Below, in pieces: positions 1 to 64,000 of a DNA stretch of 64,000 nucleotides (position 1 is its first letter; every line of letters begins with the position of its first letter). Made by a program: the position numbers and the translations under genes. The stretch is from an uncultured Saprospiraceae bacterium (lineage in GTDB: Bacteria > Bacteroidota > Bacteroidia > Chitinophagales > Saprospiraceae), in NCBI GenBank assembly GCA_938045585.1, contig CALIAU010000022.1, positions 186,001 through 250,000 of the forward strand, given 5' to 3'. Under the pieces are notes generated by a model, which ran no database searches, was not told the origin of the DNA, and saw only the letters and a list, made by a program, of their open reading frames with translations.

Positions 1-723
1 GCAGGATCTCTTGCAGAAGGTGGTGGTCTATTTAGAGGTTCTAACGCTGCTATCGAAGGTGAGTCTCTAGGTACAATTGTAGGTACACAAATTCAAAGAG
101 ATGAAGCAGGTAATTTTGTTGTAAACTCTGCTGGTAGTTATGCAATTGCTGAGCAGGACTTAGATGGAAATGTTCCAATTATTGGAGATGCAGTTCCTGA
201 CTATACAATGAACTTCCTTAACTCAATGACGTATAAAGGATTAACCTTAGGAGTACAGATTAACCATACGAAGGGTGGAGACATTCTTTCAAGTACAATT
301 GCAACTCTTTTAGGTAGAGGACTTATTGTTGAAACACAGGATAGACTAGCTACATATATCTTACCTGGTGTAACAGCAGACGGAACGCCTAATGAAACGC
401 AGTTAAATAACTCAACATACTTCTTCTCTAACTTACTGTTTGGTCCAACTGAAACAAGAATTTATGACGCATCAGTAATTAGACTACAAGAAGTATCATT
501 ATCATATGATTTACCAACTAGTATCCTAGAAAGTACTCCTTTTGGAGCACTATCTATCTCTCTTCAAGGGTTTAACCTTTGGTACGATGCTTACAACACA
601 CCGGATGGAGCAAACTTTGATCCTAACGTAGCAGGTGTTGGTATCGGTAATGGTAGAGGATTTGATTTCTTGAACGGACCAAGTTCTAGAAGATATGGAT
701 TTAGTATTAAGACATCTTTCTAA
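1..723 (+). CDS. SusC/RagA-type TonB-linked outer-membrane protein, C-terminal part (5' cut by window edge)
   Basis: The reading frame is open from base 1 to the TAA at 721-723, so about 240 C-terminal residues are visible and the start lies before the window. The visible part has the alternating polar/hydrophobic strands of a TonB-dependent barrel. It includes a strand like RLQEVSLSYDLP, a late GFNLWYDAYNTPDGANFDPN segment typical of SusC-family C-termini, and a final IKTSF ending in Phe, the usual outer-membrane insertion signal. SusC proteins import oligosaccharides or peptides across the outer membrane, with a SusD lipoprotein as lid. The next gene, 11 bases downstream, is SusD-like, which supports the call. 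The first ATG in frame (208) is internal and should not be used as a start. The substrate cannot be told from this fragment. Confidence 0.9.
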   Translation, partial: AGSLAEGGGLFRGSNAAIEGESLGTIVGTQIQRDEAGNFVVNSAGSYAIAEQDLDGNVPIIGDAVPDYTMNFLNSMTYKGLTLGVQINHTKGGDILSSTIATLLGRGLIVETQDRLATYILPGVTADGTPNETQLNNSTYFFSNLLFGPTETRIYDASVIRLQEVSLSYDLPTSILESTPFGALSISLQGFNLWYDAYNTPDGANFDPNVAGVGIGNGRGFDFLNGPSSRRYGFSIKTSF

Positions 724-734
724 ATTAGATAAAA

Positions 735-2414
735 ATGATAAATAAAATTCGATATATATTATCTGTAGTAATACTATTAGTATTAGTGCAGTCATGTAAT
801 CAAACGGATCTAGACTTACTCGTAAGTCCAAATGATCTAGCTGCTGATGCATCGGATCCTAACCTCCTATTAAATGCAGTGCAACTTGCATATGCAGGAA
901 ACCAGGAAACCCTAAGTGACATCGCCGGCGAACTTACAAGAATAGAATACTTCTTCGGTAGAGATTATTTCAACAACTTACCAGGTAGTACTCTTGATGG
1001 AGTGTGGAGAAGAACCTATAGTAGTGCAGGATCAGTTATTGGTGATTCCCCTTCTTTAGGAATTTTAACTAACCTACAAGCTTTGGAAGATATCAACACG
1101 AATGGAACTATTGATGTACGTTTCCATGTAGGTGTAGCAAAAACGTTATATGCACACTCACTTTTACAATTGGTAGATTTTATTGGAGCAGCTGCTTTCT
1201 CACAAGCGGGTGATCCTGAATTTCCTACTCCAATGCTAGATGATGGACAGACAGTATATAATGCTGCCTTAGGTCTTTTAGATGAAGCAGAAGCACTTTT
1301 AGCGGATGATGTATCACTAGTAGGTGTGACAGATTTATTTTTTAAAGGAAATGTTTCTAACTGGAGAAAAGTTGTAAATACTATTCGTTTAAGAACCTAT
1401 GTAATGACGGGTAATAAGTCAGCTTTTGATGCTGTAATCAGCGGAGGAGAATATATCAGCTCATCAGCAGATGATTTCCAGTTACAGTTTGGAACAAGCG
1501 AATTGCAACCAGATGATAGACATCCAGATTATGCAAATGACTATAAGTCAGATGGTGCTGATCTATATCAGTCAAACTGGTTGATGGTTACTATGTTGAA
1601 CAATGATGATCCAAGAAGATTTTACTACTTCTATAGACAACAGTGTGGTACTCCAGGAGCAACAGATTGTAATGGTGCAGAAGTACCAGAAAATGAAGAA
1701 GAATTAGCTTGTTCATTAGTTGTACCTCCACCACACTATGATGGTTTGGCTTTCTGTGGAGTGGATGATGGATACTGGGGTAGAGCACATGGAAATGATG
1801 AGGGTACACCTCCAGATGGATTTAGAAGAACTGCAGTAGGAGTATATCCTGCAGGTGGTAGATTTGATGATGGTGGCTTTGGAGTTGTCGGACTAGGTTC
1901 TGGTGGCGGTGGAGCTGGTATTGAACCTATCTATCTTTCTTCTTATGTTGATTTTTGGCAGGGTATAATGGCTTCTGATGATGCAGAAAAAGCAGCATTC
2001 CTTAGATCAGGTTTAGAAAAGTCAATGGAAAAAGTTAGATCTTTTGGAGCAATGGATGCAAATGCAGATTTCTCTACGGCACCAACAGATGAAGATGTTA
2101 CTGCCTATATCGATAATATGGTAGCAGCATTTGAATCAGCTACTGGTGATGACAAAGAAAATATCTTTGCTGAACAATATTTTACAACCTTATATGGTGG
2201 ATGTACTGAAGCGTATAACTATTACAGATTGACTGGATACCCAACTACGGTATTACCAAACTGGGAACCAGATCCAGGACCTTTCCCTAGGACTCTTTTG
2301 ATTCCGCAGGCGGAGGTTGTAAATAACTCAAGTCTTACGCAGAGAACAGATTTAACAACACAGGTATTCTGGGATACTAATCCTGCAAGCCCTGCTTTTC
2401 CACCAGCTAACTAA
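735..2414 (+). CDS. SusD/RagB-family substrate-binding lipoprotein
   Basis: This is a 559-residue protein beginning with a lipoprotein signal peptide: a basic start, a hydrophobic core, and lipobox VQSC with Cys21 as the acylation site. An early LLLNAVQLAYAG helix, a central aromatic/glycine-rich part, a GIEPIYLSSYVDFW segment near residues 400-415 and a C-terminal NYYRLTGYPTTVLP motif match the SusD-like group found beside SusC channels. The known role of the family is to bind substrate at the cell surface and close over the SusC barrel. It starts 11 bases after the SusC stop and is followed after 12 bases by another lipoprotein, so the three are probably one transcript. The ligand is unknown. 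Family assignment is firm, substrate is not. Confidence 0.9.
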   Translation: MINKIRYILSVVILLVLVQSCNQTDLDLLVSPNDLAADASDPNLLLNAVQLAYAGNQETLSDIAGELTRIEYFFGRDYFNNLPGSTLDGVWRRTYSSAGSVIGDSPSLGILTNLQALEDINTNGTIDVRFHVGVAKTLYAHSLLQLVDFIGAAAFSQAGDPEFPTPMLDDGQTVYNAALGLLDEAEALLADDVSLVGVTDLFFKGNVSNWRKVVNTIRLRTYVMTGNKSAFDAVISGGEYISSSADDFQLQFGTSELQPDDRHPDYANDYKSDGADLYQSNWLMVTMLNNDDPRRFYYFYRQQCGTPGATDCNGAEVPENEEELACSLVVPPPHYDGLAFCGVDDGYWGRAHGNDEGTPPDGFRRTAVGVYPAGGRFDDGGFGVVGLGSGGGGAGIEPIYLSSYVDFWQGIMASDDAEKAAFLRSGLEKSMEKVRSFGAMDANADFSTAPTDEDVTAYIDNMVAAFESATGDDKENIFAEQYFTTLYGGCTEAYNYYRLTGYPTTVLPNWEPDPGPFPRTLLIPQAEVVNNSSLTQRTDLTTQVFWDTNPASPAFPPAN

Positions 2415-2426
2415 AAATATTAAAAC

Positions 2427-3332
2427 ATGAAAAATTTAAATTTTAAATATGCCATTGTTTGTTTATTTATAACGCTGATGGCAGTATCATGCTCAGAAAG
2501 CAACGAGGTAGTTGATCAAATTACAGATGGCGTAACGCGTGGAGCTGTTCTTAGACAGCTAGATGTAATTTCTAATTCTGTTGCGATTAATAGTGCTACG
2601 AATGTCCTAGAACCAGGAGAGCAATTCGCAGTCTTATTAGAATACCAAGACGATGAAGATGGAGCACTCTTTTCAAATATGGACGTATTTGTATCATTCG
2701 TAGACAACACGGATGACAACGGAGAGAATTCTCAAGGAGAAGTATTAGTAGAAACTATTGATGCATCTTCATTTTCTACGGGAGATAGAGGATTACCGCA
2801 GCTTAACTATGCGCTTTCTGCTCAAGCAATGCAATCTGCTTTAGGTCTTGAAGACATGCAAATAGGATTTGGAGGTGACCAGTTTATTGTGCGTTTCCAA
2901 ATTAATCTTACAGATGGAAGATCTTTTACAGATGCACAAAATTCAGGAACACTTACGGGTTCTTATTTCCGTTCACCATTCTCTAATAGAATAAATGTTG
3001 TATGTGGTCCTTCTAAGCCAACAGCTGGAACATGGATAGTTACAACAAATGATAGCTATGGAGACGGATGGAATGGAGCATCTCTTGAGGTAGTAATCGA
3101 TGGAGCACCGTTCGCATCAATTGCAAATGTAGACGGAAATGGAAATGATCAAACTTTTGAATTTGTAGTTCCAGATGGAGCACAAACAATCTCAATTAAG
3201 TACGTTTCTGGTGCTTGGGATTCTGAAGTTTCATATACCATCACATCTGCTAATGGAAATGAAGTAGCATCTTCAGGACCACCACCACCAGCTGGTGTTG
3301 AATTATTAGACTATTGTGCTGATAACTTATAA
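2427..3332 (+). CDS. Surface lipoprotein with C-terminal DSYGDGWNG-type beta domain
   Basis: This 301-residue protein has a lipoprotein signal with lipobox AVSC (Cys22). Residues about 30-190 form an unrecognised beta-rich domain. After a Cys at about 193, residues about 200-300 carry the motif NDSYGDGWNGASLEVVIDG followed by short strands and a Pro-rich linker (GPPPPAG), a module that recurs in secreted Bacteroidota proteins. It is the last gene of the SusC/SusD transcript and is followed by a strong terminator. Third lipoproteins in such loci (SusE/SusF-like) often help bind the substrate at the surface, and I infer a similar accessory role here. There is no enzymatic motif. Exported accessory protein is a safe call, but the function is not known. 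Confidence 0.75.
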   Translation: MKNLNFKYAIVCLFITLMAVSCSESNEVVDQITDGVTRGAVLRQLDVISNSVAINSATNVLEPGEQFAVLLEYQDDEDGALFSNMDVFVSFVDNTDDNGENSQGEVLVETIDASSFSTGDRGLPQLNYALSAQAMQSALGLEDMQIGFGGDQFIVRFQINLTDGRSFTDAQNSGTLTGSYFRSPFSNRINVVCGPSKPTAGTWIVTTNDSYGDGWNGASLEVVIDGAPFASIANVDGNGNDQTFEFVVPDGAQTISIKYVSGAWDSEVSYTITSANGNEVASSGPPPPAGVELLDYCADNL

Positions 3333-3352
3333 CAGCATTTTAATATCATAAA

Positions 3353-3394
3353 AAGAGGCTATCTTGAATTTCAAGATAGCCTCTTCTTATTTTT
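3353..3394 (+). terminator. Intrinsic terminator after the SusC/SusD operon
   Basis: A perfect 16-bp stem (AAGAGGCTATCTTGAA at 3353-3368 against TTCAAGATAGCCTCTT at 3370-3385) with a minimal loop is followed by a T-rich run. It closes the SusC-SusD-lipoprotein transcript and separates it from the FG-GAP gene. Confidence 0.9.
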
Positions 3395-3506
3395 CAGCTT
3401 TGTGTTAAATGACAAGATTTGACATCTCTCATAATCTATCGCAAGCGAATTATAATGTATTTTCGTTTACCTTGAAGCAATAACTCTTTAAAACATTCAA
3501 AAGTCT

Positions 3507-6500
3507 ATGAGACTTTCTATTTATCCTATTTTCCTTATTACTCTGCTAACGAGTAATCTACTATTAAGTCAGTCAAATGACTTTGAGCTCTTAGCTAGTA
3601 GTAAAACCGGAATTGACTTTAAGAACACAATTAAGGCTAATCTGGAAACAAGCGAAAATTTGTTCGACTTCGACTACTTCTACAATGGGGCAGGAGTGGC
3701 TGTTGTAGACATAAATAACGATGGCTTACAGGATGTATATTTTGCTTCTAATCAAGGACAGGATAAACTATACAAAAACCTAGGAAATTTTAGATTTGAA
3801 GATATAACAGAGCAAGCTTTTAATGGTTTTACCACCCAATGGTCTACAGGCGTATCCATCGTAGATCTAAATCAAGACGGATGGCTAGATATTTATGTTT
3901 GCCAAGGTGGACCTAGGAATTCAGAATTAAGAAAAAATCTCCTCTTTATTAATCAAGGCGATGAAAGCTTTGTAGAATCAGCAAACATCTTTGGTCTAGA
4001 TGATACGGGTATGAGTACTCAGGCACTTTTCTTAGATTTTGATAAGGATGGTGACCAAGATTGTTTCGTGCTTAATGAAAGCTTAGCCTATGGCTTAGAC
4101 CCTTTAAAATTTACTAGACTAAATCTTGAACAAAAGCCAAGACTATACGAAAGTTATTCACACTTCTATAGAAATGATGCAGGTCTCTTTGTTGATGTCA
4201 CTAAAGAACTCGGAATGGATCAGGCCACCTTTGGTTTGGGAATTGGTTCATTTGATGCAAACCAGGATGGCTGGGAAGACATATACATCTCCAATGATTA
4301 CTATGTGCCGGACATGCTCTATATCAATAATAAAGGTAAAGGCTTCGTAGATCAAATCAAACTACGTACAAAGCAAATGTCCTTCTATGGCATGGGTATG
4401 GATATAGCTGACATGAATAATGATGGACATAGTGATATTTTTGTACTGGACATGGCCTCGGGTGATCACTACAGATCTAAGACGCTTATGCGTTCCATGG
4501 ATGTAGATAATTTTCGATTATTAGTAGAAGGACTGCAGTTGCCCTATCAATACATGTTTAATTCCTTACAGTTAAATAGCGGCAATGGAACTTACAATAA
4601 TATTGCACAGCTTTCTGGCGTCTCCAGTACAGATTGGAGTTGGAGTGTCCTCATGGAAGATTTTGATTTTGATGGATTAAAAGATATTCATATCACAAAT
4701 GGATATAGGAGATATGCCTTGGATAATGATTTTCAAAAGAAAGTATTTGAAGCCAAAGCAGAACATAATGGTGAAGTGCCCATAGAAATTAAAAGAGAAC
4801 TGTATGATCAGATGCCCACTGAGAAATTGAGAAACATCTTCTACAAGAATACCTCAGATCTACGTTTCGAATCATGGATGGATAGCTCTGAAGACAATCC
4901 TCCCAGCTACTCAAACGGTGCAGCAGTTGCCGACTTTGATAATGATGGAGATGTCGATCTTGTAATTAACAATATGGACGCAGAAGCCTTTGTCTATAAG
5001 AATCTGGCAAGAGAAAATGCAAGGCATAATTTTCTTGCTCTAAAACAAAAGGGGAACACTAGCAATGCCATGCAAAGAGTAGAGTTGTTTTCTGGAGAGG
5101 AACGTTTTGCCTTTGAACCAAGAAGAGTACGAGGCTATATGTCTTCAAGTGAGCCCTCCATTTTTCTCGGCCTAGGTAAGGAGCAGTATGTAGATAGTTT
5201 AAAAATCCTTCTAGCAGATGGCAGCATGATCGTCAAGGAGGAAATAACAGCCAATCGCATTTTATATCTTGAAGATTTCGAAGAAGCTAGGGATCTTGGT
5301 TTAGACAACTTGAAAAATAAAAAAGCAAAACCCTTCTTTCGCGAACTGGTAGCGTCCAATTTAGGTCTAAGCTTCACACATCTTGAAAACCCCTACGACG
5401 ATTTTAAGAAAGAAATTTTACTTCCCTTCAAGCAATCAACATTGGGGCCCTTGCTCACATCTGCGGATGTAAACAAGGATGGTAAAGACGATTTGATTAT
5501 ATCCAATTCTGTAGGTACGCCTGCACGCATCTTTATTCAAAATGAAAGTGGCTTTGAAGCACAAGAATTTCCCTTAGAACTAAATACAGCAATTAAGGAA
5601 ACAGGGGAAATATCCGTACTTGATTTAAATAAAGACGGCCGACAGGATTTTATAATACCTGGAGGAGGAAATGAAAAGCCGCAAGACGATCTCATGTATG
5701 AGTCGGGCTTGATTATCTCAAATACAGATACCAGCTTTACATATCAGGCACTCTTTGGAGATATGGGCTCCACGAAGAAAATAATACCTATAGACTTTGA
5801 TCAAGATGGAGATGAAGACCTGTTTGTTATAAATAGACATGTGCCGCAAAAATATCCCATGCATGCTGCTTCCAAAATATATGAAAACCAAGACGGCAGA
5901 TTTATAGATGTAAGCAAAACAGTTTTCCCTCAGCTAGCTGAGTTCGGAATTATAAATGATGCAGAATTAGCGGATTTAAATAAAGATGGAATACAAGACC
6001 TAGTTGTCGTAGGGGAGTGGACAGGAATAGGTTTTTTTGAAAATAGGTCTGCATCCTTTGTGCAAGTAAATGCTGACTATGGTATTCCAGAAATGTATGG
6101 ATTGTGGTTTAGTATTGCTTCAGAAGATCTAAATAAAGACGGACAACCGGATTTTATCATCGGCAATCTTGGAGAAAATTCTAAATATCATGCAACTGAG
6201 ACTAAGCCTCTAAAAGTATATGGAGGTGACTTTGATAACAACGGAACCTGGGACCTCGTACTAAGTAAGCTATATAAAAATGAATTTGTTCCATTACGCG
6301 GTTTAGAATGTTCATCTGATCAGATGCCTTTTATTAAAGACAAATTTAAGACCTACGATATGTTTGCCAAGTCTAGCCTCACGGATGTGTATGGCAACAG
6401 TTTGGAAGATGCCTATCATCGCTATGCGAATACAATGTCGTCTTATGCACTGTTAAGTAATGCGCAGGGAAAATATACTGCTGTCGCCTTACCTGCACTA

Positions 6501-6815
6501 GCACAAAGCTTTCCTATTCTAGATATAGAGATGATTGATATAGATGCTAATGGGAAAGTCGAAATGATATTATCAGGTAACATTTATAATACAGAGGTAG
6601 AGACACCAAGACTTGATGCCGGAATGGGATTAATTCTATCCTATGATAACGAAACAGGCTTCAGGGCACATCCACGTGCAGAGACTGGACTAAACCTAGA
6701 AGGAAATATAAAGTCAACCACTCTCTTATATCATACAGGAATGGCAAAGCATATCCTTGTTGCCAGCCAAAATAATGGAGCGCTTAAAGTATTCAGCGTC
6801 TTAGACGTAAATTAG
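3507..6815 (+). CDS. Secreted FG-GAP/VCBS repeat protein with ASPIC-UnbV domain (CRTAC1-like)
   Basis: This 1102-residue protein has an N-terminal signal peptide ending near SQS (residues 1-23). It contains about 14 calcium-loop repeats of the form D-x-N/D-x-D-G-x-x-D, for example DINNDGLQDVYF, DFDKDGDQDCFV, DMNNDGHSDIFV, DFDNDGDVDLVI and DLNKDGIQDLVV, which fold as beta-propeller blades. Between the two propeller halves, about residues 500-590, lies an ASPIC/UnbV-like segment (RRVRGYMSSSEPSIFLGLG, then DSLKILLADGSM). Such proteins are commonly encoded next to SusC/SusD pairs in Bacteroidota. They are thought to act in surface binding or polymer handling, but no reaction is established. The start follows the operon terminator by about 110 bases, so it probably has its own promoter. 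No T9SS sorting domain was seen at its C-terminus. Confidence 0.88.
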   Translation: MRLSIYPIFLITLLTSNLLLSQSNDFELLASSKTGIDFKNTIKANLETSENLFDFDYFYNGAGVAVVDINNDGLQDVYFASNQGQDKLYKNLGNFRFEDITEQAFNGFTTQWSTGVSIVDLNQDGWLDIYVCQGGPRNSELRKNLLFINQGDESFVESANIFGLDDTGMSTQALFLDFDKDGDQDCFVLNESLAYGLDPLKFTRLNLEQKPRLYESYSHFYRNDAGLFVDVTKELGMDQATFGLGIGSFDANQDGWEDIYISNDYYVPDMLYINNKGKGFVDQIKLRTKQMSFYGMGMDIADMNNDGHSDIFVLDMASGDHYRSKTLMRSMDVDNFRLLVEGLQLPYQYMFNSLQLNSGNGTYNNIAQLSGVSSTDWSWSVLMEDFDFDGLKDIHITNGYRRYALDNDFQKKVFEAKAEHNGEVPIEIKRELYDQMPTEKLRNIFYKNTSDLRFESWMDSSEDNPPSYSNGAAVADFDNDGDVDLVINNMDAEAFVYKNLARENARHNFLALKQKGNTSNAMQRVELFSGEERFAFEPRRVRGYMSSSEPSIFLGLGKEQYVDSLKILLADGSMIVKEEITANRILYLEDFEEARDLGLDNLKNKKAKPFFRELVASNLGLSFTHLENPYDDFKKEILLPFKQSTLGPLLTSADVNKDGKDDLIISNSVGTPARIFIQNESGFEAQEFPLELNTAIKETGEISVLDLNKDGRQDFIIPGGGNEKPQDDLMYESGLIISNTDTSFTYQALFGDMGSTKKIIPIDFDQDGDEDLFVINRHVPQKYPMHAASKIYENQDGRFIDVSKTVFPQLAEFGIINDAELADLNKDGIQDLVVVGEWTGIGFFENRSASFVQVNADYGIPEMYGLWFSIASEDLNKDGQPDFIIGNLGENSKYHATETKPLKVYGGDFDNNGTWDLVLSKLYKNEFVPLRGLECSSDQMPFIKDKFKTYDMFAKSSLTDVYGNSLEDAYHRYANTMSSYALLSNAQGKYTAVALPALAQSFPILDIEMIDIDANGKVEMILSGNIYNTEVETPRLDAGMGLILSYDNETGFRAHPRAETGLNLEGNIKSTTLLYHTGMAKHILVASQNNGALKVFSVLDVN

Positions 6816-6900
6816 CTCCTACTAAGTACAGAAACATATAAAATAGCCTGTATATCAATTGAAAATAACATATTACGATTTTTTGTAATATATTTATTCT

Positions 6901-7806
6901 GTGAATCAAGATCAGAATATAGAGCTGTTTTTAAATTTCATTCGTTTTGAAAAGCGTTATTCAGAGCATACAGCACTGTCTTATGAAAACGATTTGAGTC
7001 AATTTGCTGCTTTTATGCAGTTCCAGTTTGAACAAGAAAGCCTAACTGCTACCAAACATCTCCATGTCCGATCATGGATAGTTTCATTAATGGAGGCTGA
7101 GATATCAGCAAAGTCAATTAATCGGAAAATATCTACACTGAGGTCCTTTTTCAATTTTTTACGAAAAAAGGAGCGCATCGAGGTTTCACCCATGCTCAAA
7201 ATCATTGCGCCAAAAGTAGGTAAACGCCTCCCTAAGCATCTTACTGAAGAGAATATGACAGATCTGAAGGACGAACTTGACGTAGAACCGAGCTTCTCTT
7301 CATCAAGAAATAGATTGATTATAGACCTTTTTTACAACACGGGCATTCGTAGATCCGAACTCATACAGCTGACAGAGAAAAACACAGATACCAGAAATCA
7401 CCTAATTCGCGTATTAGGAAAGGGGAATAAAGAACGTCAAATTCCTATTCCTACTAGCCTTAGTGACCAAATTGAACGATATAGGGCCTTGAAAGCTGCA
7501 GAATTCTCAGATCTTGAAACAGATAGATTATTACTCACGGATAAGGGAAAGGCACTTTACCCACGCTTTGTCTATAATACTGTCAAGAGATACATAGCTA
7601 AGGTAAGCACCATAGAACAAAAGAGTCCCCACGTCCTGCGACATACCTTTGCAACGCATCTATTGAATAATGGGGCAGAATTGAATGCCATCAAAGAACT
7701 ATTAGGACACGCAAATCTATCTGCAACACAAATTTATACCCATAATTCCATAAGCCGATTAAAAGACATTTACAAAAAGGCCCACCCAAGCTCAAAAAGC
7801 CAATAA
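6901..7806 (+). CDS. xerC: Tyrosine recombinase of the XerC/XerD type
   Basis: This 301-residue protein has the normal Xer length. The N-terminal SAM-like core-binding domain covers residues 1-100. The catalytic domain shows every expected residue: Arg150 in TGIRRSEL, Lys174 in GKGNKERQ, His244 and Arg247 in HVLRHTFATH, His270 in LLGHANLS, and the nucleophile Tyr279 in QIYTH. Xer proteins resolve chromosome dimers at dif before division. The start is GTG at 6901; the next Met (residue 39) would cut into the core-binding domain. In many Bacteroidota a Xer-type gene lies just before this tRNA-tuf block, so the position is typical. I usually expect raiA/hpf between the two, and it is absent here. 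Whether this is XerC or XerD cannot be settled by eye. Confidence 0.9.
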   Translation: MNQDQNIELFLNFIRFEKRYSEHTALSYENDLSQFAAFMQFQFEQESLTATKHLHVRSWIVSLMEAEISAKSINRKISTLRSFFNFLRKKERIEVSPMLKIIAPKVGKRLPKHLTEENMTDLKDELDVEPSFSSSRNRLIIDLFYNTGIRRSELIQLTEKNTDTRNHLIRVLGKGNKERQIPIPTSLSDQIERYRALKAAEFSDLETDRLLLTDKGKALYPRFVYNTVKRYIAKVSTIEQKSPHVLRHTFATHLLNNGAELNAIKELLGHANLSATQIYTHNSISRLKDIYKKAHPSSKSQ

Positions 7807-7847
7807 ATACGGCGTTTTAGCTAGTTTTATATTTTTTTGAAATAGGG

Positions 7848-7878
7848 TTTCAATTTTCCATAAAAAAGACTATTTTTG
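7848..7878 (+). promoter_or_regulatory. Candidate promoter of the tRNA-tuf operon
   Basis: An exact Bacteroidota -7 element TATTTTTG (TAnnTTTG) occupies 7871-7878. A TTTC, one base off the -33 consensus TTTG, lies at 7848-7851, leaving a 19-base spacer as expected. The first tRNA starts about 30 bases after the predicted start point. No other good promoter was seen before tuf. Confidence 0.7.
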
Positions 7879-7914
7879 CGTTCGCTTTGAAGAAAGTGAA
7901 AGTGAAGTAACGAT

Positions 7915-7988
7915 GCCAGTGTAGCTCAGTTGGCCAGAGCAGCTGATTTGTAATCAGCGGGTCGGGGGTTCGAATCCCTCCACTGGCT
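7915..7988 (+). tRNA. tRNA-Thr (anticodon TGT)
   Basis: A 74-base cloverleaf: acceptor GCCAGTG pairs with CACTGGC, anticodon stem GCTGA/TCAGC with loop TTTGTAA (anticodon TGT), T-arm GGGGGTTCGAATCCCTC, discriminator T. The 3' CCA is not encoded. It reads ACA codons and is first of four tRNAs before tuf. Confidence 0.97.
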
Positions 7989-8013
7989 CACATTTTAGAA
8001 GACATTGATCTTC

Positions 8014-8096
8014 GGGGGTGCGCCGGAGTTGGAGAGCCGGGCCAGACTGTAAATCTGGTGTCTACGACTGAATAGGTTCGATTCCTATCACCCCCA
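8014..8096 (+). tRNA. tRNA-Tyr (anticodon GTA)
   Basis: An 83-base class II tRNA with the long variable arm expected of bacterial tRNA-Tyr. Acceptor GGGGGTG pairs with CACCCCC, anticodon stem CAGA/TCTG holds GTA, T-loop GGTTCGATTCC, discriminator A. CCA is not encoded. Confidence 0.97.
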
Positions 8097-8124
8097 CTTT
8101 GAAACATTGAAATTTTAAACATAA

Positions 8125-8197
8125 GCGGGAGTAGCTCAGTTGGTAGAGCATCAGCCTTCCAAGCTGAGGGTCGCGGGTTCGAGTCTCGTCTCCCGCT
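8125..8197 (+). tRNA. tRNA-Gly (anticodon TCC)
   Basis: A 73-base cloverleaf with acceptor GCGGGAG/CTCCCGC, anticodon stem TCAGC/GCTGA with loop CTTCCAA (TCC), T-loop GGTTCGAGTC and discriminator T. It reads GGA/GGG and is third in the tRNA-tuf transcript. Confidence 0.97.
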
Positions 8198-8255
8198 CTA
8201 TATTTAACAGAGCAAGACCTTGGATTGCGATTGGTACTGTCTTTATGTAAGATCA

Positions 8256-8327
8256 GCCAATGTAGCTCAGGGGTAGAGCACCTCCATGGTAAGGAGGGGG
8301 TCGGGGGTTCAATTCCCTTCATTGGCT
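8256..8327 (+). tRNA. tRNA-Thr (anticodon GGT)
   Basis: A 72-base cloverleaf with acceptor GCCAATG/CATTGGC, anticodon stem CCTCC/GGAGG with loop ATGGTAA (GGT), T-arm around GGTTCAATTCC and discriminator T. Its 3' part is copied about 110 bases downstream (see the fragment at 8386-8439). Confidence 0.97.
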
Positions 8328-8385
8328 CAAAGGAATGCACAAAGGTGCATGGAAGAAATTGAAAGAAGAGTTAAGTTGCCCGACA

Positions 8386-8439
8386 GTCGGGGCCTGCCTG
8401 CTTACGCACGTAGGCAGGGTTCAATTCCCTTCATTGGCT
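8386..8439 (+). pseudogene. 3' fragment of tRNA-Thr(GGT) split by a 26-nt palindrome
   Basis: Bases 8386-8392 (GTCGGGG) and 8419-8439 together reproduce the T-arm and acceptor 3' side of the tRNA-Thr ending at 8327. Between them, exactly at 8393-8418, sits a 26-nt near-palindrome beginning CCTGCCTGC and ending GTAGGCAGG. Removing those 26 bases restores the parent sequence with no gain or loss. Bases after the fragment (AAGGATGTACAAAGGTGCATC, 8443 on) also copy the parent's downstream flank (AAGGAATGCACAAAGGTGCATG). So tRNA end plus flank was tandemly duplicated. The fragment lacks D and anticodon arms and cannot be a working tRNA. Confidence 0.88.
8393..8418. repeat. 26-nt palindrome inserted in the tRNA fragment
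   Basis: The terminal arms CCTGCCT/AGGCAGG are perfect. The element differs at 3 of 26 positions from the perfect palindromes at 29518-29543, 57921-57946 and 58535-58560, so it belongs to the same family, here without the longer flanking element. Confidence 0.85.
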
Positions 8440-8529
8440 CAACTAAGGATGTACAAAGGTGCATCGTTAATAAATAGACTTTTATCGAATTACATTATAA
8501 TATTATTAATTGGCTTAAATTTTTTATAG

Positions 8530-9726
8530 ATGGCAAAGGAAACCTTTAACAGGAACAAACCACACGTAAATATCGGAACAATTGGACACGTTGATCATGG
8601 TAAAACCACATTAACCGCTGCCATCACGTATGTACTATCAAAAGATGGACTTGCAGAATCACAAGGATATGACGCGATTGATGCAGCTCCAGAAGAAAAA
8701 GAAAGAGGTATTACTATTAATACTGCACACGTTGAATACGAAACTGCTAACCGTCATTACGCACACGTTGACTGTCCTGGTCACGCGGATTACGTAAAGA
8801 ACATGGTTACGGGTGCTGCTCAGATGGATGGAGCTATACTTGTTGTTGCGGCAACAGATGGTCCTATGCCTCAGACGAGAGAGCACATCTTACTTGCTAA
8901 GCAGGTAGGTGTTCCAAAAATCGTTGTTTTTATGAATAAAGTGGATCTAGTAGATGATCCTGAAATGCTTGAACTTGTAGAGATTGAAGTAAGAGAATTA
9001 TTAAGCAACTACGATTTTGATGGAGATAATTCATCCGTAATTGCTGGTTCAGCACTTAAAGCATTAGAAGATGATGCAGAAGGTGTAAAGCAAATCCAAG
9101 CGCTTATGGCTGCAGTTGACGCAGAAATTCCTGAGCCAGTGAGAGATGTAGACAAGCCTTTCCTTATGCCTATTGAGGATGTATTCTCAATTACAGGTAG
9201 AGGAACAGTTGCAACAGGTAGAATTGAAAGAGGTGTTATTAACACATCCGATCCAGTTGAGATTGTAGGTATGCAAAAAGATGGTGAAAAGCCACTTACT
9301 TCTGTAGTAACAGGGGTAGAGATGTTTAGAAAAATATTAGAAAGAGGAGAAGCAGGTGATAACGCAGGTATACTTTTGAGAGGTATTGAAAAAGAAGCTA
9401 TCAAAAGAGGAATGGTTATCGTTAAGCCTGGTTCAGTAACACCACACACACATTTTAAATGTGAGGTGTACGTTCTTGGAAAAGACGAGGGTGGAAGACA
9501 CACTCCTTTTTTCAATGGTTATAGACCTCAGTTCTACTTTAGAACAACGGATGTAACTGGAGATTGTAAATTACCAGATGGTGTAGAAATGGTTATGCCA
9601 GGTGATAACGTTACACTTGAAGTGAAACTTATCAACGCAATTGCAATGGAAAAAGGATTAAGATTTGCAATTAGAGAAGGTGGTAGAACAGTAGGTGCAG
9701 GACAGGTAGTAGAGATTCTAGCGTAG
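8530..9726 (+). CDS. tuf: Elongation factor Tu
   Basis: This 398-residue protein has the normal length for EF-Tu. It brings aminoacyl-tRNA to the ribosome as a GTP complex. The G1 loop GHVDHGKT (about residues 19-26), switch region [14 protein letters not shown]3 [13 protein letters not shown]4 NKVDLVDD and G5 GSALKALE are all present. Domains 2 and 3 follow ([30 protein letters not shown]) and the protein ends in [12 protein letters not shown]. The gene lies behind four tRNAs, the same gene order as the Escherichia coli thrU-tyrU-glyT-thrT-tufB operon, and is probably transcribed with them. A terminator-like hairpin follows. Only one tuf copy is in the window. Confidence 0.99.
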
Positions 9727-9760
9727 TACGTACCACCATACTCAAACAATAAAATAATCG

Positions 9761-9796
9761 AAATTAAGCATCTAAATGTAGGTGCTTAATTTTCGT
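9761..9796 (+). terminator. Intrinsic terminator after tuf
   Basis: Stem AATTAAGCATCT (9762-9773) pairs with AGGTGCTTAATT (9780-9791) with one G-T pair, then a short T run. It separates the tRNA-tuf transcript from tRNA-Trp/secE. Confidence 0.75.
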
Positions 9797-9844
9797 GTTA
9801 TATAGAAAATATATTTAAAGGGGACTTTTAATATAAGGTTATAC

Positions 9845-9917
<73 letters not shown>

Positions 9918-9939
9918 CACTTTTTTAATTTGAAGAGCA

Positions 9940-10137
9940 ATGAGCGATATTTTATTATACATCAAAGAAAGTTATAACGAATTAGTGCACAATGTAACAT
10001 GGCCTACTTGGCCTATGTTGTTTAGTAGTACGCGGTTGGTACTAGTAGCTTCAGCAATTATTGCTGGTGTGATTTTCGTAATGGATGCACTTTCAAGTAC
10101 TGTATTGACTGACTTTTTATACAAATTGGGTCAATAA
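9940..10137 (+). CDS. secE: Preprotein translocase subunit SecE
   Basis: This 65-residue protein has the short, single-span form of SecE. It has a cytoplasmic amphipathic start (YIKESYNELVHNVTWPTWPML, with the conserved VTWPT motif at about residues 18-22) and then one transmembrane helix (LVLVASAIIAGVIFVMDAL). SecE clamps the SecY channel in the inner membrane. It starts 22 bases after tRNA-Trp and its TAA directly abuts the nusG ATG. This is the standard secE-nusG-rplKA order. Confidence 0.97.
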   Translation: MSDILLYIKESYNELVHNVTWPTWPMLFSSTRLVLVASAIIAGVIFVMDALSSTVLTDFLYKLGQ

Positions 10138-11004
10138 ATGAATATAGACGATTTGCCAAAAGAACTTGAGTCTGGGTCTGAGAACTTAGAAGAGAACGCA
10201 TCTGTAGAATCCAGTTCGTCAGAAGAACTTCCTGTTGAGTTTGAAGAGGTTGTTGCGGAATCAAACCAAGAGACCGCAGAAGATACAACAGAGGAAACTG
10301 TTGTTGAAACGAAGGAAGAATCAGAACTAGCTGTTTCAAGTGAAGAAAGTGCAGCAGATGCAATGACTGAAAAAGTAGCGGAAGAAAAACTAAGTGTAGA
10401 AGATGTCATCTCAGGTACGGATAAAGCTTCCCTACCTACTATCAAACAAAAGAAAAAAGGAGATCAGAAAAGATGGTACTCCCTACGTGTGATAAGTGGT
10501 AAAGAGAAGAAAATTAAAGAGAGAATCGAATTAGAAATCTCAAGAAGAAAATGGGCGGATAGTGTAACGCAAATCCTTGTTCCTTCTGAGAAAGTCTATA
10601 AGATTAGAAATGGGAAAAAAGTGATTCTAGAGAGAAATATCTTACCAGGATATATTCTAGTTGAAGCAATTCCAGATAGATTTAGTGGTGAGATGATTCA
10701 GACTATAAGTGGCATGACAAATGTGATTCACTTTTTAGGTAAAACCTCACCTATCCCTATGCAGCCTTCAGAGGCAAATAGGATGTTAGGAAAAGTGGAT
10801 GAGTCACAAGAAGTAGGAGAGGCAATGTTAGAACCGTTCATTGTCGGAGAAACAATTAAAATAATTGATGGACCATTCAATGATTTTGTTGGGGATATCA
10901 AAGAGGTAAACGAAGAGAAAAAGAAATTAAAAGTTATCGTAAAGATATTTGGAAGAGGAACAGAAGTGGAGCTGAACTTTATGCAGGTCGAAAAGACCTC
11001 CTAA
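10138..11004 (+). CDS. nusG: Transcription elongation/termination factor NusG with long acidic N-terminal extension
   Basis: This 288-residue protein is about 100 longer than usual NusG (near 180). The NGN domain begins at about residue 111 (KRWYSLRVISGKEKKIKERIE) and includes LPGYILVE and the GMTNVIHFLG segment. The KOW domain follows at about 237-285 (GETIKIIDGPFNDFVGDIKEV). NusG binds RNA polymerase, suppresses pausing and links it to Rho or the ribosome. Residues 1-100 are low-complexity and rich in Glu, Ser, Thr and Val with very few basic residues. The start at 10138 directly follows the secE stop; a shorter start at Met76 is possible but would leave a 225-base gap inside an operon. Expression is probably coupled to secE. 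The tail is inferred to be real and disordered. Confidence 0.95.
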   Translation: MNIDDLPKELESGSENLEENASVESSSSEELPVEFEEVVAESNQETAEDTTEETVVETKEESELAVSSEESAADAMTEKVAEEKLSVEDVISGTDKASLPTIKQKKKGDQKRWYSLRVISGKEKKIKERIELEISRRKWADSVTQILVPSEKVYKIRNGKKVILERNILPGYILVEAIPDRFSGEMIQTISGMTNVIHFLGKTSPIPMQPSEANRMLGKVDESQEVGEAMLEPFIVGETIKIIDGPFNDFVGDIKEVNEEKKKLKVIVKIFGRGTEVELNFMQVEKTS

Positions 11005-11013
11005 TTATTTTTT
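10985..11013 (+). terminator. Weak hairpin plus T-run at the end of nusG (possible attenuator)
   Basis: Stem AGGTC/GACCT with loop GAAAA overlaps the last codons of nusG and is followed by ATTATTTTTT (11004-11013). The 5-bp stem is short, so partial termination before the ribosomal genes is more likely than a full stop. Confidence 0.5.
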
Positions 11014-11018
11014 AAATC

Positions 11019-11054
11019 AGTATTGGTCCATTCGTTTGGTGCTTTCACAATACT
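11019..11054 (+). promoter_or_regulatory. Leader hairpin before rplK, candidate L1 autoregulatory site
   Basis: AGTATTG at 11019-11025 pairs with CAATACT at 11048-11054 around a 22-base internal region, 18 bases before the rplK start. In Escherichia coli and other bacteria the L11-L1 operon is repressed by L1 binding its leader mRNA. The position fits, but I cannot confirm the L1 motif. Confidence 0.4.
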
Positions 11055-11071
11055 AAGTCAGACAAAAAGAC

Positions 11072-11530
11072 ATGGCAAAAGAAGTTGAAACGTTTATAAA
11101 ACTGCAGATTAAAGGAAATTCTGCTAACCCATCCCCACCAGTAGGTCCAGCCTTAGGTGCCAAAGGGGTTAACATCATGGAATTCTGTAAAAGGTTTAAT
11201 GCAAAAACACAAGAGAATGCAGGTAAATTGTTACCAGTAGTTATCACTGTGTACAAAGACAAATCATTTGACTTTGTAGTAAAAACATCCCCTGCTTCTA
11301 CGCAGTTGATGTTAGCAGCTAAACTTAAAAAAGGTTCACCTGAGTCAAACAGACAAAAAGTAGGTTCTGTAACATGGGATCAGGTGCGTACCATTGCTGA
11401 AGATAAAATGGAAGATTTAAATGCTTTCAAAATCGAATCAGCAATGAAAATGCTGGCTGGTACAGCAAGGAGCATGGGACTTACCGTAACAGGTACACCA
11501 CCATGGGATGCAGCTGCATCTGAAAACTAA
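11072..11530 (+). CDS. rplK: 50S ribosomal protein L11
   Basis: This 152-residue protein is slightly longer than the usual 141-147. The N-terminal domain shows [36 protein letters not shown], the proline-rich L11 signature, and the C-terminal RNA-binding domain has [22 protein letters not shown] and the closing [11 protein letters not shown]11 binds the GTPase-associated centre of 23S rRNA together with L10 and L12. The gene is preceded by a leader hairpin and followed after 59 bases by rplA. The C-terminus has a few extra residues ([13 protein letters not shown]). Confidence 0.98.
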
Positions 11531-11589
11531 AATTAGAATTATTAACGAGGGAGTTTAATACAAACGCTAGGACCTCAAAATTTTTTATA

Positions 11590-12279
11590 ATGGCGAAATT
11601 ATCCAAGAAAAGAAAAGCCGCTGAAGCTAAAGTCGACGCAGACAAACAGTACGACTTAAAAGACGCGATGGCCTTAGTCAAAGAGGTAAACACTACAAAA
11701 TTTGACGCATCAGTAGATCTACACATTCGTTTAGGAATTGATCCTAAAAAAGCAGATCAAGCACTAAGAGGAACTGTATCTCTTCCACACGGAACAGGAA
11801 AGACCAAAACAGTACTAGTTATGTGTACTCCTGATAAAGAAGAAGAAGCAAAAAATGCAGGCGCTGATCACGTTGGCCTGGATGAATATGTAAAGAAAAT
11901 CCAAGACGGTTGGACAGACGTAGATGTTGTCATAGCAACTCCTAACGTTATGGCGCATGTCGGTAAAGTAGGTCGTATTTTAGGACCAAGAGGACTGATG
12001 CCTAACCCGAAAACTGGTACAGTAACAATGGATGTTGCAGGTGCTGTAGGCGAGGTGAAAAAAGGTAAAATTGCATTTAGAGTAGACAAATATGGTATCA
12101 TTCATTCCGCTATCGGAAGAGTGTCATTTACTGCAGATAAATTAGCGGATAACGCAAAAGAACTGCTAGATATGTTGACAAAAATGAAACCATCTACGGC
12201 TAAAGGCATTTACATGAAATCTATTAGTGTAGCGAGTACGATGAGTCCAGGAATCAAAGTAGATCCTAAAACCATTTAA
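11590..12279 (+). CDS. rplA: 50S ribosomal protein L1
   Basis: This 229-residue protein has normal length for L1. It has a basic N-terminus ([10 protein letters not shown]), the domain I start [33 protein letters not shown], the domain II segment [19 protein letters not shown] and the return to domain I with [23 protein letters not shown]1 forms the mobile stalk that guides tRNA out of the E site and usually represses its own operon by binding the L11 leader mRNA. It lies between rplK and rplJ as in nearly all bacteria. The short gap before it (11531-11589) has a GAGG/CCTC pairing and a T run but no clear element. Confidence 0.98.
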
Positions 12280-12302
12280 TAACTTCCCTAAAAGAAATAA
12301 TC

Positions 12303-12830
12303 ATGAAAAGAGAAGATAAAACAAAAGCAATAGAAGAACTGAAAGTAAAATTTCAAGATGCACAGTTTTTCTATCTAACAGATTCTTCAGCATTGACTGT
12401 GGCGCAGGTAAACGAGTTGAGAGGGAAGTGCTACGAGAATAATATTGAAATGAAAGTTGTGAAAAACACTTTAGCAAAGAAAGCTTTGGAAAGTGTTGCA
12501 GAAGAAAAAGGATACGCAGCATTATATGATGTATTAAAAGGTCCTACTTCAGTATTGTTTACAGATACTGCTAACGCACCTGCAAAAATTATTGAAGAAT
12601 TTAGAAAAGAACATGACAAACCGGTATTGAAAGCAGCTTACATAGATAGTTCTATCTATATAGGTGATGAGCACGTGAAAGCATTGGCGGCATTAAAGTC
12701 AAAAGAAGAGCTTATCGGAGATGTTATCCTCTTATTACAATCACCAATCAAAACTGTTATTGGACAGTTGCAATCTGGTGGTCAGACAATTGCAGGTCTT
12801 GTGAAGACCCTGTCTGAGAGAGGTGAATAA
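12303..12830 (+). CDS. rplJ: 50S ribosomal protein L10
   Basis: This 175-residue protein has normal length. The N-terminal globular domain contains EDKTKAIEELKVKFQDAQFFYLTDSSALTVAQVNELRGKC and VKNTLAKKALE, the L10 signature, with GPTSVLFT at about residue 80. The C-terminal helix (VIGQLQSGGQTIAGLVKTLSER) is the platform that holds L7/L12 dimers. L10 anchors the L12 stalk to 23S rRNA. It starts 23 bases after rplA and is separated from rplL by 77 bases that hold a small hairpin with a T-run. The L10-L12 complex often represses its own mRNA. I saw no convincing L10 leader in the short upstream gap. Confidence 0.98.
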   Translation: MKREDKTKAIEELKVKFQDAQFFYLTDSSALTVAQVNELRGKCYENNIEMKVVKNTLAKKALESVAEEKGYAALYDVLKGPTSVLFTDTANAPAKIIEEFRKEHDKPVLKAAYIDSSIYIGDEHVKALAALKSKEELIGDVILLLQSPIKTVIGQLQSGGQTIAGLVKTLSERGE

Positions 12831-12831
12831 A

Positions 12832-12854
12832 CTTGGCTTCCAAGCATTTTTTTT
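12832..12854 (+). terminator. Small hairpin with T8 between rplJ and rplL
   Basis: CTTGG (12832-12836) and CCAAG (12840-12844) form a 5-bp stem with a 3-base loop, followed by CA and eight T. It may act as a weak attenuator or as a processing/RNA 3'-end site. L12 is needed at higher copy than L10, so full termination would require a separate rplL promoter, which I could not identify. Confidence 0.4.
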
Positions 12855-12907
12855 ATATACGCATTGATATAAATATTTATTATCAAACATTTTAAAATTA
12901 TTAAAAC

Positions 12908-13282
12908 ATGGCAGACATAAAGTCAATTGCGGACACGCTCGTTGGACTTACTGTTAAAGAAGTAAACGAATTAGCTGATTACCTCAAGGAAGAGCATGGT
13001 ATAGAGCCTGCTGCTGCTGCTGTAGCTGTCGCTGCAGGTGGTGGAGGCGGAGGAGCTGCTGCTGACGAACAAACTGAATTTGATGTAATATTAAACTCAG
13101 CTGGTGCAGCAAAATTAGCAGTTGTAAAAGAAGTTAAAAACTTATTAGGTATAGGTTTAAAAGACGCTAAAGGTCTTGTTGATGGTGCCCCAGGTCCTAT
13201 CAAAGAAGGCGTAGCAAAAGATGAGGCAGAATCTTTAAAGGCAGCTCTAGAAGCAGCTGGTGCTGATGTTGAATTGAAATAA
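12908..13282 (+). CDS. rplL: 50S ribosomal protein L7/L12
   Basis: This 124-residue protein has normal length. It has an N-terminal dimerisation helix pair ([29 protein letters not shown]), an Ala/Gly hinge at about residues 36-56 that contains a run of six Gly, and the C-terminal domain that recruits elongation factors ([39 protein letters not shown]), ending in VELK. L12 is the multicopy stalk protein. It is followed by a strong hairpin with T8 before rpoB, the classic place for attenuation between ribosomal and RNA polymerase genes. Confidence 0.99.
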
Positions 13283-13336
13283 ATTTAAACATTAGCCCCG
13301 TATAGATGTTTGCATCTTATAAACCTTAAAATACAT

Positions 13337-13396
13337 ACAAGAATAGGCTTAGTAATCACATTACGTGACTCGCTAGGCCTATACTTGTTTTTTTTA
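13337..13396 (+). terminator. Probable attenuator between rplL and rpoB
   Basis: ACAAGAATAGGCTTAG (13337-13352) pairs with CTAGGCCTATACTTGT (13373-13388), 14 of 16 positions matching, and the 3' arm runs into T8 (13388-13395). The 20-base loop can fold further. Partial termination here would lower rpoBC expression relative to ribosomal genes, as at the Escherichia coli rplL-rpoB attenuator. A TTACTTTG at 13424-13431 could be part of an internal rpoB promoter, but its spacing is poor. Confidence 0.8.
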
Positions 13397-13446
13397 TTTG
13401 GATGACTTGTCAAGAAGATCCAGTTACTTTGAAAAAATAAAGCCTA

Positions 13447-16400
13447 ATGTCTAAAGAAACTGTAGTTCACACGAATCCCAGAGTAAATTTTGGAAGGATT
13501 AAGCTACCTAAGCAATATCCCGATTTACTCGATATTCAATTAAAATCCTTTAAAGAGTTTTTCCAGTTGGAAACAACTCCGGAGAATAGGGTCGGGGAAG
13601 GTTTGTTCCGCGTATTCCAGGAAAACTTTCCTATCACTGATGCGAGAAATATCTTTGTATTAGAATTCTTAGATTACTACGTGGATCCTCCACGATATAG
13701 TATTCCTGAATGTATGCAAAGAGGTCTCACATATAGTGTACCACTAAAAGCAAAACTTCGTCTTTCTTGTAATGATGAAGAGCATGTTGATTTCCAAACA
13801 ATCGTTCAAGATGTGTTCTTGGGGAATATCCCATACATGACACCGAAAGGAACCTTTGTAATCAATGGTGCAGAACGTGTTGTAGTATCACAGCTACACA
13901 GATCTCCAGGGGTATTCTTTAAATTAAGCTACCACCCGAATGGCTCAAAATTGTACTCTGCAAGAGTAATACCATTCAAAGGAGCTTGGATGGAATTTTC
14001 TACGGATATCAACTCTGTTATGTACGCATACATTGACAGAAAAAAGAAGTTCCCAGTAACCATGTTATTGAGAGCAATTGGATATGACAGTGATAAAGAG
14101 ATATTAGAAATATTTGACCTTGCAGAAGAAGTGAAAGCGGATAAGAAAGGTCTTAAAAAGGCAATAGGCAGAAAACTGGCAGCAAGGGTACTACGAAAGT
14201 GGTCTGAGGATTTCGTGGATGAAGATACAGGTGAGGTTGTAACAATAGAAAGAAACGAAATTATCCTTGAGCGTGATGTAGAGCTGGACGAAGAAAACGT
14301 AAAGTTGATTCAAGATGCCGGAGTAGATACAATCATTCTTCAAAAGAAAGATGTGTCTGATGATTACTCAATTATCTATAACACCTTGCAAAAAGATGTT
14401 TCTAGTTCTGAACTGGAAGCAGTTGCACAAATCTATAGACAACTAAGAGGGTCTGAGCCGCCTGATGAAGAAACAGCAAGAGGAATTATTGACAAATTAT
14501 TCTTTTCAGATAAGAGATATAATCTTGGTGAAGTAGGACGATATAAAATCAATAAGAAATTAAATGTTGATATCGACCTCAATACTTTAGTACTAACTAA
14601 AGAAGATATCATTGAGATAGTAAAGTATCTTGTTAAGTTGATTAATCAGAAAGCAGAGCTGGATGATATTGATCACCTTTCTAATAGACGTGTAAGAACA
14701 GTAGGAGAGCAATTATATTCTCAGTTTGGAGTAGGACTTGCTAGAATGGCAAGAACGATACGTGAGAGAATGAACGTAAGAGATAATGAAGTGTTCACGC
14801 CGATTGACTTGATTAATGCAAGAACACTTTCTTCTGTTATTAATTCATTCTTCGGAACATCACAGCTTTCACAGTTCTTAGATCAAACTAACCCGCTTTC
14901 TGAAATCACGCACAAGCGTAGAATATCAGCACTAGGGCCAGGTGGTCTTTCTAGAGAGCGTGCAGGTTTCGAGGTAAGAGATGTTCACTACTCACACTAT
15001 GGAAGATTATGTACCATTGAGACTCCGGAAGGACCTAACATTGGATTGATCTCCACACTTTGCGTACACGCAAAAGTGAATAAAATGGGATTCTTAGAAA
15101 CGCCGTATAGAAAAGTAGAAAAAGGTAAAGTGGATCTTGATAGTCCAGTACAATACCTATCTGCAGAAGGAGAGGATTTCAAAAAGATTGCTCAGGCAAA
15201 CGCACCAATTACGGATAAGGGATCATTTAGATCAGATAGAATTAAGTGTAGAGAACATGGTGACTTCCCAGTGCTTGCGCCAAAGGAAATTGAATATATG
15301 GATGTTGCACCTAACCAGATTGTAGGTGTTTCTGCTTCATTGATTCCATTCCTTGAAAATGATGATGCGAATAGAGCCCTGATGGGATCTAACATGCAGC
15401 GTCAAGCAGTACCACTTGTAAGACCTAAGTCTCCAATTGTAGGTACAGGTATTGAAGAAAAGGTAGCAAAGGATTCTAAGATGCTAATCAATGCTGAAGG
15501 AAAAGGTGTTGTAAAGTATGTAGATGCTAGACAGATTCAAATTAAGTACGATAGAAATAAAAATGACCAACTTGTTTCTTTTGAGGACGATGTGAAAACA
15601 TACGATCTGATTAAGTTTAGAAGAACTAACCAGGGTACATGTATCAACTTGAAGCCGATTGTGAAGAAAGGGGATAGAGTAGAACTTGGAACCCTGCTTT
15701 GTGATGGTTATGCAACAGAGAAAGGAGAGTTGGCTCTTGGGCAAAACTTGCTAGTAGCCTTTATGCCTTGGCAGGGATATAACTTTGAGGATGCCATTGT
15801 ACTTTCTGAAAGAGTTGTAAGAGAAGATGTTTTTACTTCGCTTCATATTGAAAACTTCGAATTGGAAGTAAGAGATACGAAGTTAGGAGACGAAGAACTG
15901 ACAAATGATATTCCTAACGTAAGTGAGGAGGCAACGAAAGATCTTGATGAAAACGGAATCATCCGTGTAGGTGCTTGGATCAATGAGGGAAATATTCTTA
16001 TTGGTAAGATTACACCTAAGGGTGAATCTGATCCTACTCCAGAAGAAAAGCTATTGAGAGCAATCTTTGGAGACAAAGCAGGAGATGTAAAAGATGCATC
16101 ATTAAAAGCGCCACCATCTTTAAAAGGTGTGGTAATTAACAAGCAACTTTTCGCAAGAGCTAAGAAGGATAAATTCCAGAAAGTACAAGAGAAAGAATTG
16201 CTGTCTAAATTAGATGACAAACATGCAGTTGTATTAAACGAACTCAAAACTGTTCTTGTAGATAAGCTTATGGTGCTTATCAAAGGAAAAGTATCAGAAG
16301 GAGTAAGAAGTGTATACAACGAAGAGTATATCTCTAAGGGTAAGAAGTTTACTTCCGCAGTAGTGAAGAAAGTAGACTTTAGCCAAGTTGACTATTCTGG

Positions 16401-17262
16401 TTGGACAAGTGAGAAAAAGACTAACGATCTTATCGCTAGACTTCTTCATAACTATACCATCAAGTTAAACGAAGAGATAGGAAAATACAAAAGAGAGAAA
16501 TTTAATATCAGTATCGGAGATGAGTTACCTGCAGGTGTACTCAAACTTGCGAAGGTCTACGTTGCGAAAAAACGTAAACTAAAAGTAGGAGATAAGCTCG
16601 CAGGACGTCACGGTAATAAAGGAATTGTTTCCAGAATTGTAAGACAGGAAGATATGCCTTTCTTGCCGGATGGAACACCTGTTGATATAGTACTTAACCC
16701 ACTGGGTGTACCATCTAGGATGAACCTTGGACAGATTTTCGAAACAGTTCTTGGTTGGGCTGGAGAGAAACTCGGTGTGAAGTTCTCTACACCAATTTTT
16801 GATGGAGCATCTATTGATGATATTGATCAGTACGTGAAGAAGGCAAAATTACCTTCTCTTGGACAGACGTATCTATATGATGGAGGTACTGGAGACAGAT
16901 TCCACCAGGAGGCTACTGTTGGTATTATATACATGTTGAAATTATCACACATGGTAGATGATAAGATGCATGCAAGATCAATAGGACCTTACTCACTAAT
17001 TACGCAGCAACCACTTGGTGGTAAGGCGCAGTTTGGTGGGCAGAGATTTGGTGAGATGGAAGTATGGGCTCTTGAGGCATTTGGTGCATCCAATATTCTA
17101 AGAGAGCTTCTGACAATTAAGTCGGATGATATTCATGGTAGAGCAAAAGCATACGAGGCGATTGTGAAAGGAGAGACGCTACCAGAACCAAGTATTCCAG
17201 AATCATTTAACGTATTGATGCACGAGCTAAGAGGATTAGCTCTTGATATTAAATTTGATTAA
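13447..17262 (+). CDS. rpoB: DNA-directed RNA polymerase subunit beta
   Basis: This 1271-residue protein has normal Bacteroidota size. Landmarks in order: N-terminal [24 protein letters not shown]; fork-loop/rifampicin region [91 protein letters not shown]; and the C-terminal clamp [27 protein letters not shown]. In the rifampicin region the sites usually mutated to resistance look wild type ([21 protein letters not shown]). It forms the catalytic core with beta' and is separated from rpoC by 28 bases, so they are cotranscribed. Expression is probably set by the upstream attenuator. Confidence 0.99.
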
Positions 17263-17290
17263 TTGTAAATCACTTTAAAACGCTATATAA

Positions 17291-20200
17291 ATGACGTTTA
17301 GAAAGAAGGATCTAAAACCATTAAAACCATTTGACTCTATTACTATCAGTCTGTGTTCTCCAGATGATATTCTAGAAAGATCATTTGGAGAAGTTCTTAA
17401 GCCAGAAACAATTAATTATCGAACGTATAAACCAGAAAGAGATGGTTTATTCTGTGAGAGAATTTTTGGACCTGTAAAGGACTTTGAATGTTATTGCGGG
17501 AAGTACAAAAGAATTCGTTACAAAGGAATCGTGTGTGATAGATGTGGAGTAGAGGTAACGGAGAAAAAGGTCAGAAGACAACGTATGGGTCACATCAAAT
17601 TGGTAGTGCCTGTTGTTCACATCTGGTTCTTTAAATCACTTCCAAATAAAATAGGTTACCTATTAGGAATGTCTTCTAAGAAATTGGAAATGGTAATTTA
17701 CTACGAACGCTATGTAGTAATTCAGCCAGGTGCCAAAGAAGAAGAGATTGAAATAAAAGACCTATTAACAGAAGAAGAATACTTTGAAGTATTAGATAGC
17801 CTTCCAGAAGGCAACCAAATGTTACCAGATGATGATCCTCAGAAGTTCATCGCTAAGATGGGAGCAGATGGTGTAAAAGAATTGTTAGAAAGATTAGACC
17901 TGGATCATTTATCAGGTGCTCTAAGACATCAAGCGGCAACTGAAACATCTCAGCAGAGAAAGTCAGAAGCACTAAAGAGACTTAGAGTGGTAGAAGCATT
18001 TAGAGAGGGACAGAAGAGAATTGAAAATAAACCAGAATGGGCTATTATTCAATATCTCCCTGTTATTCCTCCTGAACTGAGACCTCTTGTTCCATTGGAT
18101 GGAGGTAGATTTGCAAGTTCTGATTTAAATGATTTGTACAGACGTGTAATCATTCGTAACAATAGACTAAAAAGATTATTAGAAATCAAAGCACCAGAAG
18201 TAATCCTCAGAAATGAGAAGAGAATGCTTCAGGAAGCTGTGGATTCATTATTTGATAACTCTAGAAAGTCCAATGCTGTTAAAGCAGAAGGAGGACGTTC
18301 ACTTAAATCTTTAAGTGATATCCTGAAAGGAAAGCAGGGAAGATTTAGACAGAACCTACTTGGAAAAAGGGTAGATTATTCTGGACGTTCTGTTATCGTG
18401 GTAGGACCTACATTGAAACTACATGAATGTGGATTACCAAAAGGAATGGCGTCTGAATTATTTAAGCCATTCGTAATCAGAAAATTGATTGAGAGAGGCA
18501 TAGTCAAGACAGTAAAGTCTGCTAAGAAATTAGTAGATAGAAAAGAGCCTGTGATTTGGGAAATCCTAGAAAATATTTTGAAAGGCCACCCAATCTTATT
18601 GAACAGAGCCCCTACCTTGCACAGACTTTCTATTCAGGCTTTCCAACCTAAGTTAGTAGAAGGAAAAGCAATCCAATTACACCCACTTGTATGTGGTGCG
18701 TTTAACGCCGATTTTGATGGTGACCAGATGGCAGTACACGTTCCATTATCGCAGGGTGCAATCTTGGAGGCACAGATATTAATGCTTGCCTGCCATAACA
18801 TGTTGAACCCGCAAAATGGAACACCTATTACGCTTCCTTCTCAGGATATGGTACTAGGTCTATACTATTTGACCAAGGGTAGAACGATGGCTGAAGACTA
18901 CAAACCTGCAACCTTTTATGGTGCAGAAGAAGTAGGCATTGCATTTAATGAGGGCAAGGTGAAGCTACACGATTCGATTAAACTAAAAGCTTTGGTCGAT
19001 GTAGAAGGAACAGAAAGAGAGATGGAGAAGAAGGTGATTGAGACAACTGTGGGACGTGTCTTACTAAACCAACATGTTCCTGAAGGGGTACCTTTTATAA
19101 ATGAGCTTCTAACGAAAAGAAACTTAAAAAAAGTTATCTCAAAAATTATAACAAGAACCTCATTCCCGAAAGCTGCAGAGTTTTTGGATGAGATTAAAAC
19201 TCTAGGTTTTAAATGGTCGTTCAAAGCTGGGCTTTCATTTAACTTAGGTGATCTCATTAATCCTACCATCAAGGAGAAAACTCTTCTTGAAGCGCAGGAT
19301 GAAGTAGATGAAGTTTGGGAGAATTATAACATGGGACTTATTACTCCAAATGAGAGATACAATCAAGTAATTGATAAGTGGACCTACGCGGATAATAAGA
19401 TTACTGAAAACCTCATGAAGGAATTAGCAGAACATAAAGACGGATTTAATTCTGTGTATATGATGCTTGATTCTGGAGCAAGGGGTTCTAAGCAGCAGAT
19501 TAAGCAGCTGTGCGGACTAAGGGGGCTAATGGCAAAACCAAGAAAGTCTGGTGACACAGGTGGAGCCATTATTGAAAACCCAATCTTGGCAAACTTCCTA
19601 GAAGGCTTGTCCGTATTGGAATATTTTATCTCTACGCACGGTGCACGTAAAGGTCTTGCAGATACAGCCCTTAAGACGGCAGATGCAGGTTACCTTACTA
19701 GAAGACTGGTGGATGTTTCTCAAGATGTTATTATCCAAGAAGAGGATTGTGAAACATTAAGAGGAATTAAAACAGAGGCGCTGAAAGAAAATGATAAGGT
19801 TGTTCAAGTACTATCAGAACGAATTGAAGGTAGATATTCTTTACTTGATATAACACATCCTGAAACGGATGAAATGATAGTAGAGGCAGCTGGATATATC
19901 GACGATAAAAAAGCCAAGTATATAGATGAGGTAGGAATTGAGAGCGTATTGATTCGTTCTGTACTTACCTGCGAATCTAAGCAAGGTGTTTGTTCTAAGT
20001 GCTATGGTAAGAACCTAGCATCTGGAAGAATATCAGAGATTGGAGATGCAGTAGGTATCATCGCCGCACAGAGTATTGGTGAGCCAGGTACACAGTTGAC
20101 ACTACGTACCTTCCACGTTGGGGGTATCGCATCCGTAACAAAGACAGAGTCAGAATTAACTTCAAAGTTCGATGGTATTCTTGAATTTGATAATATCAAA

Positions 20201-21601
20201 GCAATAGCACAGGATGATGGAGATAAGAATACTTCTGTAGTTGTTTCCAGATCAGGAGAAATCAAAATTTTACATCCAGAGACGAAGAAAGAAATTTCAA
20301 CGCTCCACGTGCCCTATGGTGCAACTCTTTTTGTGAAAAACAAAAAGAAGATTAAGAAGGATGATTTGATTTGTAACTGGGATCCATTTAACGCAGTAAT
20401 TGTTTCTGAGTACAAAGGAATTGTACAATTTGAAGATATTGAAGAAGGTGTAACATTCAGATCAGAAAGAGATGAGCAGACAGGTTACACAGATAAAGTG
20501 ATTGTAGAATCTAAGAAGAAGAAGTTAATTCCTACAATGAAGATCGTATCAGCTGCTGGTAAAACGCTGAAGAGCTACAACATGCCAGTGGGAGCATACA
20601 TCGCAGTAGAAGAAGGACAGGAAGTAGGATCAGGAGAAAGACTAGCGAAGATACCTAGAAAACTAGGTAAGATTCAGGATATTACAGGGGGTCTACCTAG
20701 GGTTACTGAATTGTTCGAAGCAAGGAATCCTTCTAATCCAGCAATTACCGCTGAGATTGATGGTATCATTACCTTTGGTAAAATCAAAAGAGGTAAACGT
20801 GAGGTATTCTTAGAAGATGAAAAGACTGAAGAGAAGAAGAAGTACCTAATCGGACTATCAAATCACATTCTTGTTCAAGAGGGTGACTTTGTTAGAGCTG
20901 GTTCACAATTATCTGATGGTGCAATTGCTCCAATTGATATCTTGAATATTAGAGGATCATTTGCTGTACAACAATACTTAGTAAACGGTATCCAAGAAGT
21001 ATATCGTTCTCAGGGAATTGGTATCAACGATAAGCATATTGAGGTTATCGTACGTCAAATGATGAGACGTGTGGAGATCCTTGATCCAGGAGATACGAGC
21101 TTCTTAGAAAACGAACCTGTAGACAAGCTGGATTTCCTTGCAGGTAATGACTATATCTATGATAAGAAAGTTGTTACTGATCCAGGAGAATCAGAAAAAA
21201 TTACGCTAGGACAAATCGTAAGTCTAAGACAATTAAGAGAGGAGAATTCTTTCTTGAAGAGAAATGATAAGAAGATCATAGCTTATAGAGATGCGGTTTC
21301 TGCAACATCTAAGCCACTCCTTCAAGGAATTACGAAGTCATCTTTAGGAACACGTAGTTGGATATCAGCTGCATCATTCCAGGAAACAACCAAAGTACTA
21401 AGTACAGCTGCAATAGGAGCGAAGGTTGATTACCTTGAAGGCTTGAAGGAAAATGTAATTGTTGGTAAGAGTATACCTGCAGGTACCGGAAATAAGCGAT
21501 ACAAAGACTTATTTGTTGATGTAGTTGCTACTGTGGACGAACCAGAACTCGGAAACGAGGATGGTGAGACACCAGTAGAAGAGATTATGATCATCGATTA
21601 A
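17291..21601 (+). CDS. rpoC: DNA-directed RNA polymerase subunit beta'
   Basis: This 1436-residue protein has normal Bacteroidota size. The N-terminal zinc site is Cys67, Cys69, Cys82 and Cys85 ([17 protein letters not shown]). The catalytic magnesium loop [12 protein letters not shown] carries Asp474, Asp476 and Asp478. The second zinc site is Cys820, Cys894, Cys901 and Cys904. The trigger-loop/bridge segment includes [22 protein letters not shown] and [22 protein letters not shown]. The protein ends in a short acidic tail. It is the last gene of the rpl-rpo block and is followed by a strong terminator. I saw no unusual insertion or missing residue. Confidence 0.99.
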
Positions 21602-21615
21602 GATTTTGCATAAAT

Positions 21616-21655
21616 AAAAAAAGGGGCTGTTCAATTTTGAACGGCCCTTTTTTTA
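21616..21655 (+). terminator. Intrinsic terminator after rpoC
   Basis: AAAAGGGGCTGTTCA pairs with TGAACGGCCCTTTT (one G-T pair) across a short loop, followed by a long T run (to 21660). It ends the rpoBC transcript and faces the convergent ribE gene. Confidence 0.92.
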
Positions 21656-21726
21656 TTTTTTCACTATTAAGCGGGATAGGCTATAAAGAAAGATAGCAGC
21701 TATTTCATCTAAAACTCCAGAGCCTA

Positions 21727-21759
21727 AAATCTAGCGTCTAGCGTCTAGATTCTAGCGTC
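21727..21759. repeat. Short TCTAG(CG) direct repeat at the 3' end of ribE
   Basis: TCTAGCG occurs three times, with an extra TCTAGAT, within 33 bases. The repeat supplies the last codons of ribE (ESRR) and its TAG stop, so slippage here would alter the protein's end. Confidence 0.7.
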
Positions 21760-22337
21760 CCCAAATATCTCGACACATACTTTCCAAAAATATCAAACTC
21801 CAAATTCACAGTATCACCTACCTGCTTAGTATGCAAATTTGTATGCTCATAGGTATAAGGAATGATTGCTACTTGAAAGCTGTTTTGAGTGGGATCAATA
21901 ACCGTTAAACTAATACCATCGATGCACACAGATCCCTTTGAAACGAGAAGGGTAGCATGCTCTTCTGGATATCCAATGGTAAATAGCCAACTGCCATCTT
22001 TATCTTCCACGGAAAGTACTCGACCTGTTGTATCTACGTGTCCCTGTACAAAATGTCCATCCACTCTGCTATTGGCTAGTAAGCATCGTTCTAGATTGAT
22101 AAAGGAATTTTTAACCAAGACTCCTAGATTGGAGCGGAGTAGCGTCTCTTGTATAGCAGTAACCACATACTGATCAGCAGTTTTAGAAACGACAGTGAGG
22201 CAGACGCCATTGTGGGCAATGCTCTGATCTATATAGGTATCCTTTGCAAAACTTGCTGCTATGGTCAAGTGTACGTTTTCACCCTCTTTTTGAATATCCA
22301 ACACTTTTCCTTTCTCCTCAACTATGCCTGAAAACAT
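21738..22337 (-). CDS. ribE: Riboflavin synthase alpha chain
   Basis: This 199-residue protein has normal length (about 200). The two lumazine-binding barrels are visible: the first starts MFSGIVEEKGKV with SIAHNGVCLTV at about residues 38-48, the second includes VDGHFVQGHVDTTGRV and GSVCIDGISLTV. The enzyme dismutates two 6,7-dimethyl-8-ribityllumazine molecules to riboflavin. The start is 3 bases after the stop of the large cargo gene upstream, so they are translationally close. The C-terminal residues come from a TCTAG repeat and are not conserved. No FMN riboswitch precedes it. It appears to be last in the era-der-rfb operon. Confidence 0.97.
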   Translation of the reverse strand: MFSGIVEEKGKVLDIQKEGENVHLTIAASFAKDTYIDQSIAHNGVCLTVVSKTADQYVVTAIQETLLRSNLGVLVKNSFINLERCLLANSRVDGHFVQGHVDTTGRVLSVEDKDGSWLFTIGYPEEHATLLVSKGSVCIDGISLTVIDPTQNSFQVAIIPYTYEHTNLHTKQVGDTVNLEFDIFGKYVSRYLGTLESRR

Positions 22338-22340
22338 ATC

Positions 22341-25085
22341 TTAGTTATTTCGTATTAAATGGATAAATCCTGTAAGTAGCTGTGTGCGTTTTTCAATGCC
22401 GGTGACTTCTAATTCGAATACCTCACAGGTATAATGATATACCCCCTCATCCATATTCTCACCGGATAGATTAGTGCCATCCCAATTAATTTCTGGATCT
22501 GAAGTCTCATAGAGAAGATTTCCCCACTTATTAAATACCTGGAAATTTATCCTATCTATATATCGACTACGCATGGGTGTAAACAAGTCATTTGCATTAT
22601 CGTTATTTGGTGTAAATGTATTGGGTAATTCATAAACTGGGCAGTTATCTACACAGACGATTGGACTGAGCATAGATTCATTACCTAAGGAATCTAGCAC
22701 AGATATTTGATAGCATGAAACAGCGCCTTCTGAGGGCGTATGTACATAGCCTAATGTATTTATGTCATCAATTTCTGCAATCAACTCAAAGGTACTCATT
22801 GTAGATTGGCCAAAGTAAATCTTGTATGATGAAGCATCCGCACTATTCGTACACACGTTAAATGGGCTAGGCCAGGACAAGAAATTATTTGCTATTTCTG
22901 TTTCATCTAATTCATCACAAGGATTATCCACGTTAAGCTCTATGTCACAGGGAGGAATAATATCTATGGCAGTTGCACAATCTCTTTGTGACAAATTGAT
23001 AAGCATCGGATCTAAGTCGGCAATACCATAGGTGCCGATGGAGCGTATTTTATAGCAATAATTTTGCCCATTGACTAATCCAATATCTTCATAGAAAGGA
23101 CTCAATGCGCTTCCAATAGAATCATATTCTAATGTAGTATTATTAAATCTCAAAATATCAAAACGGAAATTTTGCCATGACACATTGTTGCTCCACTCTA
23201 AAATAGTCCTCTGATCTGATCCCATTACGTTTAGATAGATGGAAGCACTTTCCTTAGAGCTCTTTGCCGGATTATTAGAATTCCCTTCAGTAAAGAAATC
23301 TACCTGATATACATACTCAAATTCTTCTGTATTAAGACCTATGTCTAAGTACATACTATCCACATCAACTGCAAAAAAATCAGAAGTAAACCGTGCATCA
23401 GAAATATTCTCAAAATTGGCCTGCCCTTGTACCTTTCTCTTAAGCTGATAGATGTATGGACCAGGATTCATAAGGGTATCCAAGTCTGCTGCCTTGGGCT
23501 TTGTCCATCTAACAAAAATTTCTCCCTCATTTAAATCTGTCTCTTCCACGGATACATTCAGTAAGACAGGGAAGTCACGGAACGCCTGGACACATACCTC
23601 ATTCGAAGCAAGACTTTCTATTCTATTAAATGGATTACCAGAACTTGTAGTTTGTGCAAACTCAGCTAAGACACGATAGCAAAGAAAATTTTCTCGCTCT
23701 ACATCTTCGTCTAAAAAGGTATATCTACTGCCATCATTTTCCTGCGTTAGAAATTCTATTTTTTGATAGCCCTTGCCAGCTAAGCCACCCTCACAAGTAT
23801 CTATTGTAAACGGATTACTACCATTTCGTTTCCACACAGAAAAACCAATAAAAGCAGAATCCATCTCACAGATATATGGCAATTCCCAGTCCAATAAAAT
23901 GTCATCACCTAATACAGTAGCTTGTAAATCTTCTGGAGCTGGGGCAGATACTGTAATCTGTAATGCCTTTAAATCCGCTAAACCCTGATTATTCCCAGCC
24001 GAATTATCCTGCGCCCTAAACACCACTTGATAAGGATACTTGCTTATATCTTTACAAGTCGTTTCCCAAGTCAAAACGGCATCAAAGGGTACTGGCATAA
24101 ATTCAGGACTCACAGATACCACAGCTGCATTTTCTGGAAGATCAAAGATGCCTCCTGTCGCAGTCAATATTACGAGATCATCTATATCTATATCAGATAC
24201 TCGTATCGGCACTTCTATTTTATCTCCTGCCACTACACAGACTTCTTCGATGACCTCGATTTGTGGAGGATTAAAATCACATAAATCGACAAATATTTGC
24301 ATATCCCGAATGATGCTTGTCAATAATTCACCATCTCGATATTCATTTATTTTTATCGCAATATTATATTCACCAGATGCCTGCGGTGCATCCCAAATAA
24401 ATGTTCCTGTTACTGGGTCCAAGGATATGTTGTTATTAGACCCAGGCGCAATTTCATTAGGGAATAAATAATTTGGGACATCAATATCTGCATCCTCCCG
24501 TGGTACAATTAGCTCATAAGATAAGCTATCACCATCTGGATCAAAAGCATTTGGATTATGTATAAATCGTTTACCTACACAGGCAAAATCAATAGGGGGT
24601 TGCAATAGTTGTGCTGAACTATTTGTTCCTTGAAACTGCGTATTAAGCAGAGTAAAGGTCGTCTGTAAAAAAAACTCGACATCAATCGAATTAGGGAAGT
24701 TCACATTTAGTATGCCGCTCACTCTATTTGGATCTTTAAAGGCTATCGTATAGGTTGCCCTACCCGGATAGGTATGCTCTTGCGTGTAATAGTTTACCTT
24801 AAGATCTAATCCTGGTATTGGATCACCTTCTGGGTTTGTTCGTTGAACAAATTCACTGCTACCATCACCCCAAAATAATTCTAGACTATCTCTGTCTGCA
24901 GAAGCACTTGATGCCTTGGTATAGGTAGTAATAGTCGCTATTATGGTCAATGGACCTGTTTGTACATAGGTAATCTCGCCTGCACGATTATGTGTAGCGT
25001 TTGCTTGATTAATAAAACCCAAAAGCATCAAAACCAAGCAAATCTTGTAAAAAACAGAAAGATTTTGCAATAATGTATTGTACAT
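22341..25085 (-). CDS. Large secreted protein with type B (CHU_C, gliding-motility) T9SS sorting domain
   Basis: This 914-residue protein has a signal peptide ending near NANA (about residue 30). Mature protein begins THNRAGEITYVQ, a start seen in many Bacteroidota T9SS cargo proteins, followed by a domain with LELFWGDGSSEF and a cadherin/PKD-like segment (FDPDGDSLSYELIVP). About four fibronectin-like stretches follow. The last 95 residues are a clear type B sorting domain: YELPNTFTPNNDNANDLF, then INFQVFNKWGNLLYE, INWDGTN and GVYHYTCEVF. Such domains take cargo through T9SS and attach it to the surface or release it. It begins 14 bases after rfbD and ends 3 bases before ribE, so it sits inside a housekeeping operon. 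Its ligand is unknown. Confidence 0.9.
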   Translation of the reverse strand: MYNTLLQNLSVFYKICLVLMLLGFINQANATHNRAGEITYVQTGPLTIIATITTYTKASSASADRDSLELFWGDGSSEFVQRTNPEGDPIPGLDLKVNYYTQEHTYPGRATYTIAFKDPNRVSGILNVNFPNSIDVEFFLQTTFTLLNTQFQGTNSSAQLLQPPIDFACVGKRFIHNPNAFDPDGDSLSYELIVPREDADIDVPNYLFPNEIAPGSNNNISLDPVTGTFIWDAPQASGEYNIAIKINEYRDGELLTSIIRDMQIFVDLCDFNPPQIEVIEEVCVVAGDKIEVPIRVSDIDIDDLVILTATGGIFDLPENAAVVSVSPEFMPVPFDAVLTWETTCKDISKYPYQVVFRAQDNSAGNNQGLADLKALQITVSAPAPEDLQATVLGDDILLDWELPYICEMDSAFIGFSVWKRNGSNPFTIDTCEGGLAGKGYQKIEFLTQENDGSRYTFLDEDVERENFLCYRVLAEFAQTTSSGNPFNRIESLASNEVCVQAFRDFPVLLNVSVEETDLNEGEIFVRWTKPKAADLDTLMNPGPYIYQLKRKVQGQANFENISDARFTSDFFAVDVDSMYLDIGLNTEEFEYVYQVDFFTEGNSNNPAKSSKESASIYLNVMGSDQRTILEWSNNVSWQNFRFDILRFNNTTLEYDSIGSALSPFYEDIGLVNGQNYCYKIRSIGTYGIADLDPMLINLSQRDCATAIDIIPPCDIELNVDNPCDELDETEIANNFLSWPSPFNVCTNSADASSYKIYFGQSTMSTFELIAEIDDINTLGYVHTPSEGAVSCYQISVLDSLGNESMLSPIVCVDNCPVYELPNTFTPNNDNANDLFTPMRSRYIDRINFQVFNKWGNLLYETSDPEINWDGTNLSGENMDEGVYHYTCEVFELEVTGIEKRTQLLTGFIHLIRNN

Positions 25086-25098
25086 AATAAGTAAACGC

Positions 25099-25977
25099 TT
25101 ATTTCGCGTCTATGTTTCCGGTCGAAGTAAGATAATCATTCAAACTCTTTTCCCAAAGTGGAATTTGAAGTTTATATTCCTTAGATATTTTTGCGGACGA
25201 AAGTACACTCCAAGATGGTCTGTAGGCCTTCGCACCGTAGGATTTAGTCGTGGTGTTAACTACCCGACATGATTTACCTGATAATTTGAAAATCTTTCTT
25301 GCAAAATCAGCCCAGTTGGTCCTTCCAGCATTACTATAATTATATATCTCTTGGACCCTGCTATCAGAACGTTTTGATAATTGCTGTATTATCTTCAGAC
25401 TTGCATTCGCGATATCCTGCGCATGGGTAGGTGCGCCTATTTGATCACTGACTACCTGTAAGCTATCGTAGGAATCTGATAATCGTAACATGGTATCCAC
25501 AAAGTTTTTACCATACCTAGAATACACCCAAGAGGTTCTAATAATTAGGTAATTATTAATTATGGCTTGAATATTCTTCTCACCCTGTCGCTTGGATTCT
25601 GCATAGACTCCCTTTGGATTTGTTTTATGCCTTTCTGTCAATGCTACCTGCAACTTTTGATTATACACGTAGTCAGTGGAGTAGTGCAATAGGGTACAGT
25701 TATAGCTATTGCATAGGATAGATATGTCTATGAGTGCATTGGCATTAATATCATATGCAGCTTGCACCTCATCCTCTGCCTTATCGACCTGTGTATAAGC
25801 CGCTGCATTTATATAATATGCAGGCTTGTATTTTTTAAATGCAGCTTGCAATTGCTTTGGCTTACTAATATCTAACTGCTGCCTGTTTAATGCTATAATA
25901 CGCATGCCTGGTATTGGCTTAGCCATCCTAAGTTCAGAACCGATTTGTCCATTGCCACCACTTACCAGTATATTCAT
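25099..25977 (-). CDS. rfbD: dTDP-4-dehydrorhamnose reductase
   Basis: This 292-residue protein has normal length. The Rossmann start MNILVSGGNGQIGSEL has the GGxGxxG nucleotide loop. The SDR catalytic residues are in HYSTDYVYN and YAESKRQGE (YxxxK). NAAAYTQVDKAEDE is the family signature. The enzyme makes dTDP-L-rhamnose from the 4-keto sugar with NAD(P)H, the last step of the rml pathway for surface polysaccharide. rfbC lies directly upstream (2-base gap), so the last two rml steps are coupled. rfbA and rfbB are not in the window and must be elsewhere. Confidence 0.93.
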   Translation of the reverse strand: MNILVSGGNGQIGSELRMAKPIPGMRIIALNRQQLDISKPKQLQAAFKKYKPAYYINAAAYTQVDKAEDEVQAAYDINANALIDISILCNSYNCTLLHYSTDYVYNQKLQVALTERHKTNPKGVYAESKRQGEKNIQAIINNYLIIRTSWVYSRYGKNFVDTMLRLSDSYDSLQVVSDQIGAPTHAQDIANASLKIIQQLSKRSDSRVQEIYNYSNAGRTNWADFARKIFKLSGKSCRVVNTTTKSYGAKAYRPSWSVLSSAKISKEYKLQIPLWEKSLNDYLTSTGNIDAK

Positions 25978-25979
25978 AT

Positions 25980-26525
25980 CTAAAATTGTTTGGCATCAGC
26001 AAAGAGTGGGAGGGCTGTATCTTTTTCTGAAAGTTTAAACTCTGATTGAGGCAGAGCCCAACTTATACCAAGAGTTTGATCTAGTAAACTAAATCCTCCT
26101 TCCGAACTTTGGGAATAAAAGTTATCACACTTGTAAGAAAAAATAGTATCGTCTTCTAATACTAGAAAGGCATGGGCAAAACCACGGGGGATTAACAGTT
26201 GTTTCTTGTTTTCTTCACTTAATATGATACTATAATGTTTTCCTTTTGTCGGTGAATCCGGACGCATGTCTACTACCACATCTTGCACAGACCCTTTTAT
26301 TACTCGCACTAATTTTGCCTGCGCATAAGGAGCAAGCTGATAGTGAAATCCACGCGCAACCCCTTTCTTTGATTTAGATTCATTGTCTTGAACAAAAAGC
26401 ATATTCAGATTCTGTTCCCTGAATACATTGTCGTTAAACGATTCAAAAAAATACCCACGGTCATCTTCAAAAATTCTTGGTTCTATAATAAAAAGTCCTT
26501 CTATCTCTGATTCTATCTTATTCAT
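25980..26525 (-). CDS. rfbC: dTDP-4-dehydrorhamnose 3,5-epimerase
   Basis: This 181-residue protein has normal length. It starts with GLFIIEPRIFEDDRGYFFESFN and holds the RmlC cupin signatures ARGFHYQLAPYAQAKLVRVIKGSVQDVVVDMR (with the catalytic His of GFHYQ) and LLIPRGFAHAFLVLEDDTIFSYKCDNFY. It epimerises dTDP-4-keto-6-deoxyglucose at C3 and C5 before RfbD acts. It follows der with a 24-base gap and precedes rfbD by 2 bases on the minus strand. Sequence and neighbour agree. Confidence 0.96.
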   Translation of the reverse strand: MNKIESEIEGLFIIEPRIFEDDRGYFFESFNDNVFREQNLNMLFVQDNESKSKKGVARGFHYQLAPYAQAKLVRVIKGSVQDVVVDMRPDSPTKGKHYSIILSEENKKQLLIPRGFAHAFLVLEDDTIFSYKCDNFYSQSSEGGFSLLDQTLGISWALPQSEFKLSEKDTALPLFADAKQF

Positions 26526-26549
26526 ACAATTCTAAATAATTAGCTCGGA

Positions 26550-27854
26550 TTATTTTTCTCTAAAATAAATGTTTATCGGTACTCCTGTAAAATTATAAGT
26601 GGCACGTAATCTGTTCTCTATATAATTTCTATATGATTCTTTTACATACTTTGGGTTATTGCAAAAGAATGCAAAACTAGGGTAGTGCAGGGGCAGCTGT
26701 GTAGCGTACTTAATTTTTACATACTTCCCTTTTATAGAAGGCGGAGGGTAATTCTCTAATGCTTCTTGTAAAAATTCATTCAACTTAGAGGTTGTAATTT
26801 TCTTAGTCCGTCTGGCATGTACTTCTAAGCCTAATTCCAATGCCTTAAAAATTCTTTGCTTTTGCAAAACAGATATAAATAAAATAGGCACATCATTAAA
26901 AGGTGCTAATTTGTTTTTTAAACGTTCTTCAAATTCCTTAGCTGTATTAGTTTCTTTATCAGCTAAATCCCATTTGTTCACCAGAACAACGACACCTTTC
27001 ATCCGCTTAATAATGAGACTAAATATACTAAGGTCTTGTGACTCTAAACCCGTCGTTGCATCTATCATGAGGAAACAAACGTCTGCCTCTTCTATAGCAC
27101 GTACAGCTCTGAGCACACTATAAAATTCCAGGTTCTCATGCACCTTATTTTTCTTGCGCAATCCCGCCGTGTCAATCAAGATAAACTCCTTATCAAATTT
27201 CTTATAAAAACTATGCAAAGAGTCACGTGTTGTTCCTGCAATATCGGTTACAATATTTCGCTCTTCCCCCATAAGCGCATTCACAAAAGATGACTTTCCT
27301 ACATTTGGTTGTCCTACAATAGAAAACTTAGGAAGCTCATTTTTTTCCACACTGGCATCCTCAGGAATCATGTCTGTAATGGCATCCATCAGTTCGCCCG
27401 TACCTGAACCACTAATAGATGAAAGGAACAGAGTGTTTTCAAAGCCTAGACTCCAGAATTCATTGGCCTGCAACTGCCGCGTATTATTGTCAACCTTATT
27501 GACTACTAGAATAACAGGCTTATCAGTCTTTCGAAGTAATCGCGTTACAAATTCGTCTTGATCAGTAATGCCTGTCGCAACATCTACCATAAACAAAATA
27601 ATGGCAGCCTCATCTATTGCTATTTCTACCTGTTCTCGTATTGCCGCTTCAAAGACGTCGTCAGAATTTAAGACATAGCCTCCTGTGTCTATGACCATAA
27701 ACTCCTTGCCATTCCACTCCGATTCTCCATAAATCCTATCGCGTGTCACACCACTCACATCATCTATGATAGACTTCTTTTGACCTATCATTCTATTGAA
27801 CAGGGTCGATTTTCCAACGTTCGGTCTTCCTACTATTGCTATTACTTCTGCCAT
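26550..27854 (-). CDS. der: Ribosome biogenesis GTPase Der (EngA)
   Basis: This 434-residue protein has the tandem G-domain layout unique to Der. G domain 1 starts AIVGRPNVGKSTLFNRM, with DTGGY and NKVD. G domain 2 starts SIVGQPNVGKSSFVNAL, with DTAGLRKK and NKWD. A C-terminal KH-like domain (PPPSIKGKYVKIKYATQ) closes it. Der acts in late assembly of the 50S subunit. The start lies one base after the era stop, so era and der are cotranscribed. Two G domains plus the KH-like end leave little doubt. Confidence 0.98.
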   Translation of the reverse strand: MAEVIAIVGRPNVGKSTLFNRMIGQKKSIIDDVSGVTRDRIYGESEWNGKEFMVIDTGGYVLNSDDVFEAAIREQVEIAIDEAAIILFMVDVATGITDQDEFVTRLLRKTDKPVILVVNKVDNNTRQLQANEFWSLGFENTLFLSSISGSGTGELMDAITDMIPEDASVEKNELPKFSIVGQPNVGKSSFVNALMGEERNIVTDIAGTTRDSLHSFYKKFDKEFILIDTAGLRKKNKVHENLEFYSVLRAVRAIEEADVCFLMIDATTGLESQDLSIFSLIIKRMKGVVVLVNKWDLADKETNTAKEFEERLKNKLAPFNDVPILFISVLQKQRIFKALELGLEVHARRTKKITTSKLNEFLQEALENYPPPSIKGKYVKIKYATQLPLHYPSFAFFCNNPKYVKESYRNYIENRLRATYNFTGVPINIYFREK

Positions 27855-27855
27855 A

Positions 27856-28755
27856 TTATTTTACGTAACCAAATGATTTAAGGAGTCTGTCATCATTCCT
27901 CCAATTTTCTTTAACGCGTACATACAATTCAAGATGAATACGCTTCCCTAAAAATTCCTCTATAGATTTTCTGGCCTCTATGCCCAGCTCTTTGATATTG
28001 CTACCTCCCTTGCCAATAATAATGACTTTCTGATTTTTCCGCATTACATATATTTCCGCCTTTATAAATACAAAGGGCGCACCATGCTTCTCCACTTCAT
28101 TAAATTCTTGGATAACGACCTCACAAGAATATGGAATCTCTTGATGGTACTGTAGGAAAATTTTCTCACGTATGATTTCAGAAACAAAAAAGCGTTCAGG
28201 TTTGTCTGTCAGTTGATCCTTTGGGTAGTAAGCTGCATGCTCAGGAATTTCTTCAATAATCTTATCGAGCAAAACATCTGTTCCTATTCTGTTTAGAGCA
28301 GAAATCAAAAAAATATGATTAGGTTCTAACAGGTTCTGGTAATAGGCAGATAATTCCTCTGCCTTCCCGTGATCTATATCAATCTTATTTATAACCAAAA
28401 ACGTTTTTGCCTTACACTTTTTGAAACTTGCAATAATAGGTTCTTCTCCTGTGTACCGGTCCTCCAGGACATCCGTCATAACCAGCAGCACATCCGCATC
28501 TTCTAAAACTGTCATCGCGAAATGATTCATCGCCGCCTGCATCTTATACTTAGGGTCTGATATCATGCCAGGCGTATCAGAAAACACGATCTGATAATCT
28601 TCCTCATTTACAATTCCTAGGATCCTATGTCTTGTCGTTTGCGGCTTAGCAGAAATGATAGACATCCGTTCACCTACCAAGTCATTGAGTAGGGTAGACT
28701 TGCCCACATTCGGCCTGCCTATAATATTTACAAATCCAGATCTATGTTCTCCCAT
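27856..28755 (-). CDS. era: GTPase Era
   Basis: This 299-residue protein has normal length. The G domain has GRPNVGKSTLLNDL, the switch TTRHRILGI, DTPGMI and NKID. The C-terminal type II KH domain (KVIIIGKGGSNIKELGIEARKSIEEFLGKRIHLELYVRV) binds the 3' end of 16S rRNA. Era works in 30S maturation. Its start is one base after the stop of the upstream unknown gene. With der next to it, the operon pairs the two ribosome-assembly GTPases of both subunits, a layout seen in other Bacteroidota. Confidence 0.98.
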   Translation of the reverse strand: MGEHRSGFVNIIGRPNVGKSTLLNDLVGERMSIISAKPQTTRHRILGIVNEEDYQIVFSDTPGMISDPKYKMQAAMNHFAMTVLEDADVLLVMTDVLEDRYTGEEPIIASFKKCKAKTFLVINKIDIDHGKAEELSAYYQNLLEPNHIFLISALNRIGTDVLLDKIIEEIPEHAAYYPKDQLTDKPERFFVSEIIREKIFLQYHQEIPYSCEVVIQEFNEVEKHGAPFVFIKAEIYVMRKNQKVIIIGKGGSNIKELGIEARKSIEEFLGKRIHLELYVRVKENWRNDDRLLKSFGYVK

Positions 28756-28756
28756 C

Positions 28757-29341
28757 TTAATACGTTAATTGTTTTGTTTCATTATTCATTATGGAAAGCA
28801 ATTCTAAGTAAAGATGTTTTGGAGATTTCTTTCGCCATTGGATATCCATAAATACATCACTCAGCTGTAAGTAATTTTGTAGCCGTACAGCCTCCATTTC
28901 TTTAAGGACATGAGCGTGCGGATTTATTACTGCTATCCAACCATTGTATTCTGCTAACTCATTATACCACTCCTCATAATAGCTATCATCCGAACTATGA
29001 AAATTTAAAACGTTTTCACAAATGAGAATAAACTTAGAAATACCCTGATCTATCAAAATATCTGCAATGTTACGCTTTAAAAACATCACATCGTTATGTA
29101 TGCAATCATTCCATTCACCTATTAATTCAATAACCGCATAATTATCGACCCTATCCAGATACAGAATTTTCATATACAGGGTTGAAGAACCAAAATCATC
29201 CCATTGCGGATGTATATAATAGTTGTAGATTTTTTGAGAAAACGAAAACTCACTATAGACCCTCCCGTAGAAAGGTGAACTCTCATCCTCAGAAGCAATA
29301 TAATACTCCCGCCATCCGTAATGTGGTTCTATATCATGCAT
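28757..29341 (-). CDS. Conserved protein of unknown function upstream of era
   Basis: This 194-residue protein was not recognised. It is rich in Tyr, Trp and acidic residues, has no signal peptide and no transmembrane segment, so it is probably cytoplasmic. The middle (YAVIELIGEWNDCIHNDVMFLKRNIADILIDQGISKFILICENVLNFH) reads as an alternating beta/alpha core; the end (HLYLELLSIMNN) is helical. Visible context: it is the first gene of the era-der-rfbC-rfbD operon, one base from era, with a good -7 box about 35 bases upstream. I infer a link to ribosome assembly or the same growth-related control, from position alone. Confidence 0.75.
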   Translation of the reverse strand: MHDIEPHYGWREYYIASEDESSPFYGRVYSEFSFSQKIYNYYIHPQWDDFGSSTLYMKILYLDRVDNYAVIELIGEWNDCIHNDVMFLKRNIADILIDQGISKFILICENVLNFHSSDDSYYEEWYNELAEYNGWIAVINPHAHVLKEMEAVRLQNYLQLSDVFMDIQWRKKSPKHLYLELLSIMNNETKQLTY

Positions 29342-29376
29342 GTAAAAACGCTCTTTTCACTCATTATTAGCTCCTG

Positions 29377-29384
29377 CAAATTTA
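29377..29384 (-). promoter_or_regulatory. Candidate -7 element for the era-der operon
   Basis: On the minus strand this reads TAAATTTG, an exact TAnnTTTG. It places the start of transcription about 30 bases before the ATG at 29341. No TTTG was found at the proper -33 spacing. Confidence 0.5.
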
Positions 29385-29441
29385 CGATATTTTATGAGAG
29401 CAATAAGTATTACTAGACGGCAATAGCATGGATAAAGATTT

Positions 29442-29553
29442 GGGCGTGCCTCCTTTTCTAGAAAAGGAGTCGTGTCGTCCGCAGCCAGGTCCTTCGGACG
29501 CCTTCGGCCTGCTACCACCTGCCTGCGTGCGCACGCAGGCAGGCCACTCACGC
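29442..29553 (+). repeat. GGGCGTG...CTCACGC structured repeat element, copy 1
   Basis: This 112-bp element runs from GGGCGTG to CTCACGC. It contains the hairpin CCTTTT/AAAAGG, a GTCGTCCGCAGC block, the GGTCC-TTCG-GGAC type hairpin, and the 26-nt perfect palindrome with arms CCTGCCTGCGTGC (29518-29543). Two further copies lie in reverse orientation at 57911-58055 and 58525-58634. A separate 8-bp hairpin (GAAATCC/GGATTTC) follows at 29555. There is no coding capacity. It is a REP/MITE-like element by structure, with mobility inferred. Confidence 0.8.
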
Positions 29554-30466
29554 AGAAATCCACAGGATTTCTTAATAACACTGCAAATCTATATTGTACA
29601 AGTCACTCTCCCTTTATCCTTCATGCGCACGCTTGCAGGGCCCTTCACCCCTTCCTCTCCTTCGCTATTTGTAGGTTGTACCTACAAATTCATATCCTTC
29701 CACCATGCGCAGCTTGCACTTCGCTGTTCCCAGCTTGCACCTACAAATTCATATCCTTCCACCATGCGTGACTTGTAGATTCCGATCTACAAGTATGTAT
29801 TTATCATTGTATATTTAAAGGAGGTATGATATGTATGCGAAGTTAGGAAACTACGTAAGAAGAGAAACCCTTTATCACGGGCATTCGACGCTTTGCCTTT
29901 GAGAATCTTGATTTTTTTGCAACTTTTTTCATCAAGGAAAAAAGTCGATACAGTAAATCAAAATCAGCTTGTACCTACAAATAGCGAATTAAACGATTAA
30001 TAAAACATCGTAGTAAATACTACGATGACCGGACCGAAGGTCCGGAAAAAATGCATTGTAATTATACCTATCGCTTCACTATTTGTTGCTTGTACCTACA
30101 TATCCTTATCAATATGTACCTTTGACAACAGTAAGCCAAGCTTACCTTGCAGTGCCCTTCATCCCTTCATCTCCTTCGCTATTTGTAGGTTATACCTACA
30201 AATCAATATTAAACTCACTCACACATTCTACACTTCGCTATTTATACGCACGCTATTTGTAGGTTGACCTACAAATGCATATTAAACGATTAATAAAACA
30301 TCGTAGTAAATACTACGATGACCGGACCGAAGGTCCGGTAAAAAATGCATTGTTATACTTATCCCTCCGCTATTCGCAGCTTGCACCTACGAATCCATAC
30401 CCATACCACAGCTCACACATTAAATATGTACCTTTGACAACAGTAAGCCAATCTTACAACAAGCAC
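29554..30466. repeat. REP-like hairpin repeat cluster 1 (non-coding)
   Basis: This 0.9-kb stretch has no credible gene. It holds degenerate copies of a hairpin with stem ATTTGTAG/CTACAAAT (near 29669, 29969, 30181 and 30258), a CTTGTAGAT/ATCTACAAG hairpin at 29771-29792, and two direct copies (about 29985-30055 and 30278-30348) of a block. Each block contains AAACGATTAATAAAA, the hairpin CATCGTAGTA/TACTACGATG (30006-30027 and 30299-30320) and the hairpin CCGGACC/GGTCCGG (30029-30045 and 30322-30338). A further repeat, ACCTTTGACAACAGTAAGCC, occurs at about 30118 and 30430. Open frames here translate into repeated TYKSILN-like strings and are not genes. Confidence 0.8.
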
Positions 30467-30991
30467 ATGCGAAAAGCAAAAACCATATTAATAACAGGAC
30501 CAGAATCCAGTGGCAAAACCACGCTTGCCAAGCAACTCGCAGAGAACTTAGGTGCAGAATTTCTGCCAGAATATGCACGCACATATTTAGAACAACATGG
30601 TCCAGAATATGAACAGTCCACATTGCTAACTATTGCAAAAGAACATACACTAGCCTTTGATACATCACTCGCATCTAATCAGTCTAAGATCCTCTTACTA
30701 GATACCTTTCTTTTAAACATTAAAATCTGGTCAGAAGAAAAATATGAATCCTGTGACTCCTGGATACTAGATCAACTGACAAGCTTTAGACCAGATGGGG
30801 TTCTTCTTTGTAAGCCTGATATTCCTTGGAAGCCAGACCCTCTCAGAGAAAATCCCCTAGATAGAGACCGCTTATTCGCAATATATCAGCAAGAGCTTGA
30901 TCAATTGCAATGGAACTACCTGATCATAGATGCAGAACGGAGAGAAAAGAAATTAAAAGAAAGCGTCAGGGAATTCATTTCAAAAGCCTAA
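30467..30991 (+). CDS. NadR-like P-loop kinase/ATPase (AAA_28 type)
   Basis: This 174-residue protein starts MRKAKTILITGPESSGKTTLAKQLA. The Walker A loop GPESSGKT resembles that of the ribosylnicotinamide kinase domain of NadR. EYARTYLEQHG and the Walker-B-like ILLLDTFLLNIKIW also match this group, and the PDIPWKPDPLRENPLDRDRLF stretch is the family lid. The proposed reaction is phosphorylation of a nucleoside-like vitamin (nicotinamide riboside). Given the TPP riboswitch 11 bases downstream, a thiamin-related role is possible. A longer frame from 30275 exists, but its first 64 codons are repeat sequence (cluster 1), so I place the start at 30467. It lies before the riboswitch and so is not controlled by it. 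Confidence 0.8.
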   Translation: MRKAKTILITGPESSGKTTLAKQLAENLGAEFLPEYARTYLEQHGPEYEQSTLLTIAKEHTLAFDTSLASNQSKILLLDTFLLNIKIWSEEKYESCDSWILDQLTSFRPDGVLLCKPDIPWKPDPLRENPLDRDRLFAIYQQELDQLQWNYLIIDAERREKKLKESVREFISKA

Positions 30992-31001
30992 CTTCGTCCT
31001 A

Positions 31002-31078
31002 CTTATTTGGGGTGCTGCCTTGTGCGGCTGAGAACATACCCAGGAACCTGGCCAGGTAATTCTGGTAAGGAAAATGAG
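31002..31078 (+). ncRNA. TPP riboswitch (THI box) upstream of the TonB receptor
   Basis: The sequence has the THI-box landmarks in order: GGGGTGC (31009-31015), GGCTGAGAACATACCC (31026-31041), GAACCTGG, CAGGTAATTCTGG and AAGGAAAA. The P1 helix closes CTTATTT (31002-31008) with AAATGAG (31072-31078). It binds thiamin pyrophosphate and would repress the downstream receptor when TPP is plentiful. The expression platform (31079-31151) shows an AT-rich inverted repeat and a CGCA/TGCG hairpin, so it may act on translation or transcription; I cannot tell which. Confidence 0.92.
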
Positions 31079-31151
31079 CTACTAGTATTATAATATCTAG
31101 CGCACGTTTCTGCGTTCTGTTCTCCCCCGTAACTATTAAAAAATCTATGCC

Positions 31152-33587
31152 ATGTCGAAGTGGATTCTAAGCCTGTGTTTGTCTCTGTTCTCTCTCATTA
31201 TTAGCTACGGACAATTTACTGTCGAAGGAAATATTACAAACGATCAAAATGAGGGTCTGATTGGTGCTTCTGTATTTATAATAAATTCAGAATTCGCTAC
31301 AATCACAAATACAGAAGGTGACTTTGTCCTAGAAAATGTCCCGTCAGGAGCCCATCAATTGAAAGTTAGCTATCTAGGCTATGAGTCCATGGTACAAGAA
31401 ATTACAGTGACTAAGCATCTCGATCTTGAAACTCTAAGCTTGCAAGGTAGTGTATTTGGCTTAGATGAGATTCAGATAAAGTCTACTTGGACGAGTGAGG
31501 ATGCACCCTTTGCACAAGAAAGAATTTCAAAAGAAACAATTGAAGAAACTAACCTTGGACAGGATGTTCCCTACATGCTAAAGTGGACACCCAGTGCTGT
31601 AGTGAATTCAGATGCAGGTGCAGGAATAGGCTATACAGGAATTAGAATTCGAGGTACAGATCCTAGTAGAATAAATGTAACCATAAATGGCGTACCACTA
31701 AATGACTCAGAATCCCACGGAGTATTTTGGGTAGACCTCCCAGATTTTCTTGCCTCTGTAGATGAAATCCAAGTCCAGAGAGGGGTCGGTACTTCTACCA
31801 ATGGTGCAGGTGCCTTTGGAGCAACCATAAATATGAACACCAACCAAACCAATGTAAATCCTTACGCCAAACTTACCCTGGGTGCGGGTTCTTTTAATAC
31901 ACAAAAGTTCTCTGTAGGTGCAGGAACAGGACTCATGCGAGACAAGTATAGCTTTAACTTTCGCTTGTCTAATATTACCTCAGATGGCTATGTGGATAGA
32001 GCATCTTCGGATTTGCGATCACTTTATTTTTCAGCAGGTAGGATAACAGATAAGTCTGCTTTGAATGTACATGTGTTTACTGGAAGTGAGGTGACGTACC
32101 AGGCTTGGAATGGATTGCCTATCCAATTCTTAGAAACAAATAGAACCTTCAACACGGCAGGAACAGAAAGAGAAGGCGAACCTCATCCAAATGAGGTAGA
32201 TGATTATGACCAAACCCATGCACAGGTCCTCTATAATAGATTGATAGGGGATTGGAAACTAAACCTCGGCTTTCATTACACAAAAGGAAGAGGGTTTTTT
32301 GAACAATACAAAGCGGATCAGGACTTACTGGATTATAGCCTGCCGGAAGGAGAAACAGATTTGGTAAGAAGGCGTTGGTTAGACAATGATTTTATCGGAG
32401 TCATCTATGCAGCGCAAAAATCATTTGAGCATTTTGATCTTACACTAGGAGGTGCAGTGAATAATTATGTGGGTGATCATTTTGGACAGGTGATTTGGAC
32501 AGAGAGCGAAGTAGATATCCCACGTGACCATACCTACTATCTTAATCAGGGAAGAAAATTTGATGCAAACGTTTATGGTAAACTGAATTATAGTATCTCA
32601 GAACGCTTTAAATTTTTTGGTGACCTACAGTACAGAAGACTTAACTATGAGTTCCTAGGTTTTAATGAACAAAACGAAAATGTCCAACAAGAAGTGGCAC
32701 TGAATTTTTTCAATCCAAAGTTTGGTCTAAGCTATCATATAAGTCCTAGCAATAGATTTTTTGCATCCTTTGCAGTGGCTAACAAAGAACCAAATAGATC
32801 AGACTACACGGAAAGCACCTTTGCAGAAAGACCTGAGCACGAAACCTTATACGACTTAGAATTCGGATATGAACTAGAGAAAGAAAAATGGGGCATTCAG
32901 GCAAATGCCTACAACATGATTTATAATAACCAACTCGTTCTTACGGGAAGGATAAATGATGTGGGGGAGTACACAAGACAGAATGTAAAAAGTAGCTATA
33001 GAACGGGAATAGAACTCTCTGCCTATGTAGAGCCTCATAATTTATTCAGGATACAACCTTCTATCACACTTAGCCAAAATGGGATCAATGATTTTGTTGA
33101 ATATATAGATGACTGGGATAACGGGACGCAAATAATACAGGAATATGGAGATACTACCGATCTAGCCTTTTCTCCCTCTGTCATAGCTTCCAATGCAATC
33201 CACTTTCACTTAGGAAAGCTTTTGTCAAACAAATATCTGAAGTCCACTGAAATTAGCTTCCTGTCTAAATATGTTGGTGATCAATTTATTGATAATACAT
33301 CAAAGCAAGAAAGTCTGCTAGAGAGTTACCTATATCATGATCTGCGCTTACAGTGGGATATAAAAATTAATAGGATAGATAGACTTGCACTCAACATCCA
33401 GGTCAACAATGTATTCAATACACTCTATGTGTCAAATGCATGGAACTATAGATTTAAATCTGTCTTCTATGATCCTACTCCAGATGATCCCTATGCACAG
33501 TCAGAAGGTCTCGGTCTGTATAATTTAACAGGTCTGTATCCACAAGCAGGTAGAAATCTACTAGTAGGACTTAGCCTGAAGTTTTAG
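31152..33587 (+). CDS. TonB-dependent outer-membrane receptor, predicted thiamin transporter
   Basis: This 811-residue protein has a signal peptide (to about SYGQ, residue 21) and a carboxypeptidase-regulatory-like domain (VEGNITNDQNEGLIGASVFI...NTEGDFVLENVPSGAHQLKVSYLGYE, residues 22-90). The plug (IRIRGTDPSRINVTINGVPLND; DEIQVQRGVGTSTNGAGAFGATI) and the 22-strand barrel follow, ending in LLVGLSLKF with a terminal Phe. Such receptors import scarce ligands across the outer membrane using TonB energy. A TPP riboswitch directly upstream makes thiamin or a thiamin precursor the likely ligand. THI-box-controlled receptors of this kind have been described in Bacteroidota. A PnuC-type inner-membrane transporter, often the partner, is not in this window. 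Confidence 0.88.
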   Translation: MSKWILSLCLSLFSLIISYGQFTVEGNITNDQNEGLIGASVFIINSEFATITNTEGDFVLENVPSGAHQLKVSYLGYESMVQEITVTKHLDLETLSLQGSVFGLDEIQIKSTWTSEDAPFAQERISKETIEETNLGQDVPYMLKWTPSAVVNSDAGAGIGYTGIRIRGTDPSRINVTINGVPLNDSESHGVFWVDLPDFLASVDEIQVQRGVGTSTNGAGAFGATINMNTNQTNVNPYAKLTLGAGSFNTQKFSVGAGTGLMRDKYSFNFRLSNITSDGYVDRASSDLRSLYFSAGRITDKSALNVHVFTGSEVTYQAWNGLPIQFLETNRTFNTAGTEREGEPHPNEVDDYDQTHAQVLYNRLIGDWKLNLGFHYTKGRGFFEQYKADQDLLDYSLPEGETDLVRRRWLDNDFIGVIYAAQKSFEHFDLTLGGAVNNYVGDHFGQVIWTESEVDIPRDHTYYLNQGRKFDANVYGKLNYSISERFKFFGDLQYRRLNYEFLGFNEQNENVQQEVALNFFNPKFGLSYHISPSNRFFASFAVANKEPNRSDYTESTFAERPEHETLYDLEFGYELEKEKWGIQANAYNMIYNNQLVLTGRINDVGEYTRQNVKSSYRTGIELSAYVEPHNLFRIQPSITLSQNGINDFVEYIDDWDNGTQIIQEYGDTTDLAFSPSVIASNAIHFHLGKLLSNKYLKSTEISFLSKYVGDQFIDNTSKQESLLESYLYHDLRLQWDIKINRIDRLALNIQVNNVFNTLYVSNAWNYRFKSVFYDPTPDDPYAQSEGLGLYNLTGLYPQAGRNLLVGLSLKF

Positions 33588-33624
33588 TGCTTAGTTACTT
33601 GCTTTTAAAGACGCTAGAGCAGAC

Positions 33625-34194
33625 TTAAAAATTATAGGTAAGACTGGCCCAGTATTCAAGAACATTGAATTCATCTTGTAATTCTCTGTTCAAATGGAGC
33701 ATCGCCTCAAAGCCAAAGCGCCATGGGCCTCCTTGAGAAATATAACCACCCCCAATAAGTGGTGCCCATTTTTTGAAACGATCACCGCCACGGTATTCTA
33801 TGTCTACACTATGATAACCATATTCAGCCTGGGCATATATGGTCTGAGTTATCTTAGCCCTTGCACCAGCTGTTGCTCCCCAATCAAATAAGTGAAGATC
33901 ACTTGCGGTTCCGAACGAATTTGCAAAATTGTAACGGATTTTTGGACCAGCATTAACAGAAAATACATTATTGAAACTATACCCAAGAGTGTACTTTGTA
34001 GCTATGGCAAAGCCGTTTTGTATAAAGACATTGCCAAACTTTATTTCATGATACAGTTCACCTGATTTGTTAAACGGATCATCTGTTTTTTCTGTATCAG
34101 CGTCTCTTCGTTTACGCTTACGTTGCGCCTCCGCGTCCATGGTGGACATAACAACAAATAAGGCGACTAACATCAATGGGATTATACGTTTCAT
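33625..34194 (-). CDS. Small outer-membrane beta-barrel protein
   Basis: This 189-residue protein has a signal peptide ending near AEAQ (residue 23), then a very basic stretch (RKRKRRD). About eight amphipathic beta strands follow (YHEIKFGNVFIQNGFAIATKYTLGYSF, KIRYNFANSF, IYAQAEYGYHSVDIEY) and it ends WASLTYNF, with Phe last as is usual for barrel proteins. It is on the opposite strand to its neighbours, convergent with the TonB receptor gene. Family members are generally called porin-like or OmpW-like without known substrate. I can support only an 8-stranded barrel in the outer membrane. Confidence 0.78.
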   Translation of the reverse strand: MKRIIPLMLVALFVVMSTMDAEAQRKRKRRDADTEKTDDPFNKSGELYHEIKFGNVFIQNGFAIATKYTLGYSFNNVFSVNAGPKIRYNFANSFGTASDLHLFDWGATAGARAKITQTIYAQAEYGYHSVDIEYRGGDRFKKWAPLIGGGYISQGGPWRFGFEAMLHLNRELQDEFNVLEYWASLTYNF

Positions 34195-34423
34195 ACTCTT
34201 TAATTTTCTATTTGTAAAAAGAATCTGTCTTATATCTCTCTTCTCTATCCTCTATCTATTAAACTACTTTAGGGGCTGAAAGGCTGGAAACAAATTCAAT
34301 TTGTGATAAATTTAACAAAACTTGAAAAAAAGCATCCCATTTTTAACGAATTCCGAACTGTCAGCGGTGCAGCATTCGCCTAAACAATCCTTAATAGAAT
34401 GTCCAAATGAACTGAAATTCATG

Positions 34424-34431
34424 TATTTTTG
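34424..34431 (+). promoter_or_regulatory. Candidate -7 element for the metalloprotease gene
   Basis: TATTTTTG is an exact TAnnTTTG. Transcription would start near 34438, before the ATG at 34460 but after the TTG at 34322, which supports the shorter protein. No TTTG was seen at the right -33 spacing. Confidence 0.55.
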
Positions 34432-34459
34432 TCTCGTTAACACAGCTAAGCTAGCCATA

Positions 34460-37400
34460 ATGAAAATTGGAAGAATGAAACATACCTTAAGTGCCATATT
34501 GCTAATTATATTCGGACTCAACGTCCCCGTCCAAAGTCAAAATTCTACCCAATACGCAGACCAACTTTCTAAGCATTTTGAAGAATACGCGATTCAAGAA
34601 CTGGATGTAGATGCATCCTTTGTACAATTAAAAAATATACATCAATTTCAAGAGTTTCAAATGCAAAGTCCTGATGGCAAGACTTGGACCTTTGATCTAT
34701 TTCCAAGTAATGTCTTATCAGAAGATTTTGTGTATACAAAATTAGAGAACGGTAAAAAAATACATCAAACGGAAATTGCAGTATTCCCTTATCGAGGATA
34801 TGTAAAAGGTGATCCACATTCTAAAGTAACACTTACAGTTGCAGATGGATTTATTCAAGGAACTGTCTCCACACAGGGGCTTGACTATAGTTTTCAAAAT
34901 TTAGATACATACATTAAGTCTGCACCGTCCAATGAGATTCTTTTGTATGAAAATGAAAAGATAATAGAAGGGGAGGACAAAACCTGCGAAATATTTAATG
35001 CAGAGAAGATAGACGAATTAGTACAGAACGAGAATAAATCAAACCTTGCTTGCCTAGGTCTGCAATTGGCATTTGCAAATGACTTTTCTATGTACCAATC
35101 CTATGGGAATGGTGTCCTTGCGCACAACATTGCAATTATGAATGATGCCCAAGGGAATTACACCTCAGATTTTAACGATGAAATAGAATTCACACTAGAA
35201 CAAATTTTTGTAGCTGTGACAGCGGATGATGATCCATGGACCTCCTCCACAGATCTTGAAACTTTTTTAATCGATTTTTCTGGCTGGGGAAATACTGGTG
35301 GCTTTGATGTCATCTATGATTTGGCGACTATTTGGACGGAACGTAACTTTGATGGTCCGCCCGTAGGTGGCGCGTGGACGAATGGTCTATGTAGCAATAT
35401 GAGATATAATGCGATTCAAGATTATACAGCGAATGCAAATTTAATGCGTGTTGTTTTGGCACATGAGATGGGACATAACTTTAATGCGAATCATGATGCA
35501 GGTGGTTCAGGCTTTATTATGGCACCAGCGGTGAATAATACGAATACATGGTCAGCTGCATCCATAACATCGATAAATAACAAGATATCTTCTGTAAGTT
35601 GCCTAGGAGGCTGCCAAGGTTTTTTCACCGCACCTGTAGCGGAGTTTTCACATGATCTGACGAGTACATGTTCCCCAGCGACCGTTAACTTTTTTGATGA
35701 GTCGAATGGAGATATCGTCTCATGGATTTGGTTATTTCCAGGCGGTGAACCTGAGTACTCTACCGAGCAGAATCCTACTGTGTTTTATGCTGTTGATGGT
35801 ACCTATGATGTAACGCTAGCAGTTGCCACAGACGGAGGGTCAGATGAGCTAGTTTCCTTTGGCGAAATTGTCCTTTCACAAAGCCAAGACGTAGACTTTG
35901 ATGTGAGCATAAGTGGTAATATAGCCTCCTTTACAAATACTTCATTTCCGTTGACCGGAGACTTTTTATGGGACTTTGGAGATGGGAACACAAGCACTAG
36001 CTTGAATCCCGTACATCAGTATATACAAGACGGTTTCTATGAGGTTACGCTTACACATTCAGGCTGTGGTAGTATAGAAGCAAGTGAGTTTATTGAAATA
36101 GCAACTGCACCTATTGCAGATTTCTTTACCAACTTCACCTTTGACTGCCAACCATTTACTGTAGAGTTTTTAAATAATTCCTCGAGTAATGCAACATCAT
36201 ATGTATGGGAATTTGAAGGAGGAACGCCAGCAACTTCTACAGACTTTGATCCAATAGTTGTGTATAACGAACCAGGAACCTTTGATGTTTCATTGACGGT
36301 AAGTAATGACAATGGTTCTGATCAATTTGAAATTTTCGATTATATAACAGTAGATCCCCTGCCGCAGGCTGGTTTTGATTTTGATGTAGATATGCTAACA
36401 GTAAGTTTTACTGATGCCTCTGAAGATGCGAATTCAGTGCTCTGGGACTTTGGAGATGGATCCAGTGCTTCCATGTTTAACCCAGAACATACCTATGCAA
36501 CGGGTGGCAGCTACATGGTTACTCAAATAGTTAGCAATAACTGTGGAGATATTTCACTCACACAAGAAGTAGTTGTGAATAGTGGACCTGCTGCTGCAAT
36601 TAATTACGATATAAATTCTGGTTGTACCGATCTTGCAATAATGTTCGATGGAACTGCAAGTAGTTCTGCAACAACTTACGCATGGAACTTTCCTGGCGGT
36701 ATACCAGTAAGTTCAGATCAAGTAAGTCCAACAGTGGAATACGTAAATCCTGGAATCTTTGATGTTAGTCTTATAGTTTCAGACGGCACTACTAGTGATA
36801 CCCTAGAGATGGAAGACCTTGTAATAGTAAATACTGTTCCTGATGCTGCTTCCATTACAAGTGTAGATACGATGACCCTTTTTGGAGTGGCAATGGCAGA
36901 TGCGTCCATGAATACTACCTATACATGGGATTTTGGCGATGGTAATATAGGTGCTGGTGATACAGTCTTACATAGCTATGCAGAAGAAAATATGTATCAA
37001 GTTATCTTGACTGCTGAAAACGAATGTGGGATCGAAATGGATACTACAGCACTTAATTTATATACAGTACCAACTGCCGCCTTCAGTAATTCTACTGCCT
37101 CAGGTTGTGCACCCTTTACAGTTAACTTTACCGATAATTCTACGAATGCGATAACAGAATGGGCATGGAGTTTTCCAGGTGGAAACCCAAGTTCTTCTAC
37201 TGATCAAAACCCGAGTGTTGAATACATAGATGCAGGCACGTACGCTGTCAGTCTCATGGTGACTAACCCGAGTGGAGCAGATGCAATAAGTATAGATAAT
37301 TTGATAGTAATTGATGACGTGCCTCTAGTGGATTTTTTCGCAGTGAATAATTTAACCACAGTAAGTTTTACAAACCAAACGGTAAATGGTACAAGCTATA

Positions 37401-38302
37401 TGTGGGATTTTGGCGATGGCAACAGTTCGGACGAAGAAAGTCCTGTGCATACCTATGGTGCAGAAGGGATGTACACAGTTAGCTTGACCGCTACGAATGC
37501 CTGTGGCACAGCAAGCCAAACACAAGAAATAGAAGTGAATCAGTTACCCACAGCAGGGTTTGTAGCGAATGTAGAAGAAGGCTGTATTCCGTTTGAAGTG
37601 ACATTTATGGATGCCTCTTCTTCAAATGTAACAAGCTGGGAATGGAGCTTTGAAGGCGGTACTCCCGCAAATTCCACGGAAGCTTCTCCGGTAGTTAGTT
37701 ATACAGCAGTAGGGGAGTATGATGTACAGCTAATTGTAGATTCACCTGCTGGGAAAGATACACTAAACATGCAAGAATTAATCTTTGCAGACGATGTGCC
37801 AGCTGCATTCTTTGAATTAGTGGCAAGCTCAGAGTTTGTATATCAGTTTACAAATGGGTCTGTAAATGCAACGAGCTTTCTATGGGATTTTGGAGATGGT
37901 ATCACCTCTATTGAACAAAATCCGATGCACACATATGCAGAACCAGGAGATTATACGGTGCGTTTAACTGCAACAAATAATTGCGGATCTACCACATGGG
38001 AAGAGTTAATAACTATTGTAGAAAGTTCTGTGCTAGAGATAGAAAGTATTCAAGAATTATGGATTCAGCCAAATCCGAACCGAGGTAGTTTCCATCTTTT
38101 TATACAAGCGTCTGCCTCAGAAACAATAGAGATACAAATTCTAAACCTATTGGGACAAAGCATGTTTAGTCAATCAAGGACGATACAGTCAGGTGAAAAT
38201 AGACTTTACTTTGAAGTAGAAGATTTGACAAATGGAACCTATCTGCTTAACTTGCAAGCAGATGGTAAAAGAGCAATTAAAAAATTCATTATAAATAAAT
38301 AA
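34460..38302 (+). CDS. Secreted metzincin-type metalloprotease with ten PKD repeats and type A T9SS sorting domain
   Basis: About 1280 residues. The signal peptide (MKIGRMKHTLSAILLIIFGL...) ends near VQSQ. A propeptide-like region (about 30-190) leads to the catalytic domain with the zinc motif HEMGHNFNANH (His335, Glu336, His339, His345) and a likely Met-turn Met354 in FIMAPA, as in reprolysin-like metzincins. From about residue 394 come ten PKD domains of about 80 residues in strict alternation: odd ones carry W-x-F-x-GGxP-x-x-ST, even ones WDFGDGxxS-x-x-x-P-x-H. The end (about 1196-1280, QPNPNRGSFHLFI ... NGTYLLNLQADGKRAIKKFIINK) is a type A T9SS sorting domain. Alternative start: 34475. 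An in-frame TTG at 34322 is upstream of the likely promoter. Likely degrades extracellular protein; substrate unknown. Confidence 0.88.
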   Translation: MKIGRMKHTLSAILLIIFGLNVPVQSQNSTQYADQLSKHFEEYAIQELDVDASFVQLKNIHQFQEFQMQSPDGKTWTFDLFPSNVLSEDFVYTKLENGKKIHQTEIAVFPYRGYVKGDPHSKVTLTVADGFIQGTVSTQGLDYSFQNLDTYIKSAPSNEILLYENEKIIEGEDKTCEIFNAEKIDELVQNENKSNLACLGLQLAFANDFSMYQSYGNGVLAHNIAIMNDAQGNYTSDFNDEIEFTLEQIFVAVTADDDPWTSSTDLETFLIDFSGWGNTGGFDVIYDLATIWTERNFDGPPVGGAWTNGLCSNMRYNAIQDYTANANLMRVVLAHEMGHNFNANHDAGGSGFIMAPAVNNTNTWSAASITSINNKISSVSCLGGCQGFFTAPVAEFSHDLTSTCSPATVNFFDESNGDIVSWIWLFPGGEPEYSTEQNPTVFYAVDGTYDVTLAVATDGGSDELVSFGEIVLSQSQDVDFDVSISGNIASFTNTSFPLTGDFLWDFGDGNTSTSLNPVHQYIQDGFYEVTLTHSGCGSIEASEFIEIATAPIADFFTNFTFDCQPFTVEFLNNSSSNATSYVWEFEGGTPATSTDFDPIVVYNEPGTFDVSLTVSNDNGSDQFEIFDYITVDPLPQAGFDFDVDMLTVSFTDASEDANSVLWDFGDGSSASMFNPEHTYATGGSYMVTQIVSNNCGDISLTQEVVVNSGPAAAINYDINSGCTDLAIMFDGTASSSATTYAWNFPGGIPVSSDQVSPTVEYVNPGIFDVSLIVSDGTTSDTLEMEDLVIVNTVPDAASITSVDTMTLFGVAMADASMNTTYTWDFGDGNIGAGDTVLHSYAEENMYQVILTAENECGIEMDTTALNLYTVPTAAFSNSTASGCAPFTVNFTDNSTNAITEWAWSFPGGNPSSSTDQNPSVEYIDAGTYAVSLMVTNPSGADAISIDNLIVIDDVPLVDFFAVNNLTTVSFTNQTVNGTSYMWDFGDGNSSDEESPVHTYGAEGMYTVSLTATNACGTASQTQEIEVNQLPTAGFVANVEEGCIPFEVTFMDASSSNVTSWEWSFEGGTPANSTEASPVVSYTAVGEYDVQLIVDSPAGKDTLNMQELIFADDVPAAFFELVASSEFVYQFTNGSVNATSFLWDFGDGITSIEQNPMHTYAEPGDYTVRLTATNNCGSTTWEELITIVESSVLEIESIQELWIQPNPNRGSFHLFIQASASETIEIQILNLLGQSMFSQSRTIQSGENRLYFEVEDLTNGTYLLNLQADGKRAIKKFIINK

Positions 38303-38325
38303 GATTTAGAAAAAAAAATTAGACT

Positions 38326-38685
38326 ATGAAAAAAATATTATTCAGCCTATTGATTATATCCAGCATAATTGCCTGTGGTGACGATGATGCAGCTCCTGTA
38401 CTTACAATTACCAGCCCTACTTCTTTTAACATTAATCCTGGAGATATTATAACTCTAAGTGGTTCTGCTACGGATGATGTTGAATTAGTCAACGTACTTG
38501 TTGAATCAGATGGCTTAGGATTAAGTGAAACAATACAAGGATCTGCGCTGGAAGCAAACCCAAATTTTGAATTTGCTATATCTACAGATATGGCGACACC
38601 AGCTGGGGATTATACGATTACGGTTACTGCAAATGATAATAACGATCAGGCAAGTTCTGAGGAGATAGCAGTCACAGTAAATTAA
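38326..38685 (+). CDS. Small Ig-like lipoprotein
   Basis: This 119-residue protein has a lipoprotein signal with lipobox SIIAC (Cys17), then an Asp-rich spacer (GDDDAAP). A single beta-sandwich domain starts LTITSPTSFNINPGDIITLSGSATDDVELVNV and ends SSEEIAVTVN, like the DUF4625/Ig-like modules of Bacteroidota surface lipoproteins. It starts 24 bases after the metalloprotease stop and probably shares its transcript. No enzymatic residues are visible. It may act as a small surface partner of the protease, but that is inference from position. Confidence 0.75.
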   Translation: MKKILFSLLIISSIIACGDDDAAPVLTITSPTSFNINPGDIITLSGSATDDVELVNVLVESDGLGLSETIQGSALEANPNFEFAISTDMATPAGDYTITVTANDNNDQASSEEIAVTVN

Positions 38686-38751
38686 TGGCTATCCAGGATT
38701 TTTGAAAATTCAAAAAAAAAATACTTAACTTAGTTTTCTAACATTGTAGTT

Positions 38752-39249
38752 ATGAAATATATCTCCTTATTCATTTTAAGCATATTGTCGCTGTCAGCAG
38801 TACAGGCACAAAGCTTTATTTTTGATGCAGATATGCAGGATATGCAGCTGCGCATTGACAATTTTGAGTCTGCACTCGCTAATCTTGAGCAAGGCGAAGA
38901 CTATGTGGCTTCTAAAAAGCAATTGATGAAGGGTTTGAGAAGTATTTCTACAAACTTTAGAAACTTTAATGTTTCAGAGACCAAGAACGCAGATGATTTT
39001 AATTCAAATGAGAAGTTAGATGCAGTTAGGCAGGCTTCTGCAGATACAGAGGCGTTTGCTGTCCGATTTTCCCTCGATCAGAAAAGAGAATTCTCTGAAA
39101 ATGTAAGCGAAATGCGTGCAATTAAAGAGTTTTTTCGTAACGAAAAATGGACTATAAGCAAAAATGATCAGCAGCATTTAGAGAAGCTACATTTGTTTCT
39201 CTTAGCTGCAAAGTCATGTCAATCTATCCAAAAGCAATTCGTTCAGTAG
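38752..39249 (+). CDS. Small exported helical protein of unknown function
   Basis: This 165-residue protein has a signal peptide ending at AVQAQ (residue 20, no lipobox Cys), followed by a mostly helical mature part with heptad-like spacing (MQDMQLRIDNFESALANLEQGEDY; LDAVRQASADTEAFAVRFSLDQKREF). I do not recognise the family. It may be a periplasmic or secreted helper of the giant proteins around it. A TAGTTTTC at 38731-38738 is one base from the -7 consensus and could be its promoter. Coding status is supported by the signal peptide and good codon use. Confidence 0.65.
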   Translation: MKYISLFILSILSLSAVQAQSFIFDADMQDMQLRIDNFESALANLEQGEDYVASKKQLMKGLRSISTNFRNFNVSETKNADDFNSNEKLDAVRQASADTEAFAVRFSLDQKREFSENVSEMRAIKEFFRNEKWTISKNDQQHLEKLHLFLLAAKSCQSIQKQFVQ

Positions 39250-39472
39250 ATTTAGCCTAGATTTTTAGTTCTTAGCTCCAAATCTGCATTGGTTTCGCTT
39301 AGCCATCTTTAGTATGGTAAATTCCTTGTTTAACCATATTTTAGCTATATTGTTCCTACAATAAGTCCTGTTTTATACAGTGATTTATTCTCCCTACAGG
39401 CGGCCCACCATTTACGAATACGTAACTCACTCGTTGAGAGTGTATTATAATTATATTAATAGGAACTGTAAT
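39250..39472. other. Intergenic, 223 bases, no gene seen
   Basis: AT-rich spacer ahead of the giant gene. It holds an imperfect hairpin (TATGGTAAA/TTTAACCATA, near 39314-39339) but no clear promoter match or RNA motif. It also contains an in-frame GTG at 39380 that I do not accept as the start of the next gene. Confidence 0.5.
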
Positions 39473-42400
39473 ATGAATAAACGTTTACCCTTAATAATCA
39501 GTGCATTATTTGTGCTCATGAGCTCATTTGTCATTGGACAATCAGATAATTGCGATGCTGCTTCTATGATGCTAACCCCTGGTGTGTTAACCACTGGCGA
39601 TAATACCCTTGGAACTGCAGATGAAGACTATAGCTCAGAATTTGTGTGTACTAGTGGTGATTTTGAAGCTCAAGTATGGTATCAGTATACAGCTAGTAGC
39701 TTTTCAGCTGAATTGACCTTTATTGCAACAGCAATTACAGATGCTTCCATTTTTGTAGTAGAAGGCTGTGGTCCATGTGCTGGACCTGGACATATTGTAT
39801 TTTATACCTGTGATGTCGCTAATGGTGCAACAGAGATGGCGGGTCTTTGTACTGAACCTGGAACAACTTATTGGATAGGGATTTCATCATTTAGCGGAGA
39901 TGCAGGACTCTTTGATATTGAGATTGATGAATCAACGAATCTAGATGCTTCCAATTCAACTTGTGGAGCTGCAATGGCTATTTCGGACGGAATTACAAAT
40001 GTGACAAACTTTTGTACTACGCAGAACTATTTGTTTTTTGAATATACAGTTCAAACAGGACCATCTATTACGGTTTCAACGTCTAATAATTCACCAGTAA
40101 TACCAGTCTGTAGTGGTTCAAGTATTCATACTATATTACCAGATTGCTCTGATCCTGAGGCTACAATTCCAACAACGATTCCAGTATCTGAATGTTTGGC
40201 AGTCGGTCAAACAATCATAATTCGAGTAGAAACAGCACAAGCACACGAAATAGAAATAGAAATTGTAGATCCAGACCCATTGGGTAACCCATCCGAACCA
40301 AATGACATATGTACAGATGCCTTTGATATGTATCCTGGAAGTCCACTATTATGCTCAGCAAATGCAGGACTCTCTGGAAATGGAGCGGCTTGCCCTGATA
40401 CTGAAGGCGCTGGATGTAATGATACTGACCCTGGAATATGGGGTTTTTTCACGGTAGACCCTACAGTGCCTTTCTTCAATGTCACGGGATCAGGTTTTCA
40501 GCTTTTTGAAGGACCTGACTGTAATAATTTGACATCACTGATTTGTGATGTGGCAACGTCAGGAATTGTACCAGATTACAATACAACCTATTATGTTTTG
40601 ATAACAGGTGATGGTACTAGTACTTTTAATGTTGCAGGTGCTACAAACGCACTTGGGATACCAGATCCTACTAATGACGATTGTGCTTCAGCAGATGCAT
40701 TATCATTGGGTTTAAATAGTGGACTAACAAATTTATGTTCATCCACTGATATTAATTTAGGAACCTGCGGTGCTACCCAATCTGAAGCAACAGTATGGTA
40801 TGAGTATACACCCTCACAAGCGGTTACTTTTGTAGAGATTACATTAGCTGCTGCTACAGTTACATCACCAGGTTTTGCAATCTATGATGCTTGTGGTGGA
40901 GCCTTACTAGACGAATTATGTTCAGAAGGAACTATTACGCTAGAATGTAGCATTGAAAATCAGTTTTGGATTCAAGTGGGTAGTGCTACTATTAATGGGG
41001 GAGATTTTGATCTTACAATTACAGAAGGGAATCCGGTAAATGTAAATGACCTATGTACAACAGCTGCAGCCGATCCAGAAAATACCTTAGCCGATTGTAC
41101 ACCTGCTACGATTTCAGGCGATAATACAGATAGCTGTCCAGAATCTTTTGGCCTGGGTGGATGTAATATAGATACAGAACCTACGGTTTGGGAAGAATTG
41201 ACTCTTCCTGCAGGAACCGTATCACTAGAAATAACAAACATATCCGCTGGCTTTAGCGTGACTATATGGGATGGCTGTGGAGGTTCTGCATTTGGCCCCT
41301 CTTGTTTAACTGCGGATGCCTTTGTGAATATTACACCAGGTCTAACTACTGTTTTTGTATCAATCAATGGTCCTACGGAGGGACCCTTCTCTTTTGATGT
41401 ATTAGCAGTTGTGCCGCCAGCCAATGATGCCTGTGCGGATGCAGAAATGCTAGGATCAGGTACCAGTGTAACATTGACAAATGCCTGTGCAACAGCAGAT
41501 GTAGCTCTAGGTTGTGCTGCAACACAGGATGAGGCTACGGTATGGTATAGTTATACAATAGCAAGTCCCATAGATGAAATAACAATTACTTTAGCTGGAA
41601 CAGGTACTTCCATTTTAAATCCTGCTTTCCAAGTATTAGATGGAAATGCAGGTTGTAATGGGACATTTATTCCGGGAATAACGCCTGCTTGTTCTGGGGG
41701 GACCATAACTATTCCTTGTCCACCTGTGGGTGATCTATTAATAGAAGTAGGTTCTGCCTTTGATGATGCAGGAGAATTCCAAATAACAATAACAGAAGGA
41801 ACAGCAACGCCTCCCAATGATCTGTGTATGAATGCTGCAACAGATCCAGAAAATACCTTAACAGCCTGTACAGAATCTATGATAACAGGGGATAACAATA
41901 ATAGTTGTCCAGAAGCATTCTCATTAGCTGGCTGTAACATAGATATAGAATCTACAGTATGGGAAGAGCTTACTCTACCAGCTGGTACTGTGGCGCTAAA
42001 TATTTCGGGAATTACACCTAATTTTAATGTAACTGTATGGAGTGATTGTACAACACCGCTAGGACCCTCTTGTTTGACAGCAGATGATATGATTGCTATT
42101 GCAGCTGGAACAACGTCCGTGCTTGTTTCTGTTAGCTCTGATCCTACATTGGAAGGCGCGTACGCGTTTACTGTCTTACCAGTTGTGCCTCCAGTAAATG
42201 ATGAATGTGCAGATGCAATTGGTATAAATAGTGGAGCAAATACAGGTCTAACAAATGAATGTGCAACAGCAGATGTACTTTTTAATACCTGTGGAGGTGG
42301 CCAAGAAGAAGCGACTGTATGGTACAGCTATACAATTGCAAATCAAATTGATGAAATAACAATAAACTTAGCAGGATCTGGTGCAAATATAACTGCTCCT

Positions 42401-45400
42401 GCCTTTATGGTGCTTGATGGAACTGGCGGCTGTAGTGGAGTCTTTTTAGATGAGGCCTGCGCAGAAGGAGATCTTATTATTGAGTGTCCTCCAGTTGGTG
42501 ACATTTTTATAATGGTAGGTTCTACCTTTGATAATGCAGGAGAGTTTGATATTACGATTACGGAAGGTAATCCTAGTCCTACGAACGATCTATGTGATAT
42601 GGCTGCAGTAGAACCAGCCTTAGTTGCCTGTGTAGCACAAGAAATATCAGGTACGAACGAATTTGCCTGTCCAGAAGATTTTACATTGGCAGGTTGTAAT
42701 ATAGATGTTGACCCTACGGTTTGGCATGAAATAACAGTGCCTGCGGGAACAACAGCCTTAGAAATTGAAGTTACCTCAGGTCCTATCTCTGTAACGATAT
42801 GGGAATCTCCTTGTCCTCCAGGTGGTACTGCAAATGGACCTGTGTGTATTAATGGAATGGATGTAGTAAATGTGCCAGGAGCAGGTACCTACTTTATTTC
42901 GGTAAGTACCATTGATGGAAATGAAGGGGCCTATACCTTTGATATAACCGCTATTGTACCTCCTGCAAATGATGATTGTGCAATGGCAGAACTTATTACT
43001 GCAGGTGCTACCAGTGGATCAAATATTTGTTCCACTCCTGATATAGCTCCAGGCTGTACAGCCTCTACTGATATTATTAATACAGTATGGTATGAGTATG
43101 TCGTGCCAGCTGGAGTAAAATCTGTAACTATCAGTATCGCTGGAACAGGTGGTATTCCAATATCAGGAGTGCATGCGGCGGCAGTAGATGGATGTCCACC
43201 AGGATCCAGTTTGATCGAACCAGGAAGTGAGACCTGTGCAGGGGAAGATATAGTACTCAGTTGTCCAGACCCGGGTGTATCCGTATTTATCCTTGTAGGT
43301 AGTACCAGTGATAATGAAGGAGATTTTACGATTACAATAACAGAAGATAATCCTACGTGTACATATGGAAATGATGAATGTGCAGATGCAGAACCCTTAC
43401 CAAATGATCCAATAACAAATATGGGAGAGGAATGTACATCTGGATGTAATGAATTAGCCTGTCCAGATCCTGAGATTGATGGTGTATGCGGAGTAACTAC
43501 TAATAATGTTGTTTGGTTTGAGGTAACAACAGATGCCTTTGATCCTTCTATTGAAACATTTATAATCGCAGAGATTTCTAATGAGGTTGATTTTAATCCA
43601 GTGGTTGGGATCTTTACTGGTTCATGTCCTCCCGTTAGTGGTCTTACATCCATAGGTTGTAATCCTGGAGCGAACGTAACTGTATCCAATGCTGCCAATG
43701 CAGCGAACCATCCCATGCCAAATACGACCTATCTGATTGCGGTTGCAAATTCAGATGATACACAATCGGGAGGTACCTTTGATCTATGTGTGGAAGTGGT
43801 ACAGGGATGTGCAAATGATGACTGTGTAAGTGCTCTCACCATTACGGATGGAGTAACTCAAGTAACAACTACAAATGGTTGTACGGAAGATATAGGTGTA
43901 CAAGCATGTGGTGGACCCGGAGGAGCTTATGAGGCTTCTGCTTGGTATAATTATACGGTCCCTGCGGGTGTAACTGCGATCTTAGTGGAAGCAACAGGTG
44001 CAACTGGAGCTCTAGTTTTTGATGCAATTGTAGATATTGACTGTAATGATCCTGTTCCTTTTGGTTCTCCTTCAGAGAATGTAGACTGTAATTTCAGTGA
44101 AACACTATTGACCTGTGTGCAAGAAGGAGAGGTGTACACATTTTTTATAGGCTCAGAAATTTCAGGTGTTAATTTTGATTTAACCATAACAGGTTTGCCA
44201 CCAGATGACCCACAAAATCCAAGTCCAGATAATGATCTTTGTACGGATCCAGAAGTAATTCCTATAACAGATGATTGTGCCTTTGTAACAGTAACTGTAA
44301 ATAATGAAAATGCTTGTGAAGAAACCTTCTCTGTAACTCCATGCGTGACTGGTCTTTTTAATGAAAACCCTACTGTTTGGTTTGAAGTAACTTTACCTGC
44401 AGATGCAACAGGACTAGATTTTGATAACATTAATAACGGAACCTATCTCTCTGTGTTTGACGATGTGTGTCCTATAACAGGGGGAACACCCTCTCTAGGT
44501 TGTATGGATCAATCCACTGCATCCTCAATAGTTGGTTTAACAGGTGGTAATACCTATCTAATTGCTGTGGCACATCCGGTAGAGTCTTCTTCTCATAGTT
44601 TTGATATCTTGGCAATTACGCCACCAGAAAATGATGGTCCATGTCCAACAGATCCTGACTTTTCTCCTGCAGATATAACAGGTGGATCGTACTCAGGAAC
44701 AACCTGTTGTGCACTAGGTTTTAATGATCTAGATGCAGCAGGAAATCCTTTAGATTTAGAAAATATAGCCTGTACAGGTACCCTGACACAGGATAATGTA
44801 GTATGGTTTATCTATCAGTGGATAGATGATGGTTCAGATGGTATTGAAATAAATTTTAACCCAACAGGAATTTCTGGAAGTGCTTCATTAGAAGTGTATA
44901 CTGCAACTATGAATGCAGGCTGTGCTCCTCCTATCCCTGCAACTGCAGCAGATGTAGTTGGATTCTCCTGTGATGCTGTAAATGATGATCCTATACGCAT
45001 AGGTTGTCCAGATCCAGATGTATATTATTATATTAAGTTATCTACTGCAGATGAAACTTGTGGGGAATACACTATTTCTGTTGATCCAGCCACTTCACAG
45101 TGTTCTGAGCTAGCAGATGAATGTGTCGATGCACCTATGTTAGTAACACAAACACCAAATGCTTGTGCAGATGGAGAAATTCCACTCTCAGTAGATGGTT
45201 GTTTAGATTTAGCCTGTCCAGAAGATGTGTTCACTGATTGTGGACAAGATCAGGGACCTACAGTGTGGTTTCAAATTACTATTGATGACACGGATGCGAA
45301 TGGTTTATATACGCAGGTAGATGCGCCTGGTTTTGACGCGGTTTGGGCAGTATATGAAGGAACTTCTTGTGATGACATGGTTCTTGTAGGTGATTTAGAT

Positions 45401-48400
45401 GAAGATAATCCAGGGAGTATATTTCCATGCAGTTTTTCTGATGGAGATCCAGGAAATTTATTTACAGTTCCTATTGGTACAGATCCGGCTACAGGAGATG
45501 ATTTTACCTATTGGGTTTCTGTAACGGCAGTTGGTCCAGTAAGTGATCCTAACTTTGAGTTAAGTTATGGTGCAACCCTAGGTTGTATCGCTTGTAGTGG
45601 AAACACCGCACAAGATTGCGACAATGGTACCTTTGAAGCCTTTGTGGATGGAGAGCTGTCGGAAGGCCCTTTCTGCGCAGGTGCTGAGGTAGAAATATGT
45701 TTGTCTTTTAATTATAATACAACAGGTACTGGTAATGATTGGTTACACGGAATAATTCCAACCTTTGGTGCTGGATGGGATGTAGAAGAAATAGATTTCC
45801 CATCCATTGATTTAGGAAATCCAAATTGGGTTTGGGCAGATGCAGACGGTGGTTGTGCGCCTTTTTTGAATGGCTATAGTCTACCTAACGCATGTACCTT
45901 TACAAATGCTGAAGGTTTATTGCAAATATGTAATACCTCTTGTAATCCTTCCTGTGATTGTGAGCTTGGGGCGCCATTACCAGATGGCTCACCTCTCCCA
46001 AGTGGATGGTTCTGGAGTTCTCCTGGTGGTTCGCCTACCTGTGCAGGAGCATGTACTCCTTCCGATGATTGGGGAGTACCAGCAGGAACTAACGTAGATG
46101 TTGATATCTGTATGACACTTATTGTTAAGTCCTTTGATGATCCAGATGAATGCGAAGACAATAAAGATTTAAAAATATTTTTCCAGACAACTTCAGATGC
46201 AATTTCTGGGTGTTGGGTAGATTCTTCTCCTTGTATAATTGACCCATCCTTTGAGAGTCCATCTTGGGAGGTAGACTGTGATACGTCACCACCTGCAGTT
46301 GCTGATATTGTTCCAATTTGTAGTGGGACAATGGCAATGACGCAGGTATCCATTGAAGGCGGATTAAATGGAGAAATAGAAATAGAAATAGACCCAGATA
46401 CCTCTCCAGATATTCTTGGTCAAACAGAAGATGTATTTACAGGTGGTGTAGGAACGATTATGGACGAACTGATAAACTGTGGTACTACAGTAGATACTGC
46501 TCGGTACATCGCTTTTGCAATTGTGGATGGATTCCAGTGTCCTGGTGTTCCAGTAGAAGTAAAAATTCCTGTATTTCCTAAAATTGTAATAGACCCACAA
46601 CCAAATCCGTATATCGTTTGTCTACCACATACCATTGAAAACCTACCAGCAAATGTATCTGGAGGTACTGGCAGCTATGATGTTATAAATTGGTTCTGGG
46701 GAGATGAGTTGACAGGAACACTGATAGGGAGTGGACCTGTGCTTACAAGTTATCCGTTGAGCATGGATGGTATTATTACTATCCAGGTAATAGATTCGGG
46801 AGGTTGTACAGAAACACAGCAACTCGTTGTTGATATTTTTGAAAAGCTAGAACCAGAGATAAATATTGATGCTACGGAGGTATGTAAAGATATTTCATTC
46901 TTGGGAGCAGATGCCTTTGTTTCTATAGGGACAGTAGATGATTGGTTCTGGTATTCAGAAGATGCAGATGGAAATCCTGTAGATATATTTACCGGCGGGA
47001 ATACTGGCTCCAATGTAAATATTGATCCTTCAGACCCTAGTGTTGAACCAGGAAAATATACTATTTTTGCAGAAGCATCGAATGATGTCGGCTGTGTAGG
47101 TATAGATTCAGTTTGTCTTACCATTTATCCATTACCAATTGGAGAGATTGTCCAACAGCCTAGTACAGACTGTTCTTCTGAAGTTGAGCTTTGTGTAGAA
47201 TTTTATGATGAGAATGGTGCAGATATTTATGGAAATGGACCAGATGATAATGGAAACGGTATTCCAGATCTTTTCGAAGATGATAATGGTGATCCAGACT
47301 TTACAGTAACCTGGTTTGCAAGCTTCATCCCAGGTGGTTCTACCACAAATGAACTCTGTTTCCTTACCTCGACACAAAGTTTCTATGATGTCGAAATAGA
47401 ATCCGCTAATGGTTGTATTGGAATATTTGGAATAAGTGAAATCGTACTGCCTATGTCCACTCCTCCGACAATAGAACCAGATACTATCTGTCTAGGGGAA
47501 ATGACAACTCTAAGCGTGATGCCGCAAGACTATGATACCTATGAGTGGGAAGATGCAGATGGCAATCCGATAGGAGGGGGTTCAGCAGGGCCAATGATAA
47601 ATGTTGCCCCAGTCGTAAGTTCTACCTATTTCTTGACAGTAACAGATGCGAACGAATGTACGGGTGAAACCTCCGTCACTATAGAAGTGAACCCATTACC
47701 GGATCCACAGTTTTCTGGAAACCTTTCCATATGTGCTGGACAAGAAACTGAAATAACTGCCTTAGGAGATCCTGCCTTATTTGACTTTAATTGGTTGGAT
47801 GGTTCAGGTGGTTCTATTGGCGTAGATTCCTTTGTAGTCATTTCAACTACAGGGACCTACACGTTAGAGTTAACGAATGAATTTGGCTGTATTAAGGATA
47901 CCATGTTTACTGTAATAACAGCTGCAGAACTAGATATTAATATTTCAGGATCTGATATATGCGATGATGATGGATGCACCACACTAAATGGAGGTGCAGG
48001 TTTTGATATGTATACGTGGACAGATATGGATGGAAATGAAATAGTTTCAGGACCAACAGAACAGACACTAGAAGTATGTGATCCAGGTGATTATATTTTG
48101 ATTGCTGCACAGGGCGTTTGTTCAGGTGTAGATACTATTACTATCAGTCAAATGGATTCTCCAATAATTGATATTGCTGATGGAGAAGCCTGTAATATTA
48201 CTTCAGGTGGATCTCTATGGTTTGTCAATTTTGACGATCTAGTACTTTCAAGTGCTGGAGGGACTTGGTCCTCACTGACAGATCCATCGATAGTGCTTTC
48301 ACCTCTTGATAGTGTGTCTTTTGCTGGACTGCCACAGGGAGACTATGAGTTTATTTATACAACAAACACCGCAATGGCGCCATGTGCTGATGTATCAGAT

Positions 48401-51400
48401 ACAATAACAATAGTCGTGGGTCCATGTGATTGTCCAAATCCGAATGTAAACAATCCAGTCGATCTGTGTAATGCAGATAACAACTACGATCTGAATACAC
48501 TGATAGGACCAAATACAGATGCAGGGCAGTGGGTCTTCTTAAATGGGCCAGAGGCTACAGTGTTAGATGGAGATAGTATGTTTGTATATAACGGCGTAAC
48601 ACCTGGTATGTATGAATTTGCTTACGAATTAGTACCAGTGCCAATAGGAACATGTACGGAACTAGCAGATACAATTGTTGTAACCGTGGTAGAACCACCA
48701 GTTGCAGAAGTTGAAATGTTTGCCTGTGTGTGTGAAACACAGTCAACAGCGGGTTGTAATAATGGAAGTACCATGCTAAATCTAGACGATTTTGTATTAA
48801 GTGGAACAGGGCAGTGGATAGATCCAGGTATTGCAGGATTAGCATGGACACCACCAATGCTAGACTTTTCAGGCTTACCAACGGCACCAGTTGTACTTAC
48901 CTTCCAAACTACAGATGCAGTTGCACCTTGTAATAATGTTGAATATACATTGACAGTAGATGTTACAGATTGTAACTGTCCAAATGTTTCGGTAGGAACG
49001 GTAGACGACCAATGTAATGATGATGCTGTTATTGATCTTTCATTGATTGAAGATGTAAATATTGCGCCAGGATCATGGGTAGAAGCAGCTTCGAATCCTA
49101 GTACCGGTGTATTAGCTGGATCTACTGCAACGTTAACAGGTCAACCTACAGGATTGTATGTGTTTACGTATGTTTTAGATACACCAGTTGCAGGTTGTGA
49201 TGATGAAAGTACGCCAGTCATAATTAGTCTAAGTGAACCACCTGTAGTAACAGTCATGAATGCATTCGTTTGTAATGTAGCTATGGGTATGGATACCACG
49301 AATATAGATTTAAATAGCCTTGTTTCTGACCCAACAATTGGAGTTTGGACTGATAATACTGGAGCTCCAGTATTAGATACCAATATTGATTTTAACGGTC
49401 AGGCAGTGGGTACTATAATAACATATACATTTACTACAAATACAGCTGTGGCACCATGTGCTGATCAGGCATACCCAGTCGATATTGAAGTAGTTGATTG
49501 TGCTTGCCCTCCATTAAGTTTTGCCAATCCACCTCTGCTCTGTTCAGAACCAGATGGCTCGGTAGATTTGGATTTACTAATTCTTGCACCGACACCAGCA
49601 GGAACATGGAACCTTGTGTCAAGTCCAACTGGAAGTACAGCTAACTTGAGTGGTTCTGTACTGAATGCAACAGGATCTGTAGCAGGGATTTATACTGTAG
49701 AGTTCCAGCCTGATGGCGAACTGCCTATTTGTGCAGAGACTTTAGATGTGACGGTATCTGTGATGGCAAATGCCACACTAGAACCGAGTTTAATAATTTG
49801 TACAACTAACTCCAATGGAGAAGATACAGATTATGATCTGAATGACGCGATCACAGGAGGTGATACAGGAGGGGTATGGACTGATAGTGATGGCAATGTG
49901 ATTTCAGATACTAATATTGAATTTTTAGGAGAAGATGATGGTGCATATACCTATACGTACACAGTTGAATCAGATGATCCGTGTGATCCATTTATTGGAT
50001 CAGTTACCATAAACGCAGGGAATTGTGCTTGTCCAGTTGTATTTGATTTGGAGACCTTCTGTAGCACAGGTGGAACTATTGAACTCTTTGATATTTTCAA
50101 TATCAGTTTCCCTGGTATGTGGCTATTTGCTGACGGGACTCCAGTTCCAAACGCAATTATTGACTATACAGGCTTCCCTGATGGCATCTCTACAGTATTC
50201 TTTGAGATGGATGATCCAGGAACTACCTGTTTAACACAGTATCCAGTCAACTTTAATATCGTGAGTCCAGAAGATTTAGGAGAACCTGCTGAGCCACTTA
50301 GAATTTGTGAAGGGGAAGATGTACTTGTTAATTTACTTGATCTTTTACCAAATGCTGCGACAGGAGGAATGTGGATAGAAACATCTGTAGATGGAAGTAC
50401 ACCGGGAGCGTTCGATGCCAATGCAGGAACCTTCAGTACTGGTAATGAAAGTGCAGCAAGTTATATGTTCCAATACGAGCTACAGTCTGCGCAACCTTGT
50501 CCTTCTGTGGCAGAGACGGTACAGGTAATTATCGAAGGCTTACCAGCTGTTGAAGCAGGGGAGACGCAGACTCTAACCTGTGATAATAATACAGCTGCAC
50601 TCGGAAATGATGCGATCACTTCACAAGGAATTAACTTTGTTTACCAATGGACAGAAGCAGGTGGTGCAACGATTCCTAATGATACGGAGTCAAGTATAGT
50701 AGTGAACGAGCCCGGCGTATATAACTTAGTAGTAACCGATATCAATACAGGATGTACTATAGAAGATTTTGTTACAGTGAATGTAGATGGAAATATCCCT
50801 ACAGTAGCAGCTAGTTTTACAGAAATAAGCTGCTTTGGTGCAGGAGACGGTAGCATTGAGGTTGCTGTAACAGGTGGCGTTGCACCGATACAATACTCTA
50901 TAGATGGAGGAAGCAGTTATAGTAATAATAATATTTTCGAAAATCTTGGACCAGGTAATTTCGCAATTTCTGTTCTTGATGATAATGGCTGTGAAACAGG
51001 CTTAAATATTGAAATCACACAGCCTGACCGTGTGACTGTGGATCTAGGAAGTGATATTACTTTAAATGAAGAAACAACAGATACGCTATTGACATTTACA
51101 AGTAATTTCCCGAATGATCAAATTGCAAATGTAGTTTGGACGGACGAAGATGGTCTTGTCCTCTGTGAAGGCACCTATGATGAGTGTAGAGAATGGATGG
51201 TTGGTATAGCAGAGGCAACTGTTTACTGCGTAGAGATTACGACTGTAAATGGCTGTGTAGCTACAGATTGTATCCAAATACGAGCAATTATTGTAGAGGA
51301 TTGTTATGTACCAAATATCTTTAGTCCAAATAATGATGGGCAGAATGATAGTTTCTTCATGCAGTGCGATGAGTTTGCAACTAGTGTAAATAAATTCTTC

Positions 51401-51595
51401 GTATTTGATAGATGGGGAGAACTGGTATATGGTATAGAAGGTATACTGCCGAATGATCCAAGTGTAGGCTGGGATGGTACCTTAAATGACCAAGATGTGG
51501 AGCAGGGTGTCTACGCGTATTACATAGAAGTAGAATTTAATAACGACCCAGATAATGTCGAAATCTTTGCTGGAGACATTACTGTAGTACGTTAA
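39473..51595 (+). CDS. Giant (about 4040 aa) Cys-rich repeat protein with type B T9SS sorting domain
   Basis: The signal peptide MNKRLPLIISALFVLMSSFVIGQ fixes the start at 39473; an upstream GTG adds 31 residues that spoil it. Residues about 24-2040 hold some 14 Cys-rich beta domains of 125-160 residues, each opening N-D-x-C and containing TVWxExT/VWYxYT. From about 400 to 1290 two types alternate: A (DPENTL...SCPEdF.l.GCNID...TVWEELTLPAGT) and B (ADA...NACATAD...ATVWYSYT). A unique region (about 2040-2260) follows, then Ig-like units, four units starting C-x-CP (near 2985-3560), a SprB-like repeat (SCFGAGDGSIEVAVTGGVAP, about 3785) and a type B sorting domain (CYVPNIFSPNNDGQNDSFF ... VFDRWGELVY ... 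GWDGT). It is a surface adhesin or gliding-type protein by architecture; ligand unknown. A GNRA-loop hairpin follows. Confidence 0.9.
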   Translation: MNKRLPLIISALFVLMSSFVIGQSDNCDAASMMLTPGVLTTGDNTLGTADEDYSSEFVCTSGDFEAQVWYQYTASSFSAELTFIATAITDASIFVVEGCGPCAGPGHIVFYTCDVANGATEMAGLCTEPGTTYWIGISSFSGDAGLFDIEIDESTNLDASNSTCGAAMAISDGITNVTNFCTTQNYLFFEYTVQTGPSITVSTSNNSPVIPVCSGSSIHTILPDCSDPEATIPTTIPVSECLAVGQTIIIRVETAQAHEIEIEIVDPDPLGNPSEPNDICTDAFDMYPGSPLLCSANAGLSGNGAACPDTEGAGCNDTDPGIWGFFTVDPTVPFFNVTGSGFQLFEGPDCNNLTSLICDVATSGIVPDYNTTYYVLITGDGTSTFNVAGATNALGIPDPTNDDCASADALSLGLNSGLTNLCSSTDINLGTCGATQSEATVWYEYTPSQAVTFVEITLAAATVTSPGFAIYDACGGALLDELCSEGTITLECSIENQFWIQVGSATINGGDFDLTITEGNPVNVNDLCTTAAADPENTLADCTPATISGDNTDSCPESFGLGGCNIDTEPTVWEELTLPAGTVSLEITNISAGFSVTIWDGCGGSAFGPSCLTADAFVNITPGLTTVFVSINGPTEGPFSFDVLAVVPPANDACADAEMLGSGTSVTLTNACATADVALGCAATQDEATVWYSYTIASPIDEITITLAGTGTSILNPAFQVLDGNAGCNGTFIPGITPACSGGTITIPCPPVGDLLIEVGSAFDDAGEFQITITEGTATPPNDLCMNAATDPENTLTACTESMITGDNNNSCPEAFSLAGCNIDIESTVWEELTLPAGTVALNISGITPNFNVTVWSDCTTPLGPSCLTADDMIAIAAGTTSVLVSVSSDPTLEGAYAFTVLPVVPPVNDECADAIGINSGANTGLTNECATADVLFNTCGGGQEEATVWYSYTIANQIDEITINLAGSGANITAPAFMVLDGTGGCSGVFLDEACAEGDLIIECPPVGDIFIMVGSTFDNAGEFDITITEGNPSPTNDLCDMAAVEPALVACVAQEISGTNEFACPEDFTLAGCNIDVDPTVWHEITVPAGTTALEIEVTSGPISVTIWESPCPPGGTANGPVCINGMDVVNVPGAGTYFISVSTIDGNEGAYTFDITAIVPPANDDCAMAELITAGATSGSNICSTPDIAPGCTASTDIINTVWYEYVVPAGVKSVTISIAGTGGIPISGVHAAAVDGCPPGSSLIEPGSETCAGEDIVLSCPDPGVSVFILVGSTSDNEGDFTITITEDNPTCTYGNDECADAEPLPNDPITNMGEECTSGCNELACPDPEIDGVCGVTTNNVVWFEVTTDAFDPSIETFIIAEISNEVDFNPVVGIFTGSCPPVSGLTSIGCNPGANVTVSNAANAANHPMPNTTYLIAVANSDDTQSGGTFDLCVEVVQGCANDDCVSALTITDGVTQVTTTNGCTEDIGVQACGGPGGAYEASAWYNYTVPAGVTAILVEATGATGALVFDAIVDIDCNDPVPFGSPSENVDCNFSETLLTCVQEGEVYTFFIGSEISGVNFDLTITGLPPDDPQNPSPDNDLCTDPEVIPITDDCAFVTVTVNNENACEETFSVTPCVTGLFNENPTVWFEVTLPADATGLDFDNINNGTYLSVFDDVCPITGGTPSLGCMDQSTASSIVGLTGGNTYLIAVAHPVESSSHSFDILAITPPENDGPCPTDPDFSPADITGGSYSGTTCCALGFNDLDAAGNPLDLENIACTGTLTQDNVVWFIYQWIDDGSDGIEINFNPTGISGSASLEVYTATMNAGCAPPIPATAADVVGFSCDAVNDDPIRIGCPDPDVYYYIKLSTADETCGEYTISVDPATSQCSELADECVDAPMLVTQTPNACADGEIPLSVDGCLDLACPEDVFTDCGQDQGPTVWFQITIDDTDANGLYTQVDAPGFDAVWAVYEGTSCDDMVLVGDLDEDNPGSIFPCSFSDGDPGNLFTVPIGTDPATGDDFTYWVSVTAVGPVSDPNFELSYGATLGCIACSGNTAQDCDNGTFEAFVDGELSEGPFCAGAEVEICLSFNYNTTGTGNDWLHGIIPTFGAGWDVEEIDFPSIDLGNPNWVWADADGGCAPFLNGYSLPNACTFTNAEGLLQICNTSCNPSCDCELGAPLPDGSPLPSGWFWSSPGGSPTCAGACTPSDDWGVPAGTNVDVDICMTLIVKSFDDPDECEDNKDLKIFFQTTSDAISGCWVDSSPCIIDPSFESPSWEVDCDTSPPAVADIVPICSGTMAMTQVSIEGGLNGEIEIEIDPDTSPDILGQTEDVFTGGVGTIMDELINCGTTVDTARYIAFAIVDGFQCPGVPVEVKIPVFPKIVIDPQPNPYIVCLPHTIENLPANVSGGTGSYDVINWFWGDELTGTLIGSGPVLTSYPLSMDGIITIQVIDSGGCTETQQLVVDIFEKLEPEINIDATEVCKDISFLGADAFVSIGTVDDWFWYSEDADGNPVDIFTGGNTGSNVNIDPSDPSVEPGKYTIFAEASNDVGCVGIDSVCLTIYPLPIGEIVQQPSTDCSSEVELCVEFYDENGADIYGNGPDDNGNGIPDLFEDDNGDPDFTVTWFASFIPGGSTTNELCFLTSTQSFYDVEIESANGCIGIFGISEIVLPMSTPPTIEPDTICLGEMTTLSVMPQDYDTYEWEDADGNPIGGGSAGPMINVAPVVSSTYFLTVTDANECTGETSVTIEVNPLPDPQFSGNLSICAGQETEITALGDPALFDFNWLDGSGGSIGVDSFVVISTTGTYTLELTNEFGCIKDTMFTVITAAELDINISGSDICDDDGCTTLNGGAGFDMYTWTDMDGNEIVSGPTEQTLEVCDPGDYILIAAQGVCSGVDTITISQMDSPIIDIADGEACNITSGGSLWFVNFDDLVLSSAGGTWSSLTDPSIVLSPLDSVSFAGLPQGDYEFIYTTNTAMAPCADVSDTITIVVGPCDCPNPNVNNPVDLCNADNNYDLNTLIGPNTDAGQWVFLNGPEATVLDGDSMFVYNGVTPGMYEFAYELVPVPIGTCTELADTIVVTVVEPPVAEVEMFACVCETQSTAGCNNGSTMLNLDDFVLSGTGQWIDPGIAGLAWTPPMLDFSGLPTAPVVLTFQTTDAVAPCNNVEYTLTVDVTDCNCPNVSVGTVDDQCNDDAVIDLSLIEDVNIAPGSWVEAASNPSTGVLAGSTATLTGQPTGLYVFTYVLDTPVAGCDDESTPVIISLSEPPVVTVMNAFVCNVAMGMDTTNIDLNSLVSDPTIGVWTDNTGAPVLDTNIDFNGQAVGTIITYTFTTNTAVAPCADQAYPVDIEVVDCACPPLSFANPPLLCSEPDGSVDLDLLILAPTPAGTWNLVSSPTGSTANLSGSVLNATGSVAGIYTVEFQPDGELPICAETLDVTVSVMANATLEPSLIICTTNSNGEDTDYDLNDAITGGDTGGVWTDSDGNVISDTNIEFLGEDDGAYTYTYTVESDDPCDPFIGSVTINAGNCACPVVFDLETFCSTGGTIELFDIFNISFPGMWLFADGTPVPNAIIDYTGFPDGISTVFFEMDDPGTTCLTQYPVNFNIVSPEDLGEPAEPLRICEGEDVLVNLLDLLPNAATGGMWIETSVDGSTPGAFDANAGTFSTGNESAASYMFQYELQSAQPCPSVAETVQVIIEGLPAVEAGETQTLTCDNNTAALGNDAITSQGINFVYQWTEAGGATIPNDTESSIVVNEPGVYNLVVTDINTGCTIEDFVTVNVDGNIPTVAASFTEISCFGAGDGSIEVAVTGGVAPIQYSIDGGSSYSNNNIFENLGPGNFAISVLDDNGCETGLNIEITQPDRVTVDLGSDITLNEETTDTLLTFTSNFPNDQIANVVWTDEDGLVLCEGTYDECREWMVGIAEATVYCVEITTVNGCVATDCIQIRAIIVEDCYVPNIFSPNNDGQNDSFFMQCDEFATSVNKFFVFDRWGELVYGIEGILPNDPSVGWDGTLNDQDVEQGVYAYYIEVEFNNDPDNVEIFAGDITVVR

Positions 51596-51601
51596 AAAGA
51601 A

Positions 51602-51627
51602 CCACCGAGCCCGTAAGGGTTCGGTGG
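51602..51627 (+). terminator. Hairpin after the giant gene
   Basis: CCACCGAGCCC pairs with GGGTTCGGTGG (one G-T pair) around a GTAA tetraloop. It lacks a T-run, so it could be a terminator of weak type or an mRNA 3'-end stabiliser. Confidence 0.6.
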
Positions 51628-51685
51628 AATAATTACATTTAGTCTATAAACCCATGATAGTCTGTCATTTATGGCAAATAATAGA

Positions 51686-51693
51686 TACATTTG
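51686..51693 (+). promoter_or_regulatory. Candidate -7 element for the 1805-aa gene
   Basis: TACATTTG is an exact TAnnTTTG, but it ends only 12 bases before the ATG at 51705, giving an almost leaderless mRNA. The -33 box is not evident. The match may be chance. Confidence 0.35.
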
Positions 51694-51704
51694 TAATGTA
51701 AAGA

Positions 51705-54700
51705 ATGAACTTGAGAAGCCTTTTATCATCCTTGATACTCATATGTATGGTGCTAAGCATACATGCACAAGACTGTGTAATCACACAGGACTATGAGATT
51801 GTAGATGATAGTACTGTAGTTGCAGCAATCACAATAGCCGGTGCAGCAATTGATGATCTTTCTGACCCCTTACAAGGATTATGTGGTGTAAATCTAGAAT
51901 TTGAACATGCTGCGGTTGGAGATATAGAAATATTTATACAATCTCCAGCAGGTCAAGTCTTACAACTTATTGGACCAGCAGGTCAAAATACAGAACTTAC
52001 ACAATTCCATTCATGGGATATTGGTTTTGTTCCTTGTTCTGTGACAGCTATGCCAGATCCTTTTAGAGCTGCTGTATGGACTAATTTAGATAACTGGTTT
52101 AATTTCACAGATGCCACTGGGACTTATTATCCATTTGGTGGCTGTCTGGAAGAATTCAATACGGGTACAGTGTCTGGAGTGTGGAACATCATTATCACAG
52201 ACGCTGCTGAAATATATGATGGTGTCATTCATGAGATAGAACTCGTTTTTTGTGATGATACAGATATCACCTGTGAGTCTTGTCAGCCCTACCCAGGTAA
52301 TCTGCAAATCGAAGCAGGTACTTATTGTGAATTTGATCCAGCACTTGCCTTTGATTTAGTCAGTTTTCCAATTGACTCTACACCAGATCCTTTTAGATAT
52401 GATTACGAATATGTGCTTGTTTCATCTAATACAATTATAGACTATTTGGATACACCAGATTTATCTTTGCAAGCTGCAGGTTCCTATGAAGTCTGTGGCT
52501 TAAGTATTTTACAAGATCACCAAATACATAAACCGCTAGCTGATGGTACAAGTACTTTGGATGACCTAAAGGATATAATAAATAATAATACAGCCTGCGC
52601 AGTACTTACAGATACCTGCGTACAAGTAGAAATTTTAGCTGGCCCAGTACCAGAGAATTTAGATGTAGTGATTTGCGCTGGAGAAGAATTTGAATACCAA
52701 GGAGAAATATATACAGAAGAAGATAGCTACTTTATAACGTTTGGGAATGGGGCATGTGATAGTATTACAATATTGAATCTGAGAGTAGTAGATGTAATGG
52801 CAAATATCATAGCTAGCGAACCTACCTTCTCTTGTACTTCTTCTGAGATAGTACTCTATGCAGATTTTGTTGAGCCATTAAATGACGTTACGTTTGAATG
52901 GTCTTATGAGAATCCACAGGTGATAATTCCTGAAAACACCTTTGACTCTGTCATTGTGAATCAAGCGGGTAGCTACACACTCATATTGGAGTCGGAAGGA
53001 TGTAGGGATACCGTTGATATTGAGCTCGATTCTGATGGTACAGTTCCCATGCTGAGTTTTAATGCCACAGTACTAGATTGTAATAACCCTGTGGGTATCA
53101 TTGATTTGGAAAGTTCGGTTGCAGCTACCTACATGTGGGATGGACCCGGTGTTTTTCCTTCAGAAGTCAATGAACAAGACCCTCTTGTGAGCGAGCCTGG
53201 ATTGTACACTGTGACTGTAACAGAGACTTTAGGGCAATGTGTAGCTATTGGGAATGTGGAAGTATTCATTGATACAATAGTAGAACTACCCATCATTAAT
53301 ACAGTACAGTTTAGCTGTGTTACAAATAGTGCAATGATAGATTTAGAGTTTCTGACAACAACTGGAAATACGGTGTCCTGGATGTATGATAATATAGAGA
53401 TAGCAGCTACTGAAGATATAACTGTTACAGAACTGGGGCAGTACACAGGAATTATTACAGCAGCGAATGGATGTACTGAAGAAATTCAGGTAGATATTTT
53501 TGAAGAATTTGCTGCTCCTGCATCAATCTATTCAGTGGACACTTTAAATTGTTTAGTGACTTCTGCAAATATAGATCACCTAGCTGTAGAACCTGGACAT
53601 AGCTATAATTGGGAAGGTCCCTCTGGGCCTCTTGGCAATGGATCAAGCATAACTACCAGTGATGCAGGATTCTATTATGTGACAGTTACTTCCGATGCAG
53701 GGTGCGAAACCCTAGATACCTTTGAAATAGTAATGCAAGATAGGATACCAGATCTTCTTATAACAGCAGATAGTTTAGGCTGTAGTCCAGATGGTGGTAT
53801 GTTGTCTGTAAGTTCATCTTTAAATCTAGTCTCCTTTGATTGGTTTGGGCCAGGCGAGTTTTCTTCGAATGCACCAAATCCAGTAGGGATTTTTCCTGGT
53901 GTCTACATAGTTACTGTTACAACTGATCAGGGCTGTATGGGGCAAGCATCATATTTGCTTGATCATCAGGTAGGGGTACCAAATATAAATTTGCTCCCAC
54001 CACCCTTAGATTGTGACACAGATGCAGGCCAGGTAACCATTAATGGAGGGAATCCAAATTTGACTTATAGCTGGAATGGACCTGGTATGTTTATGAGCAT
54101 GGATCAAGAACCTATTATTACTGAACCAGGAATTTATACAGTTACTGTTACGGACACAAATACAGGCTGTGTATTTTTTCATGATCTTGTTGTCAATGAA
54201 GTTGTTGCTCCTGCAGTGCTAGATTTTGTAACTACTCCTATTACCTGCGATGACGATCAGGCGACCATTTATTATAATTCCAATACAATTATAAATTCTT
54301 CTACTTGGGAAACATTTGATGGTAATATTGTCCAAGATATGTTTGATACACTGATAGTGGATCAGGTAGGAACATATTATGTTAATACGATTAATGAATT
54401 TGGATGCGAAGGAAGAGACTCTATTGTAATTGTAGATGATTTTGAGATTCCGGATTTAACAGTTGCTGCAGCCCTTGTTTTTTTAGATTGTAATGCGCCG
54501 AGAAAACGCTTAAGAGCGGAGACCACACTCTTCACAGATGTTAGTTTTGAATGGGAAGGTCCACCGGGTGTAAATGTTGCAAACATATTTAATCCGCGTG
54601 TAACAGAAGCAGGTTGGTACTATGTTACAGCAACACGTGACAATGGTTGCTTTGCGATTGACTCAGTAGAAGTACGAATGGATACGATTCCCCCCTTAGT

Positions 54701-57122
54701 AGATATTATGGTCTCACAAAACGGTATAGCTACCTGTCTTGATAGTGTGGTAGAAGTAAGTTCGACTGTGAGCTTTCCAGGCACCTTTGAATTTGAATGG
54801 ACAGGTCCAGGGCTTAGTTCTATGGAAACCGATTTAGAACTTAGAGATGAAGGCTGGTATATCTTAACTGCAATAGGCGCAAATGGCTGTGAGGCAAAGG
54901 ACAGTATAGAAATTGTACATGAGTTTATCGATCCTATTGTAGAAGCAATAAGTGACACAATAACCTGTACAAACCTGATAGGAGATTTAGAAGTACAATC
55001 ACAAGAAATGAATCTAAGCTATGCTTGGACTGGACCTGACGGAACGGACTATGCAGGAAATAACATAGAAGTAATAGATGAGGGCATGTACATTGTCACT
55101 GTTACAAATGATCTAAGCTGCGAAACCTTAGATACTGCCTTTCTAGTTATTGATACACTTTCCGCCATCTTGATGCCTATGGAGTCAGAAGCCTTGGACT
55201 GTGATACACAGAGTGCGGCCTTGAGTATTAATGCCGATCGACCGATTATTGCATATCATTGGGAAGGACCAAATCTGAATTCAGATCTAGCCAACCCAAT
55301 AATTTTTGAGGGTGGTATTTATTTAGTAACCGTGACGGCTGATAACGATTGCACCTCAGCAATTTCCTTTGAAATAGAACAAGATGAATTAGTACCCTTT
55401 ATAACGACTACAGATATGGAGCTCGATTGCTGGGAATCGCGGGTTGAATTGACTGCCCCAAATACAGCAGTGATGCCGAGTTACTTGTGGGATGGGCCCT
55501 TAGGTTTTAGTTCTACAGATGTAAACCCTTTAGCAAATGAACCAGGCACATACTATATAACCGTAACGGATGCAAATGGCTGCGCAGCCTTTGATTCTAT
55601 TGTAGTAACAGCGAATCTTGATCCTCCAGATGTAATTGCGAATGATGCCTATCTTCCATGCAATGGAGATCCATTGCAGATTACTGCATTTTCTACAGAT
55701 CCAATCGAGGAATTTAGATGGTTGGGTATAGCACCTGTTGATTTTACTTCAGTGGGACAGATTGCAACAATAACGGAGCCAGGATCCTATGTCTTATTGG
55801 GAATAGGAACAAATGGATGCATCAGTTTAGATACCGTTGAGGTGTTTGATGAGGCTGTACCTCCATTCTTTGTATTAGAAGACCAGGTATTAGATTGTAA
55901 TAATCCAAGTATAGATTTGTGTGCCTTGTTCTTAGAAGATGATATGAGCTTTGAATGGTCAGATGGAACCTCAGTGATTGGGATGGATACCTGCCAGTTT
56001 GTAGATACACCGGGAGAGTATTTTCTAACTGTTACTGGAACAAATGGTTGCACCGCTACAGAATCAGTAATGGTGGCCATTGATACAGTTGCTCCTGTTG
56101 CCATTATTTCTCCTTTTACAGAAATATTATGTAATCAACAAGAAGATGTCCTAGATGCTACTGCCTCTTCTACAGGCAGTGAATTTATATATCAATGGGA
56201 AACTTCGGATGGTATCATTCTAAGCGGAGAAAATACGTTGACTCCTAGAATAGAGGGGATTGGCTTATATTCTCTGCAGATAACTGATCTCAGTAATGGC
56301 TGTATAACAGTAGAAAGAATCCAAGTAGATGAATCAATAAGTACCTTAAGCAATATTAATTTTGTTGCAGTGGATCCGAGTTGTGTGGGCTATGAAAATG
56401 GTTTTATTGAGATTTTTTCTGTAGATGGTGGAGTAGGTCCGTATGAGTATTCACTGGACGGTATTGTGTATTCAGATAAGGTAAAATGGGATTTTCTAGA
56501 ACCTGGATTATATACACTTCATGTAAGAGACGCTATTGGCTGTATCTTTATGCAAGAAGTCCCAATAGGCTTTGGAACAGATATCAGTGTCTCCCTAGGG
56601 AATGACCAAACAGTAACACTCGGTGATTCTATTTTTATTCAGGGACAAACGAATATTGATACTTCTCAGATTGTTTCTGTGATCTGGAACCCAGATGAAC
56701 AATTTGAATGTAAGGATTGTATTGAATTTTATTTCACTCCTCTGGAAGCTGTAAGTTTTGAACTTATTATTCAAGATGAAAATGGCTGTGTTGGTTCTGA
56801 TATAATGAACGTCTATGTAGATGGTCTTCCTGAAGTCTATGTACCAAATATTTTCTCTCCAAACGGTGATAACATCAACGATCAAATCATCATACACGCT
56901 AGTGTAGGTGTAAGTAGAATCCTTGACTGGCGGATAATCGATCGCTGGGGTAATTTATTACACCATGCGGAAGACTTTTTGCCAGGCGATTTCAATTTTG
57001 CCTGGGATGGAAATTTCCGTGGTGAACCTGTAAATCCAAATGTCTTTGTTTTCATTGCCGAGGTAGAGTATGTGAATGGGCAAACGGAGTTAGTAAGGGG
57101 GAGTATTACTTTAATTCGATAA
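51705..57122 (+). CDS. Large (1805 aa) secreted Ig-repeat protein with P-domain-like N-terminus and type B T9SS sorting domain
   Basis: The signal peptide ends near IHAQ (residue 22). Residues about 25-185 resemble the proprotein-convertase P domain (LCGVNLEFEHAAVGDIEIFIQSPAG ... SGVWNIIITDAAEIYDGVIHEIELVF). From about 360 to 1550 there are about 15 tandem Ig/PKD-like units of about 80 residues. Each opens with a Cys (LDCNNP, FSCVTN, ITCTNL and so on), then F/Y-x-W-x-GP near the middle, and PGxYxVTVT...GC at the end. A SprB-like repeat (PSCVGYENGFIEIFSVDGGVGPYEYSLDG) precedes a clear type B sorting domain (VYVPNIFSPNGDNINDQI ... IIDRWGNLLHH ... FAWDG). Surface display by T9SS is well supported; the binding target is unknown. 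It lies 110 bases after the giant gene and ends at the edge of repeat cluster 2. Confidence 0.9.
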   Translation: MNLRSLLSSLILICMVLSIHAQDCVITQDYEIVDDSTVVAAITIAGAAIDDLSDPLQGLCGVNLEFEHAAVGDIEIFIQSPAGQVLQLIGPAGQNTELTQFHSWDIGFVPCSVTAMPDPFRAAVWTNLDNWFNFTDATGTYYPFGGCLEEFNTGTVSGVWNIIITDAAEIYDGVIHEIELVFCDDTDITCESCQPYPGNLQIEAGTYCEFDPALAFDLVSFPIDSTPDPFRYDYEYVLVSSNTIIDYLDTPDLSLQAAGSYEVCGLSILQDHQIHKPLADGTSTLDDLKDIINNNTACAVLTDTCVQVEILAGPVPENLDVVICAGEEFEYQGEIYTEEDSYFITFGNGACDSITILNLRVVDVMANIIASEPTFSCTSSEIVLYADFVEPLNDVTFEWSYENPQVIIPENTFDSVIVNQAGSYTLILESEGCRDTVDIELDSDGTVPMLSFNATVLDCNNPVGIIDLESSVAATYMWDGPGVFPSEVNEQDPLVSEPGLYTVTVTETLGQCVAIGNVEVFIDTIVELPIINTVQFSCVTNSAMIDLEFLTTTGNTVSWMYDNIEIAATEDITVTELGQYTGIITAANGCTEEIQVDIFEEFAAPASIYSVDTLNCLVTSANIDHLAVEPGHSYNWEGPSGPLGNGSSITTSDAGFYYVTVTSDAGCETLDTFEIVMQDRIPDLLITADSLGCSPDGGMLSVSSSLNLVSFDWFGPGEFSSNAPNPVGIFPGVYIVTVTTDQGCMGQASYLLDHQVGVPNINLLPPPLDCDTDAGQVTINGGNPNLTYSWNGPGMFMSMDQEPIITEPGIYTVTVTDTNTGCVFFHDLVVNEVVAPAVLDFVTTPITCDDDQATIYYNSNTIINSSTWETFDGNIVQDMFDTLIVDQVGTYYVNTINEFGCEGRDSIVIVDDFEIPDLTVAAALVFLDCNAPRKRLRAETTLFTDVSFEWEGPPGVNVANIFNPRVTEAGWYYVTATRDNGCFAIDSVEVRMDTIPPLVDIMVSQNGIATCLDSVVEVSSTVSFPGTFEFEWTGPGLSSMETDLELRDEGWYILTAIGANGCEAKDSIEIVHEFIDPIVEAISDTITCTNLIGDLEVQSQEMNLSYAWTGPDGTDYAGNNIEVIDEGMYIVTVTNDLSCETLDTAFLVIDTLSAILMPMESEALDCDTQSAALSINADRPIIAYHWEGPNLNSDLANPIIFEGGIYLVTVTADNDCTSAISFEIEQDELVPFITTTDMELDCWESRVELTAPNTAVMPSYLWDGPLGFSSTDVNPLANEPGTYYITVTDANGCAAFDSIVVTANLDPPDVIANDAYLPCNGDPLQITAFSTDPIEEFRWLGIAPVDFTSVGQIATITEPGSYVLLGIGTNGCISLDTVEVFDEAVPPFFVLEDQVLDCNNPSIDLCALFLEDDMSFEWSDGTSVIGMDTCQFVDTPGEYFLTVTGTNGCTATESVMVAIDTVAPVAIISPFTEILCNQQEDVLDATASSTGSEFIYQWETSDGIILSGENTLTPRIEGIGLYSLQITDLSNGCITVERIQVDESISTLSNINFVAVDPSCVGYENGFIEIFSVDGGVGPYEYSLDGIVYSDKVKWDFLEPGLYTLHVRDAIGCIFMQEVPIGFGTDISVSLGNDQTVTLGDSIFIQGQTNIDTSQIVSVIWNPDEQFECKDCIEFYFTPLEAVSFELIIQDENGCVGSDIMNVYVDGLPEVYVPNIFSPNGDNINDQIIIHASVGVSRILDWRIIDRWGNLLHHAEDFLPGDFNFAWDGNFRGEPVNPNVFVFIAEVEYVNGQTELVRGSITLIR

Positions 57123-57745
57123 TCCTATTCGGACCTTCGGTCCAGTCATCGTAGTATTTACTACGATGTGATATTAATCGTTTAATATTGATTTGTAGGT
57201 ACAAGCTACAAATAGCAAGTGCGTAGAAAGTGTGAGCGAAGTTTAATATGGATTTGTAGGTGCAAGCTACAAATAGCGAAGTCCAGTCATCGTAGTATTT
57301 ACTACGATGTGATATTAATCGTTTAATATGGATTTGTAGGTACAAGCTACAATTAGCGTGCGTGTAGAAAGTGTGAGCGAAGTTTAATATGGATTTGTAG
57401 GTGCAACCTGCAAATAGCTAAGTAGTATTTTCTACGATGTGATATTAATCGTTTAATATTAATTTGTAGGTTCAAGCTACAATTAGCTAGTGCATAGAAA
57501 GTGTGATAGAAGTTTAATATGGATTTGAGGTGCAACCTACAAATAGCGAAGTAGTATTTTCTACGATGTGATATTAATCGTTTAATATTGATTTGTAGGT
57601 ACAAGCTACAAATAGCGAGTGCGTGTAAAGTTTGAGCGAAGTTTAATATGGATTTGTAGGTGCAACCTACAAATAGCGTATGTGTAGAATTTGTGAGTGA
57701 GTTTAATATGGATTTGTAGGTACAAGCTACAAATAGCGAAGTAGT
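57123..57745. repeat. Tandem array of about nine GTAG-core hairpins, 60/70/80-bp spacing (cluster 2, first part)
   Basis: Hairpins with stem ATTTGTAG/CTACAAAT and a 5-7 base loop recur at about 57191, 57252, 57332, 57392, 57462, 57523 (degenerate), 57591, 57652 and 57712. Spacing is 60 bases, or 70-80 when a GATATTAATCGTTTAATAT segment is present. The spacer itself is conserved (AGCGAAG...GTGTAGAAAGTGTGAGCGAAGTTTAATATGG). Two CATCGTAGTA/TACTACGATG hairpins lie at 57147-57168 and 57288-57309, and a GGACC/GGTCC hairpin at 57131. The array is inverted relative to cluster 1. It is not a CRISPR array, because the spacers are alike. Confidence 0.85.
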
Positions 57746-57995
57746 AGAAAGTGTGAGCCTATACCCGTTCTGCGTAGTTTCCAAACTACGCATCCATATC
57801 CATACCCTTTACTTAATACATGCGAATCCATATCTTTTATTTAATCCGTTAGCTGGATAGCTCCTTGTAGATAGGAATCTACAAGCCACGTAGCCTCAGT
57901 AAACTCACCCGCGTGAGCGGCCTGCCTGCGTGCGCACGCAGGCAGGTGGTAGCAGGCCGTAGGCGTCCGAAGGACCAAGCTGCGGACGACGCGAC
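57703..57995. repeat. Segmental duplication, copy 1
   Basis: This block is repeated at 58317-58609 with an offset of 614-615 bases and few differences. It contains the last array unit, a TGCGTAGTTT/AAACTACGCA hairpin (57771-57792), a CTTGTAGAT/ATCTACAAG hairpin (57864-57885) and the start of the GGGCGTG-type element. No gene is present. Confidence 0.85.
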
Positions 57996-58055
57996 CCATC
58001 AGATAGTCTGGGACTATCTGATGTCCTGAGCGGAGCGAAGGATCTGGTCACGCCC
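57911..58055 (-). repeat. GGGCGTG...CTCACGC structured repeat element, copy 2
   Basis: This is a 145-bp copy on the minus strand. It shares the end motifs, the 26-nt palindrome (57921-57946) and the GGTCC-TTCG-GGAC block with copy 1. The short AT-rich hairpin of the other copies is replaced by a longer insert with the 11-bp hairpin CATCAGATAGT/ACTATCTGATG (57997-58022) and CGCTCCG/CGGAGCG. The ends are conserved and the middle is swapped. Confidence 0.8.
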
Positions 58056-58059
58056 AAAT

Positions 58060-58350
58060 TGTGTGAGTGAAGTTTAATATTGATATGTAGGTACAAGCTA
58101 CAAATAGCGAGTGCGTGTAAAGTTTTAGCGAAGTTTAATATGGATTTGTAGGTGCAACCTACAAATAGCGTATGTGTAGAAAGTGTTAGCGAAGTTTAAT
58201 ATGGATTTGTAGGTGCAATCTACAAATAGCGTATGTGTAGAAAGTTTGAGCGAAGTTTAATATGGATTTGTAGGTGCAACCTACAAATAACGTATGTGTA
58301 GAAAGTTTGAGCGAAGTTTAATATGGATTTGTAGGTGCAAGCTACAAATA
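58060..58350. repeat. Second tandem array of five GTAG-core hairpins (cluster 2)
   Basis: The same ATTTGTAG/CTACAAAT hairpins occur at about 58083, 58144, 58204, 58264 and 58325, with regular 60-base spacing and conserved spacers. It follows element copy 2 directly and leads into the second copy of the duplicated block. Confidence 0.85.
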
Positions 58351-58609
58351 GCGAAGGTGTAGAAAGTGTGAGCCTATACCCGTTCTGCGTAGTTTCCAAA
58401 CTACGCATCTATATCCATACCCTTTACTAATACATACGAATCCATATCTTTTATTTAATCCATTAGCTGAATAGCTCCTTGTAGATAGGAATCTACAAGC
58501 CACTTAGCCTCAGTAAACTCACCCGCGTGAGCGGCCTGCCTGCGTGCGCACGCAGGCAGGCGGTAGCAGGCCGTAGGCGTCCGAAGGACCGTGCTGCGGA
58601 CGACGCGAC
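58317..58609. repeat. Segmental duplication, copy 2
   Basis: This is the second copy of the block at 57703-57995. It holds the TGCGTAGTTT/AAACTACGCA hairpin at 58386-58407 and the CTTGTAGAT/ATCTACAAG hairpin at 58478-58499. A few substitutions and one-base indels show that the duplication is not brand new. Confidence 0.85.
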
Positions 58610-58634
58610 TCCTTTTTTAAAAGGAGGCACGCCC
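58525..58634 (-). repeat. GGGCGTG...CTCACGC structured repeat element, copy 3
   Basis: This 110-bp copy on the minus strand has the 26-nt palindrome at 58535-58560. Its variable hairpin is CTCCTTTT/AAAAGGAG, as in copy 1, unlike copy 2. The same end motifs are present. Confidence 0.8.
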
Positions 58635-58827
58635 AATTCCTTCTACAAACTGTCAATTTGGAGCCATATTTTACCCAATTTCCTGCCTCTGACTAGTATA
58701 ATATTGCCTATTTTCACACTTACCGATTTATATTCGGCATTTAACTAAAAACTATGGCATTTAGGCAGCGGATAAGTATGACAGAGGGTCTAAAAGTCAT
58801 CAAGAACTTTATATAATAGAGATCCTT
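58635..58827. other. Intergenic leader of the last gene, no gene seen
   Basis: AT-rich, 193 bases. A TAATATTG at 58699-58706 is close to the -7 consensus, but no matching -33 box was found. No hairpin family member or RNA motif is visible here. Confidence 0.45.
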
Positions 58828-61800
58828 ATGAAAAAAGCTTTACAATTCCTATCCTTTATAGGTCTTTTCCTCGTTTTTACTCCCCTTTATAGCCAAGATG
58901 TACAAACTACCCTCTGGGATGATTTGAATGGAGATGGTGTCTTTGATGCTGGGGAACCAGGTGTGCCAGGTGCTACGGTAACAGTGTTTGAATGCACTGG
59001 AGTTAATCCTTTAGTCTTAACTGATGTAGGAGGTGGTACCTATGAAGGCACTGGTCTGACAGATGGAGTAAGTTATTACATCGAATATGATTTTACAGGT
59101 GTAAACCAACCTGCTGATGGTGCTCCATATAGTGCGTTTACTGTCCCAAATATGGATAGTGATGTTGCGCAGGGAGCGGGTACAATAAATGACTCAAGTA
59201 CAGGTGCTGCGGGATGCTTTACGTTTACTGCAGGAAATACGCATACAGATACAGATGCTGGAATTTATCAGTGTAATCAGATAACGGGTATCGTCTTTGA
59301 AGATTCTAATGGAAATAGTTTGGATGATGGAGAACCGGGCTTAGCAGGTGTCACCGTCATGTTAATGGATGCTGCCTGTAATCCTGCCACTGCGGAATGT
59401 GATGGTGGTAATTCATACGTAAATACGACGACGACAAACGGTACTGGTGTGTATGTGTTTGCTGACCTTCCTCCTGGTGATTATATTGTACAATTTGTAA
59501 ATCCTGGAGTAGGTACTTACTTTCCAGTAACCCCAGATGTTTCTGGAGATATAGGTAATCCTGATTTAACACTAAATGATAGTGATGCAACTCTGCCAGA
59601 TCTTAAAACTCAAATTATAACTATATCATCCGATTTACCAGTCTTTGTTCCATCTGATTTACTAAATGGTGCGGGCTTCTACCAAACTGTCTGCGTACGT
59701 GGAACTGTACAAGAAGATTGTGATGGGGACGGAGAATTATATGATGATACTGGTATGGGTTTAGCTGGGTGGACAGTGGACCTGCTTGATGGAAATGGTA
59801 ATCCTGTAAATGACGTAAATGGAAACCCGATTACTTCTGTTGTAACAGATGGAAGTGGAGAATATGAATTCTGTGATGTGATTCCTGGTTTTTATGATGT
59901 CCAGCTTACTATGATGCCGGACTGGTCAGCAACAACACAGGATGCGACTGGAAATGAAACAAATGATAGTGATGGACTAAGTAATCCATTAAACTTTACA
60001 GAACCTTTTTCTGTGATAGATAATTTAGAAATTATGTCTGGAGATCCTGATGTAGAAGATCAGGACTGGGGGGTATATGAAGAACAAAACTTAGCAGGAA
60101 CAGTGTGGGTAGATGCAAATATGAATGGCCAGCTCGATGGTGAGGCAGGTGTATCAAATGTGCAAATAAATGTAGTAGACTGTGTTACAGGTATGATATT
60201 CGGACCCTTCTTTACTGATGTAGATGGTAATTATGATATCCAGGGAGTTCCTCCAGGTGAGTATGAAATTATAGTTGATGTATCTAATTTTTCTACTACT
60301 GGTGCCTTAGCAATATTTACTCCAACAGCAACGGGTGGGGGTGCTGATCTTTTTATGGATAACGATAGTGATGGAATAGATGATGGTATAAATGACGGCG
60401 TTTCAACAGGCTGCTTTGATTATTTCTGTGATGCGCCTAATCCAAACTCTACCTTTGATTTTGGATTTACTTCTGTGGGTTGTGATGATCCCCAAATATC
60501 TGATTTTTTAGTGCCTACCTGTGAGGATTTAGATGTGGATAACAACAATGATATGTTTGGTGATTTGATTCTGTGTGATTTGGAAATTATAGGTCAGTTC
60601 TGTGGTACTATGTTTCCTGATCCAAGTCCAGGACCTCAGCCTAATCCATTATGTAATGGTGGAACTGTGCATAACATTACTTGGTTTGCCTTTGTGACCC
60701 CGGAGGATGATTTCCAGTTGACTATAGAAATTCTATCCTGTATACCAGGAAATGATGGGACGAATGGAGCACAGTTAGGAATTTACGAGAGTTGTGATTT
60801 CGGAACACCTATATGGTGTGCAGTGAATACACCGCAGATAGGAGAGGTAGATATACCTACGGATGCACTTGTGCCAGGTCAGGTTTACTATGTCTTCTTT
60901 GATGGTTGGGCAAACTCTCAGTGTAGCTTTGAATTAGATGTTACTGGTGGAACAGATCCATTTATTTTACCAAATGCAGATATTGAATGGGAAGATGAAG
61001 ACTGTGTATTGGACCCTGCAACGAACACTGTTTGTTTGGGTGCTTTTGGAGAATTATGGGCTCCAGATTATGAAGACTTTGCACTTGAATTTAATTGGAC
61101 AGTACAGACTCCAGGCGGTCAGATTGATTTAGTAACACCTGAAGAACTTTTATCTGGATTTCCATTTGATCAATTAGGACAATATACCTTCTCCTTTACT
61201 GTATCAAACCCTTGTTCAACAGCAGGTTCAAATCAAAATTTTATAGTAACAGTTGTTGAGCTGGATCCTGTAGACTTTGGAGTACATCCATTATGTGGTA
61301 ATCAGGTATGGATACCAGACGATGTAACTATTAATGGTGTTACGTTTGCATGGGAGGGAGGAAATATTACTATCCCACCAAATCCAGGACCAGGAAATAT
61401 AACGCAAACGGAGACCTTTATGGGTACAGATGATTGTAACTGTAATGTAGAACAAACGGTAGAAATAACCATCTTACCAGATGCAATGCCGGGACAGTTA
61501 GATACAATTATTTGTGAATATCCAGTAACAATAAATGGAACGGAATTTTTTGAAGGGCAGGTACCACTTGGTTTCAATCAAGCCCTACCTATGGCTGCAG
61601 GGAATGGTTGTGACAGTAGTGTTGTCCTCAATGTATATAAACTTGAGGCGATAGGTACGCTCGTTGCAGATGCCTGTAATCCTACTGATGGAACAATAAC
61701 GGTATCCTGGCAGGGAAGTATAGGAGACGATGCAAATATTGATAATATTGTATTTGATTGGATAGATCCCGCAACAGGCAATGGTTTACCTTCAGATGGG

Positions 61801-64000
61801 AATAGTATAGACTCTGATTATGTGGTAACAAATCCAAATCTACCCTCTGGTGGAACTGTACTTATTGACTTGGATATTATAATAACACCGATAGGCAATA
61901 ACCCTGTCTGTGTCAAAATGATAGATTTTATTTCTGTAGAATTCCCAGCAGTGGATTCCCCAGATATGAGTGGACCTGATGCTATATGTGATGATGGTAA
62001 CGTAGCTACTGCTACCTATTTTGTAGATAATCCAAATCCAGACTTTAGCTATGAATGGGAACTCTTTGGGAATGGTACTATTACCTCAGGTATTGGTACA
62101 CCTTCCGTTACAGTTGACTGGACAGGAGCTTCGAATGGAGACCAAATTTGTGTAACAGCAATAAGTGACTGCTTAGTAGAAAGTGCACCCAATTGTATTA
62201 CAGTAAATGTATCTAATGGACCACCAGCCGATATCTTATTACAATTAACAGGCTGTGTAGGAGAAGCAATTCCAGTCGAGTATGATTTTGGAGGGGTTCC
62301 ACCGGGTTCGTTTACCTATGTATGGGATTTTGATTCAGGAACAACAACAGCTCCTAATACAGATAGTCCAGGACCATTGGATGTAGTATGGGCAACACCA
62401 GGCATGTACACTGTAAGTCTTACAGTCGATGATACAAATGTGGCAGGATGTGAATCTACTGGTATGGCAATGATAACAATAGAAGCAGAATCAGCTGCAC
62501 CTGTAGTAGATTGTGGAAACTCTTCAGACACAGAAGTTGTCTTTGAGTGGAACGCAATAGCAGGAGCAACATATACATATACGATAGAAACAGGTCAAAC
62601 AGGTGAGGTCTTTGATGGAGCTGCTGCTAGTTTAATTGTGCCAGTAACCGCAGCAAATGAACAAGTTGATATTACAATTACCTGTGCCATAGCTGGCGAG
62701 TGTCCTGTCACAGAAACTTATATCTGTTTCGCTCAAGAATGTGATCTTCCTGATGTAACACTTTCAGGAACACCAAGTGATACAGAAATTTGTCTTGATG
62801 GAAATGAAATGCCGATACAGATAGCAACAGATCCAGTATTGGATCCGGCTATGTTTACGGTAACGTGGATTGGGACGGATGCTATGGGCGTGTTTGATCC
62901 AACAGGATTACCAGCTGGGGCATATGATGTGAGCATTCAATTTGAAGAATTAGCAACAGGATGTATCGGAGTGGCTGGACCATATACCGTTAGTTTATTT
63001 GAAGTACCAACGGTAGATGCTACAGTAGCAAATTCACCTGCCTGTCTAGGAGATGGGATTGAAATAAACTTTGTGAATCCTAATAATGATAATATAGTAA
63101 TCGTAGATGATGGAGGTGCAAGTTCGGTTGTAAATGGTACAACTGCAAATGATAGGGTCTTTACCTTTGATGCAGCAGGTAACTATACCATACAGGTACA
63201 ATACCAATCAGCAAACTGTGAGTCAATGATAGAAAGTATTCCAGTTGTAGTAGAAGAATTCTTGGATCCAGGACTTTCTTGTGGTATGTCCACTTTAAAT
63301 TCAGTAGAATTTACTTGGAATGAGGTAGCAGGAGCGACCTATACAGTGAATGTTATAACAATTCCGGGTGGTGCACTACAAGCACAAACCCCAGGTGCAT
63401 TTACAGTAACAGGCTTAGCGCAGGGAGACGCAGTCGAGATTTCTGTGTCAGTAATGACTGGAAATTCTTGTCCAGACTTTACGGTTGGACCATTAGAATG
63501 TATTGCCTCTGATTGTCCAGTGTATAATGTGGTAATAGGTTCGGACGACCCTATGTTCCTATGTTTAGACGGTCCAGATGTGAATGTATGGGGACAGGTA
63601 TTTGATGAAGCAGGTGTCGAGATAGTAAGTGGAACAAGCTTCCTTTGGTCTTCCTCTCCAGTACCAGGAGCGATAACAAATGCGATGGCAGGCGAATTTA
63701 GACCAAGTATTGCTGGTGTAGGGGTACATACAGTAACACTAACATATATTGATAATTCAGGAAACTGTGGGGGTGAAGCTTCTGCAATAATTAATGTTGC
63801 GGATAAACCTTCCTTGACAATAAATAGCGATGAAACTATTTGTGAGGATGATCTTCCAGTAGGAGGCTATGCCTTGACAGCGATGTCATCAGCCCAAGGA
63901 GCTACATTTACGTGGACCCTTCCAACAGGTGTTACGGTGGTCTCAGGAGATCCAACAATGGACGCAAATATCTTTGTAAACTTTACACCAGGGGCTACGT
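58828..64000 (+). CDS. Giant secreted protein with SdrD B-like repeats (3' end beyond the window)
   Basis: An uninterrupted frame runs from ATG 58828 to the last base (at least 1724 residues), with no stop in the lines I translated. The signal peptide MKKALQFLSFIGLFLVFTPLYSQ starts it. Four SdrD B-like domains follow (about residues 25-550), each with a calcium-loop motif: DLNGDGVFDAGEPGVPGATV, DSNGNSLDDGEPGLAGVTV, DCDGDGELYDDTGMGLAGW and DANMNGQLDGEAGVSNVQI. A Cys-rich domain (about 550-710) and Ig/PKD/fibronectin-like repeats come next (YVWDFDSGT; TWNEVAGATYTVNVI). The C-terminus, where a T9SS domain would be expected, is missing. It lies directly after repeat cluster 2, in the same direction as the two other giant genes. 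Probably a surface adhesin. Confidence 0.88.
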   Translation, partial: MKKALQFLSFIGLFLVFTPLYSQDVQTTLWDDLNGDGVFDAGEPGVPGATVTVFECTGVNPLVLTDVGGGTYEGTGLTDGVSYYIEYDFTGVNQPADGAPYSAFTVPNMDSDVAQGAGTINDSSTGAAGCFTFTAGNTHTDTDAGIYQCNQITGIVFEDSNGNSLDDGEPGLAGVTVMLMDAACNPATAECDGGNSYVNTTTTNGTGVYVFADLPPGDYIVQFVNPGVGTYFPVTPDVSGDIGNPDLTLNDSDATLPDLKTQIITISSDLPVFVPSDLLNGAGFYQTVCVRGTVQEDCDGDGELYDDTGMGLAGWTVDLLDGNGNPVNDVNGNPITSVVTDGSGEYEFCDVIPGFYDVQLTMMPDWSATTQDATGNETNDSDGLSNPLNFTEPFSVIDNLEIMSGDPDVEDQDWGVYEEQNLAGTVWVDANMNGQLDGEAGVSNVQINVVDCVTGMIFGPFFTDVDGNYDIQGVPPGEYEIIVDVSNFSTTGALAIFTPTATGGGADLFMDNDSDGIDDGINDGVSTGCFDYFCDAPNPNSTFDFGFTSVGCDDPQISDFLVPTCEDLDVDNNNDMFGDLILCDLEIIGQFCGTMFPDPSPGPQPNPLCNGGTVHNITWFAFVTPEDDFQLTIEILSCIPGNDGTNGAQLGIYESCDFGTPIWCAVNTPQIGEVDIPTDALVPGQVYYVFFDGWANSQCSFELDVTGGTDPFILPNADIEWEDEDCVLDPATNTVCLGAFGELWAPDYEDFALEFNWTVQTPGGQIDLVTPEELLSGFPFDQLGQYTFSFTVSNPCSTAGSNQNFIVTVVELDPVDFGVHPLCGNQVWIPDDVTINGVTFAWEGGNITIPPNPGPGNITQTETFMGTDDCNCNVEQTVEITILPDAMPGQLDTIICEYPVTINGTEFFEGQVPLGFNQALPMAAGNGCDSSVVLNVYKLEAIGTLVADACNPTDGTITVSWQGSIGDDANIDNIVFDWIDPATGNGLPSDGNSIDSDYVVTNPNLPSGGTVLIDLDIIITPIGNNPVCVKMIDFISVEFPAVDSPDMSGPDAICDDGNVATATYFVDNPNPDFSYEWELFGNGTITSGIGTPSVTVDWTGASNGDQICVTAISDCLVESAPNCITVNVSNGPPADILLQLTGCVGEAIPVEYDFGGVPPGSFTYVWDFDSGTTTAPNTDSPGPLDVVWATPGMYTVSLTVDDTNVAGCESTGMAMITIEAESAAPVVDCGNSSDTEVVFEWNAIAGATYTYTIETGQTGEVFDGAAASLIVPVTAANEQVDITITCAIAGECPVTETYICFAQECDLPDVTLSGTPSDTEICLDGNEMPIQIATDPVLDPAMFTVTWIGTDAMGVFDPTGLPAGAYDVSIQFEELATGCIGVAGPYTVSLFEVPTVDATVANSPACLGDGIEINFVNPNNDNIVIVDDGGASSVVNGTTANDRVFTFDAAGNYTIQVQYQSANCESMIESIPVVVEEFLDPGLSCGMSTLNSVEFTWNEVAGATYTVNVITIPGGALQAQTPGAFTVTGLAQGDAVEISVSVMTGNSCPDFTVGPLECIASDCPVYNVVIGSDDPMFLCLDGPDVNVWGQVFDEAGVEIVSGTSFLWSSSPVPGAITNAMAGEFRPSIAGVGVHTVTLTYIDNSGNCGGEASAIINVADKPSLTINSDETICEDDLPVGGYALTAMSSAQGATFTWTLPTGVTVVSGDPTMDANIFVNFTPGAT

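Follow-up and report, generated by a model that had tools for sequence, protein, structure and literature searches.

In the 64-kb window (the whole stretch of DNA analysed here, from a source genome of 4.31 Mb in 44 contigs), the 3' end of an intact tRNA-Thr(GGT) gene is present a second time shortly downstream, and a 26-nt palindrome stands inside the T-stem of this copy. Sequence comparisons suggest that a partial tandem duplication probably came first and that a very small REP-like palindrome then inserted into the copied tRNA end. The palindrome family is amplified in the source genome compared to its relatives, and its members are present or absent as exact 26-nt pieces at many places.

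The segment GTCGGGGGTTCAATTCCCTTCATTGGCTCAA (8300-8330), of which 29 nt lie inside the tRNA-Thr gene and 2 nt past its end, is repeated as 8386-8392 plus 8419-8442, with CCTGCCTGCTTACGCACGTAGGCAGG at 8393-8418 as its sole interruption. After removal of the palindrome, 31 of 31 bases are identical to the tRNA-Thr 3' part, and the coordinates and the copy identity given in a first-pass annotation of this DNA were correct (Table 1). The duplication takes in approximately 20 nt of flank (15 of 16 bases identical between 8335-8350 and 8449-8464), with an offset of 86-88 nt when the palindrome is disregarded and a start-to-start distance of 112 bp between the two 3' copies. These flank repeats agree with the earlier proposal that a tandem duplication occurred before, or together with, the arrival of the palindrome. 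The locus belongs to a tRNA cluster, Thr-Tyr-Gly-Thr, ahead of tuf and tRNA-Trp, and Rfam at gathering scores identified nothing in the window besides five tRNAs. An inverted repeat missing from the first-pass annotation, CCCGAC-A-GTCGGG at 8379-8391, is formed by the left part of the T-arm copy; the spacer's CCCGAC, mirroring the GTCGGG of the T-stem, is perhaps a trace of fold-back copying. A 275-nt stretch, which includes the tRNA itself, folds better than its own shuffles (z -3.2), and the hairpin would fall in the spacer transcript ahead of tuf. Elsewhere, the window contains an ORF of 4071 aa (39380-51595).

Table 1. Features of the tRNA-Thr(GGT) locus and palindromes of the larger repeats, in window positions.
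Feature	Position	Strand	Basis
Intact tRNA-Thr(GGT), source of the duplicated 3' part	8256-8328	+	ARAGORN; Rfam RF00005, 65 bits
31-nt segment present twice: T-arm, acceptor strand and 2 nt beyond	8300-8330	+	Sequence
First flank repeat; predicted hairpin ATGCAC-AAAG-GTGCAT	8335-8350	+	94% identical to 8449-8464
35-nt spacer between the copies; CCCGAC (8379-8384) complementary to GTCGGG (8386-8391)	8351-8385	+	Sequence
Left part of the T-arm copy, GTCGGGG	8386-8392	+	Sequence
26-nt palindrome CCTGCCTGCTTACGCACGTAGGCAGG within the T-stem of the copy	8393-8418	+	Sequence
Right part of the tRNA 3' copy	8419-8442	+	Sequence
Second flank repeat ATGTACAAAGGTGCAT	8449-8464	+	Sequence
tuf (EF-Tu), next gene	8530-9726	+	Pfam
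Palindrome CCTGCCTGCGTGCGCACGCAGGCAGG in larger repeat (core 29488-29513, minus)	29518-29543		Sequence
Palindrome CCTGCCTGCGTGCGCACGCAGGCAGG in larger repeat (core 57951-57976, plus)	57921-57946		Sequence
Palindrome CCTGCCTGCGTGCGCACGCAGGCAGG in larger repeat (core 58565-58590, plus)	58535-58560		Sequence

A match was obtained in 55 of the 61 family genomes searched, the source genome included. Thirty loci, among them the window's own, were taken for reading from tRNA-Thr to tuf, and 24 of them were parsed by script (six unparsed). All 23 parsed relatives share the tRNA-Thr to tuf order and carry one tRNA 3' end, with a gap of 36-150 nt and no duplication. In a sister genome of the same genus (G001) the intact tRNA-Thr is followed by CACCAGGATGTACAAA, the contig ending 16 nt past the single tRNA copy; this flank has GGATGTACAAA in common with the second flank repeat and is closer to the flank of the second copy (GGATGTACAAA) than to that of the first (GGAATGCACAAA). 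The single 3' end in the 23 relatives, together with the G001 flank, indicates that the extra tRNA copy is derived and local. The spacer sequence TTGCCCGACAGTCGGGG was found in five of 249 loci, all five covering this place. An uninterrupted (empty) form of the duplicated T-arm was not seen in a near relative, the G001 contig stopping at the point given above. A search for displaced 27-nt tRNA tails (at most two mismatches), which misses the interrupted Thr copy, found none for 12 tRNA genes in 847 kb, and a tRNA-Leu (L223) and a tRNA-Asn (L225) outside the cluster have palindromes within 400 nt and no displaced tail.

The palindrome family has the consensus CCTGCC...GGCAGG. A pattern with perfect 9-nt arms (CCTGCCTGC-N2-14-GCAGGCAGG) gave 58 matches per strand in the source genome, at least two places being double-counted by overlap, and its reversed control gave none; palindrome matches in the window averaged 0.00 over 100 shuffles. 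With the 26-nt pattern we observed 82 forward and 82 reverse matches in the source genome, 4 and 3 in G001, and 9 and 13 in a further genome, G036 (mostly with another centre). The pattern was absent from 91 of the 100 family genomes sampled (91 of 99 relatives), and more than ten matches were present in the source genome and G036 only. The window variant also forms a head-to-tail array (C20:77460-77657, L052; spacing 34 and 49 bp), in which the stretch 77460-77619 contains the exact window 26-mer four times, plus one copy with a base change. In a collection of named genomes, from which the source genome's own records may be excluded, the exact 26-mer was found only in the Saprospiraceae MAG OFTM376, where it occurs in 11 contigs with similar flanks, largely inside one other repeat. 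The palindromes lie mostly outside genes: 13 of 89 are inside ORFs of at least 150 aa, though such ORFs cover 83% of that DNA. One palindrome, C1:74228, occupies the same place in the sister genome.

For excision tests, palindromes were collected from 847 kb of the source genome plus small loci and from 1.19 Mb of G001, yielding 144 pattern matches; 125 with at least 12 of 14 end bases were kept (115 from the source genome, 10 from G001) and 19 were dropped. The 40 nt on each side of a palindrome were joined and searched in the same DNA, with an ungapped match across the junction of at least 13 of 16 bases required. Exact excision restored an empty-copy match at 48 of 125 sites, compared to 9/125, 5/124, 4/125 and 5/125 for control excisions moved by -66, +66, -45 and +45 nt, respectively; for 77 of 125 sites no exact empty copy was present in the DNA searched. 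When contexts with at most 5 of 16 mismatches were merged, the 48 sites clustered into 19 contexts, which were not retained as independent, since among the clusters one repeat recurs in related form or shifted by one base. Under a stricter rule, applied to 99 palindromes of 26 nt, the exact ends gave an empty match for 24, fourteen one-sided length changes of 1-4 nt gave 0-1 each, and four two-sided changes gave 4 (34 nt), 0, 0 and 0. A 26-nt window shifted by 1-2 nt still gave 12-15 matches, because most palindromes have end repeats of 1-2 nt. The empty copies are mostly paralogous repeats; whole-repeat copying contributes to the counts, and the sites are not independent. The palindrome behaves as the independent unit that the first-pass annotation had suggested, and this behaviour may extend to another organism: in OFTM376 a 19-nt member, CCTGCCTGCCTTTGGCAGG (L248 1544-1562), is present or absent exactly in comparison with L245, aligned over 75 columns. 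In G001, both flanks were found for 19 sites. One of these has the palindrome in both genomes; at 17 the gap contains no true palindrome (three of them fall in a single gap whose hit, inside the larger element described below, is spurious, and one more has a weak spurious hit); and the last, L222:164, lies in alignable DNA and is a false palindrome, of which the two-mismatch pattern admits a few. Since flank identity to G001 is approximately 68-83%, junctions are unreadable there, and this comparison shows absence, not exact insertion.

Three other palindromes in the window (29518, 57921 and 58535) differ at 3 positions from the one in the T-arm, and each lies at one end of a larger repeat, as described in the first reading of the sequence. 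In the source genome, 10 of 16 copies of this larger repeat carry the palindrome, between GTGAGYGG and TGGTAGC or close variants. Exactly the palindrome is missing from the other 6 of 16 copies and from all four copies in G001, and the larger elements are therefore not palindrome-ended by nature. A divergent branch has no palindrome in two source-genome copies and one G001 copy. A further divergent copy, L216:11982, was too distant in sequence for the larger-repeat search to detect; it has a palindrome variant in the same position whereas its branch mates have none, so that the polarity of gain and loss in that branch is not clean. Absence is probably, though not certainly, the ancestral state of the larger repeat. 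This repeat also has a second slot, GACGACACGACC...GGCACGCCC (window 57976-58060, 58590-58635 and 29440-29488), occupied by a different hairpin in many copies, which suggests modular or hairpin-swapping repeats. Between two copies of the larger element, the window contains tandem repeats with TTTGTAGGTGCAA-CTACAAATAGCG hairpins (58080-58380).

The junctions show an excess of flank bases that duplicate a palindrome terminus (GG in the left flank, CC in the right). Such end repeats are at least 1 nt long in 73 of 99 palindromes (background 39%) and at least 2 nt in 42 of 99 (11% in background flanks; the sites are not independent), and 26 of 99 have none. A target-site duplication above 2 nt, a feature of MITEs of DDE transposons, was not observed: end repeats of 3 nt occur in 2 of 99 and none is longer. 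Among the 24 strict sites, 16 have an end repeat of at least 2 nt, 6 have one of 1 nt and 2 have none (the junctions of AATCAAGA with TTCTCAGA and of GAGAAGGA with TAGGAATG), and an end repeat is missing at 6 of the 48 exact sites. The T-arm junction reads GGGG/CC...GG/G, with slashes at the palindrome's ends. Since both the palindrome and its left flank end in GG, a 2-nt GG duplication is here indistinguishable from none. The absence of a target-site duplication, claimed in the first-pass annotation, accordingly holds only to the extent that any duplication is at most 2 nt; the flat claim was dropped, as most junctions have end repeats of 1-2 nt. At many sites, the T-arm site included, a candidate unit of 26 nt without duplication cannot be told apart from one of 24 nt with a 2-nt duplication. 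The end-repeat enrichment may reflect a GG/CC target, a 2-nt duplication, or deletion between short repeats. Checked for the conserved 4-5 nt flank at one end that marks IS200/IS605-type insertions, the flanks showed only a weak bias, with a purine at -1 in 80%, G at -2 in 49% and T at -5 in 45% of 97 non-independent sites, each counted in both orientations.

The following course of events is proposed for the tRNA locus. The 3' part of tRNA-Thr(GGT), with about 20 nt of flank, would have been duplicated shortly downstream, with the gene left intact and a 3' fragment placed before tuf; a copy of the 26-nt palindrome would then have entered the T-stem of this fragment. The unit would be the single palindrome; its joining to the target would be exact, mostly outside genes, frequently beside GG (on the opposite side, CC) and with a duplication of 2 nt at most. 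It may move as a single-stranded hairpin on which a trans-acting enzyme, of the HUH/Y1 type or another, works. We infer this order of duplication and insertion, the hairpin route, and a gain of the palindrome, not its loss, at the majority of sites.

The enriched end repeats take some weight from insertion and lend it to the opposite direction, in which an ancestral palindrome was precisely lost as replication skipped an extruded hairpin via the 1-2 nt base repeats, recombination between repeats spreading both forms. Hairpin skipping would remove exactly the length of the palindrome, and the excess of 1-2 nt end repeats is what such skipping uses. We consider precise loss unlikely, however, since a functional tRNA has no palindrome, making gain the sensible direction at the tRNA-Thr locus, and since the sister copies of the larger element uniformly lack the palindrome, high copy number is confined to two of the sampled genomes, and some exact sites have no end repeat to skip by.

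The left side of the T-arm copy comprises 7 nt alone (GTCGGGG), and it could belong to the local CCCGAC-A-GTCGGG inverted repeat, which does exist at this place; recombination or template switching would then have linked the palindrome and a tRNA 3' fragment, with no insertion into a T-arm. Short as the match is, GTCGGG is scarce (64 occurrences in 847 kb of the genome, both strands counted), and only 1 of 115 palindromes has it within 12 nt, so that a chance match on the left is unlikely. Furthermore, CCCGAC-0to4-GTCGGG has one match per strand in the 847 kb, namely this locus, which argues against a pre-existing module and makes the CCCGAC arm simpler to explain as a fold-back copy of the T-stem. 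Joining without T-arm insertion is thus improbable. Duplication of a tRNA 3' end is also the usual trace of tRNA-targeting integrases, and a tyrosine recombinase gene is located at 6901-7806, but it is very improbable that a now degenerate integrative element once entered tRNA-Thr and left behind the copy, as its displaced attachment site, and the palindrome, as a residue of its own DNA, given that the duplication extends past the tRNA into the flank, that the copies are so close together, with no ORF of at least 100 aa between the tRNA 3' ends, and that the single-copy G001 contig also begins in recombinase-like frame remnants just before the tRNA cluster (read by eye). The recombinase itself would fit a housekeeping Xer-type gene. 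In E. coli, the tandem repeats of tyrT (rtT RNA) are downstream repeats that start inside the 3' end of tRNA-Tyr; they differ from the tRNA-Thr copy in unit length, copy number and palindrome.

Insertion into a duplicated tRNA end, the reading we prefer, does not make the T-arm a special target; the first-pass annotation had named a T-arm as the target. Among the 125 genus palindromes and 13 OFTM376 pattern matches, the tRNA-Thr copy is the only one with the motif TTC[AG]ANYCC within 25 nt, and the T-arm appears to be one target among many, not a preferred one, singular in that its ancestral sequence is known.

As candidate mobilisers, the source genome encodes two genes matching Y1_Tnp (C23 and C13). 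Matches to the C23 gene, which is RAYT-like and encodes 175 aa, were obtained in 5 of 99 other family genomes, G001 (82% complete) not among them. The gene is flanked on both sides by CCTGCC palindromes, approximately 0.4 and 1 kb off; at C23-type loci a CAAGGGG-type palindrome or a close variant is nearer, no more than approximately 250 nt from the stretch matching the gene in L191, L193, L194, L196 and L197 and at approximately 1.5 kb in L192, and in L195 none was found near the gene. The C23 gene was rejected as mobiliser, since its nearest hairpin is of the CAAGGGG type and a CCTGCC palindrome match was missing from all five other genomes found to have a C23-type gene. The C13 gene was likewise rejected, lying between two identical 41-nt perfect palindromes of its own (L024 1364-1404, 2112-2152). 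Co-occurrence of Y1_Tnp is uninformative, with Y1_Tnp present in 70 of 100 genomes and a palindrome match in 9, and a plasmid search with the RAYT protein gave no match. These results point to a mobiliser other than these two Y1 genes, possibly a trans-acting HUH enzyme. The 20-22 nt palindrome CAAGGGG...CCCCTTG, or a close variant of it, found near the RAYT-like Y1 family in several genera (L191 1208-1227 and 1458-1477; L192, L193, L194, L196, L197) is probably that family's own REP.

REP and REPIN sequences, associated with RAYT (TnpA_REP), are short GC-rich palindromes whose movement is attributed to processing of single-stranded DNA (PMC3116915, PMC3733652, PMC6006769). Like them, the palindrome studied here is high-copy, mostly outside genes, and found singly, paired and arrayed. 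The REPIN work treats doublets as the moving unit and did not find singlet excision (PMC3116915), whereas here a single 26-nt palindrome appears to be the unit; pairs and arrays exist, yet exact presence and absence of single palindromes is seen. Tagged REPs share with it size (20-40 bp), high copy number and a mostly extragenic location. The tags GTAG and CGTC, reported to define most REPs (PMC3733652), do not mark its hairpin foot: in a span of 6 nt to each side, 12 of 115 palindromes have GTAG and 1 of 115 has CGTC. No cognate RAYT gene flanked by the same palindrome was identified, both Y1 genes having other hairpins nearest. For these two reasons the palindrome is not filed under tagged REPs, though it probably works like REP or SDR-type repeats. 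The SDRs, very small cyanobacterial repeats of about 20 bp (Elhai et al. 2008), are noted as possibly mobile (PMC2884548); they are alike in small size and differ in phylum and sequence. Rickettsia palindromic elements (RPE) are described as palindromes inserted within genes (PMC3733652) and are reported in-frame in ORFs, in contrast to the mostly intergenic 26-nt palindrome. Mitochondrial DNA has hairpin elements and GC clusters (PMC4478555, PMC2800124), which resemble the palindrome in being small, in forming hairpins and in spreading through a genome. Among the literature matches listed, the text available mentioned neither this palindrome in Saprospiraceae nor palindromes in T-arm copies.

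The findings touch on the question of how single REP-type palindromes spread, the REPIN work regarding doublets as the moving form (PMC3116915). With dozens of sites at which presence and absence of the 26 nt is near base-pair-precise, unit length, a GG/CC target rule and direction become testable. For the tRNA fragment, the ancestral sequence is known from an intact gene approximately 100 bp away, and the uninterrupted form would be GTCGGGGGTTCAATTCCC. It can be suggested, tentatively and with more doubt than confidence, that a single 26-nt palindrome suffices as a mobile unit, copied precisely next to GG or CC with a duplication of at most 2 nt, without a guide tetranucleotide or a transposase gene of its own, by an enzyme or a replication-linked hairpin process. 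If this is true, the palindrome would rank with the smallest known mobile pieces of DNA, and the tRNA T-arm copy would be its clearest case with a known direction, that of gain.
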